Below are positions 1 to 64,000 of a DNA stretch of 64,000 nt, one piece after another. A program made the position numbers and the translations under genes. Each line of letters begins with the position of its first letter. The stretch's first letter is position 1. The notes beneath the pieces were generated by a model. It saw only the letters and a program-made list of their open reading frames with translations, made no database searches and was not told where the DNA came from. This stretch comes from Flaviaestuariibacter sp. (GTDB taxonomy: Bacteria; Bacteroidota; Bacteroidia; Chitinophagales; Chitinophagaceae), in contig JAOQAI010000005.1 of the NCBI GenBank assembly GCA_025963645.1, positions 1-64,000 on the forward strand, read 5' to 3'.

Positions 1-95
1 GTTGAACAAAAGAACATAGATCAGCAGATGAATATTCAATCACAAGTCTTAACTGAATGAAATAATAAAACGTCTACTTTAGTGCCGTCCTAAAA

Positions 96-245
96 ATGAT
101 AAGGCTTCAATATCTGAGAAGGCTACAAGTCAATACGTTTCATGTGGTAAACTACCAGTTCAATCCGATTGAAAAAATCGTTGAACTTTACGAGCGTCTT
201 TTAAAAAGCGAACAGGAAAAGGTGGCACTGCTGAAAGGGGAGTAG
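96..245 (+). pseudogene. C-terminal remnant of an HTH-type regulator (tentative)
   Basis: A 49-codon frame ends in NPIEKIVELYERLLKSEQEK followed by a few residues and a stop. Such a short amphipathic tail is typical of the C-terminus of XRE-family regulators in Bacteroidota. No helix-turn-helix precedes it, and its first 20 codons do not look like a natural N-terminus. A different frame is open from base 1 to the TGA at 58-60 and could be the end of a gene that starts outside the window. I read this as a truncated or frameshifted regulator. It could also be a small intact gene. The family assignment rests on resemblance only. Confidence 0.35.
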
Positions 246-519
246 TTTACACAGAGCTTAATTCTGATGTAGTGAATGATTTTTCGCGATTTTTCTTTGT
301 TTTATTATAAGCAATTCACCTTTATAGAATTGTAGATTCTAACGATTTTAAGGTTAGTGGCGACTATTAAGTAACGCTGTATCCTTTATTTTATATTTCG
401 AAATTCCAAAAGCAGCATAGTGTTTTATAACTAAATAAAACCGTCGAAATCCACGATTTCCATATCGTTGGTTTGGAAGCCATATAAATACTTATAAAAG
501 GCTGTCTCAATGCCTAGAT

Positions 520-558
520 TTAGCCGTTTAAAATTAATTTAGCCGACTTAGCCGTTTA
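520..558. repeat. TTAGCCG direct repeats
   Basis: TTAGCCG occurs at 520-526, 539-545 and 548-554. The first and third copies extend to the 11-mer TTAGCCGTTTA. Repeats this short and close resemble iterons or arm-type binding sites of integrative elements. The function is inferred from arrangement only. Confidence 0.6.
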
Positions 559-664
559 TATACGCCTGTAAACGTCTATAAATGGCAGATTGGAAAAAGT
601 TTTTTACCCCCGTTTTTTTTTATTTCTGAGTGCAAATTTTACCAAAATGAAATAGATCCAATAG

Positions 665-714
665 TAATTATTACGTTTAGGTAATTAAGAATTATTATCT
701 AAACGTAATAATTA
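665..714. repeat. 16-bp perfect inverted repeat
   Basis: The arms TAATTATTACGTTTAG (665-680) and its exact reverse complement (699-714) flank an 18-base AT-only spacer apart from its first base. The site lies beyond the 3' end of the two small minus-strand genes. It lacks a clean T-run, so an operator or recombination site is as likely as a terminator. Confidence 0.75.
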
Positions 715-778
715 AAAGCATCAGGATATGCTATTATTATAAAAGCAAGGAAGAGAAGTATATAGAATGTAAAAGAAT

Positions 779-1033
779 TTAACTTGTAGAGATGGGCTTC
801 TTTTTTTGTTCTTCATTGTGTTGAACAGCAATAGTCACTAAAATAGAAGTCACCAGCATTACTGCTAAAACAACAAGAAACTTATTGGGGGTACTAGATG
901 CAGAGTCGTCAAGTGGTACCGCCTTCCCGTCGCTCACTGACTCCCCGGGTGCAAGGACCGTTGGTTCGGTAGGAGTAGAGAGGGGTAAAAAGAGTTCTTC
1001 CAGGGTTAGTGTCCGGGTCGGAGGGTTCAGCAT
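779..1033 (-). CDS. Small tail-anchored membrane protein, unknown function
   Basis: This 84-residue protein has a Pro/Thr-rich soluble N-terminal part. A single hydrophobic helix follows at about residues 52-69 (FLVVLAVMLVTSILVTIAV), then a short charged tail rich in lysine. That layout suggests a cytoplasmic head held by one C-terminal membrane anchor. It starts 8 bases after the stop of the Zn-ribbon gene on the same strand, so the two probably form one transcript. I do not recognise a family. It is short and lies in AT-rich accessory DNA, so the coding call is moderate. Confidence 0.45.
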   Translation of the reverse strand: MLNPPTRTLTLEELFLPLSTPTEPTVLAPGESVSDGKAVPLDDSASSTPNKFLVVLAVMLVTSILVTIAVQHNEEQKKKPISTS

Positions 1034-1041
1034 TGGTTTTA

Positions 1042-1425
1042 TTATAACGTGCGGTAATGAAGCAGAAATATGTCTGAGGAGCCTTTTAGGGGCTCAAACC
1101 CGTAGGCATGGCTCCAGAAGATGTACTGGGCTGTTTTTTTGTTTTCTTCCTTAAGAGAGTAATATTCAAATTTGAATTGCCAATCCTCTAGGAGTTGTTT
1201 TTCGATGCCTTCTTTTCTAAAACGCTCAATCCTGTAAAATTCTCGCAAGCACTTTTCATTTCGTCTAATAATGCCCTCCGCTATATAAATGGTTTGATTT
1301 GCTCGCTTGGTAATAGCATTATGATGGGCAGACTTGCAGACTGAAGAGCAAAACTTCTTATCAGCTCTTCCTTCGAAAGAATCTTTACAATGCGGATTCG
1401 AGCAATATCTAGTAGATTTAGTCAC
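1042..1425 (-). CDS. Small Zn-ribbon protein
   Basis: The 127-residue protein opens with a Zn-ribbon: the pairs CSNPHC and CSSVC surround the segment FEGRADKKF. The combination of a Cys pair, an F-x-GR-x-D-KKFC segment and a second Cys pair is common in small Bacteroidota proteins of unknown role, many in mobile DNA. The rest is charged and helical. The GTG at 1425 is chosen because the domain begins five residues later. The frame stays open upstream to 1569, but that extension overlaps the divergent regulator and looks non-coding. It is followed at once by a small membrane-protein gene. Metal binding is likely. Any DNA or protein target is unknown. Confidence 0.6.
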   Translation of the reverse strand: MTKSTRYCSNPHCKDSFEGRADKKFCSSVCKSAHHNAITKRANQTIYIAEGIIRRNEKCLREFYRIERFRKEGIEKQLLEDWQFKFEYYSLKEENKKTAQYIFWSHAYGFEPLKGSSDIFLLHYRTL

Positions 1426-1503
1426 AATATTAATTTGATAATTAAACAGGTTTATGACGCAAAAGTATGTTTTGTTATCTAATTTACTATCTTTAGGGTT
1501 ATT

Positions 1504-2427
1504 ATGTCGAAAGGAAAAGCTACAGGTGACTTGATCACCATACCCGATTTCCGGGAATTTATTTTTCACCGCCTGGTGCCAGTCGAAGACGTGGAGGGAT
1601 TACTGGGAGAAGGGATTGTAAGGTCACTCCCTTATTGGAGGCGGAATGAACTGCTTCCTTTTATTCCAAAGGGCAAATGGATAAAGTTCAGTTTTGCCCA
1701 GCTCCTCTGGCTTCGCCTTTTAGATACGTTACGTCTCTTTAATTACTCATTGGAAAACATTGTACGTTCTTGTGATTACTTTTTTCGTGATGCAGCGATA
1801 GATGGTCTACCAATAAGGAACTTAGAGGCCGGAAGGCAGTTACTCCAAAAAAGAAAGCTAGCTAGAACTATGGACGACGGGGATAAAGAATCACTTTCCT
1901 TTATTGAAAACCTGCTGGGGGATGAAGCGCAGCTGCATATCCTTCGCTATGATATTAATTACCTGACCCAGTTCGTGATTCAATGCCTCGAGGAGGGCTT
2001 CGATGGCGGACTACTCTTTTTTGGTGATGGTAAGGTAGGAGAATACGGGGAGGCAGGTTACCAGTCCCACAGAGGGGAAACAGTAAATCCAAGAGAGCCG
2101 CATCTATTCTTATCACTTTCTTACCTACTTGAGCCATTTATTGAGGAAGGAGAGCTTGCAGAGCTACTCCTCCCCCAACTCTTAAGCCTGGATGAAAAGC
2201 GGGTACTGCGCGAAATCCGACATAAGAATGTGCGGGAGATTCGGATTTTTAAAACCGGTAATGAGACAGTCCCTTATCGCATTGAAAGCTCTTCTTCCAA
2301 AGTAATAAGCGGGGATGAAGCCCAAGAGATACGTAAAATATTGGGCATGGGTAATTATGAACGTATTGAATTGAAGACCATTGATAAAAATTCCTTTGAA
2401 TTTAAAAAAACAAGAAGAAATAGATAA
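1504..2427 (+). CDS. MerR-like HTH regulator of the accessory element
   Basis: The 307-residue protein has, at about residues 38-85, a segment like the MerR winged helix: VRSLPYWRRNELLPF, then KFSFAQLLWLRLLDTLR with a leucine-rich helix. The conserved YW-R-x-x-LLPF followed by a basic wing and an LRLLD helix matches MerR-like proteins of Bacteroidota. The remaining 220 residues show no recognised ligand domain and may serve dimerisation. It diverges from the Zn-ribbon gene across a gap of about 80 bases, so it may control both promoters. It is followed by the small gene and the recombinase on the same strand, which suggests a role in regulating the element. That last point is inference. Confidence 0.6.
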   Translation: MSKGKATGDLITIPDFREFIFHRLVPVEDVEGLLGEGIVRSLPYWRRNELLPFIPKGKWIKFSFAQLLWLRLLDTLRLFNYSLENIVRSCDYFFRDAAIDGLPIRNLEAGRQLLQKRKLARTMDDGDKESLSFIENLLGDEAQLHILRYDINYLTQFVIQCLEEGFDGGLLFFGDGKVGEYGEAGYQSHRGETVNPREPHLFLSLSYLLEPFIEEGELAELLLPQLLSLDEKRVLREIRHKNVREIRIFKTGNETVPYRIESSSSKVISGDEAQEIRKILGMGNYERIELKTIDKNSFEFKKTRRNR

Positions 2428-2514
2428 TTAGACAGGTTCTGATGCTCTCAGGCCATTGGTGAAACCCTTTGCGCACTTTGTTTAAAAACAGGTGCCATAC
2501 ATGCAGGGTAGCAA

Positions 2515-2688
2515 ATGAAAAGCTTAAAAACAAAACCATGTAAAAAAACAGATACACGAAACGAAAAAAAAGCAATCCCGCAGACAAGTTCTACTTCTTA
2601 TTATAAAAGAAGCATTGAGCAGCAGTTAGACTTGTTTGCAGATGTTCTAATCGATCACTATTTAAATGATCTAAATGCAAAAAAATAA
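2515..2688 (+). CDS. Small protein overlapping the recombinase start
   Basis: This 57-codon gene starts at ATG 2515. It encodes a lysine-rich N-terminus and ends in the amphipathic helix EQQLDLFADVLIDHYLNDL. Its last 14 bases overlap the recombinase start at 2675 in another frame, which suggests translational coupling. Small genes with a similar acidic or amphipathic tail often precede serine recombinases in Bacteroidota elements. A role as an excision or regulatory partner is a guess from position. The coding call rests on natural composition and the coupled overlap. Confidence 0.55.
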   Translation: MKSLKTKPCKKTDTRNEKKAIPQTSSTSYYKRSIEQQLDLFADVLIDHYLNDLNAKK

Positions 2689-4357
2689 AGCGGATTTTGC
2701 TTCTTTAGAAGGACTCCTGCAGGAAAGCCTGACCAAGCAACATAAAAGTAAGGTAAAGGGTCGGGAGGGACGATATGGCGTTATCTACACCCGTGTATCC
2801 TCCAAGGAACAGGCGGAAAACAATGGTAGCCTGGAAACCCAACTAAAGAACTGTAAGGAATATGCTACGCGGACGGGTATAGTAGTAAAAGAATACTTCG
2901 GCGGTATCTATGAATCGGCTAAATCGGATGGACGTAAAGAGTTCCAGCGCATGCTCGCTTACGTTAAAAAGGATAAAGACATTACTTTTATCATTGTCTG
3001 GAACTACGAACGGTTCTCCCGTACAGGAGCAAGTGCAATGACCCTTTCACAGAGTTTACGGGGAGAAGGGATTCATATAAAGTCCATCACTGAAGAGCTG
3101 GATACTTCTACTGCATCGGGGCGAATGATGGAAAACTTTCACCACATCAAGAACTTCTGGGATAATGACACCAAAAGCGAGCGCACCAAGAACATGACCC
3201 GTGAGGTAATGCTAAAGGGTTATTGGCCTTACATGGCCCCAATCGGCTATCAAAACCTAATGCCAAAGCATAGGGCTTGTAATCACCAGTATGTGATCAC
3301 CGAAGAAGGCAAATTGATTAAGAAAGCTTTTCAATGGAAGGCGGAAGGGAGAATGTCTAATAAAGCCATCATTGATAAATTAGCTCTTAGGGGAATGAAA
3401 TTATCTGATAAATACTTTAGGTGGTTGCTCTCTAATGTTTTCTATGCAGGTTATGTAACTGGGCGTCTTGTTGACCATAAACTTATTAAAGGTCATCACC
3501 CACCGCTGATTGATATGGAGACCTTTTTAAGGGCTAATGAAATGCTGAAAGATGCAAGGAATGTTGGGATCGCTAAAGTACCTGTTCAGGAAGCGCTTCC
3601 GCTTAAAGTTTTTGCAAAAGAAGAAGTTTCCCTTTCTCCCCTAACTGGCTATACCAAAAAGGGATACTGGTATTATAAGGCAAGGGCTATCGGAGTAGGA
3701 GTAAACATTAGGGCGACGGAACTGAATGCAAAATTTGAAGAAATGCTGAAAGGCTTTGAGTATCAGAAGGGATATTATAAAACCCTTAAGGCACTGCTTA
3801 TCCAAAAGCTCCGTAAGCGATTTGAAGAAACTATTTCTGAAACCACCGCACTAAAGAAGCGCTTCACAGAAGTATCAGAGCTTAGGGAATATTTGGAAGA
3901 GCGCTTTATTTTGGGAGAAATTAAGGAGGCGCTTTACCAAAAGTATGATGCGAAGTATAGCGCGAAACTGGACCAAATAAAGGGTGAAATTGCGAAATCA
4001 GGTTTTGAGAGTTCGAACTTGGAAATGGCTGTTGAAAAGATGCTCTCTCTTGCTCAAAACCTCAGTGTTCTATGGGCTTCCAGCAGTTTTGTAGAAAAGC
4101 AAAGGCTGCAATCTTTAGTGTTCCCTGAGGGAATCCTGTATAATAGCAAAATAAGGGCAGTTCGAACTACATGTGTCAATGAGCTGTTCGCCTGTATCCC
4201 ACCACTGATAAGGGATACAGGCGAAAAGAAAAAGGGCGATTTAGTCAAAAATCGCCCTTTCCCCGATTTGGTGGCCTCGCCGCGAATCGAACGCGGACCC
4301 AGGGCTTCGGAGACCCTTATACTATCCATTGTACTACGAGGCCGGTTGTCTGGTTGA
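2675..4357 (+). CDS. Large serine recombinase (site-specific integrase)
   Basis: This is the probable integrase of the accessory element. The resolvase domain covers about residues 34-190, with the catalytic serine at about residue 42 in YTRVSSKEQ and arginines in WNYERFSR. A recombinase domain follows at about 200-300, then a charged coiled coil at 370-450. Where related proteins carry a four-Cys zinc ribbon (about 310-345), this one reads LKVFAKEEVS, PLTGY, WYYKA and GVGVN with no cysteine. The family match ends near residue 525. The last 35-40 codons translate a tRNA terminator and the antisense of tRNA-Arg, so the present C-terminus was probably made by integration. The circular element would encode a different tail. 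Confidence 0.85.
   Translation: MQKNKADFASLEGLLQESLTKQHKSKVKGREGRYGVIYTRVSSKEQAENNGSLETQLKNCKEYATRTGIVVKEYFGGIYESAKSDGRKEFQRMLAYVKKDKDITFIIVWNYERFSRTGASAMTLSQSLRGEGIHIKSITEELDTSTASGRMMENFHHIKNFWDNDTKSERTKNMTREVMLKGYWPYMAPIGYQNLMPKHRACNHQYVITEEGKLIKKAFQWKAEGRMSNKAIIDKLALRGMKLSDKYFRWLLSNVFYAGYVTGRLVDHKLIKGHHPPLIDMETFLRANEMLKDARNVGIAKVPVQEALPLKVFAKEEVSLSPLTGYTKKGYWYYKARAIGVGVNIRATELNAKFEEMLKGFEYQKGYYKTLKALLIQKLRKRFEETISETTALKKRFTEVSELREYLEERFILGEIKEALYQKYDAKYSAKLDQIKGEIAKSGFESSNLEMAVEKMLSLAQNLSVLWASSSFVEKQRLQSLVFPEGILYNSKIRAVRTTCVNELFACIPPLIRDTGEKKKGDLVKNRPFPDLVASPRIERGPRASETLILSIVLRGRLSG
4187..4225. repeat. 14-bp hairpin inside the recombinase 3' end
   Basis: The arms TTCGCCTGTATCCC (4187-4200) and their exact complement (4212-4225) enclose an 11-base loop. 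It is translated as part of the recombinase (ACIPPLIRDTGE). It lies next to the tRNA-Arg terminator hairpin and the likely att junction. It could be a protein-binding arm or part of a terminator for the minus strand. Confidence 0.65.
4226..4260 (-). terminator. Rho-independent terminator of tRNA-Arg
   Basis: On the minus strand, just after the tRNA, a perfect 12-bp stem (AAAGGGCGATTT with complement, 4231-4260) has a 6-base loop and is followed by TTCTTTTC. This is a classic intrinsic terminator. It is read through by the recombinase frame on the other strand. Confidence 0.8.
4269..4343 (-). tRNA. tRNA-Arg (anticodon CCG)
   Basis: The cloverleaf folds fully. The acceptor GGCCTCG pairs with CGAGGCC, followed by discriminator A and an encoded CCA. 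The T arm is CCGCG-TTCGATT-CGCGG. The anticodon arm has loop CTCCGAA, giving anticodon CCG for codon CGG. The 3' end faces the recombinase, the usual geometry for an element inserted at a tRNA 3' end. No second copy of the tRNA 3' end is seen in positions 1-4200, so the other attachment site lies outside the window or is only a few bases long. Confidence 0.95.
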
Positions 4358-4413
4358 CGAAGTTGATAAGTTGACTGGTTAATTAAAAAGCTACTTATCA
4401 ACCCCTCAATCAA

Positions 4414-4560
4414 CTATTTAATAAGTCCCTGCGCATTGGTCGCAAAGATTTTTACGGCAATGGCGAGCAAAACTACGCCAAAAAATTTGCGCACCGCAAT
4501 CAATCCTGCCGGTTCTCATAATCTTTCTATAAAGCCTAATTCTAGCCTGGCGTTTTCATT
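4414..4560 (-). pseudogene. C-terminal remnant of a MarC-family membrane protein
   Basis: Read on the minus strand, this stretch gives AGLIAVRKFFGVVLLAIAVK followed by IFATNAQGLIK and a stop. That strongly resembles the last helix of MarC/UPF0056-type integral membrane proteins. The frame is broken by a TGA (after NENARLELGFIERL), and nothing of the N-terminal five helices is present, because a Dph6-like gene starts directly upstream. It is a truncated relic, perhaps a deletion scar from rearrangement next to the tRNA. The family call rests on about 35 residues. Confidence 0.55.
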
Positions 4561-4565
4561 ATAGC

Positions 4566-5276
4566 CTATGGCAAAAGATCGCAGAAATAAAAGCCGGCCT
4601 TTGGTTTTGGAGTGGTAAAGCATTCTGTTTTGTTCTCTTTCGGCGCTGCGTATTCTTTGAACACAAGATCACCTTTTACGAAAGGCACCGGGTTTGAGAA
4701 AAGGGGGCCATCGAAAACAAATGAGTGGTATTCGCCATTCTCGCCGCAGGGGTCCACATCCGGCGGCAGGTCTGCCAAAAAAGCTTCATCCAGCAAGCGT
4801 CCGCAAAAGCTTTTGTCTAAATGCTGGTCATTCACACAAACAACCATTGCTTTAAACCCGAGCAAGAAGAATTCCTGCAACAAGGTTTTTGAATCTCTTT
4901 GCCACAGCGGAAAGACGGCATTCAATCCGTCTTTGGCCAATAGTCCTTCGCGGTAGGCTTTCAGGTCTTCCAGGAAGATATCGCCATAAACCGCATCGGT
5001 ATAACCTTCTGCTTGTAACGATTGATGCACATTCCGGATCGCACCTTCATACGCCTCCATCCCAGGGCTTTCCAGAAGTTCTAAAGTATGGAGCGGCAAG
5101 CCAAAAGAAACGGCTTGTTGCTGCAGCAGGTTGCGGCGGATGCCATGCATGGAAACCCGGTCGGTAGCTGTGTTGAAAGACGTTAGTAAGGCAGATACGG
5201 GAATGCCCTGTTGCTTTGCATGATGAAGGCAAAGAGCCGAATCTTTGCCGCCGCTCCAGTTCATAAATGCTTTCAT
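4566..5276 (-). CDS. Dph6-like PP-loop ATPase (diphthine-ammonia ligase family)
   Basis: The 236-residue protein starts with the adenine-nucleotide alpha-hydrolase P-loop SGGKDSALCLHHA (about residues 8-20) and carries the GDIFLEDLKAYRE and CGENGEYHSFVFDGP motifs of the ATP_bind_4/Dph6 family. Archaeal and eukaryotic members amidate diphthine on elongation factor 2. Bacteria lack diphthamide, so the bacterial substrate is not established. It lies 44 bases downstream of a cobalamin-riboswitch-controlled TonB receptor on the same strand, with an intrinsic terminator between them. A role linked to cobalamin uptake or salvage is inference from that position. Confidence 0.85.
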   Translation of the reverse strand: MKAFMNWSGGKDSALCLHHAKQQGIPVSALLTSFNTATDRVSMHGIRRNLLQQQAVSFGLPLHTLELLESPGMEAYEGAIRNVHQSLQAEGYTDAVYGDIFLEDLKAYREGLLAKDGLNAVFPLWQRDSKTLLQEFFLLGFKAMVVCVNDQHLDKSFCGRLLDEAFLADLPPDVDPCGENGEYHSFVFDGPLFSNPVPFVKGDLVFKEYAAPKENKTECFTTPKPKAGFYFCDLLP

Positions 5277-5287
5277 AAAGAAGTAGG

Positions 5288-5314
5288 AAAAAGGCAGCCC
5301 CGGAGCTGCCTTTT
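5288..5314 (-). terminator. Terminator between btuB-like and Dph6-like genes
   Basis: AAAAGGCAGC and GCTGCCTTTT form a stem around a 6-base loop. On the minus strand the hairpin is followed by further T residues. Read-through would supply the downstream gene; otherwise that gene needs its own promoter. Confidence 0.75.
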
Positions 5315-5320
5315 AGTTAG

Positions 5321-7273
5321 TTAGAAATTGAAGCGGATGCCGCCATAGGCATTCATACCCGGCGCATTATAGCCATACACTTCATGATAATTTTCGTCGG
5401 TCACATTACGCAGGTCTGCAAAGATCTTAAAGCGGTTCTTCACTACGGCATATTCCGCGTCGAGGTTGATCAACACATAACTTTTCAGCAGCACTTCCGT
5501 CTGCGTATAAGCAGGTGGCGGGAAGGTCAGGTCAAAGCTTTTGCCTACTGAATTCAGTTGGGCACTTACATAAAAGGCTTTGCCAACCTGGCTGCCGATG
5601 GTCAGGTTAAAGCTTTGCTTCGGGCGGCGATAGAGGTTGAAATAGGTGGTATCCTTGCCGCGAACTTTTGTACTGATCTCGCCATCCACATAGGAGTAAA
5701 AGGCTTTGATATTGATCTTGTCGCCCAGCGTGATCTTGCCATCCAGCTCAAAGCCCTGGTCCTTTTGCTTGTCCCGATTAATGTAACGCGATTCAAAGGT
5801 GGAAGGATCGAAAAAGAAAACCATAAGGTCCTCCACTTCACGATTGAAATAGGTAGCGCGGATATAAGCCTTTTCATCTTTTGTAAAATACTGAACCCCA
5901 CCCTCGAGGTTCAGGGATTGCTCGGGCTTGAGATCGGCATTGCCATAAATAGAATAAAGCTGGTAAAGACTTGGCGTGCGGTAGCCAGTGGAGATATTGG
6001 CGAACAGCTTCCACTGCCGACGAAACAGGTAGGAAGGATTGAAGTTGAAGGCGAAGTTGGAACCGTATTTCGAATGCTGGTTATAGCGTCCGCCGCCCTC
6101 TACATTAAAGCCGGTGCCGTTGCCATAATTCAGCATTGCATAAGCGCTTACTTGGTTCTGCTTCGTGCTGTCCCTGCCCAGCTTACTTTCCGATACGAAT
6201 CCAAAGGAGGTATAGTAATTATAAAGGTCAAGATTAGAAGCCCTGAAGTCTGCACCAGCTGTAAGTTTCAGCTTTCCCAACGGGTACACGGCAAAGGCTT
6301 CTGCAAAATGCTCGTTAGAGGTAAACTGGTTAAGCGCAAAGGCTTCCAAACCGGGGGCAAAAGTGGAGTCGTCGCGGTAGTCGCGTTCGGTATTGGTGTA
6401 GTTGTACAGCAGGTTCAATTTCCCGGCGCCCAGCCCGATCTCGTTGCGAACGCCCGCCTGCCAGTTCTTATTGGTGTAAGTATAGTTCTTGTCATCGGTC
6501 AGGGCATCGGCATCCAGTTCTCCTTCCACGGTGGAATACCGCAGGTAAGGCGAGATGCGAACCTTTGCCAAAGCCTGTATGCCGACACTTGCCTGCACAC
6601 CGTTCTGCGTGGAGCCATCGCGATCAAAGCGACCCGTTTCACTAACCGGCTTCTGTGCTTCGGAAATGCCATTGGTGCTGAAATAATTGTAACCGATATT
6701 GTAATCTACATTCTTGTTCTTGCCATTGACGCCCACTGCCGCACGAACCGTACGGAAGCTGCCATAGCTTAATAAACCGTTTCCACCCACCGGTTTTGTT
6801 CCTCCCTTGCGGGTGATGATGTTGATAACACCGGCAATGGCATCACTGCCATATAAGGTGCTCTGGCTGCCTTTCAACACCTCGATGCGCTCTACGCTTT
6901 CGATAGGTATCTGGCGGATGTCGAAATTAGAGCCGATGCCCGTGGCGTCATACACCGGCACGCCGTCAATAGTGATCAATGTGTGTTCCACCCGTGCGCC
7001 GCGCAGGTAAATGCTCCGGTCTTTGCCAGGATTGCTGTTGGCGCCGTTGATGTAAAGTCCGCCCTGCTCGTTAATGAGCTGCGACAGGTCGCGGCTGCCG
7101 GCCCGCTCAATGTCCTGCCGGTTGATGACAGTGACCACTTTGCCGGTAAAGGCGGTCTTGTTCGGGAATTTGTTGGCAGAGACCACTACCTCGTTGAGGG
7201 TTTTGGACGAATCGGACTGGGCAAAGGCGGGGCTGCTGATGATTAGCGCAGCCACGGCAAAAAAATGCTTCAT
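5321..7273 (-). CDS. btuB: TonB-dependent receptor, BtuB-type, for cobalamin
   Basis: This 650-residue outer-membrane receptor imports its ligand with energy from TonB. A signal peptide (MKHFFAVAALIISSPAFAQ) leads to a plug domain: EVVVSANKF, the SIYLRGARVEHTLITIDG stretch, then VERIEVLKGSQSTLYGSDAI and GVINIITRKG. A beta-barrel follows, ending in the aromatic terminus YGGIRFNF. The ATG at 7273 is chosen because the signal peptide starts there; the longer upstream frame runs through a riboswitch. The cobalamin riboswitch in its leader argues that the substrate is vitamin B12 or a related corrinoid. The substrate follows from the riboswitch; the sequence of the protein alone says only TonB receptor. 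Confidence 0.9.
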   Translation of the reverse strand: MKHFFAVAALIISSPAFAQSDSSKTLNEVVVSANKFPNKTAFTGKVVTVINRQDIERAGSRDLSQLINEQGGLYINGANSNPGKDRSIYLRGARVEHTLITIDGVPVYDATGIGSNFDIRQIPIESVERIEVLKGSQSTLYGSDAIAGVINIITRKGGTKPVGGNGLLSYGSFRTVRAAVGVNGKNKNVDYNIGYNYFSTNGISEAQKPVSETGRFDRDGSTQNGVQASVGIQALAKVRISPYLRYSTVEGELDADALTDDKNYTYTNKNWQAGVRNEIGLGAGKLNLLYNYTNTERDYRDDSTFAPGLEAFALNQFTSNEHFAEAFAVYPLGKLKLTAGADFRASNLDLYNYYTSFGFVSESKLGRDSTKQNQVSAYAMLNYGNGTGFNVEGGGRYNQHSKYGSNFAFNFNPSYLFRRQWKLFANISTGYRTPSLYQLYSIYGNADLKPEQSLNLEGGVQYFTKDEKAYIRATYFNREVEDLMVFFFDPSTFESRYINRDKQKDQGFELDGKITLGDKINIKAFYSYVDGEISTKVRGKDTTYFNLYRRPKQSFNLTIGSQVGKAFYVSAQLNSVGKSFDLTFPPPAYTQTEVLLKSYVLINLDAEYAVVKNRFKIFADLRNVTDENYHEVYGYNAPGMNAYGGIRFNF

Positions 7274-7375
7274 AATAGAAGTTTTTAAGGTGACTGCTTT
7301 CGGAATGGGTAGAAATAAAAGTACGCCCAGCGTAGCTTCCTCTCCTGCTTTTCTCCCGAAAGCAAAATGATAATG

Positions 7376-7565
7376 GCTCGCAACGGGCAGGTCTTCTGGC
7401 TTGTACCTTGTTTTGCCGCCTTCCCATTTTTCAATAGTGGCCTTGTGGCGAAACGTTCTTCCCAACTCCCCTTTAGGGGGCGGGGGTTACTTACAGCTAC
7501 GGGGATAGCTCCTGATTTTAACAGGATTCCCTTTTCATTCCGCTCGGAGCGGAAACCTTTTGCGA
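7376..7565 (-). promoter_or_regulatory. Cobalamin (B12) riboswitch
   Basis: The minus strand carries the ordered class signatures: AAAAGGGAATCC, a helix, CTGTAAG-like bases, GGCCACT, GGGAAGGCGG, and the B12 box AGCCAGAAGACCTGCC at about 7386-7401. It sits 100 bases before the TonB receptor start. Adenosylcobalamin binding is expected to shut off receptor expression. The ends given are approximate. Confidence 0.93.
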
Positions 7566-7924
7566 GGAACAAATGTAGGGAAGGAAAGTTTGGGGCAAAA
7601 TCTTTTTGCAAACGCCGCTGCCGGTAGGGGTTCAGGGAGGCTATGTCCCATTTTATATAGTCCGCTTTTGTTTTTGGGACATGGTTTAAGCTGCTGCCGG
7701 TCTCATCGCCCAACGATGAGGAAATGATACAGGTAAAAGGCTTGCTTTAAAGCAGCGGTTGCCCGGGTAAGTCATTCATCTAAATCACTGTATCTATGCA
7801 TAAGGAACAAATGGAGGAGAGTCCGTATAAAGCAGGTGCTGCGTACTTAAAATTTTAAATCAATTTGTCAACTTCTTTCGTTCATCGGGCGCACTATTTG
7901 AAGCATTAGTAAAAAAATGGGGTT
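7566..7924. other. Divergent intergenic region
   Basis: This region lies between the riboswitch and the propeller gene. It must hold the promoters of both. No open gene, repeat or hairpin of note is seen. Confidence 0.5.
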
Positions 7925-8857
7925 ATGGTCACAAAATGGGATCGGATAATATTCAGTGTTATAGCCTTGGTGGTGGTAGGGGGCTTTGTTTTCTGGAAAG
8001 ATGTAAAGGGTGTTCTGAATAAATCTGAAGGAGTGGCTTTGGAAAAGGTGGAGAAAAAGGGCAAGAAGGACAAGGAAGGAGATAAAGAAAGCTCGGAGGC
8101 AGCCACGGCGGACTATCCTGCGGTGAACATAGCCGGAAAGTGGGAAATGCCGCAGGAACTGGTAGAGATATCGGGCATTGCCTGGCTGGATAAGGACCGC
8201 TTTGCCTGTGTGCAGGACGAGCTGGGAACGATCTTTATCTATAGCCTTGCCTCGAAAAGCGTGGTTAAGGAAATTCCGTTTGGCAATGCCGGCGATTACG
8301 AGGGCATTGCCGTAACGGGCAGCACGGCCTACGTGGTTCGGGCCGATGGAAAGCTGTTTGAAGTGAGCGGCTTCGAATCCGGAAAGCCTGCCGTGAAGCA
8401 ATATGCTACGCACCTTACGGTAAAGCAGGATGTGGAAGGACTTTGCTACGATGCAATGGGCAAGCGCCTCCTGCTTTCCATTAAAGGCGCAGAGCCGCAT
8501 ACAAAAGCTTACAAAGGCATCTACGGGTTTGATCTTTCTACGAAAACTATGGATAAAGAACCGGTGTATAAGATAGACCTGGCACAGGCGGCCCTGTCCG
8601 GCGGTGGAAAAAAGAGCCGGTTCGAGCCTTCCGACCTCGATATTCATCCAACGAGCGGCGAATTATATATCACCGATGCATCCGGCGGTAAGTTGGCCGT
8701 CATGAAGACCAATGGGGAGATCAGACAGGTGTATGGTTTAGATAAAAGAGAGTTCACCCAGCCCGAAGGCATTTCCTTCAACGCTGATGGCGAGCTGTTC
8801 ATATCCAATGAAGGTGGGAAAGGCAGGGGAAATATCCTGAAAGTGGTGTTGCCCTAG
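7925..8857 (+). CDS. SdiA-regulated-type beta-propeller protein
   Basis: The 310-residue protein has one N-terminal membrane helix (about residues 8-24), a Lys/Glu-rich linker, and then a beta-propeller. The line KWEMPQELVEISGIAWLDKD, with FACVQDELGTIFIY, DYEGIAV and QDVEGLCYD, matches the SdiA-regulated family (PF06977), related to SMP-30/NHL propellers. The domain should face the periplasm. Enzymatic activity is not established for the family. It converges on the rhodanese-thioredoxin gene, 21 bases apart. Confidence 0.8.
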   Translation: MVTKWDRIIFSVIALVVVGGFVFWKDVKGVLNKSEGVALEKVEKKGKKDKEGDKESSEAATADYPAVNIAGKWEMPQELVEISGIAWLDKDRFACVQDELGTIFIYSLASKSVVKEIPFGNAGDYEGIAVTGSTAYVVRADGKLFEVSGFESGKPAVKQYATHLTVKQDVEGLCYDAMGKRLLLSIKGAEPHTKAYKGIYGFDLSTKTMDKEPVYKIDLAQAALSGGGKKSRFEPSDLDIHPTSGELYITDASGGKLAVMKTNGEIRQVYGLDKREFTQPEGISFNADGELFISNEGGKGRGNILKVVLP

Positions 8858-8878
8858 GCTTTAGCCGGGTTACGCTGT

Positions 8879-9574
8879 TTATTTTAGCATTTTGAGGATC
8901 TTGGCTTTCGATACCAGCCCTATGCTTACTTCTTTCAGCTTGCCGTTCTTAAATACCATCAGGGTAGGGATGGAAGAAACCTGCAAAGCGTTGGCCAGTT
9001 CGGGGTGATGATCGGTATTGATGCGCACTACTTTTATTGTTGCTGCTTTCTCTTCTTCTATCTGTAGTACAAAAGGTTCAATTAATTTGCAAGGGCGGCA
9101 CCAGTCAGCATATACATCCACCAGGACGGTTTTATCGGTGTTCAGCAGGGAGGCAAATTGCTGCGGGGTCATGTTGGTTGCTGGTACCGGGGTTTCTTCG
9201 GGCAGGCGCATCTCCCGCCATTTAAGGATGCCGCCTTCCAGTTCCAGCACTTCGGCAAAGCCAAGGGTTCGCATACTGGCGGCAGCGTCTGCGCTCCGGC
9301 GGCCGCTGTGGCAATAGACCAGAACAAGCGCGGTCTTATTGAGTTTTGAGATAAGTGTAGTAAAATCCGGTCCGTTCCAGTTAATATTCACCGCATTGGC
9401 CAGGTGCCCTTTCGCAAATTCTTCCGGTGTACGCACATCCACCACCACGGCACGGGGTGTCTCTTTGATCTTTTTGGCAAAAACGGTAGTGGAAAGAGCC
9501 GTAACGGCATTTTGGGCAAAGCTGCCAACCGACATCAGCAATACGGCGGCACAGGCGGTTAGGATTTTTTTCAC
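8879..9574 (-). CDS. Periplasmic rhodanese-thioredoxin fusion
   Basis: The 231-residue protein combines two redox and sulfur domains. A signal peptide (VKKILTACAAVLLMSVGSFA) is followed by a rhodanese domain with active-site cysteine at about residue 88 in YCHSGRRS. A thioredoxin domain follows, with WCRPC at about 158-162 and the cis-proline loop SSIPTL. The GTG at 9574 is chosen because it opens the signal peptide; a start at 9616 is possible. The WCRPC dipeptide differs from the usual WCGPC and may shift the redox potential. A role in periplasmic thiol or persulfide handling is inferred from the domains. Confidence 0.85.
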   Translation of the reverse strand: MKKILTACAAVLLMSVGSFAQNAVTALSTTVFAKKIKETPRAVVVDVRTPEEFAKGHLANAVNINWNGPDFTTLISKLNKTALVLVYCHSGRRSADAAASMRTLGFAEVLELEGGILKWREMRLPEETPVPATNMTPQQFASLLNTDKTVLVDVYADWCRPCKLIEPFVLQIEEEKAATIKVVRINTDHHPELANALQVSSIPTLMVFKNGKLKEVSIGLVSKAKILKMLK

Positions 9575-9634
9575 GTATTGAAGGTACGCTGCTTGTCTAA
9601 TAGGAAATGGAGGCAAAGCAATATTTTGATTTTA

Positions 9635-10660
9635 TTAATAATCTCCGCTCTTTTGCAGTCCTGCCAGCAGTTCGTAAGAACGCAGCTTGGCTGCCGGGTC
9701 ATAGATATGCGCGGCTACCATTAGTTCGTCCACTCCGGTTTGGGCGAGGAAATCTTCCAGCGATTCCTTCACCGTTTCAGGGCTACCGACAAATGAGTAG
9801 GCCATCATTTGCTGCACGGCGGCCTTTTCGTAGTCTGTCCATAAGCCTTCCATGCTATCCACGGGTGCCTGCAAAGGTTTGCGGTTGTTACGGATCAAGC
9901 CAAGGGCAAGATTATAAAAAGAAGTCGCCAGCTTTTGCGCTTTGGCATCTGTATCGGCAACGATCACGTTCACGCAAGCCATGGTATGTGGCGCTTGCAG
10001 GCTTTCCGATGGCAGAAAACCTTCGCGGTAAAGCTGCAAAGCGTGGTGGAGATAGGTAGGTGCAAAGTGCGAGGCAAAAGCATAGGGCAATCCAAGGCTC
10101 GCCGCCAGGCGGGCGCTGTCGGTGCTGGAACCAAGGATCCAGATCGGCACCTCCAGTCCTTCGCCGGGAATTGCCCGCACCCTTGCGGTACGGTTCTCCG
10201 CGGAGAAAAGCGTTTGCAGCTGCAGAACATCCTGCGGAAAGTCGTGAACGCTTTCCATCCGGTTGCGGCGCAGCGCCATGGCGGTTACCTGGTCGGTGCC
10301 GGGCGCCCGTCCAAGTCCAAGATCAATGCGGTTTGGGTAAAGTGAAGCCAGGGTGCCAAATTGTTCGGCAATGATCAGCGGTGCATGGTTTGGCAGCATG
10401 ATGCCACCGGAACCAACCCGGATAGAAGAGGTGCCGCCGGCGATATACCCGATCAAAATACCGGGTGACGAACTGGCTACGCTTTCCATATTGTGATGCT
10501 CGGCAAACCAATAGCGTTTGTATCCCGCTTTTTCCGTGCCCTGCGCCAGCTTCAGGCTATTGCGGAACGCATCCGCAGCGGTGTGCCCTTCGCGGATAGT
10601 GGCAAGATCCAGTACGGAAAGGGGTATAGAGGAAAAATCTTTATTCTTTGCTGCTGACAT
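9635..10660 (-). CDS. LLM-class flavin-dependent oxidoreductase
   Basis: This 341-residue protein belongs to the bacterial luciferase-like monooxygenase family, group MsnO8. The evidence is the N-terminal [29 protein letters not shown] and [31 protein letters not shown], and a C-terminal [15 protein letters not shown]. It is expected to use reduced flavin on an unknown small substrate in the cytoplasm. A -7 box lies 13 bases upstream of the ATG. Confidence 0.88.
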
Positions 10661-10673
10661 GTGGTGCTTTTGG

Positions 10674-10681
10674 CAAAGTTA
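10674..10681 (-). promoter_or_regulatory. -7 promoter element (TAACTTTG)
   Basis: On the minus strand TAACTTTG matches the Bacteroidota consensus TAnnTTTG, 13 bases before the flavin oxidoreductase start. Confidence 0.6.
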
Positions 10682-10714
10682 GTTGTGAGATAAGGGCAAG
10701 ACGGTGTTAAAGCA

Positions 10715-12043
10715 TCAGGCATTATGACACTTGGCCATTTTAAGAAAGCGCCGGATGAGGAAAATGGAGGCGAACGTAAGTCCAAGGATCAATCCCAGCC
10801 ACATGCCCTGCGCACCCATGCCATAAGTAAATCCTAAAAGGCAACCAATAGGCAAGCCCACCACCCAATACGCTACGAAAATCAGTAGTGTAGGCGTTTT
10901 CACATCCTTTATGCCTCGCAGCAGACCAGCACCGATCGCCTGCGTGCTGTCGGAGATCTGGAAGACAGCGGCGAAGAGCAGGAGGGTAGCGGCTAATTGC
11001 AAAACAGCCGCATCTTTATTGAATAGTGCTGCCAGTGGCCAGCGGAACAGGGCAAAACCAATGGCGCAAATGATACCGTAGATCAAAGCGGTGACCAGCG
11101 TGCTTTTTCCAATGACCGAGATCTTTTCCCATTTGCCTTGCCCATAGGCATTCGAGATGCGGATAGAACCTGCTTGCGCCAATCCCATCGAAACCATAAA
11201 GGTAAAAGCCGCGCAACTCAAGGCGATCTGGTGGGCCGCCTGCGCCACGGCGCTGATAGTGCCGATAAGAATGCCCGACACCGCGAAAGCTCCTGCTTCC
11301 ATTCCAATTTGCAGGGAACTGGGTACGCCAATGGCCAGCAGTTCTTTTATTGTTTTGCCCCGCATTTTCCATTGCTCGCGGCGTACGCCAATGTATTGCG
11401 CAAAGGTCTGGTGACGGAAGATAATGATGGCTAAAGCAATGAACGTGATGGTGCGGGTGATCAGCGTTGCCCAACCGGCGCCAAGCAGTTCCAGACGCGG
11501 CGCACCAAGATTACCGTAGATCAGCACCCAGTTGAGAAAAATATTGATCGGCAGCGACACCAGGGAAAGCAGCATGGCGGTTTTGGTGAATTCCAATCCA
11601 TCGGCAAACTGCTTGAGCGTCATAAAAAGCAGCATCGGGATGATGGAATAGCCCATCAGCTCCATAAACGGAACTGCCAACCGGGCTACTTCGGGGTCTT
11701 GCCCCATGTGGTATAGCATGTTCTTACCCAACACCAATCCAAGGGAAATAAAAATGGAAGTGACCGTGCAAAGTAGGAACCCATTGAAAAGATAATGCGA
11801 TACGGCACCGGGGTCTTTGCGTCCATGCGCCATAGATACCATCTGCGAAACGGAAATGGTCATCCCGATACCAAAAACAAAGGGAATGTTCATGGCGCTC
11901 ATGACCAGGGCGGCAGCCGCTAGTTGCTGGTAGGAGATGGCCCCCACCATGGCGGTATCAATGATGTGCAGCGCCATTTGCGCCAGCTCGCCAATGATGA
12001 TGGGCACGGCTAATCGCAGGGTTTGTGAAGCTTCTTTCCGCAT
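10715..12043 (-). CDS. MATE family efflux transporter
   Basis: This 442-residue inner-membrane protein has about 12 hydrophobic helices and MATE-type repeats: RLAVPIIIGELAQMALHIID with TAMVG near the N-terminus, and AGAFAVSGILIGTISAVAQA in the second half. It should export drugs or metabolites by Na+ or H+ antiport. The ATG at 12043 is chosen because the family starts at MRKEASQTLRLAVP and because a near-consensus -7 box (TACCTTCG) lies 13 bases before it. An upstream start at 12112 would place coding sequence across that box. The substrate is unknown. Confidence 0.88.
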   Translation of the reverse strand: MRKEASQTLRLAVPIIIGELAQMALHIIDTAMVGAISYQQLAAAALVMSAMNIPFVFGIGMTISVSQMVSMAHGRKDPGAVSHYLFNGFLLCTVTSIFISLGLVLGKNMLYHMGQDPEVARLAVPFMELMGYSIIPMLLFMTLKQFADGLEFTKTAMLLSLVSLPINIFLNWVLIYGNLGAPRLELLGAGWATLITRTITFIALAIIIFRHQTFAQYIGVRREQWKMRGKTIKELLAIGVPSSLQIGMEAGAFAVSGILIGTISAVAQAAHQIALSCAAFTFMVSMGLAQAGSIRISNAYGQGKWEKISVIGKSTLVTALIYGIICAIGFALFRWPLAALFNKDAAVLQLAATLLLFAAVFQISDSTQAIGAGLLRGIKDVKTPTLLIFVAYWVVGLPIGCLLGFTYGMGAQGMWLGLILGLTFASIFLIRRFLKMAKCHNA

Positions 12044-12584
12044 TTGATAAAGGCGGCGAAGGTAAGCAAAAAGCACCTCAAGCTCCTCTGGATAGGAAAG
12101 AGAGCTGCACACGAGACTGGATTAGCAATGGTTGCTTTAGTAGGCTTGGGTTAAACTCGAGATTAATTTCTCTAACAGGATTTCCTGCTTCCTTCAAACT
12201 TTTATTTTTTTGCCAGGACAAGCGTTGACTTTGTTTCCAAACTTTTCACTTTTACCGGCTGGGTAGTTGCGGCTGGCATTGGAGTGCTTGTTGTGATAGA
12301 ATCTTTGGTAACTTTTAATCCAACAGAAAAAGCAAGAGGTGCCAGTAAACGAAACATGAGCGGGTGTTTTAGAAAACTAAGATAGGGCTAACGGCTGTGA
12401 TGGGACTATCCTTTCGATAAAGCTTTACGCACAGTCGTCGAACCGACCAGCAACTTCCTCCATTGCCGAAGAGCTTGCGGTATTCACTACAACGTTTAAT
12501 GATTCTGAACGTTTGAAACCCTTATCTTCAACCGCCTCTTTTTACTACCTTTGCCCCCATTTTTTAAACGAATTTTTACGCCTT
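12044..12584. other. Intergenic region before ileS
   Basis: This region contains the divergent promoters of the MATE gene and ileS. One 51-codon minus-strand frame (12202-12357, MFRLLAPLAFSVGLK...) is open and begins hydrophobic, but nothing else supports it as a gene. No strong repeat or hairpin is seen. Confidence 0.45.
12546..12553 (+). promoter_or_regulatory. -7 promoter element of ileS (TACCTTTG)
   Basis: TACCTTTG matches TAnnTTTG exactly, 31 bases before the ATG of ileS. It also shows that the longer open frame starting at 12513 is not the true start. Confidence 0.65.
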
Positions 12585-15500
12585 ATGGCTAATCAATATA
12601 AAGAATTTAAAGGCTTGCACCTTCCTTCCATTGAAAAGGAGATGCTGGAACGCTGGGAACGGGAAAAAGCCTTTCAGAAGAGCGTGGAGCTGCGGGAAGG
12701 TGCAGAGCCTTTCGTGTTTTACGAAGGTCCGCCGAGCGCCAATGGCATGCCTGGAATCCACCACGTTATCTCCCGCACTTTAAAAGACCTCGTTTGCCGC
12801 TATAAAACCATGCAGGGCTATAAAGTGCAGCGCAAAGGCGGGTGGGATACCCATGGTTTGCCAGTGGAACTAGGTGTGGAGAAGGAGTTGGGTATTACAA
12901 AAGAAGATATTGGTAAGGCCATCTCCGTAGCGGATTACAACCAGAAATGCCGCGAGGCCGTGCTGCGATACAAGGATAAGTGGGACGAGATCACGACCAA
13001 AATGGGTTATTGGGTGGACCTCGAAAAGCCTTACGTGACCTTCACGAATGAATACATTGAAAGCCTTTGGTGGTGCCTGAAAGAATTGTATAACAAAGGC
13101 TTTCTTTATAAGAGTGTCTCTATTCAACCCTATTCCCCAGCTGCGGGAACCGGGCTTAGTTCGCATGAGCTGAACCAGCAGGGAACCTACCGGAATGTGA
13201 AGGATACAAGTGCAACGGTGCTTTTTAAAGCAAAGCAAGATACAGGAGCAAACTTCCTATTTGAAGCGTTAGGCTGTGAGCCGGTGTTTTTTATGGCATG
13301 GACGACAACCCCTTGGACACTGCCTTCCAACTTAGGGTTGACAGTAGGACCAAACATTGACTATGTTCTGGTCAAAACCTTTAATCCTTATACCCACGAA
13401 GCACAAAACGTAGTGCTGGCAAAAGCGCTGCTGCATAAATATTTTAAAGCCGAAGGCGAGAATGCCGACTTTGCAGCTTATAAAGAAGGGGATAAGATCA
13501 TTCCCTATAAGATCATCAGCGAGTTTAAGGGAGCGGCTCTTGAGAACTTGGAGTATGAGCAATTACTTCCGTATGAAGCGAATTCGATAGATTCTCTTAA
13601 GTCTTTAACCCCGGATGCAAGGCCATGGCGGATTTTATTAGGTGACTTTGTAACCACGGAAGACGGCACTGGGATTGTTCACACAGCTCCAGATTTTGGT
13701 GCTGATGATTTTAAAGTTGGACAGAAATACAATTTGGGTTATTTCACAGTTGTAAACAAGTTTGGTAAGGTAGAAAAGCAAGTATTAGTAAATCGCCAAG
13801 GAAAGTTTGTTGATGGACTGGGTGAGTTCAGTGGCCGCTATATTAAAGACTATAAGGATGAAGTTGGCTACGAAGATGTAAACGTTGACATTTGCGTTAA
13901 GTTAAAAAAAGAAGGTCGTGCCTTTAAAGTAGAAAAATACGAACACAGCTACCCGCACTGCTGGCGTACTGATAAGGCTGTTATCTATTATCCATTAGAT
14001 GCCTGGTTTATCCGCACTACCGCCGTTAAAGATCGCATGGTAGAGCTGAATAAGACCATCAACTGGAAACCGGCAAGCACGGGCACCGGTCGTTTTGGCA
14101 ACTGGCTGGAGAACGCCGTGGACTGGAACCTCAGCCGCAGCCGCTATTGGGGCACACCGCTTCCTATTTGGCGTACGGAAGATGGCAGTGAAGAAATTTG
14201 CATTGGCTCTATCGAAGAATTGAATAGCGAGATCCGCAAAGCATCGGAAGTGCTGGGTGGTGACGTGAACAAGAATTATTTGCACGATGGCATCCTGGAC
14301 CTGCACAAACCTTATGTGGATGAAGTAGTGCTGGTATCGCCAAGCGGCAAGCCCATGCTCCGCGAACCGGACCTGATAGATGTGTGGTTTGATTCCGGCG
14401 CCATGCCTTATGCCCAATGGCATTACCCGTTTGGAAAGCCACCGTCTTCCACCACAGGCGACCGTACTCCCTCTCTTTTAGGAGAGGGCTGGGGTGAGGT
14501 TTTTCCAGCTTCTTTTATTGCCGAAGGCGTAGACCAGACCCGTGGCTGGTTTTATACCCTGCATGCGCTGGCAGTGATGTTGTTTGACAGCGTCGCTTAT
14601 AAAACTGTTGTTTCCAACGGTTTAGTGCTGGATAAAACCGGGACTAAAATGAGCAAACGGTTGGGAAATATCGTAGATCCCTTCAAAACAATCGAAGACT
14701 TTGGCGCCGATGCTACCCGCTGGTACCTTATCACCAATGCGTCGCCGTGGGATAACCTGAAGTTTGATATAGAAGGTATTAAGGAGATCCAGCGTAAGTT
14801 TTTCGGCACACTATATAATACCTACCAATTCTTTGCGCTTTACGCCAATGTGGATGGCTTTACGTTCAAGGAGGCTTATATCCCGGTAGCGGAACGGCCT
14901 GAAATTGACCGCTGGATCTTATCGAGTCTGCAAACGCTGATCAAAAAGACAACAGCTGCATTTGACGATTATGAACCTACACAGGCCGGTCGCCTGATAG
15001 AAGATTTTGTAGATGAGCAGCTGTCGAACTGGTATGTGCGTTTATGCCGCCGCCGCTTCTGGAAAGGAGAGTACGAGGGCGACAAAATTGCGGCTTACCA
15101 AACGCTTTATGAGTGCCTAGAAACCGTCGTTCGCCTGATGGCGCCGATCTCGCCTTTCTTTAGCGATGAACTTTTCCTGAACCTGAATGCCGTAACTGGT
15201 AAGCATGGGCAGGCATCGGTTCATCACATCAGTTTCCCTGTGGCTAAAGAAGAATTGATCGATACCTTATTGGAAGAGCGGATGGTAGCAGCCCAGCAAG
15301 TGTCATCACTGGTGCTTTCGTTGCGTAAAAAGGTAAATATAAAAGTCCGCCAGCCCCTACAAAAAGTGCTGATCCCGGTTTTTAATTCCCTCATGCAAGA
15401 GCAATTAGAAAAAGTAGAGGAGTTGATCAAAGGAGAAGTGAATATTAAGGAGATCGAATACCTGGTGGATTCGGAAGGATTCATTAAAAAGAAGATCAGG

Positions 15501-16013
15501 CCCAACTTTGTAGCCTTGGGTAAAAAACTGGGTGCTAAAATGAAGACGGTAAGCAATGCCTTGGCTGCATTTACCCAGCATGACATTGCCCAGTTTGAAA
15601 AGCAGGGCCACTATATGATGGACTTAGGGGGAGAAGAAGAGGTAGAACTGCTATTAAGCGAAGTAGAAATTACCAGCGAAGACATTCCCGGATGGTCCGT
15701 GGCCAGCAAAGGCGCCCTGACGGTTGCGCTAGATATAAACATTACGCCTGAGCTTGCCCAGGAAGGCGATGCCCGGGAATTTGTAAACCGGTTGCAACGC
15801 CTTCGGAAGGATAACGGCTTTGAACTAACTGACCGGGTGACCGTAGAGGTGGCTGCCAATAATGGCATCAAAGCATCATTGGAGAGGTATAATAGCTATA
15901 TTTGCGCCGAAATTCTGGCAGACAAGCTGGACATAAAATCAGACATTAGCGGTGGCACAGAAATAGAAGTTAACGATAATCTATTGAAAGTCATCCTATT
16001 AAAAAATGGGTAA
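12585..16013 (+). CDS. ileS: Isoleucyl-tRNA synthetase
   Basis: This 1142-residue class I synthetase charges tRNA-Ile. The HIGH-type motif is PSANGMPGIHHV near residue 50. The editing domain includes TTPWTLPSNLGL and GTGIVHTAPDFGADD. The KMSKS loop is KTGTKMSKRLGN. The anticodon-binding and C-terminal domains follow. The ATG at 12585 is preferred because it follows the promoter and gives the family N-terminus MANQYKEF. An odd segment at about residues 616-640 (PSLLGEGWGEV and neighbours) replaces the short loop normally found before FIAEGVDQTRGWF. It is a translated palindromic repeat. The gene is followed after 5 bases by the DksA-like gene. Confidence 0.97.
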   Translation: MANQYKEFKGLHLPSIEKEMLERWEREKAFQKSVELREGAEPFVFYEGPPSANGMPGIHHVISRTLKDLVCRYKTMQGYKVQRKGGWDTHGLPVELGVEKELGITKEDIGKAISVADYNQKCREAVLRYKDKWDEITTKMGYWVDLEKPYVTFTNEYIESLWWCLKELYNKGFLYKSVSIQPYSPAAGTGLSSHELNQQGTYRNVKDTSATVLFKAKQDTGANFLFEALGCEPVFFMAWTTTPWTLPSNLGLTVGPNIDYVLVKTFNPYTHEAQNVVLAKALLHKYFKAEGENADFAAYKEGDKIIPYKIISEFKGAALENLEYEQLLPYEANSIDSLKSLTPDARPWRILLGDFVTTEDGTGIVHTAPDFGADDFKVGQKYNLGYFTVVNKFGKVEKQVLVNRQGKFVDGLGEFSGRYIKDYKDEVGYEDVNVDICVKLKKEGRAFKVEKYEHSYPHCWRTDKAVIYYPLDAWFIRTTAVKDRMVELNKTINWKPASTGTGRFGNWLENAVDWNLSRSRYWGTPLPIWRTEDGSEEICIGSIEELNSEIRKASEVLGGDVNKNYLHDGILDLHKPYVDEVVLVSPSGKPMLREPDLIDVWFDSGAMPYAQWHYPFGKPPSSTTGDRTPSLLGEGWGEVFPASFIAEGVDQTRGWFYTLHALAVMLFDSVAYKTVVSNGLVLDKTGTKMSKRLGNIVDPFKTIEDFGADATRWYLITNASPWDNLKFDIEGIKEIQRKFFGTLYNTYQFFALYANVDGFTFKEAYIPVAERPEIDRWILSSLQTLIKKTTAAFDDYEPTQAGRLIEDFVDEQLSNWYVRLCRRRFWKGEYEGDKIAAYQTLYECLETVVRLMAPISPFFSDELFLNLNAVTGKHGQASVHHISFPVAKEELIDTLLEERMVAAQQVSSLVLSLRKKVNIKVRQPLQKVLIPVFNSLMQEQLEKVEELIKGEVNIKEIEYLVDSEGFIKKKIRPNFVALGKKLGAKMKTVSNALAAFTQHDIAQFEKQGHYMMDLGGEEEVELLLSEVEITSEDIPGWSVASKGALTVALDINITPELAQEGDAREFVNRLQRLRKDNGFELTDRVTVEVAANNGIKASLERYNSYICAEILADKLDIKSDISGGTEIEVNDNLLKVILLKNG
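14465..14503 (+). repeat. REP-like palindrome inserted in frame in ileS
   Basis: CCCTCTC-TTTTAG-GAGAGGG, followed by GCTGGGGTGAGG, is a member of a dispersed palindromic repeat also present twice at 33733-33787. Here it is translated in frame as TPSLLGEGWGEV. Confidence 0.75.
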
Positions 16014-16018
16014 ACCGT

Positions 16019-17071
16019 ATGGCAACAAAAAAAGCAGCCCCCAAAAAAGCAGTTAAACCTGCACCGCCAGCTAAAAAAGCGGCACCGAAACCTGCCCCCA
16101 AGGCAGCAGCGAAGCCTACGCCCACCAAAAACACCAAGCCCGCCTCAAAGCCTGTAGCCTCTAAAAAGGTAGTTGCTCCTGCTAAAAAGTCAGCCACAGC
16201 ACCTAAGAAAGTAGCTCCTGGAGCTAAAAAAGCAGCAACGCCTGTAAAAAAGCAAACTGCTAAAGCCACTGCAAAAGCAGCCCCTAAAAAAGCGGCTCCG
16301 GCACCTAAGAAAGCAGTGCCTAAAAAAGCAGCGCCCGTTAAAGCTCAACCGAAGCAAGCGCCTAAGCCCCAGCCAAAGCCTGTAGCGAAAACGCCAGCAA
16401 AAACGCCAGCGAAAGCGGCACCTGTAAAAGCCGCTCCGGCAAAAGCGACACCTGCGAAAGCAGTGGCTAAAGCCAAGGCTCCTGAACCCGTTAAAAAGCC
16501 AGCTGTTGCTGCAAAGACACAAACGGAAATTAAGCCGGCCATTAAACCGGTCGCCCAGGCACCCGTGAAGAAAGAACCCGCGAAACCCGCTAAACCATTT
16601 GTAGTGCCAAAAACATCAACCACAAAGTCTGTTAAATATAATCCTGATTTTACGAAGTCTGTGTTAGACGCCAACAGCATTAAGCAGGAAGATAACGTAA
16701 CCTCTCAGCGCTATTCCGATGCCGATCTGAGGGAGTTTCGCGACCTTATTAACCGGAAACTCGATACCGCTAAGAAAGAGTTGGCTTACCTGCAAGGCCT
16801 GGTTACCCGCAAAGACGAAAGCGGTGACATGGACGAAGGTCGCTATATGACCATGGAAGATGGCAGCATGAGCATGGAGCGGGAGCAGCTAAGCCAGATG
16901 GCCAGCCGCCAGATCCAGTTCATTGATCATCTGGAAAAAGCCATCATGCGGATAGAGAACAAAACCTATGGCATTTGCCGCGTTACCGGGAAGCTTATTG
17001 ACAAGGCTCGCCTTCGTGCCGTGCCGCATGCTACTTTAAGCATTGAAGCGAAGCAACTGATGAACAAGTAA
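16019..17071 (+). CDS. DksA/TraR-like protein with histone-H1-like tail
   Basis: The 350-residue protein has two parts. Residues 1 to about 200 are almost only Lys, Ala, Pro, Thr and Val in AAPKK/APAKA-type repeats, like bacterial and eukaryotic H1 tails. Residues from about 235 match the Bacteroidota TraR/DksA domain: RYSDADLREFRDLINRKLD, a coiled-coil hairpin, then YGICRVTGKLIDKARLRAVP. Only one of the four zinc-finger cysteines is present. DksA-type proteins bind RNA polymerase in its secondary channel. The basic tail suggests DNA or RNA contact. It is co-transcribed with ileS and ends in a strong terminator. The usual neighbour lspA lies 16 kb away here. Confidence 0.88.
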   Translation: MATKKAAPKKAVKPAPPAKKAAPKPAPKAAAKPTPTKNTKPASKPVASKKVVAPAKKSATAPKKVAPGAKKAATPVKKQTAKATAKAAPKKAAPAPKKAVPKKAAPVKAQPKQAPKPQPKPVAKTPAKTPAKAAPVKAAPAKATPAKAVAKAKAPEPVKKPAVAAKTQTEIKPAIKPVAQAPVKKEPAKPAKPFVVPKTSTTKSVKYNPDFTKSVLDANSIKQEDNVTSQRYSDADLREFRDLINRKLDTAKKELAYLQGLVTRKDESGDMDEGRYMTMEDGSMSMEREQLSQMASRQIQFIDHLEKAIMRIENKTYGICRVTGKLIDKARLRAVPHATLSIEAKQLMNK

Positions 17072-17088
17072 TGTCTTTCCATATTTTT

Positions 17089-17115
17089 AAAGCCTCCAGT
17101 TTTTGGAGGCTTTTT
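17089..17115 (+). terminator. Terminator of the ileS operon
   Basis: AAAGCCTCCA pairs with TGGAGGCTTT over a short loop and is followed by a T-run. Confidence 0.85.
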
Positions 17116-17173
17116 AATTTCAGCTATCCAGATAAAGCTTGCCAGAGTATCTTTAGGCCAATTCCAAAAACGA

Positions 17174-18514
17174 ATGAAAATTCTATTGCTCTGCCTGTTT
17201 TGCCTATTAGTGAAACTAAACGGTTTTTCGCAAATTGTAGCCGGTCCCATGCTGGGGCAGGTGGAACTGCGGGACGCCAGGATCTGGATAGAACTAACGC
17301 CAGCCGTTAAAAGCATACAGTTGGCTTATTTGAAGAAAGGGCAAGCAAAATGGAATAGTTTGCCATACAAAGGCGTTTTAGGGGGTACGTATAACCCCAT
17401 TCAATTTATTATTGCCAACCTGGAACCCAATACCACTTACCAATATCGTTTTGTGATAGATGGAAAAGCTGCCAGGCAAACCGGTGAGTTCACCACCAAG
17501 GACCTCTGGCAATGGCGGAAGCCTGCACCTGACTTTAGTTTTCTTACAGGTTCTTGTTCTTACGTGAACGAACCCGTTTATGACCGTCACGGCAAGCCTT
17601 ATGGTGGCGATTCATCCATTTTTGAAACAATGGCCAAAGAAAAGGCCGCCTTTACTTTATGGCTGGGCGATAACTGGTATTACCGGGAAGTGGATTTCTA
17701 CAGTGCTTCGGGTTTGCAATACCGTGCCCATCGCGACCGCAGCCAGCCTGTATTGCAGCCCTTGCTGAAAGCTATGCCACATTATGCCATTTGGGACGAT
17801 CACGATTATGGTCCGAACGATGCGGACAAAAGCTTTGTTTTAAAAAAGGAGAGCCGTGAGATCTTTAAAAAATACTGGAGCAATCCATCGTATGGCGAGA
17901 ACGAAGAAGGCATCTACACCATGGTTAGCTATGCGGACGTAGATATTTTTATGATGGATGACCGCTGGTTTCGCAGCAGTAACGAGATGGAGACAACGAT
18001 TGATGGGAAACCAAATGGTGCCAAAAGTATGTGGGGTGCACAGGAAATGGAATGGCTGAAGAATGCCTTGCTTACCAGTAAGGCCACATTTAAACTAATT
18101 GCTACAGGTAATCAAACCCTCAACCTAAAGTCTTCGTCAGAAAGCTTGCAGGATTATCCAACAGAGTTCAACGAGTTGCTTTCTTTTTTACACTTGGAGA
18201 AAATAAACGGTGTGCTATTTTTAACGGGAGACCGGCATCACAGCGAAGTCATTAAATATAACAGAGCTGGAACTTACCCGCTTTATGATATTACCAACTC
18301 GCCACTCACCTCCGGTGTTTCGAAAGTGACGGGTACCAAAGAAGAAGCGAACCCGGCCCGCATCCCAGGTACGTTGGTGGAAGTGCAGAACTATAGCCGC
18401 ATCAGCGTGAGTGGTCCTGCTAAACAACGCCAGTTGAAGGTAGAATTTTTAAGCGTTAAGGGCGAGCGGTTGGCCAGTTGGAGCATTAACGAAAATGACT
18501 TAAAAACCCCCTGA
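17174..18514 (+). CDS. PhoD-type alkaline phosphatase
   Basis: The 446-residue secreted protein starts with the signal peptide MKILLLCLFCLLVKLNGFSQ and a fibronectin-like N-terminal domain (residues 22-110). A metallophosphatase domain follows with GSCSY, LWLGDNWYY, HYAIWDDHDYGPND, TGNQTL and FLTGDRHHSE. These match the metal-binding residues of the PhoD family, which cleave phosphate mono- or diesters outside the cytoplasm. No Pho-box is recognised. The next gene starts 4 bases after the stop, so the pair is probably an operon. Confidence 0.9.
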   Translation: MKILLLCLFCLLVKLNGFSQIVAGPMLGQVELRDARIWIELTPAVKSIQLAYLKKGQAKWNSLPYKGVLGGTYNPIQFIIANLEPNTTYQYRFVIDGKAARQTGEFTTKDLWQWRKPAPDFSFLTGSCSYVNEPVYDRHGKPYGGDSSIFETMAKEKAAFTLWLGDNWYYREVDFYSASGLQYRAHRDRSQPVLQPLLKAMPHYAIWDDHDYGPNDADKSFVLKKESREIFKKYWSNPSYGENEEGIYTMVSYADVDIFMMDDRWFRSSNEMETTIDGKPNGAKSMWGAQEMEWLKNALLTSKATFKLIATGNQTLNLKSSSESLQDYPTEFNELLSFLHLEKINGVLFLTGDRHHSEVIKYNRAGTYPLYDITNSPLTSGVSKVTGTKEEANPARIPGTLVEVQNYSRISVSGPAKQRQLKVEFLSVKGERLASWSINENDLKTP

Positions 18515-18518
18515 AAGG

Positions 18519-18998
18519 ATGATGACGATTCATTTTTCGTATGAAAAGAAGAGTGTGATACAGGCGCTGCGTTACCATTTTCTAAGCCGCGCCGAGATCC
18601 GGATCATGATCGTCCTGGTGAATGTATTCGCGTTGTTTTCGCTGCTGCTTTTCTATTTTAAAAAGATATTGCCGCTGGCTTTTATCGTAGGCTCCATGCT
18701 GTGGTTTGTGCTGATGATCTCTTTCTGGTTCATTCTGCCGGGGATCGTCTATCGCCAGGCAGCTACTTTTAAAGACCATTTCACTATGAACTTTACGGAG
18801 GTGGGTTTTGACCTGGGAAATGAACGCGGCTCCCGCTCCTGGGCCTGGAATGAATTGAGCAAGACAATGGAGACGCCTTATTTCTTCTACTTTTATTTTA
18901 ATGCGACCTCTTTCTTTTTAATTCCAAAAGGGGCTTTTGAGGATTCGGATAAAGTGCAGGAATTAAGGCATTTGCTAAAAGAGAAAGTGAAGAAGTGA
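18519..18998 (+). CDS. YcxB-like membrane protein
   Basis: The 159-residue protein has two adjacent hydrophobic helices (about residues 30-75) followed by a soluble part with the sequence YFFYFYFNATSFFLIPKGAF and a C-terminal lysine-rich helix. This layout and the FFLIPK-x-AF motif match the YcxB family (PF14317), whose function is unknown. It follows the phosphatase gene closely. Confidence 0.65.
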   Translation: MMTIHFSYEKKSVIQALRYHFLSRAEIRIMIVLVNVFALFSLLLFYFKKILPLAFIVGSMLWFVLMISFWFILPGIVYRQAATFKDHFTMNFTEVGFDLGNERGSRSWAWNELSKTMETPYFFYFYFNATSFFLIPKGAFEDSDKVQELRHLLKEKVKK

Positions 18999-19050
18999 GA
19001 ATGATGAATAATGAATGATGAATAATTGAATGAGGAATGAGGAATGAGGA
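18999..19050. repeat. Short degenerate tandem repeat
   Basis: The sequence alternates copies of GAATGATGAATAAT and GAGGAAT units just after the YcxB-like gene. It looks like replication-slippage sequence common between Bacteroidota genes. No function is inferred. Confidence 0.5.
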
Positions 19051-19125
19051 ATAAAATTTCAGGAACCAAGATAGTAGAAATTGAACCTATCAAATTTTCG
19101 AAGTTATTTTTCAAACTTCAAACTT

Positions 19126-19554
19126 CTACAGTTGCTTCTCCATCACGTAATGTGGAATCGTGATCTCCTCAAACTCTTCACCTCTCACTTTATAGCCCAT
19201 CTTCTCGTAAAACCCGATGGCGTTCTTGCGGGCATGCATGGTGATGGTTTTGTAGCCACGGTCGCGGGCCAGGTTCTCGGCAAAGTTCATCAGGGCCTTT
19301 CCAACGCCTTTACCCTGCAGGTCATTCAGCACGGCCATTTGCCGAAGCCGCACGGTCTGCGGGCCTTCTTCCACCAGCATGCAGCAGCCCAATAGTTGAT
19401 CGTCTTCATAAGCAGCCATCAGCAGATTATCTTTTTCACTTTCCAGTTCTTCGGGTGTAAAATGCAGTCCCAGGGGCTTCCGCAGAATATCTTCCCGCAA
19501 CTTTACCATCTGCTGATACTTGGGTGTGCCGTGGTCAATGATCATTAATGCCAT
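19126..19554 (-). CDS. GNAT family N-acetyltransferase
   Basis: The 142-residue enzyme shows the acetyl-CoA binding motif RQMAVLNDLQGKGVGKALM at about residues 70-88 and the C-terminal GFYEKMGYKVRGEEF of GNAT enzymes related to ElaA and YjcF. The substrate is unknown. It is a single gene facing the YcxB-like gene. Confidence 0.85.
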   Translation of the reverse strand: MALMIIDHGTPKYQQMVKLREDILRKPLGLHFTPEELESEKDNLLMAAYEDDQLLGCCMLVEEGPQTVRLRQMAVLNDLQGKGVGKALMNFAENLARDRGYKTITMHARKNAIGFYEKMGYKVRGEEFEEITIPHYVMEKQL

Positions 19555-19689
19555 GAAAAAGGGTTAAGGCGTTTCAAAATACTTCCAATTGCTGCTGGTT
19601 GCAAAGGCGTTTCGGATTACAATTATAGCTAAAAAAAGACGCAAATTTGCATGGAAAGAATCAGGTGATGATTTATTTCAAAAACCTTC

Positions 19690-19697
19690 TATTTTTG
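19690..19697 (+). promoter_or_regulatory. -7 promoter element of acpP (TATTTTTG)
   Basis: TATTTTTG matches TAnnTTTG, 28 bases before the acpP start. Confidence 0.6.
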
Positions 19698-19725
19698 CAC
19701 CACATAATAACCAAACTTTTACAAA

Positions 19726-19962
19726 ATGTCAGACATCGCAGCAAGAGTAAAAAAGATCATCGTTGATAAGCTTGGCGTTGACGAAGCAGAAGTGACCACC
19801 GAAGCTTCTTTTACAAACGACTTAGGTGCCGATTCATTAGACACCGTAGAGCTGATCATGGAATTCGAAAAGGAATTCAATATTTCTATCCCTGACGAAC
19901 AGGCTGAAACGATCACGACTGTAGGACAAGCTGTGTCTTACCTCGAAGAGCACGCTAAATAA
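19726..19962 (+). CDS. acpP: Acyl carrier protein
   Basis: The 78-residue acidic protein carries growing acyl chains on a phosphopantetheine attached to Ser37 in [17 protein letters not shown]. Length and sequence are typical. It is followed by its own terminator and then by fabF, as in most Bacteroidota. Confidence 0.98.
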
Positions 19963-19998
19963 CGAAACTGACCACCTCCGATAAAGGGCTATCTTATT

Positions 19999-20034
19999 CC
20001 GCCTTCCTTGCAATCCTGCAGTGAAGGCGGTTTT
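19999..20034 (+). terminator. Terminator after acpP
   Basis: CCGCCTTC pairs with GAAGGCGG, with a further TTGCA/TGCA stem inside, and is followed by TTTT. Confidence 0.75.
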
Positions 20035-20119
20035 ATCTTACAGCAGAATATTCAAAATGGAAAAAGATAAATTCAAAACGGTGGCTTTGGATTAAGAAAC
20101 CTTTTAAATTTTACCTTTT

Positions 20120-20127
20120 TACTTTTG
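20120..20127 (+). promoter_or_regulatory. -7 promoter element of fabF (TACTTTTG)
   Basis: TACTTTTG matches TAnnTTTG, 10 bases before the fabF start. Together with the acpP terminator it suggests that fabF has its own transcript with a short leader. Confidence 0.6.
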
Positions 20128-20137
20128 CCTTAACATT

Positions 20138-21406
20138 ATGAGCGCTGGAAAAACCATTGAACTGAAACGCATTGTTGTTACCGGAATGGGCTGTCTGACG
20201 CCGCTGGGAAATTCCATCACGGAGTACTGGAATAATCTGCGTAATGGTGTGAGCGGCTGTGCTGAGATCACGCAATTCGATGCCTCTAAATTCAAGACGC
20301 GTTTTGCCTGCGAAATTAAAAATTTCGATCCGACGAACTATATGGATCGTAAAGAAGCCCGCAAGCTCGACCGCTTTTCACAGACGGCGATTGTCGCTTC
20401 TGACTTCGCGGTACAGGATGCGGGTATCAACAAGGACAATGTCAATGTGGATCGTGTGGGTGTTGTTTATGCTTCCGGTATAGGTGGTTTGATCACTTTC
20501 CAGGAAGAGGTAATGAATTTTGCCAAAGGAGATGGAACGCCGCGTTTCAATCCTTTCTTTATCCCTAAGATGATCTCTGATATCGCTGCTGGTCACATCT
20601 CCATGCGCCATGGCTTTCGGGGTCCAAATTTTTCTGTTGTCAGCGCTTGTGCTTCCAGCACCAACGCGATGATGGAAGCGCTCAACTTAATACGGTTGGG
20701 GAAGTCCGATATTATTATTACCGGTGGGGCGGAATGCGTGGTAAGCGAAGCCGGCATCGGTGGCTTTAACGCCATGAAGGCTTTGAGCGAACGCAATGAA
20801 GATCCCAAAACCGCCTCTCGGCCCTACGACAAAGACCGCGATGGTTTTGTGATGGGTGAAGGAGCCGGCGTACTGGTTTTCGAGGAGCTGGAACATGCCT
20901 TAGCCCGCGGTGCTAAGATCTATTGCGAAGTAGCCGGTGCGGGCGCCACTGCGGATGCCCATCATATTACAGCGCCTCACCCGGAAGGGTTGGGTGCCAG
21001 GAATGTAATGATCCAGGCATTGGATGACGCGGGTATGCAGCCGACCGATATTGATTATATCAATACACACGGCACGTCAACACCGTTAGGTGATTTGGCG
21101 GAAGTAAAAGCGATCCAAGGAGTATTTGGCGAACATGCGTATAAAGTGAATATCTCGTCTACCAAATCAATGACCGGGCACTGCCTTGGTGCAGCGGGCG
21201 TGATTGAGGCCATAGCCTGTATCATGAGTGTGCAGGATGATATTGTGCCGCCTACCATTAACCATTTTACCGACGATCCGGAACTCGATTCTCGCCTGAA
21301 CTTCACGTTTGGCAAAGCACAGGAGCGGGTAGTAAATGCCGCCTTAAGCAATACGTTTGGCTTTGGCGGGCATAATGCCTGCGTGATCTTTAAAAAATAC
21401 AAATAA
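20138..21406 (+). CDS. fabF: 3-oxoacyl-ACP synthase II
   Basis: The 422-residue condensing enzyme elongates acyl-ACP with malonyl-ACP. The catalytic triad is visible: Cys in VSACASSTNAM (about residue 172), His in NTHGTSTPLGD and His in GHCLGAAG. The GFGGHN loop is near the C-terminus. Length and order acpP-fabF-rnc are typical. Confidence 0.97.
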   Translation: MSAGKTIELKRIVVTGMGCLTPLGNSITEYWNNLRNGVSGCAEITQFDASKFKTRFACEIKNFDPTNYMDRKEARKLDRFSQTAIVASDFAVQDAGINKDNVNVDRVGVVYASGIGGLITFQEEVMNFAKGDGTPRFNPFFIPKMISDIAAGHISMRHGFRGPNFSVVSACASSTNAMMEALNLIRLGKSDIIITGGAECVVSEAGIGGFNAMKALSERNEDPKTASRPYDKDRDGFVMGEGAGVLVFEELEHALARGAKIYCEVAGAGATADAHHITAPHPEGLGARNVMIQALDDAGMQPTDIDYINTHGTSTPLGDLAEVKAIQGVFGEHAYKVNISSTKSMTGHCLGAAGVIEAIACIMSVQDDIVPPTINHFTDDPELDSRLNFTFGKAQERVVNAALSNTFGFGGHNACVIFKKYK

Positions 21407-21469
21407 GCTTCTCTCCGGTTGTTGTTAAGATAGTTTTTGACTTTTGATTTTTGGCTTTTAACTTCAAGC

Positions 21470-22207
21470 GTGGATTTTTGGAAAACCTTTTATAAAAAGA
21501 AGACTGACCCGGATTTTAAGAAAAGCCTGAAAGGGTTGCTTGGCTATTCTCCCAACAATATCTCTCTTTATAAAACCGCGCTTACCCACCGCTCTATCAA
21601 AGAAACCAGCGATGAGAATAATGAGCGCCTGGAATATTTAGGCGATGCGATCCTAAGCGCCTTGGTAGCCGAATACCTGTTCAAACGCTACCCCTATAAA
21701 GAGGAGGGCTTTCTTACCGAAATGCGAAGCAAAATGGTGAACCGCCAGCAACTGAATGATATTGCCATACGCATGGGATTAAAAAAGCTAACACTCTATA
21801 ATAAGTCAGATGCATCGCTCAAAAGCAGCCAGATCTTTGGAAATACACTGGAATCCTTAGTAGGTGCAGTTTACCTGGACAAAGGCTACAAAAAAACCGC
21901 TAAATGGGTGGCCGAAAGGCTTATTATGCCGCACATGCACATGGATGATCTGGAAACCTTAGAGATCAATCACAAGAACAAACTTTATGGGTGGGTAAAT
22001 AAAAACGGTAAAACCCTGGAGTTTGAAACCTTAAATGAGCATTTGGAAAATGGCAGGCGGCTATTTACTATCGGCGCTGTTATTAATGGAAAAGTGATTG
22101 CCCAAGGCAAAGCTTTCAATAAAAAGGACGCTTCTCAAATTGCCGCCCAGGCAGCTGTTGAGAAATTAGGTATTGAAAACGCCGGTTCTATTGGCAACGA
22201 GTTTTAG
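21470..22207 (+). CDS. rnc: Ribonuclease III
   Basis: The 245-residue endonuclease cleaves double-stranded RNA in rRNA and mRNA maturation. The RNase III domain has the signature NERLEYLGDAILSALVAEYL, and a double-stranded RNA-binding domain ends the protein (KKDASQIAAQAAVEKLG). I prefer the GTG at 21470 (VDFWKTFYKKK) because the preceding in-frame residues look like intergenic sequence. An ATG at 21437 is also possible. Confidence 0.95.
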   Translation: MDFWKTFYKKKTDPDFKKSLKGLLGYSPNNISLYKTALTHRSIKETSDENNERLEYLGDAILSALVAEYLFKRYPYKEEGFLTEMRSKMVNRQQLNDIAIRMGLKKLTLYNKSDASLKSSQIFGNTLESLVGAVYLDKGYKKTAKWVAERLIMPHMHMDDLETLEINHKNKLYGWVNKNGKTLEFETLNEHLENGRRLFTIGAVINGKVIAQGKAFNKKDASQIAAQAAVEKLGIENAGSIGNEF

Positions 22208-22312
22208 TTGTCATTATCTGAATTTTCTCTTCAACCCTTTCATGTAAATCTTTCTACACTCCTGCATTCTTCCAGGATAATATTGTCATTACCCAGTAGT
22301 CTGCTAAGGGGG

Positions 22313-22343
22313 AACTACTAGGTTTTTCATCGAAAAACTACTA
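22313..22343. repeat. Palindrome flanked by AACTACTA direct repeats
   Basis: GTTTTTC-ATC-GAAAAAC (22322-22338) is a perfect 7-bp palindrome. AACTACTA is repeated at 22313-22320 and 22336-22343, 23 bases apart or about two helix turns. This looks like a binding site for a dimeric regulator. Confidence 0.6.
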
Positions 22344-22403
22344 CCTTAAAAAGAGTACAAGTACTGTTGGTTGGCAATATTTGGCTACTATTTTTACATT
22401 ATA

Positions 22404-22449
22404 AATAATCAACTAAGCAGTACTCATTAGAGAACAATAGTTGATTATT
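22404..22449. repeat. 12-bp inverted repeat upstream of the surface-protein gene
   Basis: AATAATCAACTA (22404-22415) and its exact complement (22438-22449) flank 22 bases, 60 bases before the next start. It may be an operator or a leader hairpin. Confidence 0.65.
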
Positions 22450-22508
22450 GATAACCCTAAGTAGAAAACTAAGTCTCCTTAATTGGGAACCCTAAAATCC
22501 GTATCACT

Positions 22509-23510
22509 ATGAGAAAGTCAACCCTTCTCCTAAGCCTTGTGCTTATTTCAGTATGCTCCGTAGCGGCACCTAAGATCAAGCTCAAGATCAATAATGGCAA
22601 CTGGAAATCGAATAGTACCTGGGATTTAAACCGTGTACCTGCCAATACAGATACGGTGTTTATCCCGGCTGGTAATGTTGTCATCATTGATGATCATCAG
22701 AATTTAGGATCCAGTAAGCTTATTGTAATGGTGTATGGCACCTTGCAATTTGTAGGAAACGGAAAGCTGACGCTTGATGCAAATAGTGCTGTCTTTGTTC
22801 AATCCGGAGGCATTGTGGATGGTAGCGGAAGCTCCGCTCAAAAGCTTAGGATCGGTGATCAACAGCTTTCGGGCACGGACATCCAAATAGCCGCCAGTCA
22901 GAATGCCTTGCTGCTTACTGCAACCAGTAATGGATACGAGCCTGTGTCTGGAAACAGCGGTTTCGGGGCTTTCCAGGTATTGCCGGTTAAAATTTCTTCC
23001 TTTAGTCTTGCGGCTAAATCTAATGCTGTTTTGGTACAATGGACTACGGCACAAGAGCAGAACAGCAAGCATTTTGAAATAGAGCGTAGTTCTGGCGGCA
23101 CTAATTGGACAGTAGCGGGAACTGTAAGCGCTGCAGGGAATTCTACCCATCGCATTGTGTATAATTTTACAGATGTTTCTATCTCCTCTGGGATGGTTTA
23201 TTACCGCGTCAAGCAGGTAGATACTGATGGACGTTTTGGTTATACCACCATCCGTTCTTTTAATAAGAACGATGCTTTGGATGTGAGGATAATTTCTGCT
23301 TATGGCAAGCTTTCGGTTCAATTTTCACAGGAGGTTAAAGGATCAGTGGAGATTCGGTTGATCTCTATAAGTGGTCGAGTGGTAAGTAAAGAAACGTTGC
23401 ATCAACCTGTAGGGCAAGTGATGGTGGATAAGCATGACCAGAAAGGTTACTACGTAATGATCGTTACGAATTTTAAAGACATCAATATTGCTCAAAAGGT
23501 AAACTTATAA
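22509..23510 (+). CDS. Secreted surface protein, putative type IX cargo
   Basis: The 333-residue protein has a signal peptide (MRKSTLLLSLVLISVCSVAA). An N-terminal beta-rich domain follows (NGNWKSNSTWDLNRVPANTD, TVFIPAGNVVI), resembling G8-like surface domains. Next comes the fibronectin-like segment LPVKISSFSLAAKSNAVLVQ ... HFEIERSS ... YYRVKQVDTDG, which often precedes type IX sorting domains. The last 80 residues resemble a sorting domain and include RLISISGRVV. It is probably exported by the PorU/PorV machinery encoded at 53.7-60.2 kb. The function is unknown. A terminator follows. Confidence 0.7.
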   Translation: MRKSTLLLSLVLISVCSVAAPKIKLKINNGNWKSNSTWDLNRVPANTDTVFIPAGNVVIIDDHQNLGSSKLIVMVYGTLQFVGNGKLTLDANSAVFVQSGGIVDGSGSSAQKLRIGDQQLSGTDIQIAASQNALLLTATSNGYEPVSGNSGFGAFQVLPVKISSFSLAAKSNAVLVQWTTAQEQNSKHFEIERSSGGTNWTVAGTVSAAGNSTHRIVYNFTDVSISSGMVYYRVKQVDTDGRFGYTTIRSFNKNDALDVRIISAYGKLSVQFSQEVKGSVEIRLISISGRVVSKETLHQPVGQVMVDKHDQKGYYVMIVTNFKDINIAQKVNL

Positions 23511-23529
23511 AGCAGGGCATTTGTTTGAA

Positions 23530-23559
23530 AAGCCTTTGCAGAAGCAAGGGCTTTTTTTT
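23530..23559 (+). terminator. Terminator after the surface-protein gene
   Basis: AAGCCTTTGC pairs with GCAAGGGCTT (one G-T pair) over AGAA and is followed by a T8 run. Confidence 0.85.
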
Positions 23560-23959
23560 ATCCCTTCTCCTGGCAAAGCTCGATCAACACGCTATTTGTG
23601 TCTTTCGGGTGCAGGAAACAAACAAGCTTATTGTCAGCGCCATCCTTAGGTGTTTCGTTTAGAAGCAGAAAACCTTCTCCTTTCAGCCGCTCCATTTCCG
23701 ATAAAATATCTGCTACCTCAAAGGCAATATGGTGAATGCCTTCACCTTTTTTATCAATGAACTTCCGAATAACCCCATCTTCCGTAGTGGATTCCAGTAG
23801 TTCGATCTTGGTGTCGCCCTGCCTGAAAAATGCTGTTGCAACAGCTTCAGAAGCCACTTCTTCCGTTTTATAGCACTGGCTGTTCAGCAGCTTTTCAAAC
23901 AGAGGCACAGAAAGAGACAAGGATTTTACCGCGATTCCAATATGTTCAACTTTAAGCAT
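23558..23959 (-). CDS. mce: Methylmalonyl-CoA epimerase
   Basis: The 133-residue enzyme interconverts (S)- and (R)-methylmalonyl-CoA. It is a vicinal-oxygen-chelate protein with metal ligands in EHIGIAV, IHHIAFEV and SVLIEL. The ATG at 23959 gives the standard length; the frame is open further upstream but overlaps non-coding sequence. It fits with the B12-binding mutase-like protein at 37.5 kb and the cobalamin receptor, as methylmalonyl-CoA mutase needs cobalamin. Confidence 0.93.
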   Translation of the reverse strand: MLKVEHIGIAVKSLSLSVPLFEKLLNSQCYKTEEVASEAVATAFFRQGDTKIELLESTTEDGVIRKFIDKKGEGIHHIAFEVADILSEMERLKGEGFLLLNETPKDGADNKLVCFLHPKDTNSVLIELCQEKG

Positions 23960-24034
23960 CTTTGGTTGTTTACTAATTAAGGTAAAATTAGCGGTGTAAC
24001 AGGGATTTAATTCCGGCAGCCGCCTATTTTGAAG

Positions 24035-24042
24035 TAAATTTG
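24035..24042 (+). promoter_or_regulatory. -7 promoter element of the isc cluster (TAAATTTG)
   Basis: TAAATTTG matches TAnnTTTG, 20 bases before the iscS start. Confidence 0.6.
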
Positions 24043-24062
24043 CAGTCTGAACGAACAAGACT

Positions 24063-25280
24063 ATGTTGAAACTTCCCGTATATCTCGACCATAATGCCAC
24101 CACTCCTTGTGATCCAAGGGTAGTGGAAGCCATGATACCTTATTTCACAGAAAGCTTTGGTAATGCAGCCAGCCGCAACCACCCGTTCGGATGGAAGGCT
24201 GAAGAAGCCGTTGATTATGCCCGCGAGCAAGTGGCGAAGCTGATCGGTGCCGATCCGAAAGAAATTATTTTTACCTCTGGCGCCACGGAAGCCGATAACC
24301 TGGCGATCAAAGGCATCTTTGAAATGTATGCCCAGAAAGGCAATCATATCATTACCTGCAATATCGAGCACAAAGCCGTTTTAGATACTTGCAAGCACCT
24401 CGAAAAAGAAGGTGCGGAAGTAACTTATCTGCAGGTAAAGCCTGATGGATTAATTGACCTGGCAGAACTGGAAGCCGCTATCCGGCCAACAACCATTTTG
24501 ATCGCTATCATGTACGCCAATAACGAGATCGGTACCGTGATGCCGATGAAAGAAATTGGTGAGATCGCCCGCAAGCATGGTGTATTAACTTTCACAGATG
24601 CCACGCAAGCTGTTGGTAAAATTCCGGTGGATGTGAACGCAGACAAGATTGATTTGCTGGCGTTAACTGCACATAAAATGTACGGTCCAAAAGGCGTTGG
24701 TGCTTTATATGTTCGCCGCAAAAACCCTCGTGTAAAAGTAACCGCCCAGATGGACGGCGGCGGACACGAAAGAGGCATGCGCAGTGGTACCCTCAACGTT
24801 CCGGGTATTGTAGGTTTGGGTAAAGCCTGCGAACTAGCTCGCAACGAAATGGCGCAGGATGCAGAGCGCTTGAGCAAGCTGCGCGATAAGTTGGAAACCG
24901 CTTTGATGAGCCTGGAAGAAGCCTATGTAAACGGCAACCCGGCGCATCGCCTACCACATGTAGCGAATATCTCTTTCAAATATGTAGAAGGCGAGGGTTT
25001 GTTGATGGGCTTCAATAAGGACATTGCACTCTCCTCTGGTTCGGCTTGTACGTCGGCTTCATTGGAGCCTTCTTACGTGCTGAAAGCGCTTGGTTTAGGC
25101 GATGACCTGGCACATAGTTCGCTGCGTTTTGGATTGGGACGTTATACCACCGAAGAGCAGATCGATTACACGATTGAGCAGGTATCAAAAACGGTTATCA
25201 AACTCCGTGAATTGAGCCCACTCTGGGAAATGTATAAGGAAGGCGTGGATATGGATTCGATCGAATGGGCGCATCATTAA
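24063..25280 (+). CDS. iscS: Cysteine desulfurase
   Basis: The 405-residue PLP enzyme takes sulfur from cysteine for iron-sulfur cluster assembly. It carries [12 protein letters not shown] near the start, [10 protein letters not shown], the PLP lysine in [11 protein letters not shown], and the persulfide cysteine in [17 protein letters not shown]. It leads the iscS-iscU-iscA cluster, spaced by 60-80 bases. Confidence 0.97.
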
Positions 25281-25342
25281 ATAAGTAGCTGATGGCTGTT
25301 TCATTATCAAATTAGCATATTATCAAATTTTAAATTAAGATC

Positions 25343-25762
25343 ATGGCATACTCCGATAAATTATTAGAACATTACAACAACCCGCAAAATGTGGGCACGT
25401 TGGACAAAAGCAAAAGCACGGTTGGTACTGGTTTGGTTGGCGCCCCCGAGTGCGGCGACGTAATGCGTTTGCAAATAGAAGTGGATGACGCAACCGGTAT
25501 CATCAAAGACGCCAAATTCAAAACCTTTGGCTGTGGTTCTGCCATCGCTTCGTCTTCCGTAGCTACCGAGTGGCTGAAAGGCAAGAGCATTGACGAAGCC
25601 ATCACCATTGATAATATGGCGATCGTAGAAGAATTGAATTTGCCGCCGGTGAAGATTCACTGTTCGGTATTGGCTGAAGATGCTATTAAAGCAGCGATCA
25701 ACGACTACCGTCAAAAGAATGGCATGGAAGCCTTTAAGTTTGAAGAGAGCGTGATTCATTAA
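25343..25762 (+). CDS. iscU: Iron-sulfur cluster scaffold
   Basis: The 139-residue scaffold holds the nascent cluster. The three conserved cysteines are in APECGDVM, FKTFGCGSAIASSS and PVKIHCSVLAEDAI. The Asp next to the first cysteine is present. It lies directly downstream of iscS. Confidence 0.96.
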   Translation: MAYSDKLLEHYNNPQNVGTLDKSKSTVGTGLVGAPECGDVMRLQIEVDDATGIIKDAKFKTFGCGSAIASSSVATEWLKGKSIDEAITIDNMAIVEELNLPPVKIHCSVLAEDAIKAAINDYRQKNGMEAFKFEESVIH

Positions 25763-25842
25763 AATAGCTGCAAGCCACAAGCTAACAGTAATGAGCCTTT
25801 TGGTTCTAGAAGCTTGTAGCTAACAGCTCAAAGCTGTAAAAT

Positions 25843-26241
25843 ATGATTGCAGAAAAAGAAAATAAGGTTGACATAAGTTCTCTGCCAAAGGCGGAGCTGG
25901 GGGCAAATGCAATTTATGTAAGCGATAAAGCCCGTGACAAAGCACGGCAGCTAATGCAGGATGCCGGTATTGCTGATGATCCATCCTACTTTTTACGGGT
26001 AGGAGTTGTTGGCGGTGGCTGTTCCGGACTGAGTTATAAGTTGGATTTTGACAACGAGCAGAAGCCAATGGACCAGGTGTTTGAAGACAACGGGATTAAA
26101 GTAGTGACGGACCTGAAAAGCTTTTTATACCTGGTGAATACGATGCTGGATTTCTCTGATGGATTGAATGGTAAAGGCTTTTATTTTAATAACCCGAATG
26201 CCAGCAGGACTTGTGGCTGCGGCGAAAGTTTCGCTGTATAG
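25843..26241 (+). CDS. iscA: HesB/IscA-type iron-sulfur carrier
   Basis: The 132-residue A-type carrier has the three cysteines in VGGGCSGLSY and RTCGCGESF. It is about 25 residues longer than typical IscA at its N-terminus (MIAEKENKVDISSLPKAELG). It completes the isc cluster and is followed by a hairpin. Confidence 0.93.
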   Translation: MIAEKENKVDISSLPKAELGANAIYVSDKARDKARQLMQDAGIADDPSYFLRVGVVGGGCSGLSYKLDFDNEQKPMDQVFEDNGIKVVTDLKSFLYLVNTMLDFSDGLNGKGFYFNNPNASRTCGCGESFAV

Positions 26242-26286
26242 TCTGAACCTGGATTTGGGTGGAGTTATAGGATTTGGAAGAAATTC

Positions 26287-26313
26287 AAAGCCTTCGATAT
26301 AATCGGAGGCTTT
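26287..26313 (+). terminator. Hairpin after iscA
   Basis: AAAGCCTTCGAT pairs with ATCGGAGGCTTT (one G-T pair) over a 3-base loop. The T-run is weak, so termination is probable but not certain. Confidence 0.6.
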
Positions 26314-26326
26314 GTGATATAAACGT

Positions 26327-26352
26327 CATTGCGAGCGCCTCGCGAAGCAAAC
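26327..26352. repeat. Dispersed repeat fragment (GTCATTGCGAG type)
   Basis: GTCATTGCGAGCG...CGCGAAGCAA resembles a widespread short bacterial palindromic repeat. A single copy is present in the window. Confidence 0.45.
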
Positions 26353-26552
26353 CCGTGCATTCAGAGACACCTTTTTAGATACTAGTTAAGAAGTTTCTAT
26401 CGTAGCAAGAGATGACTGCTCTTGGAATGAGAACAATCCTCTTAGTAATTAGCTTTCCTCATCATCTTACAAATCCGCCCAAATCCAGGTTCAGACATCT
26501 GGTTCAGAATTCCTTATTTTACATTCAGAATTTCGCATTTTACATTTCACTC

Positions 26553-27272
26553 ATGATCTCCATCTGTAAAAAAGAACTGGCTCAGTTTTTCAGCAGCCTC
26601 ACCGGCATCATCGCCATCGTGGTTTTCCTGTTGGTGAACGGCTTGGTGCTGTTTGTTTTCCGGAATAATATTTTAGAGAACGGCTATGCTACGCTGGATG
26701 ATTTTTTTTCTTTTGCGCCCTGGATATTGATTTTCCTCATACCCGCCATTACCATGCGCAGCTTTGCGGATGAATACCGGGCCGGCACCTTCGAAGTGTT
26801 GCGCACCAAGCCATTGACAGCCTGGCAAATTGTAACCGGCAAATTTTTGGGTAGCTTGGTGATCGTCATCATTGCGTTGCTGCCTACCATTGTTTATTAC
26901 TTCAGCATCAACAGCTTAGCGGCTACTACTGGCATTGATTCCGGTGCTGCCATCGGGTCTTATATCGGGCTGCTTTTCCTGGCGGCAGTCTTTACTGCTA
27001 TCTGTATCTGCGTGAGCAGTTTCACACCCAACTCCATTGTTTCATTTATCATCAGTCTGATTGCTCTAATCGTTTTGTATTATGGATTTAACGCGGTCTC
27101 GCAGTTGCCAGGGCTGTCAGCGGGTATTGATTATTATATTGAAATGATTGGTATTGATTTCCATTACAGCAGCATTAGCCGTGGTGTGTTAGATACGAGA
27201 GATCTTATTTATTTTCTGAGTTTGATTCTTTTTTTTCTATTCATAACAAAGCAAAACATCCAAAAAAGATAG
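26553..27272 (+). CDS. gldF: Gliding-motility ABC transporter permease GldF
   Basis: This 239-residue inner-membrane protein has about six helices of the ABC-2 type. The segment FFSFAPWILIFLIPAITMRS and SFADEYRAGTFEVLRTKPLT matches GldF. The ATG at 26553 (MISICKKELAQFF) is the family start. GldF and GldG act with the ATPase GldA in gliding bacteria. No gldA is near here. The next gene, gldG, follows after 9 bases. A related role in non-gliding members is possible. Confidence 0.9.
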   Translation: MISICKKELAQFFSSLTGIIAIVVFLLVNGLVLFVFRNNILENGYATLDDFFSFAPWILIFLIPAITMRSFADEYRAGTFEVLRTKPLTAWQIVTGKFLGSLVIVIIALLPTIVYYFSINSLAATTGIDSGAAIGSYIGLLFLAAVFTAICICVSSFTPNSIVSFIISLIALIVLYYGFNAVSQLPGLSAGIDYYIEMIGIDFHYSSISRGVLDTRDLIYFLSLILFFLFITKQNIQKR

Positions 27273-27281
27273 GAGAAGAAT

Positions 27282-28979
27282 ATGAAAGGAAAGAGTCTAT
27301 GGATCGTTGCAATTGTGGCCTTGGTTGCTATTAATATTTTAGCAGCACTCGTTCATGCCCGCTTTGACCTAACCGAAGAGAAGCGGTATTCACTAAGTAA
27401 GCCTACACAAAAGCTTTTGCAAAATCTGGGTAGCACTGTTACAATTGATGTATTTGTTGAAGGTTCGGAATTGCCGGCAGTTGTTCGCAAGTTTCGGGCT
27501 TCTATCGAAGATTTTTTAGCGGCTTCTAAGGAGTATGGTGGCGCTCAGCTCCAATATAATTTTATCAATCCGTATGCTGGCACAGATACAGCAGCAGTAC
27601 GCCTTGTAGAAGATTCCCTGTACTCGAATTACAATCTCTTTCCCGTACAATTGAATGCGCCGGCTAAGGTGGGCGATAAACTGGAAGTGAGTAAGATCCT
27701 TCATGGCGCAGTCATTCGGTATGGCGATAAAGCAGTTGGTGTTGATCTTCTAAAAGGCGCTAAATCATTTGGTACCGAGCCTGAGCAATTGGCGGAATTA
27801 TATAATAATGTAGAAGCCTCTATCGAATACAAATTTGCTTCAGCCATTGAAAAGCTGACAGCAAAAGAAAAACCCATTGTGGCTTATGCATTAGGTCATG
27901 GGGAAACCTGGGGCTACAATATCAATGATGCATTTATAACATTGCAGGAGTCATATCGCACCGATACTTTCAATATTGCGGAAGCGCCTTTTATTCCGAA
28001 AGGGATCAATGCCCTGGTCATCTTAAAGCCAACCCGTCCGTTTCCTGATGCCGATAAATTAAAGATTGATCAATACATCATGAACGGCGGAAAAGTGTTC
28101 TGGATGATTGATAATATGTACGCTGAGTTCGATAGCCTTTACCAATCGCAGGGCTTTATAGCTTTTGACAGGGGATTGAATTTAGAGGACCTGCTGTTCA
28201 ACTATGGCGTCCGCCTCGATCAAACCCTGGTGCAGGACCGCCAAAGCGATCAGCTACCGCGGGTAAGTGGCGAAGGCGGCCAGCAAAGCGTGGTGGATTG
28301 GCCTTTCTTCCCAGTGCTGAATGGCTCTGAACATCCCATCTCTAAAAACCTCGACGGCGTTCGATCCCTCTTTCCAACCAAATTGGATACGGTAGAAGCC
28401 GAAGGCATTCGCAAAACGGTGTTGCTGCAAACCTCTAATAATAGCCGCTTATTACCGGCACCTGCCAAGATTGATTTTGAATTCCTGCAAATAGCGCCGG
28501 ATGAAAAACTGTTCCGGCAGCGGAATGTGCCGATCGCAGTGTTGCTGGAGGGCAATTTTCGTTCCTTGTATAGGGGCAGGGCGCCCCGTGCCACCCAGGA
28601 CTCATTAGCTGCTTATGGTGTTCCTTTTTTGGGTCAAACTACGCAGCCGGGCAAGATGATTGTCGTATCGGACGGGGACATTGCCATGAACCAGTTCAGC
28701 CCTTCTATGGGACCGCTGCCGATGGGCATGAATCTTTTTACCCGCTATACTTATGCGAACAAGGATTTCTTTACCAACAGCCTGGAGTACCTGGTAAACC
28801 CGTCCGATATTTTACAAACCCGCGCCAAGGAATATACCCTGCGCTTGCTGGATCCAAAGCGGGTAGAAGAAGAGCGCACCAAATGGCAGGCGATCAATAT
28901 CGTGTTGCCCATTGCCCTGATCATTGGCTTTGGCACACTTTTTCAATACCTGCGCAGGAGAAAGTATGCTACGGCTTAG
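27282..28979 (+). CDS. gldG: Gliding-associated ABC transporter component GldG
   Basis: The 565-residue protein has an N-terminal membrane helix (VAIVALVAINILAALVHARF-like), a long periplasmic region with the ABC-type uncharacterised domain (GSTVTIDVFVEGSELP; YALGHGETWG; IMNGGKVFWMIDNM), and a C-terminal helix before a basic tail. This is the GldG architecture, related to IFT52-like/DUF4350 domains. It is paired with gldF. Confidence 0.9.
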   Translation: MKGKSLWIVAIVALVAINILAALVHARFDLTEEKRYSLSKPTQKLLQNLGSTVTIDVFVEGSELPAVVRKFRASIEDFLAASKEYGGAQLQYNFINPYAGTDTAAVRLVEDSLYSNYNLFPVQLNAPAKVGDKLEVSKILHGAVIRYGDKAVGVDLLKGAKSFGTEPEQLAELYNNVEASIEYKFASAIEKLTAKEKPIVAYALGHGETWGYNINDAFITLQESYRTDTFNIAEAPFIPKGINALVILKPTRPFPDADKLKIDQYIMNGGKVFWMIDNMYAEFDSLYQSQGFIAFDRGLNLEDLLFNYGVRLDQTLVQDRQSDQLPRVSGEGGQQSVVDWPFFPVLNGSEHPISKNLDGVRSLFPTKLDTVEAEGIRKTVLLQTSNNSRLLPAPAKIDFEFLQIAPDEKLFRQRNVPIAVLLEGNFRSLYRGRAPRATQDSLAAYGVPFLGQTTQPGKMIVVSDGDIAMNQFSPSMGPLPMGMNLFTRYTYANKDFFTNSLEYLVNPSDILQTRAKEYTLRLLDPKRVEEERTKWQAINIVLPIALIIGFGTLFQYLRRRKYATA

Positions 28980-29002
28980 CTTGCCAACGGATGGCGGTTA
29001 AG

Positions 29003-29010
29003 TATCTTTG
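29003..29010 (+). promoter_or_regulatory. -7 promoter element of the terC gene (TATCTTTG)
   Basis: TATCTTTG matches TAnnTTTG, 24 bases before the next ATG. Confidence 0.65.
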
Positions 29011-29034
29011 CCTCCTCACCTTTAGCTTGGAACT

Positions 29035-30018
29035 ATGACACATGACCAATGGACCTACGTAATTTTTGGCGCTATCTTATTGGTGGCCCTTGTCTTTGAT
29101 CTGGGCTTGCTCAGCAAAAAGGGTGAACAGATCACTATTAAAAAGGCACTTTACCAAACACTTTTTTGGGTTGGCCTTTCCTTAGCTTTTGGTGGTTATT
29201 TGTGGGTAGATGCAGGCAGCGGTCCGGCAGTAAAATACATCCTGGCTTACCTCATGGAGTGGAGCCTGAGCATTGATAACATTTTTGTATTCATCCTCAT
29301 CTTCACCTTCTTTAAAGTAAATGAGGATGATGCCGGCAGAGCCCTGTTAATAGGGATTTTGCTAGCCATTGTTTTCCGTATCATTTTCATTGCGGTAGGT
29401 ATCGAATTAGTAGAACGCTTTAGCTGGGTGCTTTACATCTTTGGTGCTTTCCTGGTCTATACGGGTATCAAATTATTCTCGAAAGGAGATGAGGAAGAAT
29501 TCAATCCTGGCGAATCGAAGATCTACCAGATCATTACAAAGATGTTCCGCGTAACATCGGAGCCTGCCGCTGGCAAGTACATAATCAAAAGAGATGGAAA
29601 AACATTCCTGACATCTTTAGCAGTGGTTGTATTTATTCTTGCAGCAACCGATATTGTTTTTGCACTGGATTCCATTCCCGTTGTGTTGGGGGTAGTAAAA
29701 GAAGTGGGAAAAGAGCTGACCTCCACCGATACCATCGTTATTTATTCATCCAACATCTTCGCGGTATTGGGTTTGCGGTCGCTCTTCTTTTTAATGCGTG
29801 GCGCCGTTTCCAAATTCGATTTCCTGCAGCAAGGCATTGCTATTGTGCTGGTCTTTATCGGGCTTAAAATGTTGGTGGAATTCTTCCATATTCATGTGCC
29901 GATCTGGGTATCGCTGCTGGTCATTGTAGCGTGCCTTGGAGGTTCTGTGTGGTACTCTATCTATCATGCCCGCAAGAACACGCCACCGGATTATGACGAT
30001 GGAAGCATGTCCGAATGA
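29035..30018 (+). CDS. TerC family membrane protein
   Basis: The 327-residue protein has eight or nine helices with the acidic membrane motifs MEWSLSIDNIFVFILIF and AATDIVFALDSIP of the TerC family (Alx/TerC), implicated in metal (Mn2+) export and tellurium resistance. The true substrate is not shown by the sequence. Its stop overlaps the start of murF-alr (ATGA), so the two are translationally coupled. I see no functional reason for the coupling. Confidence 0.9.
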   Translation: MTHDQWTYVIFGAILLVALVFDLGLLSKKGEQITIKKALYQTLFWVGLSLAFGGYLWVDAGSGPAVKYILAYLMEWSLSIDNIFVFILIFTFFKVNEDDAGRALLIGILLAIVFRIIFIAVGIELVERFSWVLYIFGAFLVYTGIKLFSKGDEEEFNPGESKIYQIITKMFRVTSEPAAGKYIIKRDGKTFLTSLAVVVFILAATDIVFALDSIPVVLGVVKEVGKELTSTDTIVIYSSNIFAVLGLRSLFFLMRGAVSKFDFLQQGIAIVLVFIGLKMLVEFFHIHVPIWVSLLVIVACLGGSVWYSIYHARKNTPPDYDDGSMSE

Positions 30019-32456
30019 CCTATACGGCTTCCAACATAGCAGCGATCATTGCGCCGGAGACCAATCTTTCGGCTCCGGATGCACCTATCGAGCACCTGCT
30101 TACGGATAGCCGCAAACTGGTAGTAGTCGGCACAACCCTTTTCTTTGCCCTGCCGGGTGTGCAGCGGAAAGGAAACCTTTTTATCCCACAACTATACAAA
30201 GCCGGCGTTCGCCATTTTGTAGTGGATAAGTCACCGGTAGCGGAAGATTATAACGATGCGGTTTTTTATACCGTGCCCGATGTATTAGGAGCGTTGCAAA
30301 GTTTAGCGGTGCATCACCGCCGGCAGTTTTCTATCCCGGTTATCGGCATCACGGGCAGTAATGGAAAAACGGTGGTGAAGGAATGGCTGTACCAGCTATT
30401 ACATCCCGATTTTAATATTGTTAGAAGCCCGAAAAGTTATAACTCTCAGGTGGGTGTGCCACTCAGTGTTTGGCAAATGGAGGAGCAACATACACTGGGC
30501 ATTTTTGAAGCCGGTATTTCTAAAAGGGGTGAAATGCGGGCTTTGGAAAACATCATACAGCCAACTATCGGCGTATTGACCAGCCTTGGCGAAGCGCACA
30601 GCGAAGGCTTTTCATCGCTACAGCAAAAGTTAGAGGAAAAGCTGGGTCTATTCCAAAATGTAGATACGATCATCGCGCCACCACTATGGGTAGAAGCTGG
30701 CAACAAGGTATTTACCTGGGGCGAAGAGAGTGGCTCAACGATGCAGGTGCTCCAAAAAAAGGTCACTATTAACGCTGATGTCGTTTGTCTCTACAAAGAT
30801 TCTGAACTCCATTTCCAGTTGCCTTTTTCAGACGAAGCTTCCATTGCCAATGGGCTTACCTGTTGCAGCGTTTTGCTGCATTTAGGATATGATGCAGCTA
30901 CTATCAACGAGCGGCTGGCAACAGTGCATCGCATTGACATGCGCCTGCAATTAGCTCATGGCGCCGGTGGCAGCACTTTGATCAACGACAGCTACAGCGC
31001 TGATCTTACTTCCCTGCAAGGCGCACTCAACTTTTTAGCGCAACAGAAAAAAGGGGAAGGCCGCACCGTCATCCTATCTGACTTTGTAGAATCTGGCAAA
31101 GGTGCTGTAGAATTATACGATGCCATTGCGCAGGCACTGGTGCAGCACCGGATCGATAAAGTGGTGGCAATCGGCAGTGGTATTTCGCAATACCTGCCCC
31201 TGCAATTGCCCGATGGCATGCAGCTGCAGGCTTACCCGGATACGGAAAGTTTTTTAGCCACGTTACGCACTGCTTCTTTCGCCGGCGAAACCGTATTGAT
31301 AAAAGGCGCCCGGCATTTCCGGTTCGAACGCATCGTGACGGCGCTGGAAACCAAGGTGCACCAAACCGTTATGGAGATCAACCTGAATGCATTGGCGCAT
31401 AACCTCAAAGGTTATCAAAGTTTACTGCAGCCGGGCACCAAGACCATGGCAATGGTGAAAGCCTTCTCCTACGGCAGTGGCTCCTCGGAGATCGCTGCGA
31501 CACTTCAGTTTCATGGCATTGATTACTTAGGCGTGGCCTATGCCGATGAAGGCATCGAGCTGCGCAAGGCTGGCATATCCGTTCCCATCATGGTAATGAA
31601 TGCGGATGCCTCCGGCTTTGCGGCGTTGGTAGAACATAGTTTGCAACCGGTTCTCTATTCCTTTGCTATTCTCCGCCAATTTGAGGCCTACCTGGAAGGG
31701 CAGGGTTTAACGGGTTATCCGGTGCATATAGAGATCGAGACCGGTATGCACCGACTCGGTTTTGCTATAGGAGAGATAGAAGAACTTAGTACAATGCTTG
31801 CAGCATCGCGTTGGATAAAAGTGCAATCCGCCTTCAGTCACCTGGCTGCCAGCGAAGATGCCGCGCAGGATGCCTATACATTGGAACAGGCAGCGATTTT
31901 TACGACTGCAGCAAATCAATTAGAAAAAAGCCTGGCTTATCCTTTCTTAAAACATATTTCCAACTCGGCTGCTATTATCCGGCACCCGCAACTACAGTTG
32001 GATATGGTGCGCTTAGGTATTGGACTATATGGAATTGAGATCGCTACGGAAAGCCTGGAACTGCAACCGGTGGCTACGCTTCGATCTACCATTGCGCAGC
32101 TAAAACGCCTGCAGGCTGGCGATACGGTGAGCTATGGCCGCCGTGGTGTAATAAAAGAAGAAACCCTCGTTGCCACGGTGCGCATTGGTTATGCCGATGG
32201 CTATTCCCGCCGGCTGGGCAATGGCGTTGGTAAGATGTGGGTGAGCGGACACCTGGCACCTGTCATTGGTTCTGTTTGCATGGACATGACCATGCTGGAT
32301 GTAACGAAGATTCCCGGTGTAAAGGAGGGAGATACCGTAGTAGTATTTGGCGCGGAGCTGCCTGTGCAGCAGTTAGCCGATTGGTGTGGCACCATTCCTT
32401 ACGAGATCATGACCGGCGTATCGCAGCGGGTGAAGCGGGTGTATTTCCAGGAGTGA
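30015..32456 (+). CDS. murF-alr: MurF-alanine racemase fusion
   Basis: The 813-residue fusion has an N-terminal Mur-ligase part (1 to about 450) with the ATP loop GITGSNGKTVVKEW, and a C-terminal alanine racemase (about 455-813) with PLP lysine in MAMVKAFSYGSG and the catalytic tyrosine in RIGYADGYSRRLGNG. Such fusions are standard in Bacteroidota. They provide D-Ala and may attach D-Ala-D-Ala to the UDP-MurNAc tripeptide. In the Mur part the loop equivalent to YNANPSSM of the stand-alone MurF reads YSADLTSL, so ligase activity is uncertain. A separate complete MurF is encoded at 52.3 kb. Confidence 0.94.
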   Translation: MTYTASNIAAIIAPETNLSAPDAPIEHLLTDSRKLVVVGTTLFFALPGVQRKGNLFIPQLYKAGVRHFVVDKSPVAEDYNDAVFYTVPDVLGALQSLAVHHRRQFSIPVIGITGSNGKTVVKEWLYQLLHPDFNIVRSPKSYNSQVGVPLSVWQMEEQHTLGIFEAGISKRGEMRALENIIQPTIGVLTSLGEAHSEGFSSLQQKLEEKLGLFQNVDTIIAPPLWVEAGNKVFTWGEESGSTMQVLQKKVTINADVVCLYKDSELHFQLPFSDEASIANGLTCCSVLLHLGYDAATINERLATVHRIDMRLQLAHGAGGSTLINDSYSADLTSLQGALNFLAQQKKGEGRTVILSDFVESGKGAVELYDAIAQALVQHRIDKVVAIGSGISQYLPLQLPDGMQLQAYPDTESFLATLRTASFAGETVLIKGARHFRFERIVTALETKVHQTVMEINLNALAHNLKGYQSLLQPGTKTMAMVKAFSYGSGSSEIAATLQFHGIDYLGVAYADEGIELRKAGISVPIMVMNADASGFAALVEHSLQPVLYSFAILRQFEAYLEGQGLTGYPVHIEIETGMHRLGFAIGEIEELSTMLAASRWIKVQSAFSHLAASEDAAQDAYTLEQAAIFTTAANQLEKSLAYPFLKHISNSAAIIRHPQLQLDMVRLGIGLYGIEIATESLELQPVATLRSTIAQLKRLQAGDTVSYGRRGVIKEETLVATVRIGYADGYSRRLGNGVGKMWVSGHLAPVIGSVCMDMTMLDVTKIPGVKEGDTVVVFGAELPVQQLADWCGTIPYEIMTGVSQRVKRVYFQE

Positions 32457-32491
32457 CAGCCCCCTGTCCCCCTAAAAGGGAACTTAGGTCA

Positions 32492-32767
32492 GTGAGACTT
32501 TTCGTTTACGATCTCTCCTCCAGAAGAGTGTTTATACTGATAGTTATGATTGCATTGTCATGGGGCACAGTAGCAACGATTGCCTATCGATTTAGTAGGA
32601 ACACGCCTCTGGTGTGTTCAAATGAAAAGGATGTTAATGATTTAGAACACGCCAAAGGCATGTTCCTGGAAAACTTCCCCACAAGCGTAAGCAATTTCCC
32701 CAAAAAAATCTCTTGCCTGCCTTTTTTGACATGGCAGGGTTATGTTATACACTCTACTATTAATTAA
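32492..32767 (+). CDS. Possible small membrane protein
   Basis: A GTG-started frame of 91 residues has a single hydrophobic helix (VFILIVMIALSWGTVATIAY) and a soluble tail with two cysteines. It follows murF-alr by 35 bases on the same strand. No family is recognised. The frame is also open through the 3' part of murF-alr, so the evidence for this gene is mostly composition. Confidence 0.3.
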   Translation: MRLFVYDLSSRRVFILIVMIALSWGTVATIAYRFSRNTPLVCSNEKDVNDLEHAKGMFLENFPTSVSNFPKKISCLPFLTWQGYVIHSTIN

Positions 32768-32783
32768 AACAAAACCTTCAATC

Positions 32784-32948
32784 ATGGGAAATCTATTGTA
32801 CACCATTGTTGTTATCCTCGTTATTATTTGGCTGCTCGGCTTCATAGGCTTTAATAGCTTTGGCATGGGCAATTTGATTCATGTATTAATTGTTATTGCA
32901 ATTATTGTGTTCCTGATCAAATTATTAGGCGGCAGCAGAAGAATATAA
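32784..32948 (+). CDS. Lmo0937-family small membrane protein
   Basis: The 54-residue protein MGNLLYTIVVILVIIWLLGF plus a second helix and the tail GGSRRI matches the lmo0937 family of two-helix small proteins. The family is often stress-induced. No function is known. A TTGACA/TATGTT-like promoter pair lies about 60-30 bases upstream, unlike the TAnnTTTG boxes elsewhere. Confidence 0.8.
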   Translation: MGNLLYTIVVILVIIWLLGFIGFNSFGMGNLIHVLIVIAIIVFLIKLLGGSRRI

Positions 32949-33062
32949 AAGCAAGGTTGCTTTGGTAACCGGAAGACTTTGTAAAGGGCTGCTTCATTAG
33001 CGGCCTTTTACTTTTGGATTAATGCCAAACAGCATCAAACCGGCAGGAGGGTACGCAACCCT

Positions 33063-33070
33063 TATCTTTG
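33063..33070 (+). promoter_or_regulatory. -7 promoter element of lspA (TATCTTTG)
   Basis: TATCTTTG matches TAnnTTTG, 19 bases before the GTG start. Confidence 0.65.
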
Positions 33071-33089
33071 CCCTCATTAAAAACTACAT

Positions 33090-33809
33090 GTGAAACTTCG
33101 TTCTGCCGTACTCATCATCCTGCTTATCATTCTTGCCGACCAGGCGTTGAAGATCTGGATCAAGACCTCTTTTCCTTTTGGCCCGGTGATGAATATGGGC
33201 GGCGTCGAATGGGCCCGCCTGTATTTTATAGAAAATGAAGGCATGGCTTGGGGGATGAAACTGTTCGGCGGCAAATGGGGCAAGATCACGCTAACGCTGT
33301 TCCGGTTAGTGGCGGTTATTTTCGGTTCCTGGTACCTCGTAAAGATCACCCGCGAAAGATATACCCGTGGTTTTATCGTTTGCGCTTCCCTGATTTATGC
33401 CGGCGCGTTGGGCAATCTTATCGATAGCATGTTTTATGGATTGATCTTTTCCAGATCGGATTACAGCACGGTGGCTTCGGCTTTTCCTCCGGGCGGCGGC
33501 TATGAAGGTTTTTTGCAGGGGCATGTGGTGGATATGCTTTATTTTCCGATTGTAAGGGATGCCACCTGGCCTTCGTGGATGCCCATCATTGGTGGAAATG
33601 GGTTCGAATTTTTCAGCCCGATCTTTAATATTGCCGATGCGGCTATTTCCATTGGTGTGATCACATTATTGATTTTCCAGAAGCGGTTCTTGCATAAACA
33701 CGAAGCCTCCCCAACCCCACACCTCACCCCCGCCTCTCCTGAAGGAGAGGAGCGACCTCACCCTGACCCTCTCCTTGGAGGAGAGGGAACCACGCACAGA
33801 CCCGGATAA
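33090..33809 (+). CDS. lspA: Lipoprotein signal peptidase
   Basis: The 239-residue inner-membrane aspartyl protease cleaves lipoprotein signal peptides. It has four helices and the two catalytic aspartates in GNLIDSMFYG and FNIADAAISIG. The start is GTG: the ATG two bases earlier is followed at once by a stop. The family sequence ends near residue 207 (FLHKHEAS). The remaining 30 residues (PTPHLTPASPEGEER and on) are translated palindromic repeat, so the original stop was lost or displaced. Elsewhere in Bacteroidota lspA often follows ileS and the DksA-like gene. Here it stands alone with its own promoter. Confidence 0.92.
   Translation: MKLRSAVLIILLIILADQALKIWIKTSFPFGPVMNMGGVEWARLYFIENEGMAWGMKLFGGKWGKITLTLFRLVAVIFGSWYLVKITRERYTRGFIVCASLIYAGALGNLIDSMFYGLIFSRSDYSTVASAFPPGGGYEGFLQGHVVDMLYFPIVRDATWPSWMPIIGGNGFEFFSPIFNIADAAISIGVITLLIFQKRFLHKHEASPTPHLTPASPEGEERPHPDPLLGGEGTTHRPG
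33715..33790. repeat. Double REP-like palindrome in the 3' end of lspA
   Basis: CCTCTCC-TGAA-GGAGAGG (33733-33750) and CCCTCTCC-TTGGA-GGAGAGGG (33767-33787) are tandem members of the repeat also found inside ileS. They encode the C-terminal tail of LspA. Confidence 0.8.
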
Positions 33810-33832
33810 TACTATCAGGTTTATAGAAAATA

Positions 33833-33867
33833 AAATACCCGCAACATCAGTAACGTTGCGGGTATTT
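33833..33867. terminator. Bidirectional terminator between lspA and fumC
   Basis: AAATACCCGCAAC pairs exactly with GTTGCGGGTATTT over a 9-base loop, between two converging genes. Confidence 0.75.
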
Positions 33868-33924
33868 AGGTATGGTTGAATAAGCAGGCCTATGTGCGGC
33901 AGCGAAGTCTCCCCACCGGGAGAT

Positions 33925-35331
33925 TTAGAGGGGCTTCTGGAGGTTTACCATATTCTCCGGTATCACCCAGGCATCAAATTCTTCCGGAGTTACATAGCCC
34001 AACTTCACTGCCATCTCTTTTAAAGTAGTGCCTTCTTTGTGGGCAGTTTGCGCTATCTCGGCAGCCTTGTAGTAACCGATCTTCGTATTCAAAGCGGTTA
34101 CCAGCATCAGCGAATTGTCTACATGCTTTTTGATAGCCGATTCAATGGGTTGAATGCCGGCAGCGCACCGCTCCGTAAAGCTCACACAGCCATCACCAAT
34201 GAGGCGGGCGCTGTGCAGGAAGTTATAGATCATCATTGGCTTGAAAACATTCAATTCAAAATGCCCCATTGAGCCACCAATGCCGATAGCCACATCATTG
34301 CCCATTACCTGTGCCGCAATCATGGTCAGCGCTTCTACCTGTGTTGGATTTACTTTACCGGGCATAATGGAAGAACCCGGTTCATTGTCCGGGATCAGGA
34401 TCTCGCCAATGCCGGAACGAGGCCCGGATGACAGCATGCGGATGTCGTTAGCGATCTTCATCAGGCTTACGGCAACGGTCTTCAGTGCACCATGCGATTC
34501 TACGATGGCATCATGTGCGGCAAGCGCTTCAAATTTATTTTCGGCAGTAACGAAAGGTAGCCCGGTTAAGGTGGCTATATGCCTCGCTACATTCTCTGAA
34601 TATCCAGCCGGTGTATTGATGCCGGTACCAACGGCGGTGCCGCCCAATGCTAATTCGGCAAGATGCGGCAGCGTGTTTTTAATAGCTCTCAGTCCATGAT
34701 CCAGTTGCGATACATAGCCACTGAATTCTTGCCCAAGTGTAAGTGGTGTGGCATCCATAAAATGGGTGCGGCCGATCTTCACTACGTTCATAAACGCCTT
34801 GCTCTTTTCGGCTAAGGTGTCACGCAGTTTTTGAATACCGGGGATGGTTGTCTCCAGCAGCATCTTATAAGCCGCAATATGCATCGCCGTTGGAAACGTA
34901 TCGTTGGAAGACTGTGATTTATTAACGTCATCGTTCGGGTGCAGTACTTTGTCTTTATCGCTTAATTGGCCGCCGTTAAGGACATGAGCCCTGTAAGCGA
35001 TCACCTCGTTCACATTCATATTGCTTTGCGTGCCGCTGCCGGTCTGCCACACTACTAACGGAAAAGCGTCGTCTAATTTGCCTTCTAAAATTTCATCCGC
35101 CACTTGGCTGATCAGGTAAAGCTTTTCTTTCGGCAACTGACCGGCCTCGAAGTTGGTAATGGCTGCTGCCTTTTTGAGATAAGCAAAGGCTTTAATGATC
35201 TCTTTCGGCATCCGGTTAATGTCTTGCGCAATGGGAAAGTTTTCAATGCTACGCTGGGTTTGCGCACCATAAATAGCGTCTATCGGCACTTGCACTTCGC
35301 CCATCGTATCTTTTTCTATGCGGTAGTTCAT
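33925..35331 (-). CDS. fumC: Class II fumarate hydratase
   Basis: The 468-residue enzyme converts fumarate to malate in the TCA cycle. The signature [13 protein letters not shown], the substrate-binding [10 protein letters not shown] and [13 protein letters not shown], and the C-terminal FumC domain are intact. The ATG at 35331 ([14 protein letters not shown]) is the family start; the frame is open further upstream but overlaps the promoter and the divergent NlpC gene. Confidence 0.96.
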
Positions 35332-35404
35332 ACTGATTAATTTTTGCGGGGTAAAGATAGGCAGGGGGCTGTAGCAGTGGATTGGTTTTTGATATAGTAC
35401 AGTT

Positions 35405-36028
35405 ATGCGTATTTTCTTTTTCATTTTCAGTGCATGGCTAATCAGCGGCTGCGACTGGAAGATTCCTTCGAGGAACGAAGGGATAGTGGAGAAAGATACA
35501 TTGGCTGTAACGGATTCGGACTTCGCCAGGATGGATTCGCTTTTGCCGGTGGCTGATAGTTTGCCTGCGGATAATGCGCAGAATAAGGACACGGCTTTCC
35601 TGCCACCTTCTCAAACCATCACTACAAAAGCTACCCGCCCGGAAGAAGTCGTAAGCTTTGCAAAAACCTTGGTAGGCACCCCTTATGTATATGGTGCCAG
35701 CAATCCCAAAGTGGGCTTTGATTGTTCTGGCTTCATTACCTATGTCTTTAACCATTTCGGAATCGCCGTGCCGCGGTCTTCAGTAGATTTTACAAATGTG
35801 GGAAGAAGTGTACCGGCAGAAACGGCAAGGGTAGGGGATTTGATTCTTTTTACGGGGACCAATCCTGCTGAAAGGCATGTAGGTCATATGGGATTGGTAA
35901 TCACCAGCGCACCTGATTCGCTCCGGTTCATTCATTCTTCTTCTGGTAAGGCGATGGGCGTGACGGTCTCGCCACTGGGAGGGTATTATACCAAGCGGTT
36001 TGTAAAAGTGATACGTATCTTTCCATAA
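35405..36028 (+). CDS. NlpC/P60 lipoprotein (peptidoglycan endopeptidase)
   Basis: The 207-residue lipoprotein has lipobox LISGC with Cys16. After a low-complexity linker, the C40 peptidase domain carries the catalytic cysteine in GFDCSGF (about residue 106), histidine in HVGHMGLV and the third polar residue in FIHSSSGK. It should cut gamma-D-Glu-meso-DAP bonds in the periplasm. Confidence 0.92.
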
Positions 36029-36083
36029 AGAAAAAGCCTGTTATAGATGCAGCAGGCCATCAGAGAAAATTCTTTCAGTGATA

Positions 36084-36863
36084 TTATTTCCCAGTAAAAG
36101 CTGGCTTGCGTTTTTCCAAAAAAGCGGTTGTGCCTTCCCGCATATCGTCCGTATCAAAGCAATCACCGAAAGCAGCTATTTCTACCTCGTAGCCATTTCG
36201 GTTGTTATCGAAAACAGCATTGGCGGAAGAAATGCAACGGCTGATGGCTAACGGAGCTTTGGCTATAATCGTTTGCAATAGTGCAGTAGCTTTTGTTAGC
36301 AGTTCTTCCTGCGGCACAACATAATTCACCAGTCCGTATTGTAAAGCGGTTGGCGCATCTATCATTCCGCCGGTCATCAGCAGTTCCAATGCACGTCCTT
36401 TACCGATCAGTTGCACCAGACGTTGTGTGCCACCATAGCCTGGTATCAAACCAAGGTTTACCTCGGGTTGTCCAAACTTTGCATTCTCGCTTGCAATGCG
36501 GAAGTGGCAAGCCATTGCCAGTTCGCAACCACCTCCCAATGCAAAACCATTAACGGCTGCGATGACAGGCTTGCTGCAATTTTCGATGCTAAAGAAGATG
36601 GCTTGTCCTTTGCGAGCCAGGTCCATGCCTTCGCTGGAGGAAAGTCCAATAAACTCGCTGATATCGGCGCCGGCTACAAATCCTTTCTGCCCGGAACCCG
36701 TAATGATTGCGGCCTTAATATCAGGGGTAGTTTCAATTTCTTTTGAAAGTTTTTCCAGATCCGTCATCACGTCGCGGTTAAGTGCATTGAGTTTATCTGG
36801 ACGGTTGACAGTGACCGTTAGAATGCCGTTTTCCAGCGAGGTTAATAAAGTTGTATATGTCAT
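36084..36863 (-). CDS. Enoyl-CoA hydratase
   Basis: The 259-residue crotonase hydrates 2-enoyl-CoA. The oxyanion-hole and catalytic segments are ALGGGCELAMACHFRIA and FGQPEVNLGLIPGYGGTQRL, with both glutamates. It begins 3 bases after the nucleotidyltransferase gene and ends the minus-strand run from gltX. Alternatives within the crotonase family (methylglutaconyl-CoA hydratase and others) cannot be excluded. Confidence 0.9.
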   Translation of the reverse strand: MTYTTLLTSLENGILTVTVNRPDKLNALNRDVMTDLEKLSKEIETTPDIKAAIITGSGQKGFVAGADISEFIGLSSSEGMDLARKGQAIFFSIENCSKPVIAAVNGFALGGGCELAMACHFRIASENAKFGQPEVNLGLIPGYGGTQRLVQLIGKGRALELLMTGGMIDAPTALQYGLVNYVVPQEELLTKATALLQTIIAKAPLAISRCISSANAVFDNNRNGYEVEIAAFGDCFDTDDMREGTTAFLEKRKPAFTGK

Positions 36864-36866
36864 AAA

Positions 36867-37340
36867 TTATTTTTTATTGATTAATTCTTCAAGACGGGCA
36901 ATGTCAAATAAATCTTTTCCGCGGCTTGACTCCAATTTTATGTCTTTTAAAAAAGAGTACGGGACAAAAGGAATTACTAGGTCCTCTGACAAACGGTGTT
37001 TCACCAGCGCCTTTTCGGCTTCATCAAAACTAATGCGATGATAAATGATAGTGAGAACGTCAATAATAGAAGGCCGCTCACCTAAAGAACATATAAAATG
37101 AGTTGTGAAATCTTCCTTGGCAATCAATGCTATTTCTTCATCTGCATATTTCATGCAACGAAGCGTATCCAAAAAATGAATTTTATTTTCTTCAGTAGGG
37201 GCTATCCAAATATCCAGATCGTCTGTTGCACGGTGATAGCCAAAATAGTTGACAGCATATCCTCCAACAATCATAAAGCGCAACTTATTTTGTTGCTCAC
37301 ATTTTAGGAAAAGAAGAAATTCTTGATTCTCAATGTCCAT
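36867..37340 (-). CDS. Nucleotidyltransferase-like protein of a two-gene module
   Basis: The 157-residue protein has a minimal nucleotidyltransferase fold: FMIVGGYAVNYFGYHRATDD followed by LDIWI. The GG and the D-x-D pair are the nucleotide and metal sites. Proteins of this type are common in Bacteroidota and form a pair with a small upstream partner, here overlapping by 11 bases. The module resembles toxin-antitoxin nucleotidyltransferase pairs such as MNT systems, but the partner is not a HEPN protein by eye. It interrupts an otherwise metabolic operon. The substrate is unknown. Confidence 0.75.
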   Translation of the reverse strand: MDIENQEFLLFLKCEQQNKLRFMIVGGYAVNYFGYHRATDDLDIWIAPTEENKIHFLDTLRCMKYADEEIALIAKEDFTTHFICSLGERPSIIDVLTIIYHRISFDEAEKALVKHRLSEDLVIPFVPYSFLKDIKLESSRGKDLFDIARLEELINKK

Positions 37341-37563
37341 TTGTGATTGGTTTACGAATGGTTATTTTTTTGGAAATAATGGCATTGGGATCAAGAAGGT
37401 TCTTCTTTTGAACTCTTGCCAGTTCCTGCAACCGCTGGGAAGGAGTGAGGGTAAAAAAATATTCCAGGAAGTAAAGCTCCTGCTCTTCAAACGATTTAAA
37501 AACCCGGATCTTTTTCCCATTTTTGACAGGTTTAAAAACTTCTGTGTTCTGTCGTCCATTCAC
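37330..37563 (-). CDS. Small partner of the nucleotidyltransferase
   Basis: The 77-residue protein (GTG start) has the segment [20 protein letters not shown] and then [18 protein letters not shown], a pattern of small Bacteroidota proteins next to nucleotidyltransferase genes. Its start overlaps the 3' end of the B12-binding gene by 32 bases and its end overlaps the nucleotidyltransferase by 11, so all three are coupled. Function is unknown. An antitoxin or specificity role is inference. Confidence 0.6.
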
Positions 37564-37939
37564 GGATATAGTTAGCTATTTCGGAGGTAGGCGTACCTGG
37601 TGCGAACAATTTACCGACTCCCAAATCCTGTAAGCTGGTCATGTCTTCCTCCGGTATGATGCCACCGCCGGTTAGCAGCACATCGTTCATTCCTTTCTCT
37701 TTCATAAGGGCGGCTACTTTAGGAAACACCGTCATGTGCGCACCGGAAAGAATAGAAATGCCGATAGCATCCACATCTTCCTGCAAGGCAGCGGCCACCA
37801 CCATTTCAGGGGTTTGCCGCAAGCCGGTATAGATCACTTCCATGCCAGCGTCACGCAGGGCGGTGGCAATTACTTTAGCACCACGGTCGTGCCCGTCCAA
37901 TCCCACTTTTGCTACCAATACGCGTATGGGTCTGTTCAT
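37532..37939 (-). CDS. Stand-alone cobalamin-binding domain protein (methylmalonyl-CoA mutase C-terminal type)
   Basis: The 135-residue protein matches the B12-binding domain of methylmalonyl-CoA mutase: the D-x-H-x-x-G box is [10 protein letters not shown] (His17 should ligate cobalt), with SILSGAH and LLTGGGIIP. It is the size of the small subunit of split acyl-CoA mutases, but no catalytic large subunit is in the window. Its ATG overlaps the gltX stop by 4 bases. Linkage to the epimerase at 23.6 kb and the cobalamin receptor is by pathway only. Confidence 0.88.
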
Positions 37940-39468
37940 CGTAGATCTTTAAATTGATTAAGCGCCGCATCAATACGGCTGATGGTTTCTTTTTTGCCTA
38001 ATACTTCGGCAATATTGAATACTGTTGGTCCAAATTTACCGCCGACCAGCATAATGCGGAAAGGCAACTGCAATTCACCGGGCTTGATGGCAGCGGTTTC
38101 TGCAAGGCTTTTGAATACTGTTTCCAGTGTAGCAGCATCCCAACTGCTCACGCTATAAAGGGCCTTATTATATGAATGGAAGAAAGCCTTTTTCTCCTCA
38201 TTCCATTTTGCTTTCACCGCTATCGTGTCATATTCAACCGGTGCTTTAAAAAAGAAAGCGCTGTGCTCCCAAAAATCAGGGAGCAACGTGCAGCGATCTT
38301 TTACAAGAGCAATGACGTTGCTTAAATAAGCATCATCTGTCACTTGAACACCATGTTCCGCTAAAACAGCCTTCACTTGTGGCATTAAAGCTTCTACCGG
38401 TACTTTTTTTATCCATTCGTGGTTGAACCACTTAGCTTTATCATAATCGAATTTGGCGCCGCCTCTATGTACTTTTTCGATGGAGAAACGCTGCACTAAT
38501 TCTTCTAATGAAAATAGTTCCTGCTCCGTGCCATCGTTCCAACCCAGCATGGCCAGCAGGTTCACAAATGCTTCTGGCAGAAATCCTTTTTCCTTGAAGC
38601 CTTCTGTGAGTTCACCTGTCTTCGAATCGTTCCAGTTCATAGCAAAAACAGGGAAGCCGTATTTAGCACCATCGCGTTTGCTCAATTTCCCACTTGGTCC
38701 CAGAATAAGCGGCAGATGCGCCCATTGCGGCATGGCTTCTTCGCCAAAAAGATGCCGCCAAACCAGTACATGCACCGGTGCACTCGGCAACCATTCTTCA
38801 CCACGGAAGGCGTGTGTGATCTCCATCAGGTGGTCATCCACCACCACTGCTAAATGATAGGTCGGCATGCCATCGGCTTTCAGCAATACTTTATCATCTA
38901 CGGTGGCTGTTTCAAATGAAACCTCGCCGCGGATGGCATCTGTGAAAGAAACCGTTTCGCCTTCCGGCATTTTAATGCGGATCACGTGAGGTGTGCCGTT
39001 TTGCAAAAGTGTATCTACTTCATCTTTTGCTAAGACCAGCGAATTGCGCATTTGCATACGAACCGTATGGTCGTACTGCGGTGTAGGATTGGTTTCTGTC
39101 CGGAGGCGGATGCGCATTTCATCTAACTCCCCTGCTGTATCGAAAGCATAATACGCCACTCCTTTTTCTACAAGCTGTTCTGCATATTTGCGGTAAAGCT
39201 CTTTGCGTTCGCTCTGGCGGTAAGGACCAACATTGCCGCCATGTTTCGGACTTTCATCCGGCTGCAAGCCGCACCACTCCAGTGTTTGGTAAATATATTC
39301 TTCCGCACCCGGCACATAACGGCTTTGGTCGGTATCTTCTATACGAAGTATAAAATCGCCGCCTTGTTGTTTTGCAAATAAATAATTATACAATACCGTA
39401 CGCACACCACCCAAGTGCAAACCGCCTGTTGGACTGGGCGCAAACCGTACTCTCACCTTTTTTGCCAT
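37936..39468 (-). CDS. gltX: Glutamyl-tRNA synthetase
   Basis: The 510-residue class I synthetase charges tRNA-Glu. HIGH-type motif [13 protein letters not shown] is at the N-terminus and the KMSKS loop is [12 protein letters not shown]. The ATG at 39468 gives the family start [11 protein letters not shown]. It is only 6 bases after a -7 box, which rules out the longer upstream frame and predicts a leaderless mRNA. It leads the run gltX, B12-binding protein, nucleotidyltransferase pair, enoyl-CoA hydratase. Confidence 0.96.
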
Positions 39469-39474
39469 AAGCCG

Positions 39475-39482
39475 CAAAATTA
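39475..39482 (-). promoter_or_regulatory. -7 promoter element of gltX (TAATTTTG)
   Basis: On the minus strand TAATTTTG matches TAnnTTTG, 6 bases before the ATG. The transcript should begin at or next to the start codon. Confidence 0.6.
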
Positions 39483-39544
39483 TGGCATATTGATTAGTAA
39501 GGCTGAAACGCTTATCTGCCATGCAAGGCATAAATGGCAGGGCT

Positions 39545-39552
39545 TATCTTTG
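39545..39552 (+). promoter_or_regulatory. -7 promoter element of the deacetylase gene (TATCTTTG)
   Basis: TATCTTTG matches TAnnTTTG, 5 bases before the ATG at 39558. It faces the gltX promoter 62 bases away. Confidence 0.6.
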
Positions 39553-39557
39553 AAAGG

Positions 39558-40190
39558 ATGCAGCGGTACTTTATAAAAACGCCTTGGTTGGTAAAACGAA
39601 TCTTTTCTTCTTATGTATGGTCGCTGCCTGCTACTGATAAGAGGCTCTACTTAACCTTTGATGATGGCCCACATCCGGCTATTACACCTTGGGTGCTGGA
39701 TGAATTAAAAAAATTTGATGCAAAAGCCACTTTTTTTTGCATCGGTAAAAATGTATGTGACCACCCTCAAGTTTTCCAACAAATTAGCACTGAAGGTCAC
39801 TCCATTGGCAATCACACGTTTCATCATTTGAACGGATGGAAAACACCGGCAAAGGAATATATGGCAGATGTGGAAGCCGCGGCGGCCTGCCTTCCAACCA
39901 ATCTTTTTCGTCCACCTTACGGGCGGATAAAAAGAAGTCAAGCTGCTGGAATAAGAAGTGTATTTCCGAATGCAAAAATTATAATGTGGGATGTGCTGAG
40001 TGGCGATTTTGATCAAAGTATTTCACCGGAGCAATGCCTGCAGAATGTACTGCAAAAAACGGTGCCCGGCTCTATTATCGTTTTTCATGATAGCGAAAAA
40101 GCCTATCCGCATTTAGCCTATGCATTGCCCAAAGTGTTAGCAGCATTTGCAGCAAGCGGGTATTCATTCAAAGCCATCAATAACGTATAA
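39558..40190 (+). CDS. Polysaccharide deacetylase (NodB family)
   Basis: The 210-residue enzyme has the NodB motifs LTFDDGPHP (metal and catalytic Asp), SIGNHTFHHLN (the metal His pair) and FRPPYGR. It should remove acetyl groups from a cell-wall or exopolysaccharide sugar. An N-terminal basic segment may contact the membrane; no clear signal peptide is present. The ATG at 39558 follows the -7 box; an ATG at 39534 lies upstream of that box. A strong terminator follows. Confidence 0.9.
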   Translation: MQRYFIKTPWLVKRIFSSYVWSLPATDKRLYLTFDDGPHPAITPWVLDELKKFDAKATFFCIGKNVCDHPQVFQQISTEGHSIGNHTFHHLNGWKTPAKEYMADVEAAAACLPTNLFRPPYGRIKRSQAAGIRSVFPNAKIIMWDVLSGDFDQSISPEQCLQNVLQKTVPGSIIVFHDSEKAYPHLAYALPKVLAAFAASGYSFKAINNV

Positions 40191-40199
40191 AAAAAGTGA

Positions 40200-40229
40200 G
40201 GGCCAAGGTGGAAACCTTGGCCCGTTTTT
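40200..40229 (+). terminator. Terminator after the deacetylase gene
   Basis: GGGCCAAGG pairs exactly with CCTTGGCCC over a 6-base loop and is followed by GTTTTT. Confidence 0.88.
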
Positions 40230-40275
40230 AATCCGTACCCTATGAAAACTGTTTCAAAGGTATAAGTTTTTTATC

Positions 40276-41196
40276 CTAATGCAAAGTAATTTGATAAGTA
40301 ATTCCATTTACGGTGCGGGTCGCCTGGTTGTCACAGGCACCCTGACCAAAATCCAGGATGCTTATCCATGGTGAGTTTCCGGGTAAGTTGCGGCGTATCA
40401 CCCTGTTACGTCCTTTTGATATCCAACGGCAAGTAAAACGCTTACGCAAGGGTTCTGTAATCTCTGATTCCCAATTAGTTATCAGGCTGCCTCGCTTAAC
40501 GGTGCCTGAGGCATTCCCGGTTATAGTAAACACATCATCAAGCGGTAAAAGAGGAGTTGATAAGCCTTCTGCCTGTGTAATAACCCGGTGCGCATTACGT
40601 AAATGATAATTTCCATTTGGGCGGGTGAGTTTTCCGTTTTCGACCGTCACGGTAAATTGCCGTTGGGGCGGAACGCTGCCAGGTGTGCTTGTATTAGTAG
40701 TAGTATGTTTCCCCTGAATGCTTAAGCTGTCTACTCTATAGTTTTCAAAAGTTGTGGTGGCGGACTTGCCTGGATCAGTCAGGCGTCCGGTGTAAACAGT
40801 AATGATCTTTCCATACCGGGTGTGCCCATCACGACCGGTGCATCCGGCTGTGCCAAAATCCGTTACAATCCGTACCGGGAAAGGGTTTGGCGCATTTAAG
40901 CGGGTAACAGTAACCTGCACACAAGGTGGCATTGAATCCATGCCGGTAACACGTCCGCCAAAGATGCCGGTGCCTTGCATACCTACTTCGTCATTCACGC
41001 CAATTACGTTATTAAATACATCATCAAAATACAGGTCCGACTCTGAATCTGCTTCCGCGCTGGCAGAAGCGATTTGTTCTTCTTCTGCCTCTGTCAAGGT
41101 GGAGCTGCTTTTTTCTTTTTGGCAGGCAGCCAGACTTAAGATTAGGATAAGAGCCGGTAGAACGTAAAAGCGGCTGAAGAGGAAACTCTTTTTCAT
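40276..41196 (-). CDS. Lipoprotein of unknown function
   Basis: The 306-residue protein has a signal peptide ending in the lipobox LSLAAC (Cys25), an acidic linker (TEAEEEQIASASAEADSES), and a beta-rich C-terminal region with paired cysteines (TAGCTGRDGHTRYG; FTCRWISKGR; GQGACDNQATRTVNGITYQI). Proteins of this kind recur in Chitinophagaceae. No function is known. It is divergent from tatD across a perfect palindrome. Confidence 0.75.
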   Translation of the reverse strand: MKKSFLFSRFYVLPALILILSLAACQKEKSSSTLTEAEEEQIASASAEADSESDLYFDDVFNNVIGVNDEVGMQGTGIFGGRVTGMDSMPPCVQVTVTRLNAPNPFPVRIVTDFGTAGCTGRDGHTRYGKIITVYTGRLTDPGKSATTTFENYRVDSLSIQGKHTTTNTSTPGSVPPQRQFTVTVENGKLTRPNGNYHLRNAHRVITQAEGLSTPLLPLDDVFTITGNASGTVKRGSLITNWESEITEPLRKRFTCRWISKGRNRVIRRNLPGNSPWISILDFGQGACDNQATRTVNGITYQITLH

Positions 41197-41264
41197 AAAT
41201 TAATTTTGTAGGTTTATTAAAGTCGGGGGTTAGGATTGAATACAAAGGGTAAAGTTTAAAGGAA

Positions 41265-41284
41265 ACACAAAATATATTTTGTGT
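41265..41284. promoter_or_regulatory. 20-bp perfect palindrome, probable operator
   Basis: ACACAAAATA followed directly by its reverse complement lies 25 bases before tatD and 68 bases before the divergent lipoprotein gene. A dimeric repressor site is likely from form and position. Confidence 0.55.
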
Positions 41285-41309
41285 AATTAATCTTGCAACC
41301 TTTGCATTC

Positions 41310-42071
41310 ATGGAACTGATTGATACCCACGCACATATTTATTTGCCGGAGTTTGAGAAAGATAAAGGAATCCTGTTTTTAAAAGCTGCGGCTGGTGGGG
41401 TGCAACAGGTTTTGATGCCCGCAATTGATAGCACCACGCATGCGGCTATGCTGCAAATGGAGGCGGATTACAGCCAAACAAAGGCAATGATGGGACTGCA
41501 TCCCTGCTCTGTAAAAGAGGACTATCGGTCTGAATTAGACAGTATTCATCAGTTTCTGGAGCAGCGGAAATTTATCGCCATTGGTGAGATTGGGTTGGAT
41601 TTTTATTGGGATAAAACCTTTATGGACCAGCAATATGAAGCTTTTCACCAGCAAATAAAATGGGCGCTGCAATACGGCCTGCCTATCGCTATTCATTCCC
41701 GCAATGCCACTGACGAATGCATTGGCGTAATTAAACAGTATCCTGAGCTGCGAGGTGTCTTTCACTGTTTCTCTGGTACTGTTTTTCAAGCAGAGACCAT
41801 CATGGAAGCGGGCTTTTTTCTTGGAATTGGCGGCGTGGTCACATTCAAAAACGGCGGGCTTGATATAGTGGTTCAGGAGATCGGGTTAGATAAAGTTGTT
41901 TTAGAAACAGATGCGCCCTATTTAGCACCGGTGCCTTTCCGGGGGAAGCGGAATGAAAGCAGTTATCTAAAGATCATCGCCGAAAAAGTAGCGGCACTTA
42001 CCAACCATTCCCTTGATGAAGTAGCTGCTATTACTACACGAAATGCAAAAAACCTTTTCCGGCTTGCCTAA
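41310..42071 (+). CDS. tatD: TatD family deoxyribonuclease
   Basis: The 253-residue TIM-barrel metal hydrolase shows the HxH motif DTHAHIY at the start, GEIGLDFYWDKT, PIAIHSRNA, GVFHCFSGT and LETDAPYLAPVPFRG. It is a 3'-5' nuclease or D-aminoacyl-tRNA hydrolase-like enzyme. A near-consensus -7 box (AACCTTTG) ends 5 bases before the ATG. Confidence 0.94.
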   Translation: MELIDTHAHIYLPEFEKDKGILFLKAAAGGVQQVLMPAIDSTTHAAMLQMEADYSQTKAMMGLHPCSVKEDYRSELDSIHQFLEQRKFIAIGEIGLDFYWDKTFMDQQYEAFHQQIKWALQYGLPIAIHSRNATDECIGVIKQYPELRGVFHCFSGTVFQAETIMEAGFFLGIGGVVTFKNGGLDIVVQEIGLDKVVLETDAPYLAPVPFRGKRNESSYLKIIAEKVAALTNHSLDEVAAITTRNAKNLFRLA

Positions 42072-42099
42072 GTTGTCTTATTTTCGCAGCCCTTTTATT

Positions 42100-42186
42100 G
42101 GAGACTTGTCCGAGTGGTTGAAGGAGCACGCCTGGAAAGTGTGTATACGGGAAACTGTATCAAGGGTTCGAATCCCTTAGTCTCCG
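42100..42186 (+). tRNA. tRNA-Ser (anticodon GGA)
   Basis: The acceptor GGAGACT pairs with AGTCTCC, followed by discriminator G. The anticodon loop CTGGAAA gives GGA for UCC/UCU. A long variable arm (GTATACGGGAAACTGTATC) marks a type II tRNA, and the T arm is AAGGG-TTCGAAT-CCCTT. CCA is not encoded. Confidence 0.95.
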
Positions 42187-42194
42187 CCGATAAA

Positions 42195-42228
42195 TCAAAA
42201 AGCCTGAAATTAATTTCAGGCTTTTTGA
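42195..42228. terminator. Bidirectional terminator after tRNA-Ser
   Basis: A perfect 34-base palindrome (17-base arms, TCAAAAAGCCTGAAATT and complement) ends in a T5 run on both strands. It separates tRNA-Ser from the converging gamma-glutamyltransferase gene. Confidence 0.88.
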
Positions 42229-42274
42229 TTATAAGTACACTTACTAACTAAAGGATTTTAAGTCCGGTTCCTCG

Positions 42275-44152
42275 TCACCATCCAATTCCATAATCTTCGC
42301 CGTGATTGCTGGAACCGCCCCAGAAGCTACCATGCTTCCAATCAAAATAAATAGCATTGATCGGTCCGCTGGTGCGGTCTTCAAAGGAAAGTACATACCC
42401 CATTTTCTTTAACTGTTCCCGCACGGCTTCCGGTGTGCTCTTGTTTAATAAAAGATTGCCGGGTCTTGGCTGGCGGTCGCTTGTTTTTGTTCCGCCTAAG
42501 GACAACCAGAGTTGGTTGGTATTGATGTTTGCCGCCTCGGCTGCTTGCTGAATAGTCATTCCAAATTCTACCATATTTAAAAAGAACTGCAGGAGGTTTT
42601 GCTCCTGTGTATCACCTCCCTGCACGGCAAAGGATAAGAACGGCTTTGAGTCTTTTAGGGCTAAGGTTGGAGTCAGTGTTACTCTTGGACGCTTACCAGG
42701 TGCTACTACATTAAAGGGATTCAGCGAAGAGTCCAATACAAAGCTTTGCATGCGCTGGCTCATCCCAATGCCGGTGTTACCGGCAATGCAAGCCGGCAAC
42801 CAACCACCGCTCGGCGTAATGGACACGACCCAGCCTTCTTTATCCGCTGCTTCCACGCTGGTAGTGCCCAGCCATAGGCGTTCCTCATAATCGCTCATTG
42901 CCGAACTGTTGCGTATATCGTGCAAAGGAGCGAAGTTGCGCCCGGAAGTATCCAATTTGTAACCCCTTTTTTTCAATAATTCTATGTACGGGTTTTGTGC
43001 TTCCTGGAAAGGATAAGGATCGCCGGGACCTATGTCAGGATTATTTCTTTCGGGTTGAATAAGAGCGGCTCGTTGTTTCGCATAATCCTTACTTAGCAAG
43101 CCTTTCATGGGTTCTGCCGGAGAGAATTTCGGATCCCCATAATAAAAATCCCTGTCTGCAAAAGCAAGGCTCATGGCTTGGTAGATGGTATGAATATAAG
43201 GTGCACTGTTGTAGCCCATGCCTTTCAGGTCGAAGTTCTCCAGTATGTTCAGGGATTGCAAAAGCGCCGGTCCTTGCGTCCATTGCCGAAGCTTGTACAC
43301 ATCAATGCCTTTGTAGGAAACCTTCATGGGTTCTTCTTCAACCGGTTTCCAGTTGGCAAGGTCTTGCAGCGTAATAAGACCGCCTTGTTCCTGGCATCCA
43401 CGTACAAATTCTTTGGCAATATCGCCTTTGTAAAAACGGTCTTGCGCCGCCATGATCGCGGCTTTGCGGCTGGCGCCTTTTTTCAAGGCCATGCGTTCGG
43501 CTTCTACCATTTTAGTAAGGGTAGCTAAAAGGTCTTTCTGTACAAGGATTTCTCCGGCTTCCGGTGCTTCACGGCTTTCACCCGCATGGGTTAAAAATAC
43601 TTTCTTGCTGTAAGGCCATTCCTTGATGCGTTGCTTGCCACGTTCAATGCTGTTGGCTGTTTGTGCTTCTATGGGATAACCGGCAGCCAGCTCCATTGCA
43701 GGCGCTAATACTTGCGCTAAGCTCATAGTACCATAATTAGCAAGCATATAGCAAATGCCTCCTGCGGTGCCTGGAGTGGTTGCCGCCAATGGCCCGAATT
43801 CGGGTGGAAAATTATAGCCCTTCCCTTTGAAAAATTCAACCGTAGCACCCGAAGGCGCCACACCCATAGCGTTGATAGCAATTACTTTTTTGGTTTTCGG
43901 ATTGTAGATCAGGGCTTGTGTTTCCCCACCCCAGCTTAATACATCCCACATAGTGCAGGTGGCAGCCAGCATAGCACAGGCCGCATCAACTGCGTTTCCA
44001 CCTTTTTGGAAAATGGCTGCGCCTGCCGTTGCCGCTAATGGCTTACCCGTAATCGCCATCCAGTTCTTGCCATGTAAAGGCGGCTTTTGGGTTTGCTGTG
44101 CTGCGCTAACTAATGTGTTTAACGTGATGCATAGTAAGAAGAGCTGTTTCAT
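42275..44152 (-). CDS. ggt: Gamma-glutamyltransferase
   Basis: The 625-residue periplasmic enzyme cleaves gamma-glutamyl bonds, for example of glutathione. A signal peptide (MKQLFLLCITLNTLVSAAQQ) leads to the large-subunit part (GNAVDAACAM; TPGTAGGICYML). The autocatalytic cleavage threonine is at about residue 429 in WLGTTSVEAADKEG. The small-subunit part follows with NTGIGMSQRM. The serine pair of E. coli GGT is replaced, so it belongs to a divergent subgroup. Confidence 0.92.
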   Translation of the reverse strand: MKQLFLLCITLNTLVSAAQQTQKPPLHGKNWMAITGKPLAATAGAAIFQKGGNAVDAACAMLAATCTMWDVLSWGGETQALIYNPKTKKVIAINAMGVAPSGATVEFFKGKGYNFPPEFGPLAATTPGTAGGICYMLANYGTMSLAQVLAPAMELAAGYPIEAQTANSIERGKQRIKEWPYSKKVFLTHAGESREAPEAGEILVQKDLLATLTKMVEAERMALKKGASRKAAIMAAQDRFYKGDIAKEFVRGCQEQGGLITLQDLANWKPVEEEPMKVSYKGIDVYKLRQWTQGPALLQSLNILENFDLKGMGYNSAPYIHTIYQAMSLAFADRDFYYGDPKFSPAEPMKGLLSKDYAKQRAALIQPERNNPDIGPGDPYPFQEAQNPYIELLKKRGYKLDTSGRNFAPLHDIRNSSAMSDYEERLWLGTTSVEAADKEGWVVSITPSGGWLPACIAGNTGIGMSQRMQSFVLDSSLNPFNVVAPGKRPRVTLTPTLALKDSKPFLSFAVQGGDTQEQNLLQFFLNMVEFGMTIQQAAEAANINTNQLWLSLGGTKTSDRQPRPGNLLLNKSTPEAVREQLKKMGYVLSFEDRTSGPINAIYFDWKHGSFWGGSSNHGEDYGIGW

Positions 44153-44334
44153 GTAGCAGTATAATTCGTGTGAATAGGACGAAGTTTCTTGTATAAAGCG
44201 GAATCAATTTACGTTACTTTTCTTCTTACTACAATTACAAATTCATCTCTTTCAGCTTTTTTGGTAAAAGCTCTTTATGGCGTTTTAAGAACACTTTATA
44301 CAATGCGCCAATTTGCATGCTTAACTTAGCTTAT

Positions 44335-46875
44335 ATGAAGTGGTTCATTTGCCTCCTGCTGTTTTCTTTCGGTAATACTTATGGACAAAACGCCCAATCT
44401 TTCAATGCCGCCGACCTGTCGGTGCAATGGGAGGTAGTTGAAAATAACTATAAAGGCAAGCGGGAATTTCTCTCGGCATTTACCATCACTACAAAATCAC
44501 CACTCCCGAAAGAGGGCTGGAGTATCTTTTTTAATTTCCCACGCATGATCGCTTCCCAGAGTGTAAGCAGCGGAATGCAGATCAAACATATCAACGGTGA
44601 CTTTTACCAATTGTCCCCGGCAAGCGCCTTTGCTGGTTTAGCGCCTCCTGATTCGTTGCAGGTTTCTTTTGTTGCGGGAGCCTGGGCTATCAGTATATCC
44701 GATGCGCCGGCTGGCCTTTATATGGTCTGGAACGATCAGCCCACAAAAGGGATAAGCCTGACGAATTATACGGTTAAGCCTACTACAGAACCAAAGCAAT
44801 ACATGCGCTATGCCGGAGACAAAATGGGCTTGGCAACTCCGCAAAAGACCTTCGAACAAAATAGCAAGACAGCAGACATTACTGAAAAGGATCTGGGCAA
44901 AGTATTTCCTTCGCCCGCTTTCTATAAAGAGCAAGCAGGTTTTTTTACATTGAGTAATAACTTTTCGGTAGTAACCAAATCAGCGGATGGTTTTGCTTCC
45001 GAATCTTCCTACCTGGACAAAGAATTGAGAAAGTTTTTCCAGGGTAAAAATGGCAATGGAGGGAAACAGATCTTCTTGACCAAGAGCCAGGCAAAAGGCG
45101 AAGCTTACGAGTTGAAAGTAACACCAGACGCTATCACTATTTCAGCGGGTACACCTAAAGCAATATTTTGGGGTATTCAATCCTTAAAAACACTGATTCC
45201 ACCACAGTCTTACAAAGGTGATCAAACGGTGATAGCCATTCCAGCCGTTACGGTTGTTGACTCGCCACGCTTTGGCCACCGCGCTTTTATGCTGGATGTC
45301 GCCCGCAATTTTCATTCAAAGCAGCAGGTGCTTAAAATCCTTGACCTGATGTCGCTTTACAAGCTAAATGTGTTTCATTTTCATTTTAGCGACGATGAAG
45401 GCTGGCGCCTGGAAATACCTGGCCTGCCTGAATTAACGGAAGTGGGTGCCCGTAGGGCTCATGCTGTCAACGATGATAATTTCCTGCACCCTTCCTTTGG
45501 TTCCGGGCCCGACTTTACCGCACAAGGCACCGGTTATTATTCAAAAGCCGATTTTATTGAGATCCTGAAATATGCTAAGGAACGACATATTGATGTTATA
45601 CCGGAAATTGAAACACCGGGACATGCACGGGCGGCTGTGGCTGCTATGACGGCACGATACAACCGTTTATTGAAAGCTGGTAAAAGGGTTGAGGCAGAGC
45701 AGTATTTACTTTATCATCCAAAGGATACTTCCGTTTATAAATCCGTTCAGCGTTGGTATCGTAATGTGATGGACCCTTCACTGCCTTCTACTTATGCTTT
45801 TCTGGAAAAGGTGACGGATGAAATACGGCTGATGTATAAAGCTGCCGGAGCGCCGCTTCGTACGATTCACTTTGGTGGTGATGAAGTGCCGGGAGGTGTG
45901 TGGAGGGGCTCACCCGCTGTGAAGGCATTAATGCAAAAGAACGCCTCAGTAAAAACAATAGATGATCTGTGGTATTATTTCTATGGCAACATCAACAACA
46001 TGCTGCAACGAAAAGGGCTTTACCTGTATGGCTGGGAAGAAATAGGGATGCGCAAAACAAGACTGGATGGTAAAGCGCATGTGCTGCCGAACCCGGACTT
46101 CGCTAACCAAAATATGCATGTGGATGTGTGGAATAATGTTATAGGGTGGGGCGCAGAGGATCTGCCTTACCAATTGGCAAATGCAGGATACAAGGTGGTT
46201 TTATCGCCTGTGAGTAATATGTATTTTGACTTGGCTTACGAGAAATCTTTCTATGAGCCTGGATATTATTGGGGAGGTTATTTGGATGTGGACAAGCCTT
46301 TCTATTTTATACCTTTTGACTACTACCGGAATTCAACGGAAGATATCAATGGTAATCCTGTAACGGCTGCGTACTTTAACGGCAAGGAACGCTTAACAGA
46401 TTATGGCAAGCAAAACATTCCTGGAATTCAAGGCCTGCTTTGGAGTGAAACTTTAAAAAACGCACAGCAACTGGAGTATATGCTTTTGCCTAAATTACTG
46501 GCGGTAGCAGAACGTGCCTGGGCAAAGGACCCGGATTGGGCCACACACAAAGATTCAGTGAAGGCGGACCAATTGTATAGAATGGATTGGTCACGCTTTG
46601 CCAATGTTTTAGGCAAAAGAGAACTGCCACGTTTAGATCACTATGCCGGTGGGTTCGAATACCGCATTCCTGCACCGGGTGTCATAGTAAAGGGAGGAAG
46701 CGTTGCCGTCAACACGCAATACCCGGGATTGCTGATCCGCTATACTACGGATGGTACAGAGCCGTCTTTCAACAGCTTGCCTTATGCACAACCTATTACA
46801 GTAAAAGGGAAAATTAAGATCAGGCTTTTTAATCAAAAGGGCCGTGGAGGAAGATCAGTAGAGGTGGTCAATTAG
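44335..46875 (+). CDS. GH20 beta-N-acetylhexosaminidase
   Basis: The 846-residue secreted enzyme removes terminal GlcNAc or GalNAc. A signal peptide (MKWFICLLLFSFGNTYGQ) is followed by an N-terminal carbohydrate-binding domain, a GH20b domain, and the catalytic barrel with FHFHFSDDEGWRLEIPGLPE, EIETPGHARA and the Asp-Glu pair in HFGGDEVPGG (about residue 516). The C-terminus is a chitobiase-type domain (YTTDGTEPSFN). It fits chitin or glycan use in Chitinophagaceae. The ATG at 44335 opens the signal peptide. Confidence 0.94.
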   Translation: MKWFICLLLFSFGNTYGQNAQSFNAADLSVQWEVVENNYKGKREFLSAFTITTKSPLPKEGWSIFFNFPRMIASQSVSSGMQIKHINGDFYQLSPASAFAGLAPPDSLQVSFVAGAWAISISDAPAGLYMVWNDQPTKGISLTNYTVKPTTEPKQYMRYAGDKMGLATPQKTFEQNSKTADITEKDLGKVFPSPAFYKEQAGFFTLSNNFSVVTKSADGFASESSYLDKELRKFFQGKNGNGGKQIFLTKSQAKGEAYELKVTPDAITISAGTPKAIFWGIQSLKTLIPPQSYKGDQTVIAIPAVTVVDSPRFGHRAFMLDVARNFHSKQQVLKILDLMSLYKLNVFHFHFSDDEGWRLEIPGLPELTEVGARRAHAVNDDNFLHPSFGSGPDFTAQGTGYYSKADFIEILKYAKERHIDVIPEIETPGHARAAVAAMTARYNRLLKAGKRVEAEQYLLYHPKDTSVYKSVQRWYRNVMDPSLPSTYAFLEKVTDEIRLMYKAAGAPLRTIHFGGDEVPGGVWRGSPAVKALMQKNASVKTIDDLWYYFYGNINNMLQRKGLYLYGWEEIGMRKTRLDGKAHVLPNPDFANQNMHVDVWNNVIGWGAEDLPYQLANAGYKVVLSPVSNMYFDLAYEKSFYEPGYYWGGYLDVDKPFYFIPFDYYRNSTEDINGNPVTAAYFNGKERLTDYGKQNIPGIQGLLWSETLKNAQQLEYMLLPKLLAVAERAWAKDPDWATHKDSVKADQLYRMDWSRFANVLGKRELPRLDHYAGGFEYRIPAPGVIVKGGSVAVNTQYPGLLIRYTTDGTEPSFNSLPYAQPITVKGKIKIRLFNQKGRGGRSVEVVN

Positions 46876-47272
46876 ACCCATGTTTTTCCATTATGCTTTC
46901 CAGATAGATGAATTTTCTCTTTCTCTTTCATAGGTAGCGCTAAGTGCCTGGCCTGGTTTTACGGAACGGACAAGTACAGGGCGGCTGATCATTTTTCTTC
47001 TTCTTTTCTCTTCTCCTTGTTTATGCATTTCCATGTCTCATAATTTTGATAGTAAAGGTTTTCAAAACCGTGCCAGTTTCGAACAAGTGCGATAGCTGCT
47101 TATATATTCTAACATATTCCTTTCAATAAAATATCCACAGATCACAAGCATTATAAAACAGGCAAGAACCCAGATTTAATTTTCGATTGTTTAGCATCAA
47201 TGAAAAATAACTACCACATTTAGTAATATAAAAGCCAATTGATTAGAGCCGATTTCTTAGCTTGCGGGCTCA
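46876..47272. other. Intergenic region after the hexosaminidase
   Basis: The only candidate gene is the 47-codon minus-strand frame at 46891-47034, listed separately. The rest is AT-rich without clear repeats. Confidence 0.45.
46891..47034 (-). CDS. Possible 47-residue basic protein
   Basis: The frame MEMHKQGEEKRRRKMISRPV continues with LVRSVKPGQALSATYERERE and ends soon after. It is soluble and very basic at the start. The gene-like composition and an isolated position support it weakly. No family is recognised. Confidence 0.28.
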   Translation of the reverse strand: MEMHKQGEEKRRRKMISRPVLVRSVKPGQALSATYERERENSSIWKA

Positions 47273-47575
47273 ATGACGGCCCGTCGGAAATACAAGCAGT
47301 TGAAATTTGGAATTGAGGCTTTGAAGAAGCATTATGATAGCGTTTGCCTAAGCTTCGTTATAGGCCGGCAAACGGTTCGGGGTGTATTAAAAGGGAATCA
47401 CCAGAGTTGGGTATTTGTATCCGATAGCCGCCCTTTTTTGTCCTGTGTCCCTTCCGGACAATTCTTTAAATATGCCTTGTGGATCGGTGAAGTGCCGGCT
47501 GATGTTTCTCTATTATACAATGCTATTTGGGAAGCCGCTATTAAAGAGGGATACGACTTAAGCGAGGAAGAATAA
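47273..47575 (+). CDS. Hypothetical protein, 100 residues
   Basis: The protein is soluble, with VCLSFVIGRQTVRGVLKG and HQSWVFVSDSRPFLSCVPSG in the first half and an acidic helical end (EAAIKEGYDLSEEE). No domain is recognised. Coding status rests on length and natural composition. It stands alone in a gene-poor stretch. Confidence 0.45.
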   Translation: MTARRKYKQLKFGIEALKKHYDSVCLSFVIGRQTVRGVLKGNHQSWVFVSDSRPFLSCVPSGQFFKYALWIGEVPADVSLLYNAIWEAAIKEGYDLSEEE

Positions 47576-47811
47576 GGATTGCTTAACTACTCATATTGAG
47601 AAGCGTCTTTCTACAATTTTGCCTGAATTTTTCTTTCATAATAAGAATTGGCTTTTGAATTTTTTGGCACACTATTAGAAATATAAATGGGGTAGCTGGT
47701 TAGCTCTAACAAACACTGGCACTTCTTATAAAAATATTTTAATAAACAAAAGAAGTGTTTCAAATCGTAGGTTGAGAATGTTTTATACCAGTTAGAGGTT
47801 TTTAAATCGAG

Positions 47812-47845
47812 AAGAGGTTAAACTTACGTTTTACCTCTTTTTTGT
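47812..47845 (+). terminator. Hairpin with T-run
   Basis: AGAGGTTAAAC and GTTTTACCTCT pair with one mismatch over TTAC, followed by TTTTTT. It may end the transcript of the hypothetical gene at 47273, 240 bases upstream, or a small RNA. Confidence 0.7.
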
Positions 47846-47929
47846 TTTTAAGACAATCCAGGCATTTTCCTTCCTTAATGTGGAATTAATGTTGGCATAT
47901 TTTATGAATATGGGTTAAATGTCTTTGTG

Positions 47930-48037
47930 TCATTAAAAGAATTGAGGGGTTTGGTTAACGAATTGACGCGAGACAAGAAGGCGGCTAACCTATGAAAGGA
48001 TCTGTGCGGTTTGGCAAGTGCGTCAGCCGCTTTTTTT
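47930..48037 (+). ncRNA. Candidate small RNA or leader
   Basis: A -7-like box (TGTCTTTG, one mismatch to TAnnTTTG) at about 47921-47928 is followed by about 105 bases without a gene. These end in GCGGCT...AGCCGC with a T7 run. TGACGC and GCGTCA inside offer an alternative pairing that excludes the terminator stem. That is the layout of a small RNA or an attenuator before the symporter gene. I do not recognise a known family. Confidence 0.35.
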
Positions 48038-48119
48038 ATTTGGAAGTAACGCTTTTATTCTTATCCTAATTTATTCCTCTTTGTTTTAAACAAGCAGCAA
48101 TGTTTTAATATTGTTGCGC

Positions 48120-49361
48120 ATGAAATACTTCCGGCTTTTATATGTGCAGGTGCTTATCGGCATTTGCCTGGGTATATTAGTGGGCGCATTTTTACCAGGA
48201 TCAGCGCCTGGTGCGAAACTGATCAGCGACACTTTTATCAATGCCATTAAAATGGTGATCGCGCCGGTCATCTTCTTCACTATTGTGTTGGGAATTGCGG
48301 GGGCTGGGGATCTGAAGAAGGTAGGTCGCATTGGTGGCAAAGGGTTGCTCTATTTCGAGATCGTTACCACGCTGGCGCTTATTATTGGGTTAGTAGTAGC
48401 CAATGTGGTAAAGCCTGGTGAGGGAATATCAACAGCAAGCCTGCCGCAAGGAAATATTTCTAAGTATGCAACGGCAGCACCTATGAACTGGGGCGAGTTC
48501 TTCTCGCATATTGTTCCTTCCAATATTATTGACGCCTTTGCCAAAGGCGATATCATCCAGATACTATTCTTTGGATTGTTGTTTAGTATCGGGCTAAAGC
48601 AATTAGGTGCTGCAGGCCATGGACTGATTCAAAGCTTTGAAAAGATCAATGCTGTTCTTTTTAATATTCTGAAGATCATTATGAGGGTAAGTCCACTAGG
48701 TGCTTTCGGCGGTATGGCCTACACGATCGGGCATTTTGGATTTGAAAGCCTTTGGCTGTTAGGCAAATTGATGCTTACTTTTTATGCGACGGCGTTGCTA
48801 TTCATCTTCGTTGTGCTGAATGCCATATTGCGGTATTACGGTTGTAGCCTTTGGAGGCTGTTAGGTTACATCAAGGGTGAGATACTGATCGTTTTAGGTT
48901 CCAGCAGTTCTGAATCCGTGTTGCCCAACCTCATGCAAAAATTGGAAAGAGCGGGGTGTGATAAAAGCGTGGTCGGGTTGATCATTCCAACAGGCTATAG
49001 TTTTAATCTTGATGGTACAACCATTTATCTAAGCATGGCTACTATCTTTATGGCGCAGGTTTTTGGTGTGCCTATGACCTTGGGTCAACAACTTACGATC
49101 ATAGGTATATTAATAGTTACCAGCAAAGGAGCCGCCGGCGTCACGGGTAGCGGATTCTTAGTGCTTACTTCTACTTTAACAGCCTTGAAAGTGATTCCAT
49201 TGGAAGGGCTGGCATTGCTAATTGGTGTGGATCGTTTTATGAGTGAAGCCCGCGCCATCACCAATATGATCGGCAATACCGTAGCTACCGTAGTGATCGC
49301 AAAAAGCGAAAGGGCAATTGATATGATCACTTATAAAAGGGTAGTGGAAGGAAGGGCATAG
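48120..49361 (+). CDS. Dicarboxylate/amino acid:cation symporter
   Basis: The 413-residue inner-membrane protein belongs to the DctA/GltP (DAACS) family. The serine-rich reentrant loop is VLGSSSSESVLPNLM, and the cation/substrate motifs are GYSFNLDGTTIYLSMATIFM and GVDRFMSEARAITNMIGN. It imports C4-dicarboxylates or glutamate/aspartate with H+ or Na+. The substrate cannot be told from sequence alone. The ATG at 48120 is preferred over a TTG three codons earlier. Confidence 0.92.
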   Translation: MKYFRLLYVQVLIGICLGILVGAFLPGSAPGAKLISDTFINAIKMVIAPVIFFTIVLGIAGAGDLKKVGRIGGKGLLYFEIVTTLALIIGLVVANVVKPGEGISTASLPQGNISKYATAAPMNWGEFFSHIVPSNIIDAFAKGDIIQILFFGLLFSIGLKQLGAAGHGLIQSFEKINAVLFNILKIIMRVSPLGAFGGMAYTIGHFGFESLWLLGKLMLTFYATALLFIFVVLNAILRYYGCSLWRLLGYIKGEILIVLGSSSSESVLPNLMQKLERAGCDKSVVGLIIPTGYSFNLDGTTIYLSMATIFMAQVFGVPMTLGQQLTIIGILIVTSKGAAGVTGSGFLVLTSTLTALKVIPLEGLALLIGVDRFMSEARAITNMIGNTVATVVIAKSERAIDMITYKRVVEGRA

Positions 49362-49367
49362 TCCAGG

Positions 49368-49820
49368 TTATTTCTTCTTTACTTGCAACTCTTTCCAAGG
49401 TGTTGAACCATCCTTTTCGCGGGTAAAAACCACATCATCTGTTTCCTGTATCACGATCTCCGCAGTGGTATAAATGATATTGCTATCCAGCAAATGTCCG
49501 CCGATGGTTTTGCCGCTGCTATCACTGACGCTTATGTGTAAATGCGATCCATTGATGGAAACGGTACCGGTAAGGCTGACAATTTCAAAGTGGCCAAAAC
49601 CATTGTTGCCAGTAGGTTGGTTGGCAAACCGGATATTGTAAGAGGTAAGACTTCCCACACCACAAGCGATCCAGCCTGCTTTAATATTTTCTGCCTTTAC
49701 GAAGGCAGCGATTTCTTGCTTAAGGTCGGCTCCGGGCTTTAGGCGGAAGGCATGGGTCTTTGTCATATTGGAGCTGCAGGCAGTTATAATGAGAAGAAAA
49801 AATACGAGAATGATTTTCAT
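49368..49820 (-). CDS. PPC/DUF296-domain lipoprotein
   Basis: The 150-residue protein has the lipoprotein signal MKIILVFFLLIITAC (Cys15) and one PPC (DUF296) domain: FRLKPGADLKQEIAAFVKAE, ACGVGSLTSYNIRF and GSHLHISVSD-G-TIGGHLL. PPC domains are best known from plant AT-hook proteins and small bacterial trimers. A membrane-anchored form faces the periplasm, so a DNA-binding label would be misleading. The function is unknown. The ATG at 49820 is chosen for the lipoprotein signal. Confidence 0.82.
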   Translation of the reverse strand: MKIILVFFLLIITACSSNMTKTHAFRLKPGADLKQEIAAFVKAENIKAGWIACGVGSLTSYNIRFANQPTGNNGFGHFEIVSLTGTVSINGSHLHISVSDSSGKTIGGHLLDSNIIYTTAEIVIQETDDVVFTREKDGSTPWKELQVKKK

Positions 49821-49940
49821 TTTATCGAACATACAAAATTCATTTATGGTGAAGGGATCTTTCTTGTAATTAAAGTATTTTGGAAATAATTTTTTGTTCT
49901 TAATAGCTAAATCGTAATATTGCGATATTAAAGTAAGAAT

Positions 49941-50273
49941 ATGGGCGCTACGAAAACGGATCATTTTACAAAGCGGCAAAACGAAATCGCCAACCTGATG
50001 AAAGCATTAAGTCATCCTGCACGTGTAGCTATTATTGACCATCTTTTGAAAGTGGCCGCCTGTGTTTGTGGTGATATTGTAGCCGAACTGCCCTTGGCGC
50101 AGCCTACGGTTTCTCAACATTTAAAAGAGCTGAAGAACGCTGGCTTAATCAAGGGCGATATCGAAGGCAATTCTGTCTGCTACTGCATTAATGAAAAGAC
50201 CTTTGCCAAATTTGAAGCATTACTTCAGCCCATTTTCGGAAAGGTAAAAGCAAAAGCCTCTTCCTGCTGTTAA
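49941..50273 (+). CDS. arsR: ArsR-type arsenic-responsive repressor
   Basis: The 110-residue winged-helix protein opens the arsenic operon. The motif AACVCGDIVAELPLAQPTVS places two cysteines like the ELCVCD metalloid site of ArsR, followed by the recognition helix PTVSQHLKELKNAGL. The C-terminus ends in SSCC, which may add a third ligand. Binding of As(III) should release DNA and induce the genes downstream. Confidence 0.92.
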   Translation: MGATKTDHFTKRQNEIANLMKALSHPARVAIIDHLLKVAACVCGDIVAELPLAQPTVSQHLKELKNAGLIKGDIEGNSVCYCINEKTFAKFEALLQPIFGKVKAKASSCC

Positions 50274-50290
50274 CACTTAAATCTATCTAT

Positions 50291-50758
50291 ATGAAACTTT
50301 CAAAAATCAAAGCGCATCTGGCAAACGCTGAAGCCGTAAATTTTTTATTGCCCGATGGTAGCAGTGTGCCTGATCATTTCCACGTTACCGAAGTAGGTGT
50401 GATAAGTAAGCATTTTATTGATTGCGGTGGTACCGTACGCCAGGAGAAGGTGGCTAATTTCCAGTTATGGAATGCTAACGATACGGAGCATCGGCTGAAA
50501 CCCGGGAAATTGCTTTCTATTATTGCGCTTTCTGAAAAAAAATTAGGCATGGAAGACCTGGAAATAGAGGTGGAATACCAAAGCGGCACCATTGGCAAGT
50601 ACGGTCTGGATTTCAACGGGAGTGATTTTGTATTAACGAGCCTGCACACTGCTTGCCTCGCACAGGAAGCATGCGGCGTAGCAGCAAAGACTGAAATGAT
50701 CACTACCATTGCACAACCGCAAACTGCCTGTTGCACACCCGGTGGCGGATGCTGTTAA
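50291..50758 (+). CDS. DUF6428 family protein, Cys-rich, arsenic operon
   Basis: The 155-residue soluble protein (HFHVTEVGVISKHFIDCGG; LGMEDLEIEVEYQSGTIGKY) belongs to a family typical of Bacteroidota ars operons. Its tail carries CLAQEACG, TACCTPGGGCC, a likely metalloid-binding cluster. Its place between arsR and arsC suggests As(III) binding or delivery. No activity has been established that I know of. Confidence 0.75.
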   Translation: MKLSKIKAHLANAEAVNFLLPDGSSVPDHFHVTEVGVISKHFIDCGGTVRQEKVANFQLWNANDTEHRLKPGKLLSIIALSEKKLGMEDLEIEVEYQSGTIGKYGLDFNGSDFVLTSLHTACLAQEACGVAAKTEMITTIAQPQTACCTPGGGCC

Positions 50759-50768
50759 ATAGTTTTTT

Positions 50769-51182
50769 ATGAAAAAGATTTTAGTGCTTTGTACGGGCAA
50801 TAGCTGCCGAAGCCAGATGGCGGAAGGATACCTCCGTCATTTTGCCGCCGACAGAGCCGAGGTTTACAGTGCCGGTATAGAAACCCATGGCGTAAATCCA
50901 AAAGCGATTGATATCATGCGGGAAGACGGCATTGACATTTCCTCGCAGGCCTCTACTAATGTGGCGGAATACAGTGACCTGGAGCCTGATTATGTTATTA
51001 CGGTTTGTGATAACGCTAATGAGCGGTGTCCCGTTTTTCCAGCAAGGGCAAAAAAATTCCATCAGGATTTCCCCGACCCCGCAAAAGCTACCGGCACCGA
51101 TGAAGAGATAATGGACTCTTTTCGACACACCAGGGAGTTGATAAAGGACTACTGTCGTCAATTTGTAAAAGATAATTTATGA
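50769..51182 (+). CDS. arsC: Arsenate reductase, thioredoxin type
   Basis: The 137-residue low-molecular-weight phosphatase-like enzyme reduces arsenate to arsenite. The P-loop LCTGNSCRSQ contains Cys8 and Cys13, and the redox pair Cys80/Cys87 is in VCDNANERCP, with the spacing of the thioredoxin-coupled ArsC of Staphylococcus. The stop overlaps the aquaporin start by 4 bases. Confidence 0.94.
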   Translation: MKKILVLCTGNSCRSQMAEGYLRHFAADRAEVYSAGIETHGVNPKAIDIMREDGIDISSQASTNVAEYSDLEPDYVITVCDNANERCPVFPARAKKFHQDFPDPAKATGTDEEIMDSFRHTRELIKDYCRQFVKDNL

Positions 51183-51829
51183 AGTGCTATATAGCCGAAG
51201 CGTTGGGCACTTTTGCTTTGGTGTTTTGTGGCACCGGTGCTATTATCATTAATGCGGAAAGCGGCGGACAGATCGGGCACGCAGGCATTGCGGCAACGTT
51301 CGGACTGATCGTTACGGCAATGATCTATACATTTGGCGGTATTAGCGGCGCCCACCTCAATCCTGCGGTGTCTATCAGTTTTGCTTTAGCAGGTCTTTTT
51401 AAGTGGCGGTTGGTAGCGCCTTATATTCTCAGCCAGGCTTTAGGAGGTGTAGCTGCCAGTGCGGTACTAAAGTTTTTATTCCCGGGTAATGAGACCTTGG
51501 GGGCTACGGTTCCGGTTGGTAGTATGCTTCAATCATTTGTGCTGGAGGGCATACTCACTTTTATATTGATGCTTGTTATCCTGTTCACTTCCCAGGGAGC
51601 TAAAGAAACAGGCGTTATGGCGGGTATCGCTATCGGTGGCACGGTGCTACTCGAAGCGATGTTTGCCGGACCAATCAGTGGCGCCTCCATGAACCCGGTG
51701 CGAAGCCTTGCACCAGCGCTGCTCTCAGGAAATTTAAATAAAGTGTGGCTCTACTTGGTAGCTCCGGTCATGGGGGCCGCATTAGCTACTATATTATGGC
51801 GATGGATGCGAGCGAAGGAAAAAGCTTAG
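51179..51829 (+). CDS. Aquaporin of the arsenic operon (AqpS type)
   Basis: The 216-residue channel has six helices and the two half-helix motifs HLNPAVS (about N60) and SMNPVRS (about N172); the second deviates from NPA. In Sinorhizobium an aquaglyceroporin replaces an arsenite pump and lets As(III) made by ArsC leave the cell. The same logic fits here, as no ArsB or Acr3 gene is present. Coupling to arsC by a 4-base overlap supports this. Confidence 0.88.
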   Translation: MKCYIAEALGTFALVFCGTGAIIINAESGGQIGHAGIAATFGLIVTAMIYTFGGISGAHLNPAVSISFALAGLFKWRLVAPYILSQALGGVAASAVLKFLFPGNETLGATVPVGSMLQSFVLEGILTFILMLVILFTSQGAKETGVMAGIAIGGTVLLEAMFAGPISGASMNPVRSLAPALLSGNLNKVWLYLVAPVMGAALATILWRWMRAKEKA

Positions 51830-51851
51830 TCGCATTAAGCAGGGGCAGTCC

Positions 51852-52310
51852 TCACCAATTGGTCATTTGATCAGCATTCAGACGGCCCGTGTCAAAAGGC
51901 TTTGTCGTTCGCCATTGGGGGTCATACGATACAAACCAGGATATCCATAAGCTGCGGGAAAACCGCATGAGCCATGGCTGGGATAATAGTAGGAAGGAAG
52001 CATTCAAGATGACCCAATAAATAAACCGGTTATCGTTATAAGAAAATCCAAGGACGAGCCACCATAGCAGAAAACTCAATACACTAAAAAGGATGCAGAT
52101 AAAATAACTCACGAAACCAGTTCCATAATAAAAGCCAACCTCGATATCAGTTAGCTGGCCGCAGGAAAGGCATTTTTCGTACATCAATAAATTGCGGCGC
52201 AACTTTACTGAAGTAGTGTGCTGGAAAAGCTTTCCTTCCCTGCATCTGGGACAATAGCAGCCAACGACCGTAGCAAGGTATCCCCTGTTGGGCTCTTCAC
52301 GCTGCTTCAT
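51852..52310 (-). CDS. DUF983 membrane protein
   Basis: The 152-residue protein has an N-terminal Zn-ribbon (CYCPRCREGKLF and CLSCGQLTD) and two membrane helices (YFICILFSVLSFLLWWLVLG; FIYWVILNASFLLLSQPWLM). This is the DUF983 layout. The function is unknown. It overlaps the murF stop by 4 bases and may be coupled to it. Confidence 0.85.
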   Translation of the reverse strand: MKQREEPNRGYLATVVGCYCPRCREGKLFQHTTSVKLRRNLLMYEKCLSCGQLTDIEVGFYYGTGFVSYFICILFSVLSFLLWWLVLGFSYNDNRFIYWVILNASFLLLSQPWLMRFSRSLWISWFVSYDPQWRTTKPFDTGRLNADQMTNW

Positions 52311-53587
52311 AAATAGTCCAGCACGGCTTCCATTCCGGTACTTCTCGAACCTTTGATTAATAAAAATGCATTGGGTGAGAGCGTGGGTTGTAGTGCCTTG
52401 CCCGCTTCTTTGGCAGTAGCAAATTGTTGGTAGGAATGTTGTAGCTTCAGAAAATCACCTCCAACTAATATCACCTGCTGCCAGTTATACTTTTCGATTT
52501 CAGCTAAAATAGCTTTGTGTTCTTCGAGGCTTTCATTTCCCAGTTCTGCCATTGCGCCCAATACCAGGATTTTAGGCTCGCTAGCCGTTCCGGCAAAGTT
52601 TTCAATGGCTAGCTTCATGCTGCTTGGATTTGCATTGTAGGCATCCAAAATGATGGTCTTATCGCCCTTCTTTAGTAATTGCGACCGGCTGTTAGATGGC
52701 GTATATCCTTCAAGAGCGGTTTTGATTTTGCCAGGGGAAACACCAAAATGGGTACCTATGGTTGCTGCTGCCAACACATTGGGAAGGTTATAGGATCCCA
52801 CTAATTGTGTCGTGATAGGTTCCTGGAAAGGCGCTGTGATCTGAACTTTTAGAAAGGGTTCAGCCGATAAAAGCGTTCCTGTAAGTTCCGCATCCTGTGT
52901 CCCATAAGAATGGATAGTGTTGATTCCCGCACTCATTTCAATGAGATAATCATAGTCGGTATAAATAAAAGCAGCGCCATTATTCGTTCTTAAATAATCA
53001 AACAATTCGCCTTTGCCTTTTCGCACACCGGCTTCGCCACCAAACCCTTCCAGGTGAGCTTTACCGCAATTGGTTATCAGGCCATGCGTAGGCTGTGCAA
53101 TCACACAATAAGAGGCTATCTCACCCTGGTGATTAGCACCCATTTCTATAATGGCAAATTGAGCATCCGCTTTGATCTGGAGAATGGTAAGTGGTACACC
53201 AATATGATTGTTCAAATTACCAGCTGTTGTATAGGTCTTAAACGAAGAAGACAACACAGCATGAATCAATTCCTTTGTAGTGGTTTTGCCATTGCTGCCG
53301 GTAATGGCAATAAAAGGAATGGAAAATTGACGCCGGTGATGTGCCGCCAGTTGCTGCAGGGATTCCAGCACATTGCTAACTACTATTGTTTTACCAGGTA
53401 CAGAGTAGGCTTCTTCGTCAATAATGCAATAGGAAGCCCTGCATTCCAAGGCTTTATTAACAAAGCTATTTCCATTGAAATTGGGGCCCTTTAAAGCAAA
53501 GTAAAGCGATCCTTCCTGCAGTTTCCGGGTATCGGTTTCAACAAGAGGGTATTGCAAATAAAGCTGGTAAAGTTCCGCTATTGACAT
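52307..53587 (-). CDS. murF: UDP-N-acetylmuramoyl-tripeptide--D-alanyl-D-alanine ligase
   Basis: The 426-residue cytoplasmic ligase adds D-Ala-D-Ala to the peptidoglycan precursor. The ATP loop AITGSNGKTTTKELIH, the carbamylated-lysine region, GKAHLEGFGG and the nucleotide loop DAYNANPSSMKLA are all intact. It is therefore the more likely working MurF in this genome, with the Mur part of the fusion at 30 kb divergent. Confidence 0.95.
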   Translation of the reverse strand: MSIAELYQLYLQYPLVETDTRKLQEGSLYFALKGPNFNGNSFVNKALECRASYCIIDEEAYSVPGKTIVVSNVLESLQQLAAHHRRQFSIPFIAITGSNGKTTTKELIHAVLSSSFKTYTTAGNLNNHIGVPLTILQIKADAQFAIIEMGANHQGEIASYCVIAQPTHGLITNCGKAHLEGFGGEAGVRKGKGELFDYLRTNNGAAFIYTDYDYLIEMSAGINTIHSYGTQDAELTGTLLSAEPFLKVQITAPFQEPITTQLVGSYNLPNVLAAATIGTHFGVSPGKIKTALEGYTPSNSRSQLLKKGDKTIILDAYNANPSSMKLAIENFAGTASEPKILVLGAMAELGNESLEEHKAILAEIEKYNWQQVILVGGDFLKLQHSYQQFATAKEAGKALQPTLSPNAFLLIKGSRSTGMEAVLDYL

Positions 53588-53657
53588 AGAGCAAAAGTAA
53601 GTTGGATTAAAGTTTAGCAGTAAACCAGTTCTAATGCTTTTGTGCCAGAAAATAAAA

Positions 53658-53679
53658 AACCCCGCGATAGTGCGGGGTT
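53658..53679 (-). terminator. Terminator of gldJ
   Basis: AACCCCGC pairs exactly with GCGGGGTT over 6 bases; on the minus strand the stem runs into TTTTTTATTTT. Confidence 0.88.
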
Positions 53680-53700
53680 CTTAGTTTGTATGGGGAAAGC

Positions 53701-55248
53701 TTATCGCTTTTGCTTCTTCTTATTAAAGTAGTTACCAGCTTTTCTGCCGGAACCTTCAGGGCTGCCCATGCGGTCCATAGCGCACCGGAAACCGATCTGG
53801 CTGCTTGCCTTGTATTCTTCCATATAGCGGCGTGTGCCAGGGCTTAGGTAGTAAGCCCTGTCGTTCCAGCTACCACCTTTATAAACTCTTGACTCATCGC
53901 TAACCAAAGTGGTTTTTCCATAACCATAAGACGCATCGGATAAGGTATCACCATCCAAATGGTTGATCACATTGCCACGCTGGTAGTTGCGGCGGCTGCG
54001 GCTCTCTTCGTCGGTTACAGCAACCATTTTCACTCTACCGGTGCTGTCAATTTCAGCTTCACCACTATCATTCTTATAAAGCTTCATGAACTTGTTACCA
54101 CGGAAAGCGGAAACATCATCTACATCCAGGCTGGAACCCTGGCGGTACACATCGGCAACCCACTCGCTTACGTTGCCCGCCATATTATAGATACCAAAAC
54201 CATTCGGGTAGAAAGAATTAACCGGGGCGGTGTAGATCGCATCGTCGTTCAAACCACCGGCTACACCGGCATTATCACCAGAGCCTCTTTTAAAGTTAGC
54301 TAAGAATTGTCCGTGCCAGCTACCATGCTTTGTTTCCCGGAGACCGCTATAATTCGCATTTTGCATCCAGGGATACACCTGCTTGTTAGACACCAGTTCT
54401 TCGCCACGCTTGCCTTCTTTCTTGGAAGGACGTGGATTTTGATTTACATAACCATAAGCGGCATATTCCCACTCGGCTTCAAACGGAAGGCGGTAATCAG
54501 GAGAAAGAATGCCATCTTCCATAGTGATCTGTGTACGTGGCGTTCCTTGCGGCGTTTTTAATGTGTTCTTTTTTCCTGGCTTACCGGGTTGTGCCTGGTA
54601 CAAACCTAGAAGGTAAGACTTCGTAGTAAAGTTATTCTCCTGCTGCTGGCTGTTCAGCCCTTGTTTGGCAATAAACTTCTTTTCGATCAAGGCGACTTCG
54701 TTCACACGGTCGGTGCGCCACTGGCAAAAATCCCAGGCTTGTCTCCAGCTTACACCTACCACAGGGTACTCGTTAAAGCCGGGGTGACGGAAATAATATT
54801 CAACTAAGGGCTCGTTATAGCTCAGCTCGCTACGCCAAACCAGCGTATCAGGTAATGCCGCATCCAAAATTTTCATGTTGGCCGGATCGTCTGAAGGGAA
54901 AATGCGGTTCAGCCAGTGCATGTACTCTCGGTAATGCACGTTGGCAACTTCTGTTTTGTCGATAAAGAAGGAAGGCACGGTCACACGGCGCGGGATATTA
55001 TTCCAGTCGCCCATGATGTCTTCTTCCGTTTGGCCCATCGTAAAGGTTCCACCTTGAACAAACACAAGACCAGGACCCGCTTTTTGGTCCTTGGCTTTGG
55101 CAACCTGGTAGCCGCCCATGTTCTTGTCGTTGTAGTTCCAACCGGTTACGTCTGATTTAGCAGGCTTCTTTTTAAAAAGACCACCATTTTTGCAGGAGCC
55201 GAGTAAAACGGCTGCGGATAATAGGATTACAAAATTTTTCACTTGCAT
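53701..55248 (-). CDS. gldJ: Gliding/type IX secretion lipoprotein GldJ
   Basis: The 515-residue lipoprotein (lipobox LGSC, Cys19) carries a formylglycine-generating-enzyme-like (SUMF1) fold: LVFVQGGTFTMGQTEED, FFIDKTEVANVHYREYMHWL, YPVVGVSWRQAWDFCQW, LPFEAEWEYAAYG, VYKGGSWNDRAYYL and GFRCA. GldJ stabilises GldK and is essential for type IX secretion and gliding. It diverges from porU, a conserved neighbour. Confidence 0.93.
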   Translation of the reverse strand: MQVKNFVILLSAAVLLGSCKNGGLFKKKPAKSDVTGWNYNDKNMGGYQVAKAKDQKAGPGLVFVQGGTFTMGQTEEDIMGDWNNIPRRVTVPSFFIDKTEVANVHYREYMHWLNRIFPSDDPANMKILDAALPDTLVWRSELSYNEPLVEYYFRHPGFNEYPVVGVSWRQAWDFCQWRTDRVNEVALIEKKFIAKQGLNSQQQENNFTTKSYLLGLYQAQPGKPGKKNTLKTPQGTPRTQITMEDGILSPDYRLPFEAEWEYAAYGYVNQNPRPSKKEGKRGEELVSNKQVYPWMQNANYSGLRETKHGSWHGQFLANFKRGSGDNAGVAGGLNDDAIYTAPVNSFYPNGFGIYNMAGNVSEWVADVYRQGSSLDVDDVSAFRGNKFMKLYKNDSGEAEIDSTGRVKMVAVTDEESRSRRNYQRGNVINHLDGDTLSDASYGYGKTTLVSDESRVYKGGSWNDRAYYLSPGTRRYMEEYKASSQIGFRCAMDRMGSPEGSGRKAGNYFNKKKQKR

Positions 55249-55453
55249 TCTGCGTTTATTTGTCTTTCAAAAGGGCACATGCCGGCATGTGCATTATTGG
55301 AATCGGTCCTTTGGAATACCTTTAACGGCACTCAATAAGAATTATTGTGAACGAAAATAGTTTTCCGAACCGGGATTGCGAATATAGAACCTAATAAATA
55401 AAAAGAAAGAGGGGAAACCCTTTTATTTCATGTTAATTCTACGAACTTCAATT

Positions 55454-58400
55454 ATGACGGCGCTATGTAAAAACACTTTTTTGGTGGCGATGCTTTGCTT
55501 GTGGAGCCTCGTTTCGCCGGCGCAGCGTACCTATAAAGCCCACTCCGCATTGGCATCCGGGAACTGGTATAAAATAACCGTCTCTGCCGAGGGTGTTTAT
55601 AAAATGGATGCAGCTTTCTTCGCATCCTTGGGTATTTCAGGTAATATTTCTTCTTCGCAGTTAAGGGTTTTTGGGACTAATCCCGGCATGTTGCCAGAAG
55701 CAAATGCGCAAGTCCGTATAGATGACCTGGAAGAGCTGGCGGTTCAGGTGGTGGATGGCGGGGACGGAACGATAAGCGGCTCGGATCAGGTGTTATTCTA
55801 TTCTCCCGGCCCCAATCCCTGGAAAAAGGATAGCCTGAATAAACGGTTTATACATACCAAAAATCTTTATTCGGACAGGGCATATTATTTTATATCCGTT
55901 GGCGGCACCGGAAAACGGGTGTCATTGCAGGCAGGCAATCCCCTCCCCGGCATCACTGTTACAAGTTTTGACGAGCGCTATTTCCATGAACTGGATTCGG
56001 TTAATTTCTTATCGAGTGGTAAGGATTGGTTTGGAGAGGAGTTGAGCAATCTTCCGGGGCATACACTTTCCCGGCAATTCGTGGTGCCGGCTCCTAATTT
56101 CGTGAATGGAGCGCCTGTTGCCCTTATTTCAAATGTAGCCGCCCGGTCGGTGAATGTAGGAAGCCAGCTTGCTGTTTCATTGAATGGCCAAGTTATTCAG
56201 CAAAACGTAATTCCGGCGGTTGGCGGGGGACTTTACGATCTTTTTGCAAAACAAGTGCAGCAGGTGAGTAGTGCTGTGCCCAGCCAACCATCCTTGAACT
56301 TCACCTTTACTTATACGCCAGGAAGTTTTAACTCGCAGGGCTGGATCAATTGGTTTGAAACTTTTTTCCGCCGTCAGCTTAGCATGGTGCCCGGCCAGCA
56401 ATTGGCTTTCCGGGATTGGAATAGTGTGGGCAATGCAATAGCGGCATTCCGGGTTGGAGGCGCTGATGCCGCCACCCAGATTTGGAACGTGACGGATCCT
56501 TTTAATGTCATGAAAATGAACACCAGCCTTGCTGGTACGGATGTGGTTTTTAATAACTCCGTCCAATCATTGCAGGAGTACACCGCTTTTAATACGGCGT
56601 TTCTTACACCTCAGGCAGTGGGAAGAATCGGTAACCAGGACCTGCATAATACCTCCCCGGCGGATTACCTGATCGTAACACATCCTGCTTTCCTGCAACA
56701 GGCGCAACGCTTGGCCGCCTTTCACCAGCAACGCCAGGGATTGCAAACCGTTGTAGTGACTACTGAGCAGGTTTTCAACGAATTCTCCGGCGGCTCACCG
56801 GACCCCACAGCCATCCGCGATTTTGTAAAAATGTATTATGATAAGTATCGCTCGACCTGGGCATCCTCTGGTAAATATTTACTGCTTCTCGGCAGGGCAA
56901 GCTTTGATTATAAAAGCCGGGTAAACAACAACACGAACTTTGTTCCGGCCTATGAAAGCACTTTCTCACTTGATCCCCTCTCTACCTACACGTCGGATGA
57001 TTTCTTTGGGTTTTTGGATGATGGCGAAGACATCAATACAAACCTGCTTATTAATACACTGGATATAGGCATTGGAAGAGCGCCGGTAAAGAATGCGGAA
57101 GAAGCAAAGAATTTTGTAGATAAAGTGGTTGACTATCATGCGCCTGCTTCTTTTGGTCCGTGGCGCAACAACACCAACTTTATTGCCGATGATGAAGATT
57201 TTAATCTGCATGTGCAGGATGGTGAAACACTTACGCAAACAGTAGCTGCGGCAGCGCCGGACCTTACGGTTACAAAGATCTATTTAGATGCTTTCCGGCA
57301 GGAAGGCGGCACCGCCGGTGGGCGTTACCCACAAGCGAATGCGGCTGTGAATAATAATATTTTCAATGGTACGCTGATCTGGAATTATAGTGGTCATGGC
57401 GGGCCGCCACGGCTGGCAGAGGAGGTGATCATTGACCAGCAAATCGTCAACAACTGGAACAACAAAAACAAGCTGCCGCTCTTCATCACCGCCACTTGCG
57501 ACTTTGCCCCTTACGATCTTCCCAATGTTTCCTCGCTTGGCGAGAACTTATTAGTACGACCGACTACAGGTGCCATTGCGTTGATGACAACGACACGGGT
57601 TGTGTTTGCTTTCAGCAACCGTATTCTTAATAATAATTACCTGCAAATTGCCCTGCAGCCCGACGCGGCTGGGAAGTTCAAGTCATTAGGAGAAGCGGCC
57701 CAGGCAGCTAAAAACTTCACTTACCTGAACGGAGGCGACATCATCAACAACCGAAAATTTGCCTTGCTTGGCGACCCTGCCATGACGCTTGGCTATCCTA
57801 CCCAAAAAGTGGTGCCGCTGCTGGTGAATGGAAAGCCGGTGGCCACTATGGCAGATACATTAAGCGCTACGGAACTGGTAACCATCACAGGAGAAGTGAC
57901 AAACGTAGCTGGCACACGCCTTTCGGATTTTAAGGGCACGGTTTACCTAAGTTTATTTGATAAGCCACAAACCATTACTACGCTGGCAAATGATGCCGGT
58001 AGCTTGCCTTTATCGTTTCAGTCACAAACAGCGGCCTTGTTCAAAGGAAAGGTTTCGGCTGTGAACGGGCTTTTCTCTTTCCAGTTCCGGTTGCCAAAGG
58101 ATATTAATTTTCAATATGGCGCGGGTAAGCTTAGTTTCTATGCGGCCGATAGCTCGCGTGATGGCAATGGGTTTTCTACGAATCTAATTATCGGAGGTAT
58201 TGCTCCCGGTGGTATAACGGATAAGGAAGGCCCGGGGATAAAGCCTTATCTTAACGATGAGCGGTTTGCCAATGGAGGACTGGTGAATCAGTCGCCGGTG
58301 TTGATCTTAAAGCTGGCCGATTCATCAGGCATCAATACCGGCAATGCAGGCATTGACCATGATATAGTTGTAACGATAGATGGAGATAACCGCAATTTCT

Positions 58401-58882
58401 TTGTACTGAATGATTTTTACGAAACAGAATTAAACAGTTATCAAAAAGGAACCGTAAGATTCCAGTTGCCGCAATTTTCACCCGGTCGGCACACCTTAAA
58501 GATCAAAGCATGGGATGTGGTAAATAACTCCAATGAAGTGGAGTTGGAATTTACAGTAGCTAATAATGAAGAACTGGTGCTTGATCATGTGCTGAATTAT
58601 CCCAACCCTTTTTCAACAAAAACAGCCTTCTGGTTTGAGCACAATAAACCAGGAATGGACTTACAACTTAAGGTTGAAATCTTTACCATTACCGGGAAAA
58701 TAATAAAGACCATTACCCGTACAATAAACACGGAAGGGAACCGTTCAAGTGACACCGACTGGGATGGTACTGATAATTTCGGAGATAAAGTGGGACGTGG
58801 CGTTTATCTTTATCGTCTTAGCGTTCAAAGTGCCGATGGTAAGAAAGCTACCAAGTTGCAACGCCTCGTATCGATCCGCTAA
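55454..58882 (+). CDS. porU: Type IX secretion system sortase PorU
   Basis: The 1142-residue gingipain-like cysteine protease removes C-terminal sorting signals of type IX cargo at the cell surface. The catalytic pair is His in NYSGHGGPP (about residue 648) and Cys in FITATCDFAPYD (about 683). The C-terminus has its own sorting-type domain (LNYPNPFSTKTAFWFEHN; GKIIKTI; GRGVYLYRL). A signal peptide starts at ATG 55454 (MTALCKNTFLVAML). porV follows. Confidence 0.95.
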   Translation: MTALCKNTFLVAMLCLWSLVSPAQRTYKAHSALASGNWYKITVSAEGVYKMDAAFFASLGISGNISSSQLRVFGTNPGMLPEANAQVRIDDLEELAVQVVDGGDGTISGSDQVLFYSPGPNPWKKDSLNKRFIHTKNLYSDRAYYFISVGGTGKRVSLQAGNPLPGITVTSFDERYFHELDSVNFLSSGKDWFGEELSNLPGHTLSRQFVVPAPNFVNGAPVALISNVAARSVNVGSQLAVSLNGQVIQQNVIPAVGGGLYDLFAKQVQQVSSAVPSQPSLNFTFTYTPGSFNSQGWINWFETFFRRQLSMVPGQQLAFRDWNSVGNAIAAFRVGGADAATQIWNVTDPFNVMKMNTSLAGTDVVFNNSVQSLQEYTAFNTAFLTPQAVGRIGNQDLHNTSPADYLIVTHPAFLQQAQRLAAFHQQRQGLQTVVVTTEQVFNEFSGGSPDPTAIRDFVKMYYDKYRSTWASSGKYLLLLGRASFDYKSRVNNNTNFVPAYESTFSLDPLSTYTSDDFFGFLDDGEDINTNLLINTLDIGIGRAPVKNAEEAKNFVDKVVDYHAPASFGPWRNNTNFIADDEDFNLHVQDGETLTQTVAAAAPDLTVTKIYLDAFRQEGGTAGGRYPQANAAVNNNIFNGTLIWNYSGHGGPPRLAEEVIIDQQIVNNWNNKNKLPLFITATCDFAPYDLPNVSSLGENLLVRPTTGAIALMTTTRVVFAFSNRILNNNYLQIALQPDAAGKFKSLGEAAQAAKNFTYLNGGDIINNRKFALLGDPAMTLGYPTQKVVPLLVNGKPVATMADTLSATELVTITGEVTNVAGTRLSDFKGTVYLSLFDKPQTITTLANDAGSLPLSFQSQTAALFKGKVSAVNGLFSFQFRLPKDINFQYGAGKLSFYAADSSRDGNGFSTNLIIGGIAPGGITDKEGPGIKPYLNDERFANGGLVNQSPVLILKLADSSGINTGNAGIDHDIVVTIDGDNRNFFVLNDFYETELNSYQKGTVRFQLPQFSPGRHTLKIKAWDVVNNSNEVELEFTVANNEELVLDHVLNYPNPFSTKTAFWFEHNKPGMDLQLKVEIFTITGKIIKTITRTINTEGNRSSDTDWDGTDNFGDKVGRGVYLYRLSVQSADGKKATKLQRLVSIR

Positions 58883-58959
58883 GTGTGAAAAACCAACATT
58901 TTTATTTTGTCTTTAAACCAAAACCTATATTTTCACACACTATTATCAACTATTTGACT

Positions 58960-60159
58960 ATGAGAGCAACTGCTTTAAAATTGACCTTTGGTGCTATTGT
59001 TTCGTGCATGGCCGCGGCTTCTATACAAGCGCAGACCAATAGAATTAATGTCGTTACAACTGCTGTGCCTTTCCTTCGTATATCACCTGATGCCCGTGCC
59101 GGCGCCATGGGCGACCTGGCATTAGCAACAGACCCGGATGCGAGTTCTTCGTATTTCAACCTGGGAAAAGTGCCGTTCAATGTATCAAAGGGTGGCATCA
59201 ACCTGACATATACCCCATGGTTAAAAAAATATGTAAATGACGTTTACCTGGCTTCCCTGGCTGGGTATTACAAATTAGATGATCAACAAGCGATCTCTGC
59301 TTCTCTCCGTTATTTCAGCCTGGGCGATATCCAGTTTACCGATGAAAACGGCCAGAATGTAGGTAATGGCCGTCCCCGCGAATTTGGTATTGACGTAGGT
59401 TACTCCCGCAAACTTTCTGACAGAACCGGTTTAGGTGTTGGATTGAAATATATCAACTCTAACCTTACCTCTGGTGCATCCAGTTCAGGAACAAATTATA
59501 AAGCAGGTAGTGCGGTAGCAGGTGATTTAGGGCTGTATCACAATCGTCAGAATACCGAAGGTCAGGGTTGGTCTTTCGGTTTGGCATTGACCAATCTTGG
59601 TTCTAAGATCGCTTATACCGATAATGCAGATCAGAAAGATTATATCCCCGCCAACTTTGGTTTTGGAACAACGTACACACGTGTCTTCAACGAAAGCAAT
59701 AAGTTGATGTTTGGTGTGGACATCAATAAATTACTGGTTCCTACACCACCGACGTTCACAGCTAATCCAAGCAATGATCCGGCTATTGCTGATCAGAATG
59801 CACAAATAGCTACTGAATACCGCAGTAAGAGCGTGGTGAACAGCTGGTTCAGCTCTTTTGGCGATGCCCCTGATGGTGCCAAAGAAGAATTGAAAGAATT
59901 CCAGATCTCCGTAGGCGCTGAGTATTGGTATAACAACCAGTTTGCACTTCGTGCCGGTTATTTCCATGAAGATAAAGACAAAGGCAACCGCCGTTATTTC
60001 TCTACCGGTGTTGGTGTAAAGTATAATGTGTTTGGTTTGAACTTTTCTTACCTGGTTCCTTCAGGCGGAACAGGTGTAAACCAGAATCCATTAGCTAACA
60101 CGTTGCGTTTCTCGCTGGTGTTTGATCTGAATGGCGGCGCAACAGGCGCAGGTCAATAA
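58960..60159 (+). CDS. porV: Type IX secretion outer-membrane protein PorV
   Basis: The 399-residue FadL-like beta-barrel recruits cargo to the PorU attachment complex. A signal peptide (MRATALKLTFGAIVSCMAAA) is followed by the family line FLRISPDARAGAMGDLALAT with DPDASSSYFN. The barrel ends in FSLVFDLNG and a short Gly/Ala tail. The ATG at 58960 is the signal-peptide start. It completes the gldJ/porU/porV cluster. Confidence 0.95.
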   Translation: MRATALKLTFGAIVSCMAAASIQAQTNRINVVTTAVPFLRISPDARAGAMGDLALATDPDASSSYFNLGKVPFNVSKGGINLTYTPWLKKYVNDVYLASLAGYYKLDDQQAISASLRYFSLGDIQFTDENGQNVGNGRPREFGIDVGYSRKLSDRTGLGVGLKYINSNLTSGASSSGTNYKAGSAVAGDLGLYHNRQNTEGQGWSFGLALTNLGSKIAYTDNADQKDYIPANFGFGTTYTRVFNESNKLMFGVDINKLLVPTPPTFTANPSNDPAIADQNAQIATEYRSKSVVNSWFSSFGDAPDGAKEELKEFQISVGAEYWYNNQFALRAGYFHEDKDKGNRRYFSTGVGVKYNVFGLNFSYLVPSGGTGVNQNPLANTLRFSLVFDLNGGATGAGQ

Positions 60160-60180
60160 TAAAAATATAAGCTCTTATAG

Positions 60181-60216
60181 AAAGGCGAAGGCGATATGCT
60201 TTCGCCTTTTGTTTTA
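60181..60216 (+). terminator. Terminator of porU-porV
   Basis: AAAGGCGAA pairs with TTCGCCTTT over 11 bases and runs into TGTTTT. Confidence 0.8.
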
Positions 60217-60244
60217 CAGATATTTGCAAACTAAATTAACGGGC

Positions 60245-60724
60245 ATGTCATTCAGAATTGGTTCAGGAGTGGATTATCACCAGTTGGGTGAAGGACGTAA
60301 GTTGATGTTGGGCGGTGTGCATATACCACATGAGAAAGGCTCTGTCGGTCACAGCGATGCGGACGTATTGTTACATGCCATTTGCGATGCCATGCTTGGC
60401 GCGGTTTGCCTCGGAGATATTGGCATTCATTTTCCGAATACCGATGAACGCTACAAGGATATTGATAGCAAGATCCTGTTGCAGGAAACCAGGATATTGG
60501 TTGAAGGTGCGGGCTATGGATTAGTGAATATTGACAGTACGATTTGCCTGCAGGAGCCAAAGATCAAACCGCACGTGTTAGCCATGCGTCAAGCAATTGC
60601 CTCCATTTTGGGTGTGGATATTTCGGATATTTCCATCAAAGCCACAACTACGGAAGAGATGGGCTTCGTGGGACGAAAGGAAGGTATCGTGGCTTACGCA
60701 ACCGTTTTATTGCAACGCCTTTAA
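60245..60724 (+). CDS. ispF: 2-C-methyl-D-erythritol 2,4-cyclodiphosphate synthase
   Basis: The 159-residue enzyme forms the cyclodiphosphate in the MEP isoprenoid pathway. The metal site D-x-H is GSGVDYHQL, and the family lines GHSDADVLLHAICDAMLGA, GDIGIHFPNTD and ATTTEEMGFVGR are intact. The ATG at 60245 gives the normal length. Confidence 0.96.
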   Translation: MSFRIGSGVDYHQLGEGRKLMLGGVHIPHEKGSVGHSDADVLLHAICDAMLGAVCLGDIGIHFPNTDERYKDIDSKILLQETRILVEGAGYGLVNIDSTICLQEPKIKPHVLAMRQAIASILGVDISDISIKATTTEEMGFVGRKEGIVAYATVLLQRL

Positions 60725-60746
60725 CAGCATTCCTTTACCCGATGCT

Positions 60747-60754
60747 TATCTTTG
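60747..60754 (+). promoter_or_regulatory. -7 promoter element of dut (TATCTTTG)
   Basis: TATCTTTG matches TAnnTTTG, 6 bases before the ATG at 60761. The transcript should start at or within a base or two of the start codon. Confidence 0.6.
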
Positions 60755-60760
60755 AAATTC

Positions 60761-61204
60761 ATGGTACCCCTGCAGATAAAGATCATTAACCGTTCGGATA
60801 ATCCATTGCCGGCTTATGCCACAGAAGGCAGTGCTGGACTGGATCTGCGGGCCTTTTTGGAGGAGCCATTGCATTTTCAACCGATGCAGCGCATCATGGT
60901 TCCGACAGGGTTGTTCATAGAGATTCCGGTTGGTTATGAAGCGCAGGTACGTCCGCGAAGCGGGCTCGCTTTCAAGCAAGGCATCACTTGCCTTAATTCC
61001 CCGGGTACAGTTGATAGCGACTACCGCGGAGAAATTAAGATTATCTTGATAAACTTATCGAACGAGGTACAGGTCTTACATCCTGGCGATCGTATCGCAC
61101 AAATGGTATTTCAAAAGGTAGAAAGAGCCGCATGGGTTGAAGTAGTTGAATTGACAACAACAGCCAGGGGCGTTGGTGGTTTTGGCTCTACCGGAAAAAT
61201 ATAA
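60761..61204 (+). CDS. dut: dUTP diphosphatase
   Basis: The 147-residue trimeric enzyme hydrolyses dUTP. All five motifs are seen: [33 protein letters not shown] and the flexible C-terminal GVGGFGSTG. The ATG at 60761 is chosen because the frame's earlier start (60752) lies inside the -7 box. The next gene starts 3 bases after the stop. Confidence 0.95.
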
Positions 61205-61207
61205 ACT

Positions 61208-62023
61208 ATGAGAGGATTTATTTGGATGATAGTGGTGGCAGCGTTGGTGAGTTCTTGCCGTTCTACCCGGAAGATCGGTACGGCCATTGCCAAAAGGGAT
61301 ACGGTTCAGTCCAGCGCTACCGTTCGGGATGGACGGGCGGATTCCATTGCCTTTATAAATTCCACGCTTCAAAAGCTAAATGCAAATTATATCAACTTCA
61401 ACACATTTTCCGCGAAGGTGAATGTTGATTACCGCGATGCTACCAATAAGAGTTATGACGTGAACGCGGTGCTGCGGATGTATAAGGATAGCGCTATTTG
61501 GATCTCCGCCAATGCATTGCTTGGTATAGAAGCCATACGGGCTTTGATCACAAAAGATTCCGTGAAGATCTTAGACAAGCTGAACAAGACTTACACTGCC
61601 CGAAGTGTAGATTATTTGCAGGAAGTTACAGCTTTGCCTATGGATCTTAAAACGATCCAGGAATTATTGATCGGCAACCCCGTTTACCTGGATAGCACTA
61701 ATGTTGTTTCTTATACCCGCAATGCGGGCACCGTATCCTTATTAAGTTTTGGACAATGGTTTAAAAACCTTTTAACGATCAGCGAGGGGGATAATTCGAT
61801 TCAGCGCAGCCGGTTGGATGACATCAACCCGGCCCGCACCCGCAATGCCGACCTTACCTATACGGATTACGAAAACAAAAAAGGCGTTTTGTTTGCCACC
61901 AAGCGGCGCATCGCCATTGAAGAAACCAAGATGCTGGAGATAAAGCTCGATTTCAAGCAGTATGATTTTGGTACAGAAGTGAGCTTCCCATTCAGTGTAC
62001 CTAAGAATTACAAACGCAATTAA
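61208..62023 (+). CDS. DUF4292 lipoprotein
   Basis: The 271-residue lipoprotein (lipobox LVSSC, Cys17) matches the DUF4292 family of Bacteroidota: FNTFSAKVNVDYRDATNKSY, AIWISANALLGIEAIRALIT, VDYLQEVTALPMDLKTIQEL and LIGNPVYLD. The fold is thought to resemble LolA/LolB lipoprotein carriers, so outer-membrane biogenesis is possible. It lies between dut and an EnvC-like gene. Confidence 0.88.
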   Translation: MRGFIWMIVVAALVSSCRSTRKIGTAIAKRDTVQSSATVRDGRADSIAFINSTLQKLNANYINFNTFSAKVNVDYRDATNKSYDVNAVLRMYKDSAIWISANALLGIEAIRALITKDSVKILDKLNKTYTARSVDYLQEVTALPMDLKTIQELLIGNPVYLDSTNVVSYTRNAGTVSLLSFGQWFKNLLTISEGDNSIQRSRLDDINPARTRNADLTYTDYENKKGVLFATKRRIAIEETKMLEIKLDFKQYDFGTEVSFPFSVPKNYKRN

Positions 62024-62073
62024 AATTTATCGCCCGGTCTGTCGTTATAAAGCACAGGTCTAAACGATTCCGC

Positions 62074-63360
62074 ATGAAAAAACAATTCTTTATTCTCGCC
62101 ACTTTCTTTATGAGCATGCTGGCCGTTGCGCAGCCAGCGAGCGAAAGGGCTCGCATGGAAGCAGAACGCAAGGCTTTACAACAGGAGTTGAAGGCCATGC
62201 AGAAAGAATATTCGAAAGTGGCCGGACAGCGAAAAGTAACCTTGGGACAGCTGAATGCCCTGCAACGGAAGATCGCTATCCAGGACCGTTATATCGGCAA
62301 TATCAACAACGAAATAAAAGTGCTTAGCGATGAAGTGTATTTAAGCACACTTGAAATAAACCGCCTGCAGCGCCAGTTTGATACCCTCAAACAGCAATAT
62401 GCACGAAGCGTAGTATATGCATATAAGAATCGCAGTTCTTACGATTACCTGAATTTTATATTCTCTGCCAATAGCTTTAACGATGCACTGAAACGGGTAG
62501 GGTACCTGCGCACTTACCGTGCTTACCGCCAGGAGCAGGTAGCGAATATTAAAGAAACCCAAAAAGCGATCGAAGAACGGAAGGCGCAATTATTAGGTAA
62601 GAAGACGCAAAAGAATTCAGCGCTGAATAACCAGAAAGAGCAGTTGGCGGTACTGGCTGATCAGCGGAAGGAAAAAGATGAAGTCGTCTCTAAATTAAAA
62701 TCGCAGGAGCGGAACCTGTCCAAGGAAATAGCTTCCAAGAAAAAGCGTGACAACCAGTTAAAAGGTCAGATCGCCGCTGTTATCCGCCGGGAAATTGAAG
62801 CAGCCCGCAAAGCAGAAGCGGCAAGATTAGCAGCGGAAAGAAAAAGGGATGCAGAAGCGAATTCGGGCACAACCACCACCACTGCCACCCCCAAAAAAGG
62901 CAATACATCAAAAACCTTCAAGCCGCTGAACAGCAGCGATAAGGATATTGCCCTCAATGCTTCCTTTGAAAAGAATAAAGGCGGGCTCCCTTGGCCGGTA
63001 GATAACGGCGTGGTCAGCATTCCGTATGGCACCAGTAAGATTGATCAGTTGGATTTCGATAACCCCGGCATTTCTATCAGCACACCTTCTGCCGGCACTA
63101 CGGTGAAAGCCATTTTTGATGGTGAAGTAAGCGCCGTGTCCAACACAGGTGATGGCGTAATGGTAATGATACGCCACGGTAAATACTTCTCTGTTTATAG
63201 CAATATGTCGTCGGCAAATGTGAGTAAGGGCGATGCGGTAAGAACCGGGCAGGCAATTGGCAGAACCGCTACTGCCGATGACGGTTCCGGTGGACAGTTA
63301 GACCTGATCATTATGCAGGAGTATAAGAATATCAACCCTACGCCTTGGTTGCGGAGATGA
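62074..63360 (+). CDS. EnvC-like murein hydrolase activator
   Basis: The 428-residue periplasmic protein has a signal peptide (MKKQFFILATFFMSMLAVAQ), a long coiled coil (about 25-250), a Thr/Lys linker and a C-terminal LytM/M23 domain. The domain lacks the metal ligands of active M23 peptidases: no His in YGTSKIDQLDF, and LDLII where active enzymes have HxH. That matches EnvC/NlpD-type activators, which switch on amidases during division. Coiled coil plus dead LytM makes the role fairly sure. Confidence 0.9.
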   Translation: MKKQFFILATFFMSMLAVAQPASERARMEAERKALQQELKAMQKEYSKVAGQRKVTLGQLNALQRKIAIQDRYIGNINNEIKVLSDEVYLSTLEINRLQRQFDTLKQQYARSVVYAYKNRSSYDYLNFIFSANSFNDALKRVGYLRTYRAYRQEQVANIKETQKAIEERKAQLLGKKTQKNSALNNQKEQLAVLADQRKEKDEVVSKLKSQERNLSKEIASKKKRDNQLKGQIAAVIRREIEAARKAEAARLAAERKRDAEANSGTTTTTATPKKGNTSKTFKPLNSSDKDIALNASFEKNKGGLPWPVDNGVVSIPYGTSKIDQLDFDNPGISISTPSAGTTVKAIFDGEVSAVSNTGDGVMVMIRHGKYFSVYSNMSSANVSKGDAVRTGQAIGRTATADDGSGGQLDLIIMQEYKNINPTPWLRR

Positions 63361-63383
63361 TGATGTCTTAGGAAGCTCTTTAT

Positions 63384-63417
63384 AAAAAGCCCCGGAAAAA
63401 TGTTTCCGGGGCTTTTT
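63384..63417. terminator. Bidirectional terminator
   Basis: AAAAAGCCCCGGAAA pairs exactly with its complement over AATG and has T5 on both strands. It serves the EnvC-like gene and the converging glycosyltransferase. Confidence 0.88.
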
Positions 63418-63433
63418 ATAAATGGAATTCTTA

Positions 63434-64000
63434 TTAATTAATTTCCATTACACCATTCATCACCTCGTCATACAACTTTTCATAAACAGGAATGATATGA
63501 TGAATATCGAATTGGTGCGCATGTTCGCCAGCGGCGGCCTTGAACTCCAATAGGCGCTCCTCATTTTCCAGTATCTCAATGGACCGGCGGCTCATCGTTT
63601 CCACATCGCCGATATTGCCCATAAAGCCGGTCTTTCCCTCGATCATGATCTCGCCCAAACCACCGGCATTGGTAGATACCACCGGTACGCCGGCTGCCAT
63701 CGCTTCCAGTGCCGCCAATCCAAAGCTTTCATATTCAGAGGTCAGTAAAAAGAGATCAGCGATAGCCAGAATATCTTCCATCTGCTCCTGCTTTCCCACA
63801 AAGCGCACATCATCACAAACGCCGAGTTGGCGGCTCAGTTCTTCTGCTATAGCACGTTCTGGTCCATCGCCTACAAACAGCAGCTTGCTTGGAATGACCT
63901 TGTGCACTTCATGAAAGATCTTCACCACATCCTGCACCCGTTTGATCTTTCTGAAATTGGAAGCGTGTAATAGAATTCGTTCGCCGTTCGGGGCGATTAC
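63434..64000 (-). CDS. bshA: N-acetyl-glucosaminyl L-malate synthase BshA (partial)
   Basis: The frame runs to the end of the window, so the N-terminal half is missing. The GT4 glycosyltransferase domain shows LLHASNFRKIKRVQDVVKIF, LLFVGDGPERA, DLFLLTSEYESFGLAALEAM and GVPVVSTNAGGLGE. The SNFR-x-x-KR line is typical of BshA, which makes GlcNAc-malate, the first step of bacillithiol. The annotation rests on the C-terminal 189 residues. Confidence 0.88.
   Translation of the reverse strand, partial: VIAPNGERILLHASNFRKIKRVQDVVKIFHEVHKVIPSKLLFVGDGPERAIAEELSRQLGVCDDVRFVGKQEQMEDILAIADLFLLTSEYESFGLAALEAMAAGVPVVSTNAGGLGEIMIEGKTGFMGNIGDVETMSRRSIEILENEERLLEFKAAAGEHAHQFDIHHIIPVYEKLYDEVMNGVMEIN

Follow-up and report, generated by a model that had tools for sequence, protein, structure and literature searches.

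The window, i.e. the whole 64-kb stretch of DNA analysed, contains, besides two related palindromes at the end of lspA, a gene for isoleucyl-tRNA synthetase (IleS) in which a short palindromic repeat encodes part of an extra loop. The relevant features are as follows.

12585-16013, plus strand: ileS, isoleucyl-tRNA synthetase of 1142 aa (TIGR00392, 990 bits versus a cut-off of 621)
14433-14501, plus strand: lineage-specific loop of 23 residues, GKPPSSTTGDRTPSLLGEGWGEV, replacing the 9 residues of relatives (loop comparison)
14467-14499, plus strand: palindromic repeat unit of 33 bp, a hairpin plus the GCTGGGGTGAGG tail (pattern counts and fold)
14469-14488, unstranded: perfect pyrimidine/purine hairpin in ileS (hairpin scan)
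33733-33750, unstranded: first palindrome, at the 3' end of lspA, translated as part of the ORF (hairpin scan)
33767-33787, unstranded: second palindrome, at the lspA end (hairpin scan)

The protein is the sole IleS match at E 1e-60 or better in the partial genome to which the window belongs (G000; 2.57 Mb, 21 contigs, 63% complete), and both PGIHH and KMSKR, which we take to be the catalytic motifs of IleS, are found in it. HYPF is followed by GKPPSSTTGDRTPSLLGEGWGEV (14433-14501) and then by FPASFIAEGVDQTRGWF. The repeat unit starts with CTCCC and ends with GGGTGAGG, and the codons over the palindrome give TPSLLGEGWGEV, the final 12 of the 23 loop residues. Folding of positions 14460-14505 yields a z-score of -2.51, with an equally good fold in 3 of 200 shuffles. 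Two other features of the window deserve mention. In the ORF at 16019-17071, a long N-terminal half rich in Lys, Ala and Pro presumably resembles histone H1, and the C-terminal end DksA/TraR. An inverted repeat of 43 nt (26241-26283 and 26454-26496, 81% complementary, 170 nt apart) lies at the start of an ORF which we take to encode an ABC-transporter permease.

The loop is 32 aa long in this IleS versus 18 aa in all 17 same-genus genomes compared, a net gain of 14 residues. The initial annotation had spoken of about 20 extra residues; the insertion is thus real, but smaller than proposed. In total, 47 loops were read from 50 loci (3 were not located); a second set of 80 named loci, in which all loops were read, may overlap the first, and a family-wide survey found an IleS match in 372 of 394 genomes, whose loops were not entered in the counts. 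Since the IleS frame is open across 14467-14499 and the segment is absent from 17/17 same-genus loops, the insert tells of an in-frame insertion, and the suggestion that a repeat is translated within an essential enzyme is borne out. In a 28-protein alignment the loop is bordered by invariant residues (599-612 except 606 and 598; 641-642; 647-656). A structure prediction from 28 sequences has a mean pLDDT of 78 and a pTM of 0.67; 8c8w is a solved relative. The insert falls within the stretch 614-638, where pLDDT is below 50 and the sole predicted secondary structure is a short helix at its end. This fits a flexible loop, though the model says little here, given that pLDDT is also below 50 for neighbouring catalytic stretches (601-610, 649-652 and 679-696). 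We infer that IleS carrying the insert is fully active.

Pyrimidine/purine hairpins with arms of 7 number just three in the 64-kb window, namely, the one in ileS and the two at the lspA end, and 10 block shuffles of the window produced none of this class. With up to 3 mismatches allowed, the 29-nt IleS pattern has a single occurrence and is absent from all of 100 shuffles. It had been proposed that the same repeat ends lspA. The lspA copy is indeed a family member, but it is not identical to the IleS copy, differing by 3 mismatches in 18 nt. The final ~30 residues of the lspA ORF (33090-33809) come from the two palindromes; the second, by eye, opens a composite unit, with a terminator-like hairpin farther on. 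Genome-wide, the 18-nt tail has 27 copies at up to 1 mismatch and 33 at up to 3 (reversed-pattern control, 5), and the 20-nt form of the repeat has 23 copies at up to 2 mismatches versus 0 in the control. Among those 23, the exact CTGGGG form is found only in IleS, the rest having mostly TAGGG. The expectation that the repeat recurs elsewhere is thus confirmed by 27 tail copies in a genome that is 63% complete, and the 33-bp unit with these copies falls within the definition of REPs as multi-copy palindromes of 20-40 bp. Inverted copies are also paired in composite units with an outer span of ~180-187 bp, arranged around a terminator-like hairpin and a similar spacer (C18:68922-69108, C18:76065-76250, C21:95040-95226 and C21:139520-139699, among others); by eye, these units often sit at gene ends. 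An artefact or coincidence, either mis-assembly or a chance hairpin in a fast-evolving loop, is extremely improbable as the source of the IleS segment. It would be in keeping with a partial assembly (63%, 21 contigs) and with the variable loop length in other genera, but not with the result of 0/100 shuffles, the 27 genomic copies, the open frame through a conserved enzyme and the comparable inserts in unrelated assemblies.

The larger fact lay outside the window: two core genes of the same genome, leuS and ispG, contain in-frame DUF559 domains. G000 encodes four DUF559 domains, these two and two that are free-standing. Two internal sites of the leuS gene carry palindromes in frame. Those of site 1 are inverted and enclose a complete DUF559 domain; in the Pfam assignment of this ORF, DUF559 spans 379-484 and the LeuRS editing domain 508-667. 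In ispG (GcpE), where the DUF559 domain is likewise in frame, a perfect hairpin is present on the left only, the right palindrome is seen by eye only, and no inverted-end match above control was found (score 20). The leuS and ispG inserts match Pfam PF04480 (DUF559) with 105 and 114 bits (cut-off 20.6), and 3hrl is a solved relative (E 6.5e-21). The third, free-standing gene (C13:7164-7475) lies between inverted family repeats at C13:7076 and 7505, and the fourth, also free-standing, has other inverted ends (score 37). The IleS insert consists of a single palindrome, with no DUF559 remnant in it. The peptides encoded by the palindromes vary by frame, for example GEGWGE in IleS and GEGLGVR in leuS. 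At the 3' end of leuS (G000:C10:173152-173196; L007, L008), a complete palindrome gives the gene its stop codon (VVTSP*) and also gives one to the convergent neighbouring ORF.

In-frame DUF559 domains are not confined to this genome. We found 43 DUF559 matches in 14 of 18 same-genus genomes and read 32 of these loci. Twelve are in frame with the host gene: four in leuS, two in the gene for tryptophan 2,3-dioxygenase (TDO), three in M23 peptidase genes and one each in ispG, recQ and metH, the left side of the metH case being interrupted by an N run. Two further domains are located beside a DUF5522 domain and two at the start of argB. In the argB cases (G001:C355, L300; G009:C35, L212), DUF559 is N-terminal to an acetylglutamate-kinase-like sequence in one open frame, with CCCCTAAAGGGG palindromes and with a Pfam assignment for L212 only. 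We also sampled the phylum, apparently Bacteroidota from the organism names: DUF559 is present in 49 of 118 genomes; of the 107 matches listed, 101 are outside G000 and G003. From these, 34 loci were fetched and those with long frames were read, yielding 14 more in-frame cases: leuS site 1 (3), leuS site 2 (2), metH (2), recG (2), hsdM, hsdR-type genes (2) and two other restriction genes; L294, L298 and L299 were left out of this count. In the element L268 the host frame is seemingly shifted. The host was confirmed by Pfam in 18 of the 26 in-frame cases and assigned by sequence likeness in the other 8 (L205, L210, L266, L269, L270, L283, L289 and L290); NCBIfam agrees on leuS, ispG, TDO, recQ and metH. 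The intein splicing (Hint) domain had no Pfam match at E 1e-5 in 20 host ORFs.

Comparison of flanking regions indicates which gene goes with the palindromes. Hairpins of the IleS class lie within 330 bp of DUF559 on either side at 43/59 loci and on both sides at 18/59 (63 of 66 loci entered, 4 not located), versus 4/53 and 0/53 for shifted controls. The corresponding figures for Y1 loci are 1/28 and 0/28, counted by match coordinates at 28 of 30 loci; an earlier motif-based test had located only 13/30. The IleS palindrome itself scores 53 and 49 (68 possible) against DUF559-side palindromes in L214 and L201, and scores of at least 30, the maximum of 20 shuffled queries, are reached at 15/63 DUF559 loci versus 1/30 Y1 loci. 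Thus, the pyrimidine/purine palindromes of the IleS class belong with DUF559, not with RAYTs. The initial annotation had pointed to a RAYT transposase. RAYT-like genes are present, two of them in G000 (below the Pfam cut-off, with PNHIH/PNHVH motifs), and 15/18 same-genus genomes have such genes, yet the predicted link was not borne out: their flanks carry other hairpins, and the single Y1 locus with an IleS-class palindrome, L243 in G010, has it on one side. RAYT as the partner is not supported by the 30 Y1 loci inspected. That the IleS segment is an ordinary intragenic REP, moved by a RAYT (Y1 HUH transposase) and in frame by chance, is accordingly unlikely. The RAYT-like genes, locus L243 and the intragenic REPs, tRNA synthetases included, described in the consulted part of PMC3733652 would suit such an origin; the counts for IleS-class palindromes at Y1 loci (either side 1/28, both sides 0/28), the mixed-base hairpins found on both sides at 6/28 of them, and the end of the palindrome, GTGAGG, speak against it. 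The GTAG and CGTC tags of REP superfamilies are absent from the IleS unit (14467-14499). Separately, one RAYT-like gene of G000 (L024, G000:C9:8896-9084) is flanked on either side by a long inverted repeat (score 104), which by eye is unrelated in sequence to the IleS palindrome.

Outside the phylum sample, the IleS palindrome was matched over at least 80% of its length in 12 records of a plasmid collection. At least 3 of the 12 have DUF559 within ~300 bp (two Synechocystis plasmids and one Neisseria record), all three being weak matches (82-86% identical, E 0.03-1); 8 of the 12 records were opened, three of them without annotation, and 30 of 40 DUF559 records were listed. In E. coli, the palindrome is found at ~1 copy per genome in 1490/5426 genomes and, in the single record compared, lies far from DUF559.

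The ends of the DUF559 elements were compared with each other. Matching inverted ends exceed the maximum of 30 shifted controls at 23/31 same-genus loci, several of which are orthologous, so that the counts are not fully independent, and the maximum of 26 controls in 17/27 in-gene elements (L268 included). No matching ends above control were detected at 8/31 and in 10/27, respectively. Mispaired flanks also score fairly high, with a 95th percentile of 37 over 880 mispairs, which 16/31 true pairs surpass; the high score of L195 stems from another GC-rich repeat. Alternatively, DUF559 genes could be passengers that home into or beside palindromes spread by recombination or replication slippage. 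Most palindrome copies in G000 are not beside DUF559 (27 copies versus 4 DUF559 genes), and the ends vary in sequence between elements, as passengers of this kind would have it. However, left and right ends can be exactly the same within one element while those of other elements differ (leuS in G004, 31/31 nt; TDO in G006, 28/28 nt), and such an exact match is what termini travelling together with the gene should show. We consider the passenger explanation doubtful, to much the same degree as an ordinary REP or slightly more so.

Both leuS sites are occupied repeatedly and by different forms. At site 2, 14/16 same-genus genomes read have 5 aa, whereas G000 has a palindrome pair of 34 residues and G017 a single palindrome-like insert of another type of 26 residues (by eye); in G470 and G501 the same site holds DUF559. 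At site 1, DUF559 is present in 4/13 same-genus genomes read, palindromes only in G010 and a short loop in 8, five same-genus genomes being unread due to motif mismatch. The leuS remnant of G010 scores 39 against the Y1 locus L243 of the same genome and 33 against the best DUF559 locus. This series of full, paired and solo forms is our main ground for regarding the IleS copy as a small version of the DUF559 element, and its descent from a full element is suggested by the likeness of the ends together with the site 2 series. A small or remnant form of a palindrome-bounded element is thus the best reading of the IleS copy, and the palindrome pairs at leuS site 2 and the ~186-bp composite units look like non-autonomous forms.

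In 8 pairs tested, pN of the nuclease part is 0.04-0.27 versus pS of 0.39-0.87 (saturated in 4), which indicates purifying selection on this part. Between the left palindrome and the DUF559 domain, 18/24 in-gene elements lack an ATG (the scan was for ATG, not GTG/TTG, and in one of the 18 this interval contains an N run). Host translation therefore probably produces the nuclease, as part of the host enzyme. In a tree of 55 of 64 DUF559 domains (9 not extracted), free-standing and in-gene forms are separate (6 changes versus a shuffled mean of 18.4), and occupation of leuS site 1 requires at least 3 changes. The leuS element of G000 is sister to the recQ element of another species (G001; support 100/99), suggesting that a DUF559 lineage switched genes. 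Strict site-specific homing was rejected as a full account, because the leuS site 1 elements do not form a single clade and one of them is sister to a recQ element. Neither a target-site duplication nor a transposition event was seen for these elements. In-gene nucleases might instead have been domesticated for host repair or defence, the IleS palindromes being decayed leftovers with no mobile future. Purifying selection in the 8 pairs would accord with such a role, as would the several hosts that are restriction-modification or helicase genes and a Caulobacter DUF559 protein described, in the passages available of PMC12907096, as Vsr-like and tied to the DNA damage response. Nevertheless, the patchy distribution within one genus and the repeated hits at leuS site 1 (at least 3 changes) look mobile, and domestication appears to us quite improbable.

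In two more distant lineages the IleS loop contains other palindromes. In G028, from another genus of the same family, the loop NPFPFGEGWDGAFP derives from a palindrome of broadly the same type, which occurs once in its own partial genome at up to 3 mismatches and scores up to 38 against DUF559 loci, versus 25 for the best Y1 locus and a shuffled maximum of 27. A different class is represented in L147, from an uncultured Flaviramulus (Flavobacteriaceae), by the in-frame palindrome CGTCATTCCGAACTTGTTTCGGAATCTCAT. No likeness to DUF559 flanks was found for it, and only 5 scattered records of the plasmid collection match it; a tie to a nuclease gene was rejected after ~1.4 Mb of loci were scanned with no useful pairs. 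In other long IleS loops (G024, G041, L079, plus a few with 21-24 residues) no palindrome was recognised by eye. To judge from these sequences, the IleS loop appears to have been entered by more than one palindrome class in different lineages.

Taken together, we interpret the IleS segment, with a probability of roughly 0.6, as a small or vestigial member of a family of mobile elements that are bounded by palindromes and, when complete, carry a single DUF559 nuclease gene of the Vsr/EDxHD type. Confidence in the element is slightly reduced by the ispG element without an end match and by the Y1 locus of G010. According to this interpretation, the elements would sit in genes with the reading frame open from end to end, and host ribosomes would translate across them, yielding either a short peptide loop (IleS; leuS site 2 of G000) or an entire nuclease domain (leuS site 1 and ispG of G000). 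Selection would retain only copies that lie in permissive loops, are divisible by three in length and contain no stop, which would explain why the same loops are hit repeatedly. The nuclease may cut target DNA, and repair from the element would then result in movement; the IleS copy could have arisen from a full element by deletion or by movement in trans.

Several known systems resemble parts of this picture. Inteins are in-frame, endonuclease-carrying insertions in essential genes that are translated through, as the DUF559 elements are. Unlike inteins, the latter have no splicing domain in the 20 ORFs scanned, and the DUF559 domain seems to be retained in the enzyme. MITEs and REPINs are non-autonomous palindrome pairs with an internal spacer, an arrangement also seen at leuS site 2. 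As far as the consulted sections of a MITE review go (PMC10969869), the difference is that the presumed autonomous partner here encodes a Vsr-like nuclease rather than a transposase. The same source treats Rickettsia palindromic elements (RPEs) as the classic translated palindromes. The likeness to these gene-inserting palindromes, noted at the outset, holds in principle, since an in-frame insertion in a protein gene is seen in IleS: both are palindromic, in frame inside unrelated genes and retained by the host protein. RPEs, as portrayed there, are ~150 bp long with a conserved peptide, whereas the IleS unit is 33 bp, palindromes of this kind are read in different frames and its relatives carry a nuclease gene.

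REPs within genes, tRNA synthetases included, are described for X. oryzae, E. litoralis and S. alaskensis in the portion consulted of Di Nocera et al. 2013 (PMC3733652); REP termini there provide stop codons, and recB of two species is hit at about the same site. These intragenic REPs are like the IleS copy in being short palindromes in coding frames of conserved genes. The REP families of that account have GTAG or CGTC tags, with tyrosine transposases linked to the GTAG REPs, whereas neither tag is present in the IleS class, whose link is to DUF559. The passages available of PMC9403480 place its DUF559 gene in the EDxHD homing endonuclease family (I-Bth0305I), and EDxHD homing endonucleases likewise put a nuclease domain in core genes. 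They differ from the elements described here, in which no intron or intein was seen, the DUF559 units are often palindrome-bounded at both ends, and one DUF559 lineage is found in different genes (leuS, recQ). Repeated segments with a transposase and DUF559 appear in the consulted text of PMC12308824, and TnpA-REP subclass 2.6, mostly from Bacteroidetes, has atypical flanking structures according to the part seen of PMC6006769. In a literature search mostly without subscription papers, no paper joined DUF559 with 'inverted repeats' or with 'tRNA synthetase', and palindrome-bounded DUF559 elements were not recognised in the titles, abstracts and passages retrieved. The IleS palindrome alone joins a known kind; the palindrome-bounded, in-frame setting of DUF559 is the stronger result.

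Generalising further, we tentatively propose, at somewhat less than even odds, a class of selfish elements that live as translated sequence. In such elements of bacteria a Vsr-like DUF559 nuclease between pyrimidine/purine palindromes would persist inside core enzymes (LeuRS, IspG, MetH, RecQ, RecG) as an internal domain that is not spliced out, expressed by host translation. It would be protected from loss, since imprecise removal would harm the host enzyme, and palindrome-only forms, the IleS one among them, would be miniatures or scars. DUF559, a large family of unknown function, thereby gains a concrete, testable genomic niche, and a widespread class of palindromes gains a candidate partner other than RAYT. 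Different palindromes have entered the same LeuRS and IleRS loops on several occasions, and the insertions point to a route by which whole domains as well as short loops enter essential enzymes with the reading frame kept open. Should the nuclease drive movement, we would be dealing with a mobile element that stays in frame and depends on neither splicing nor a promoter of its own.
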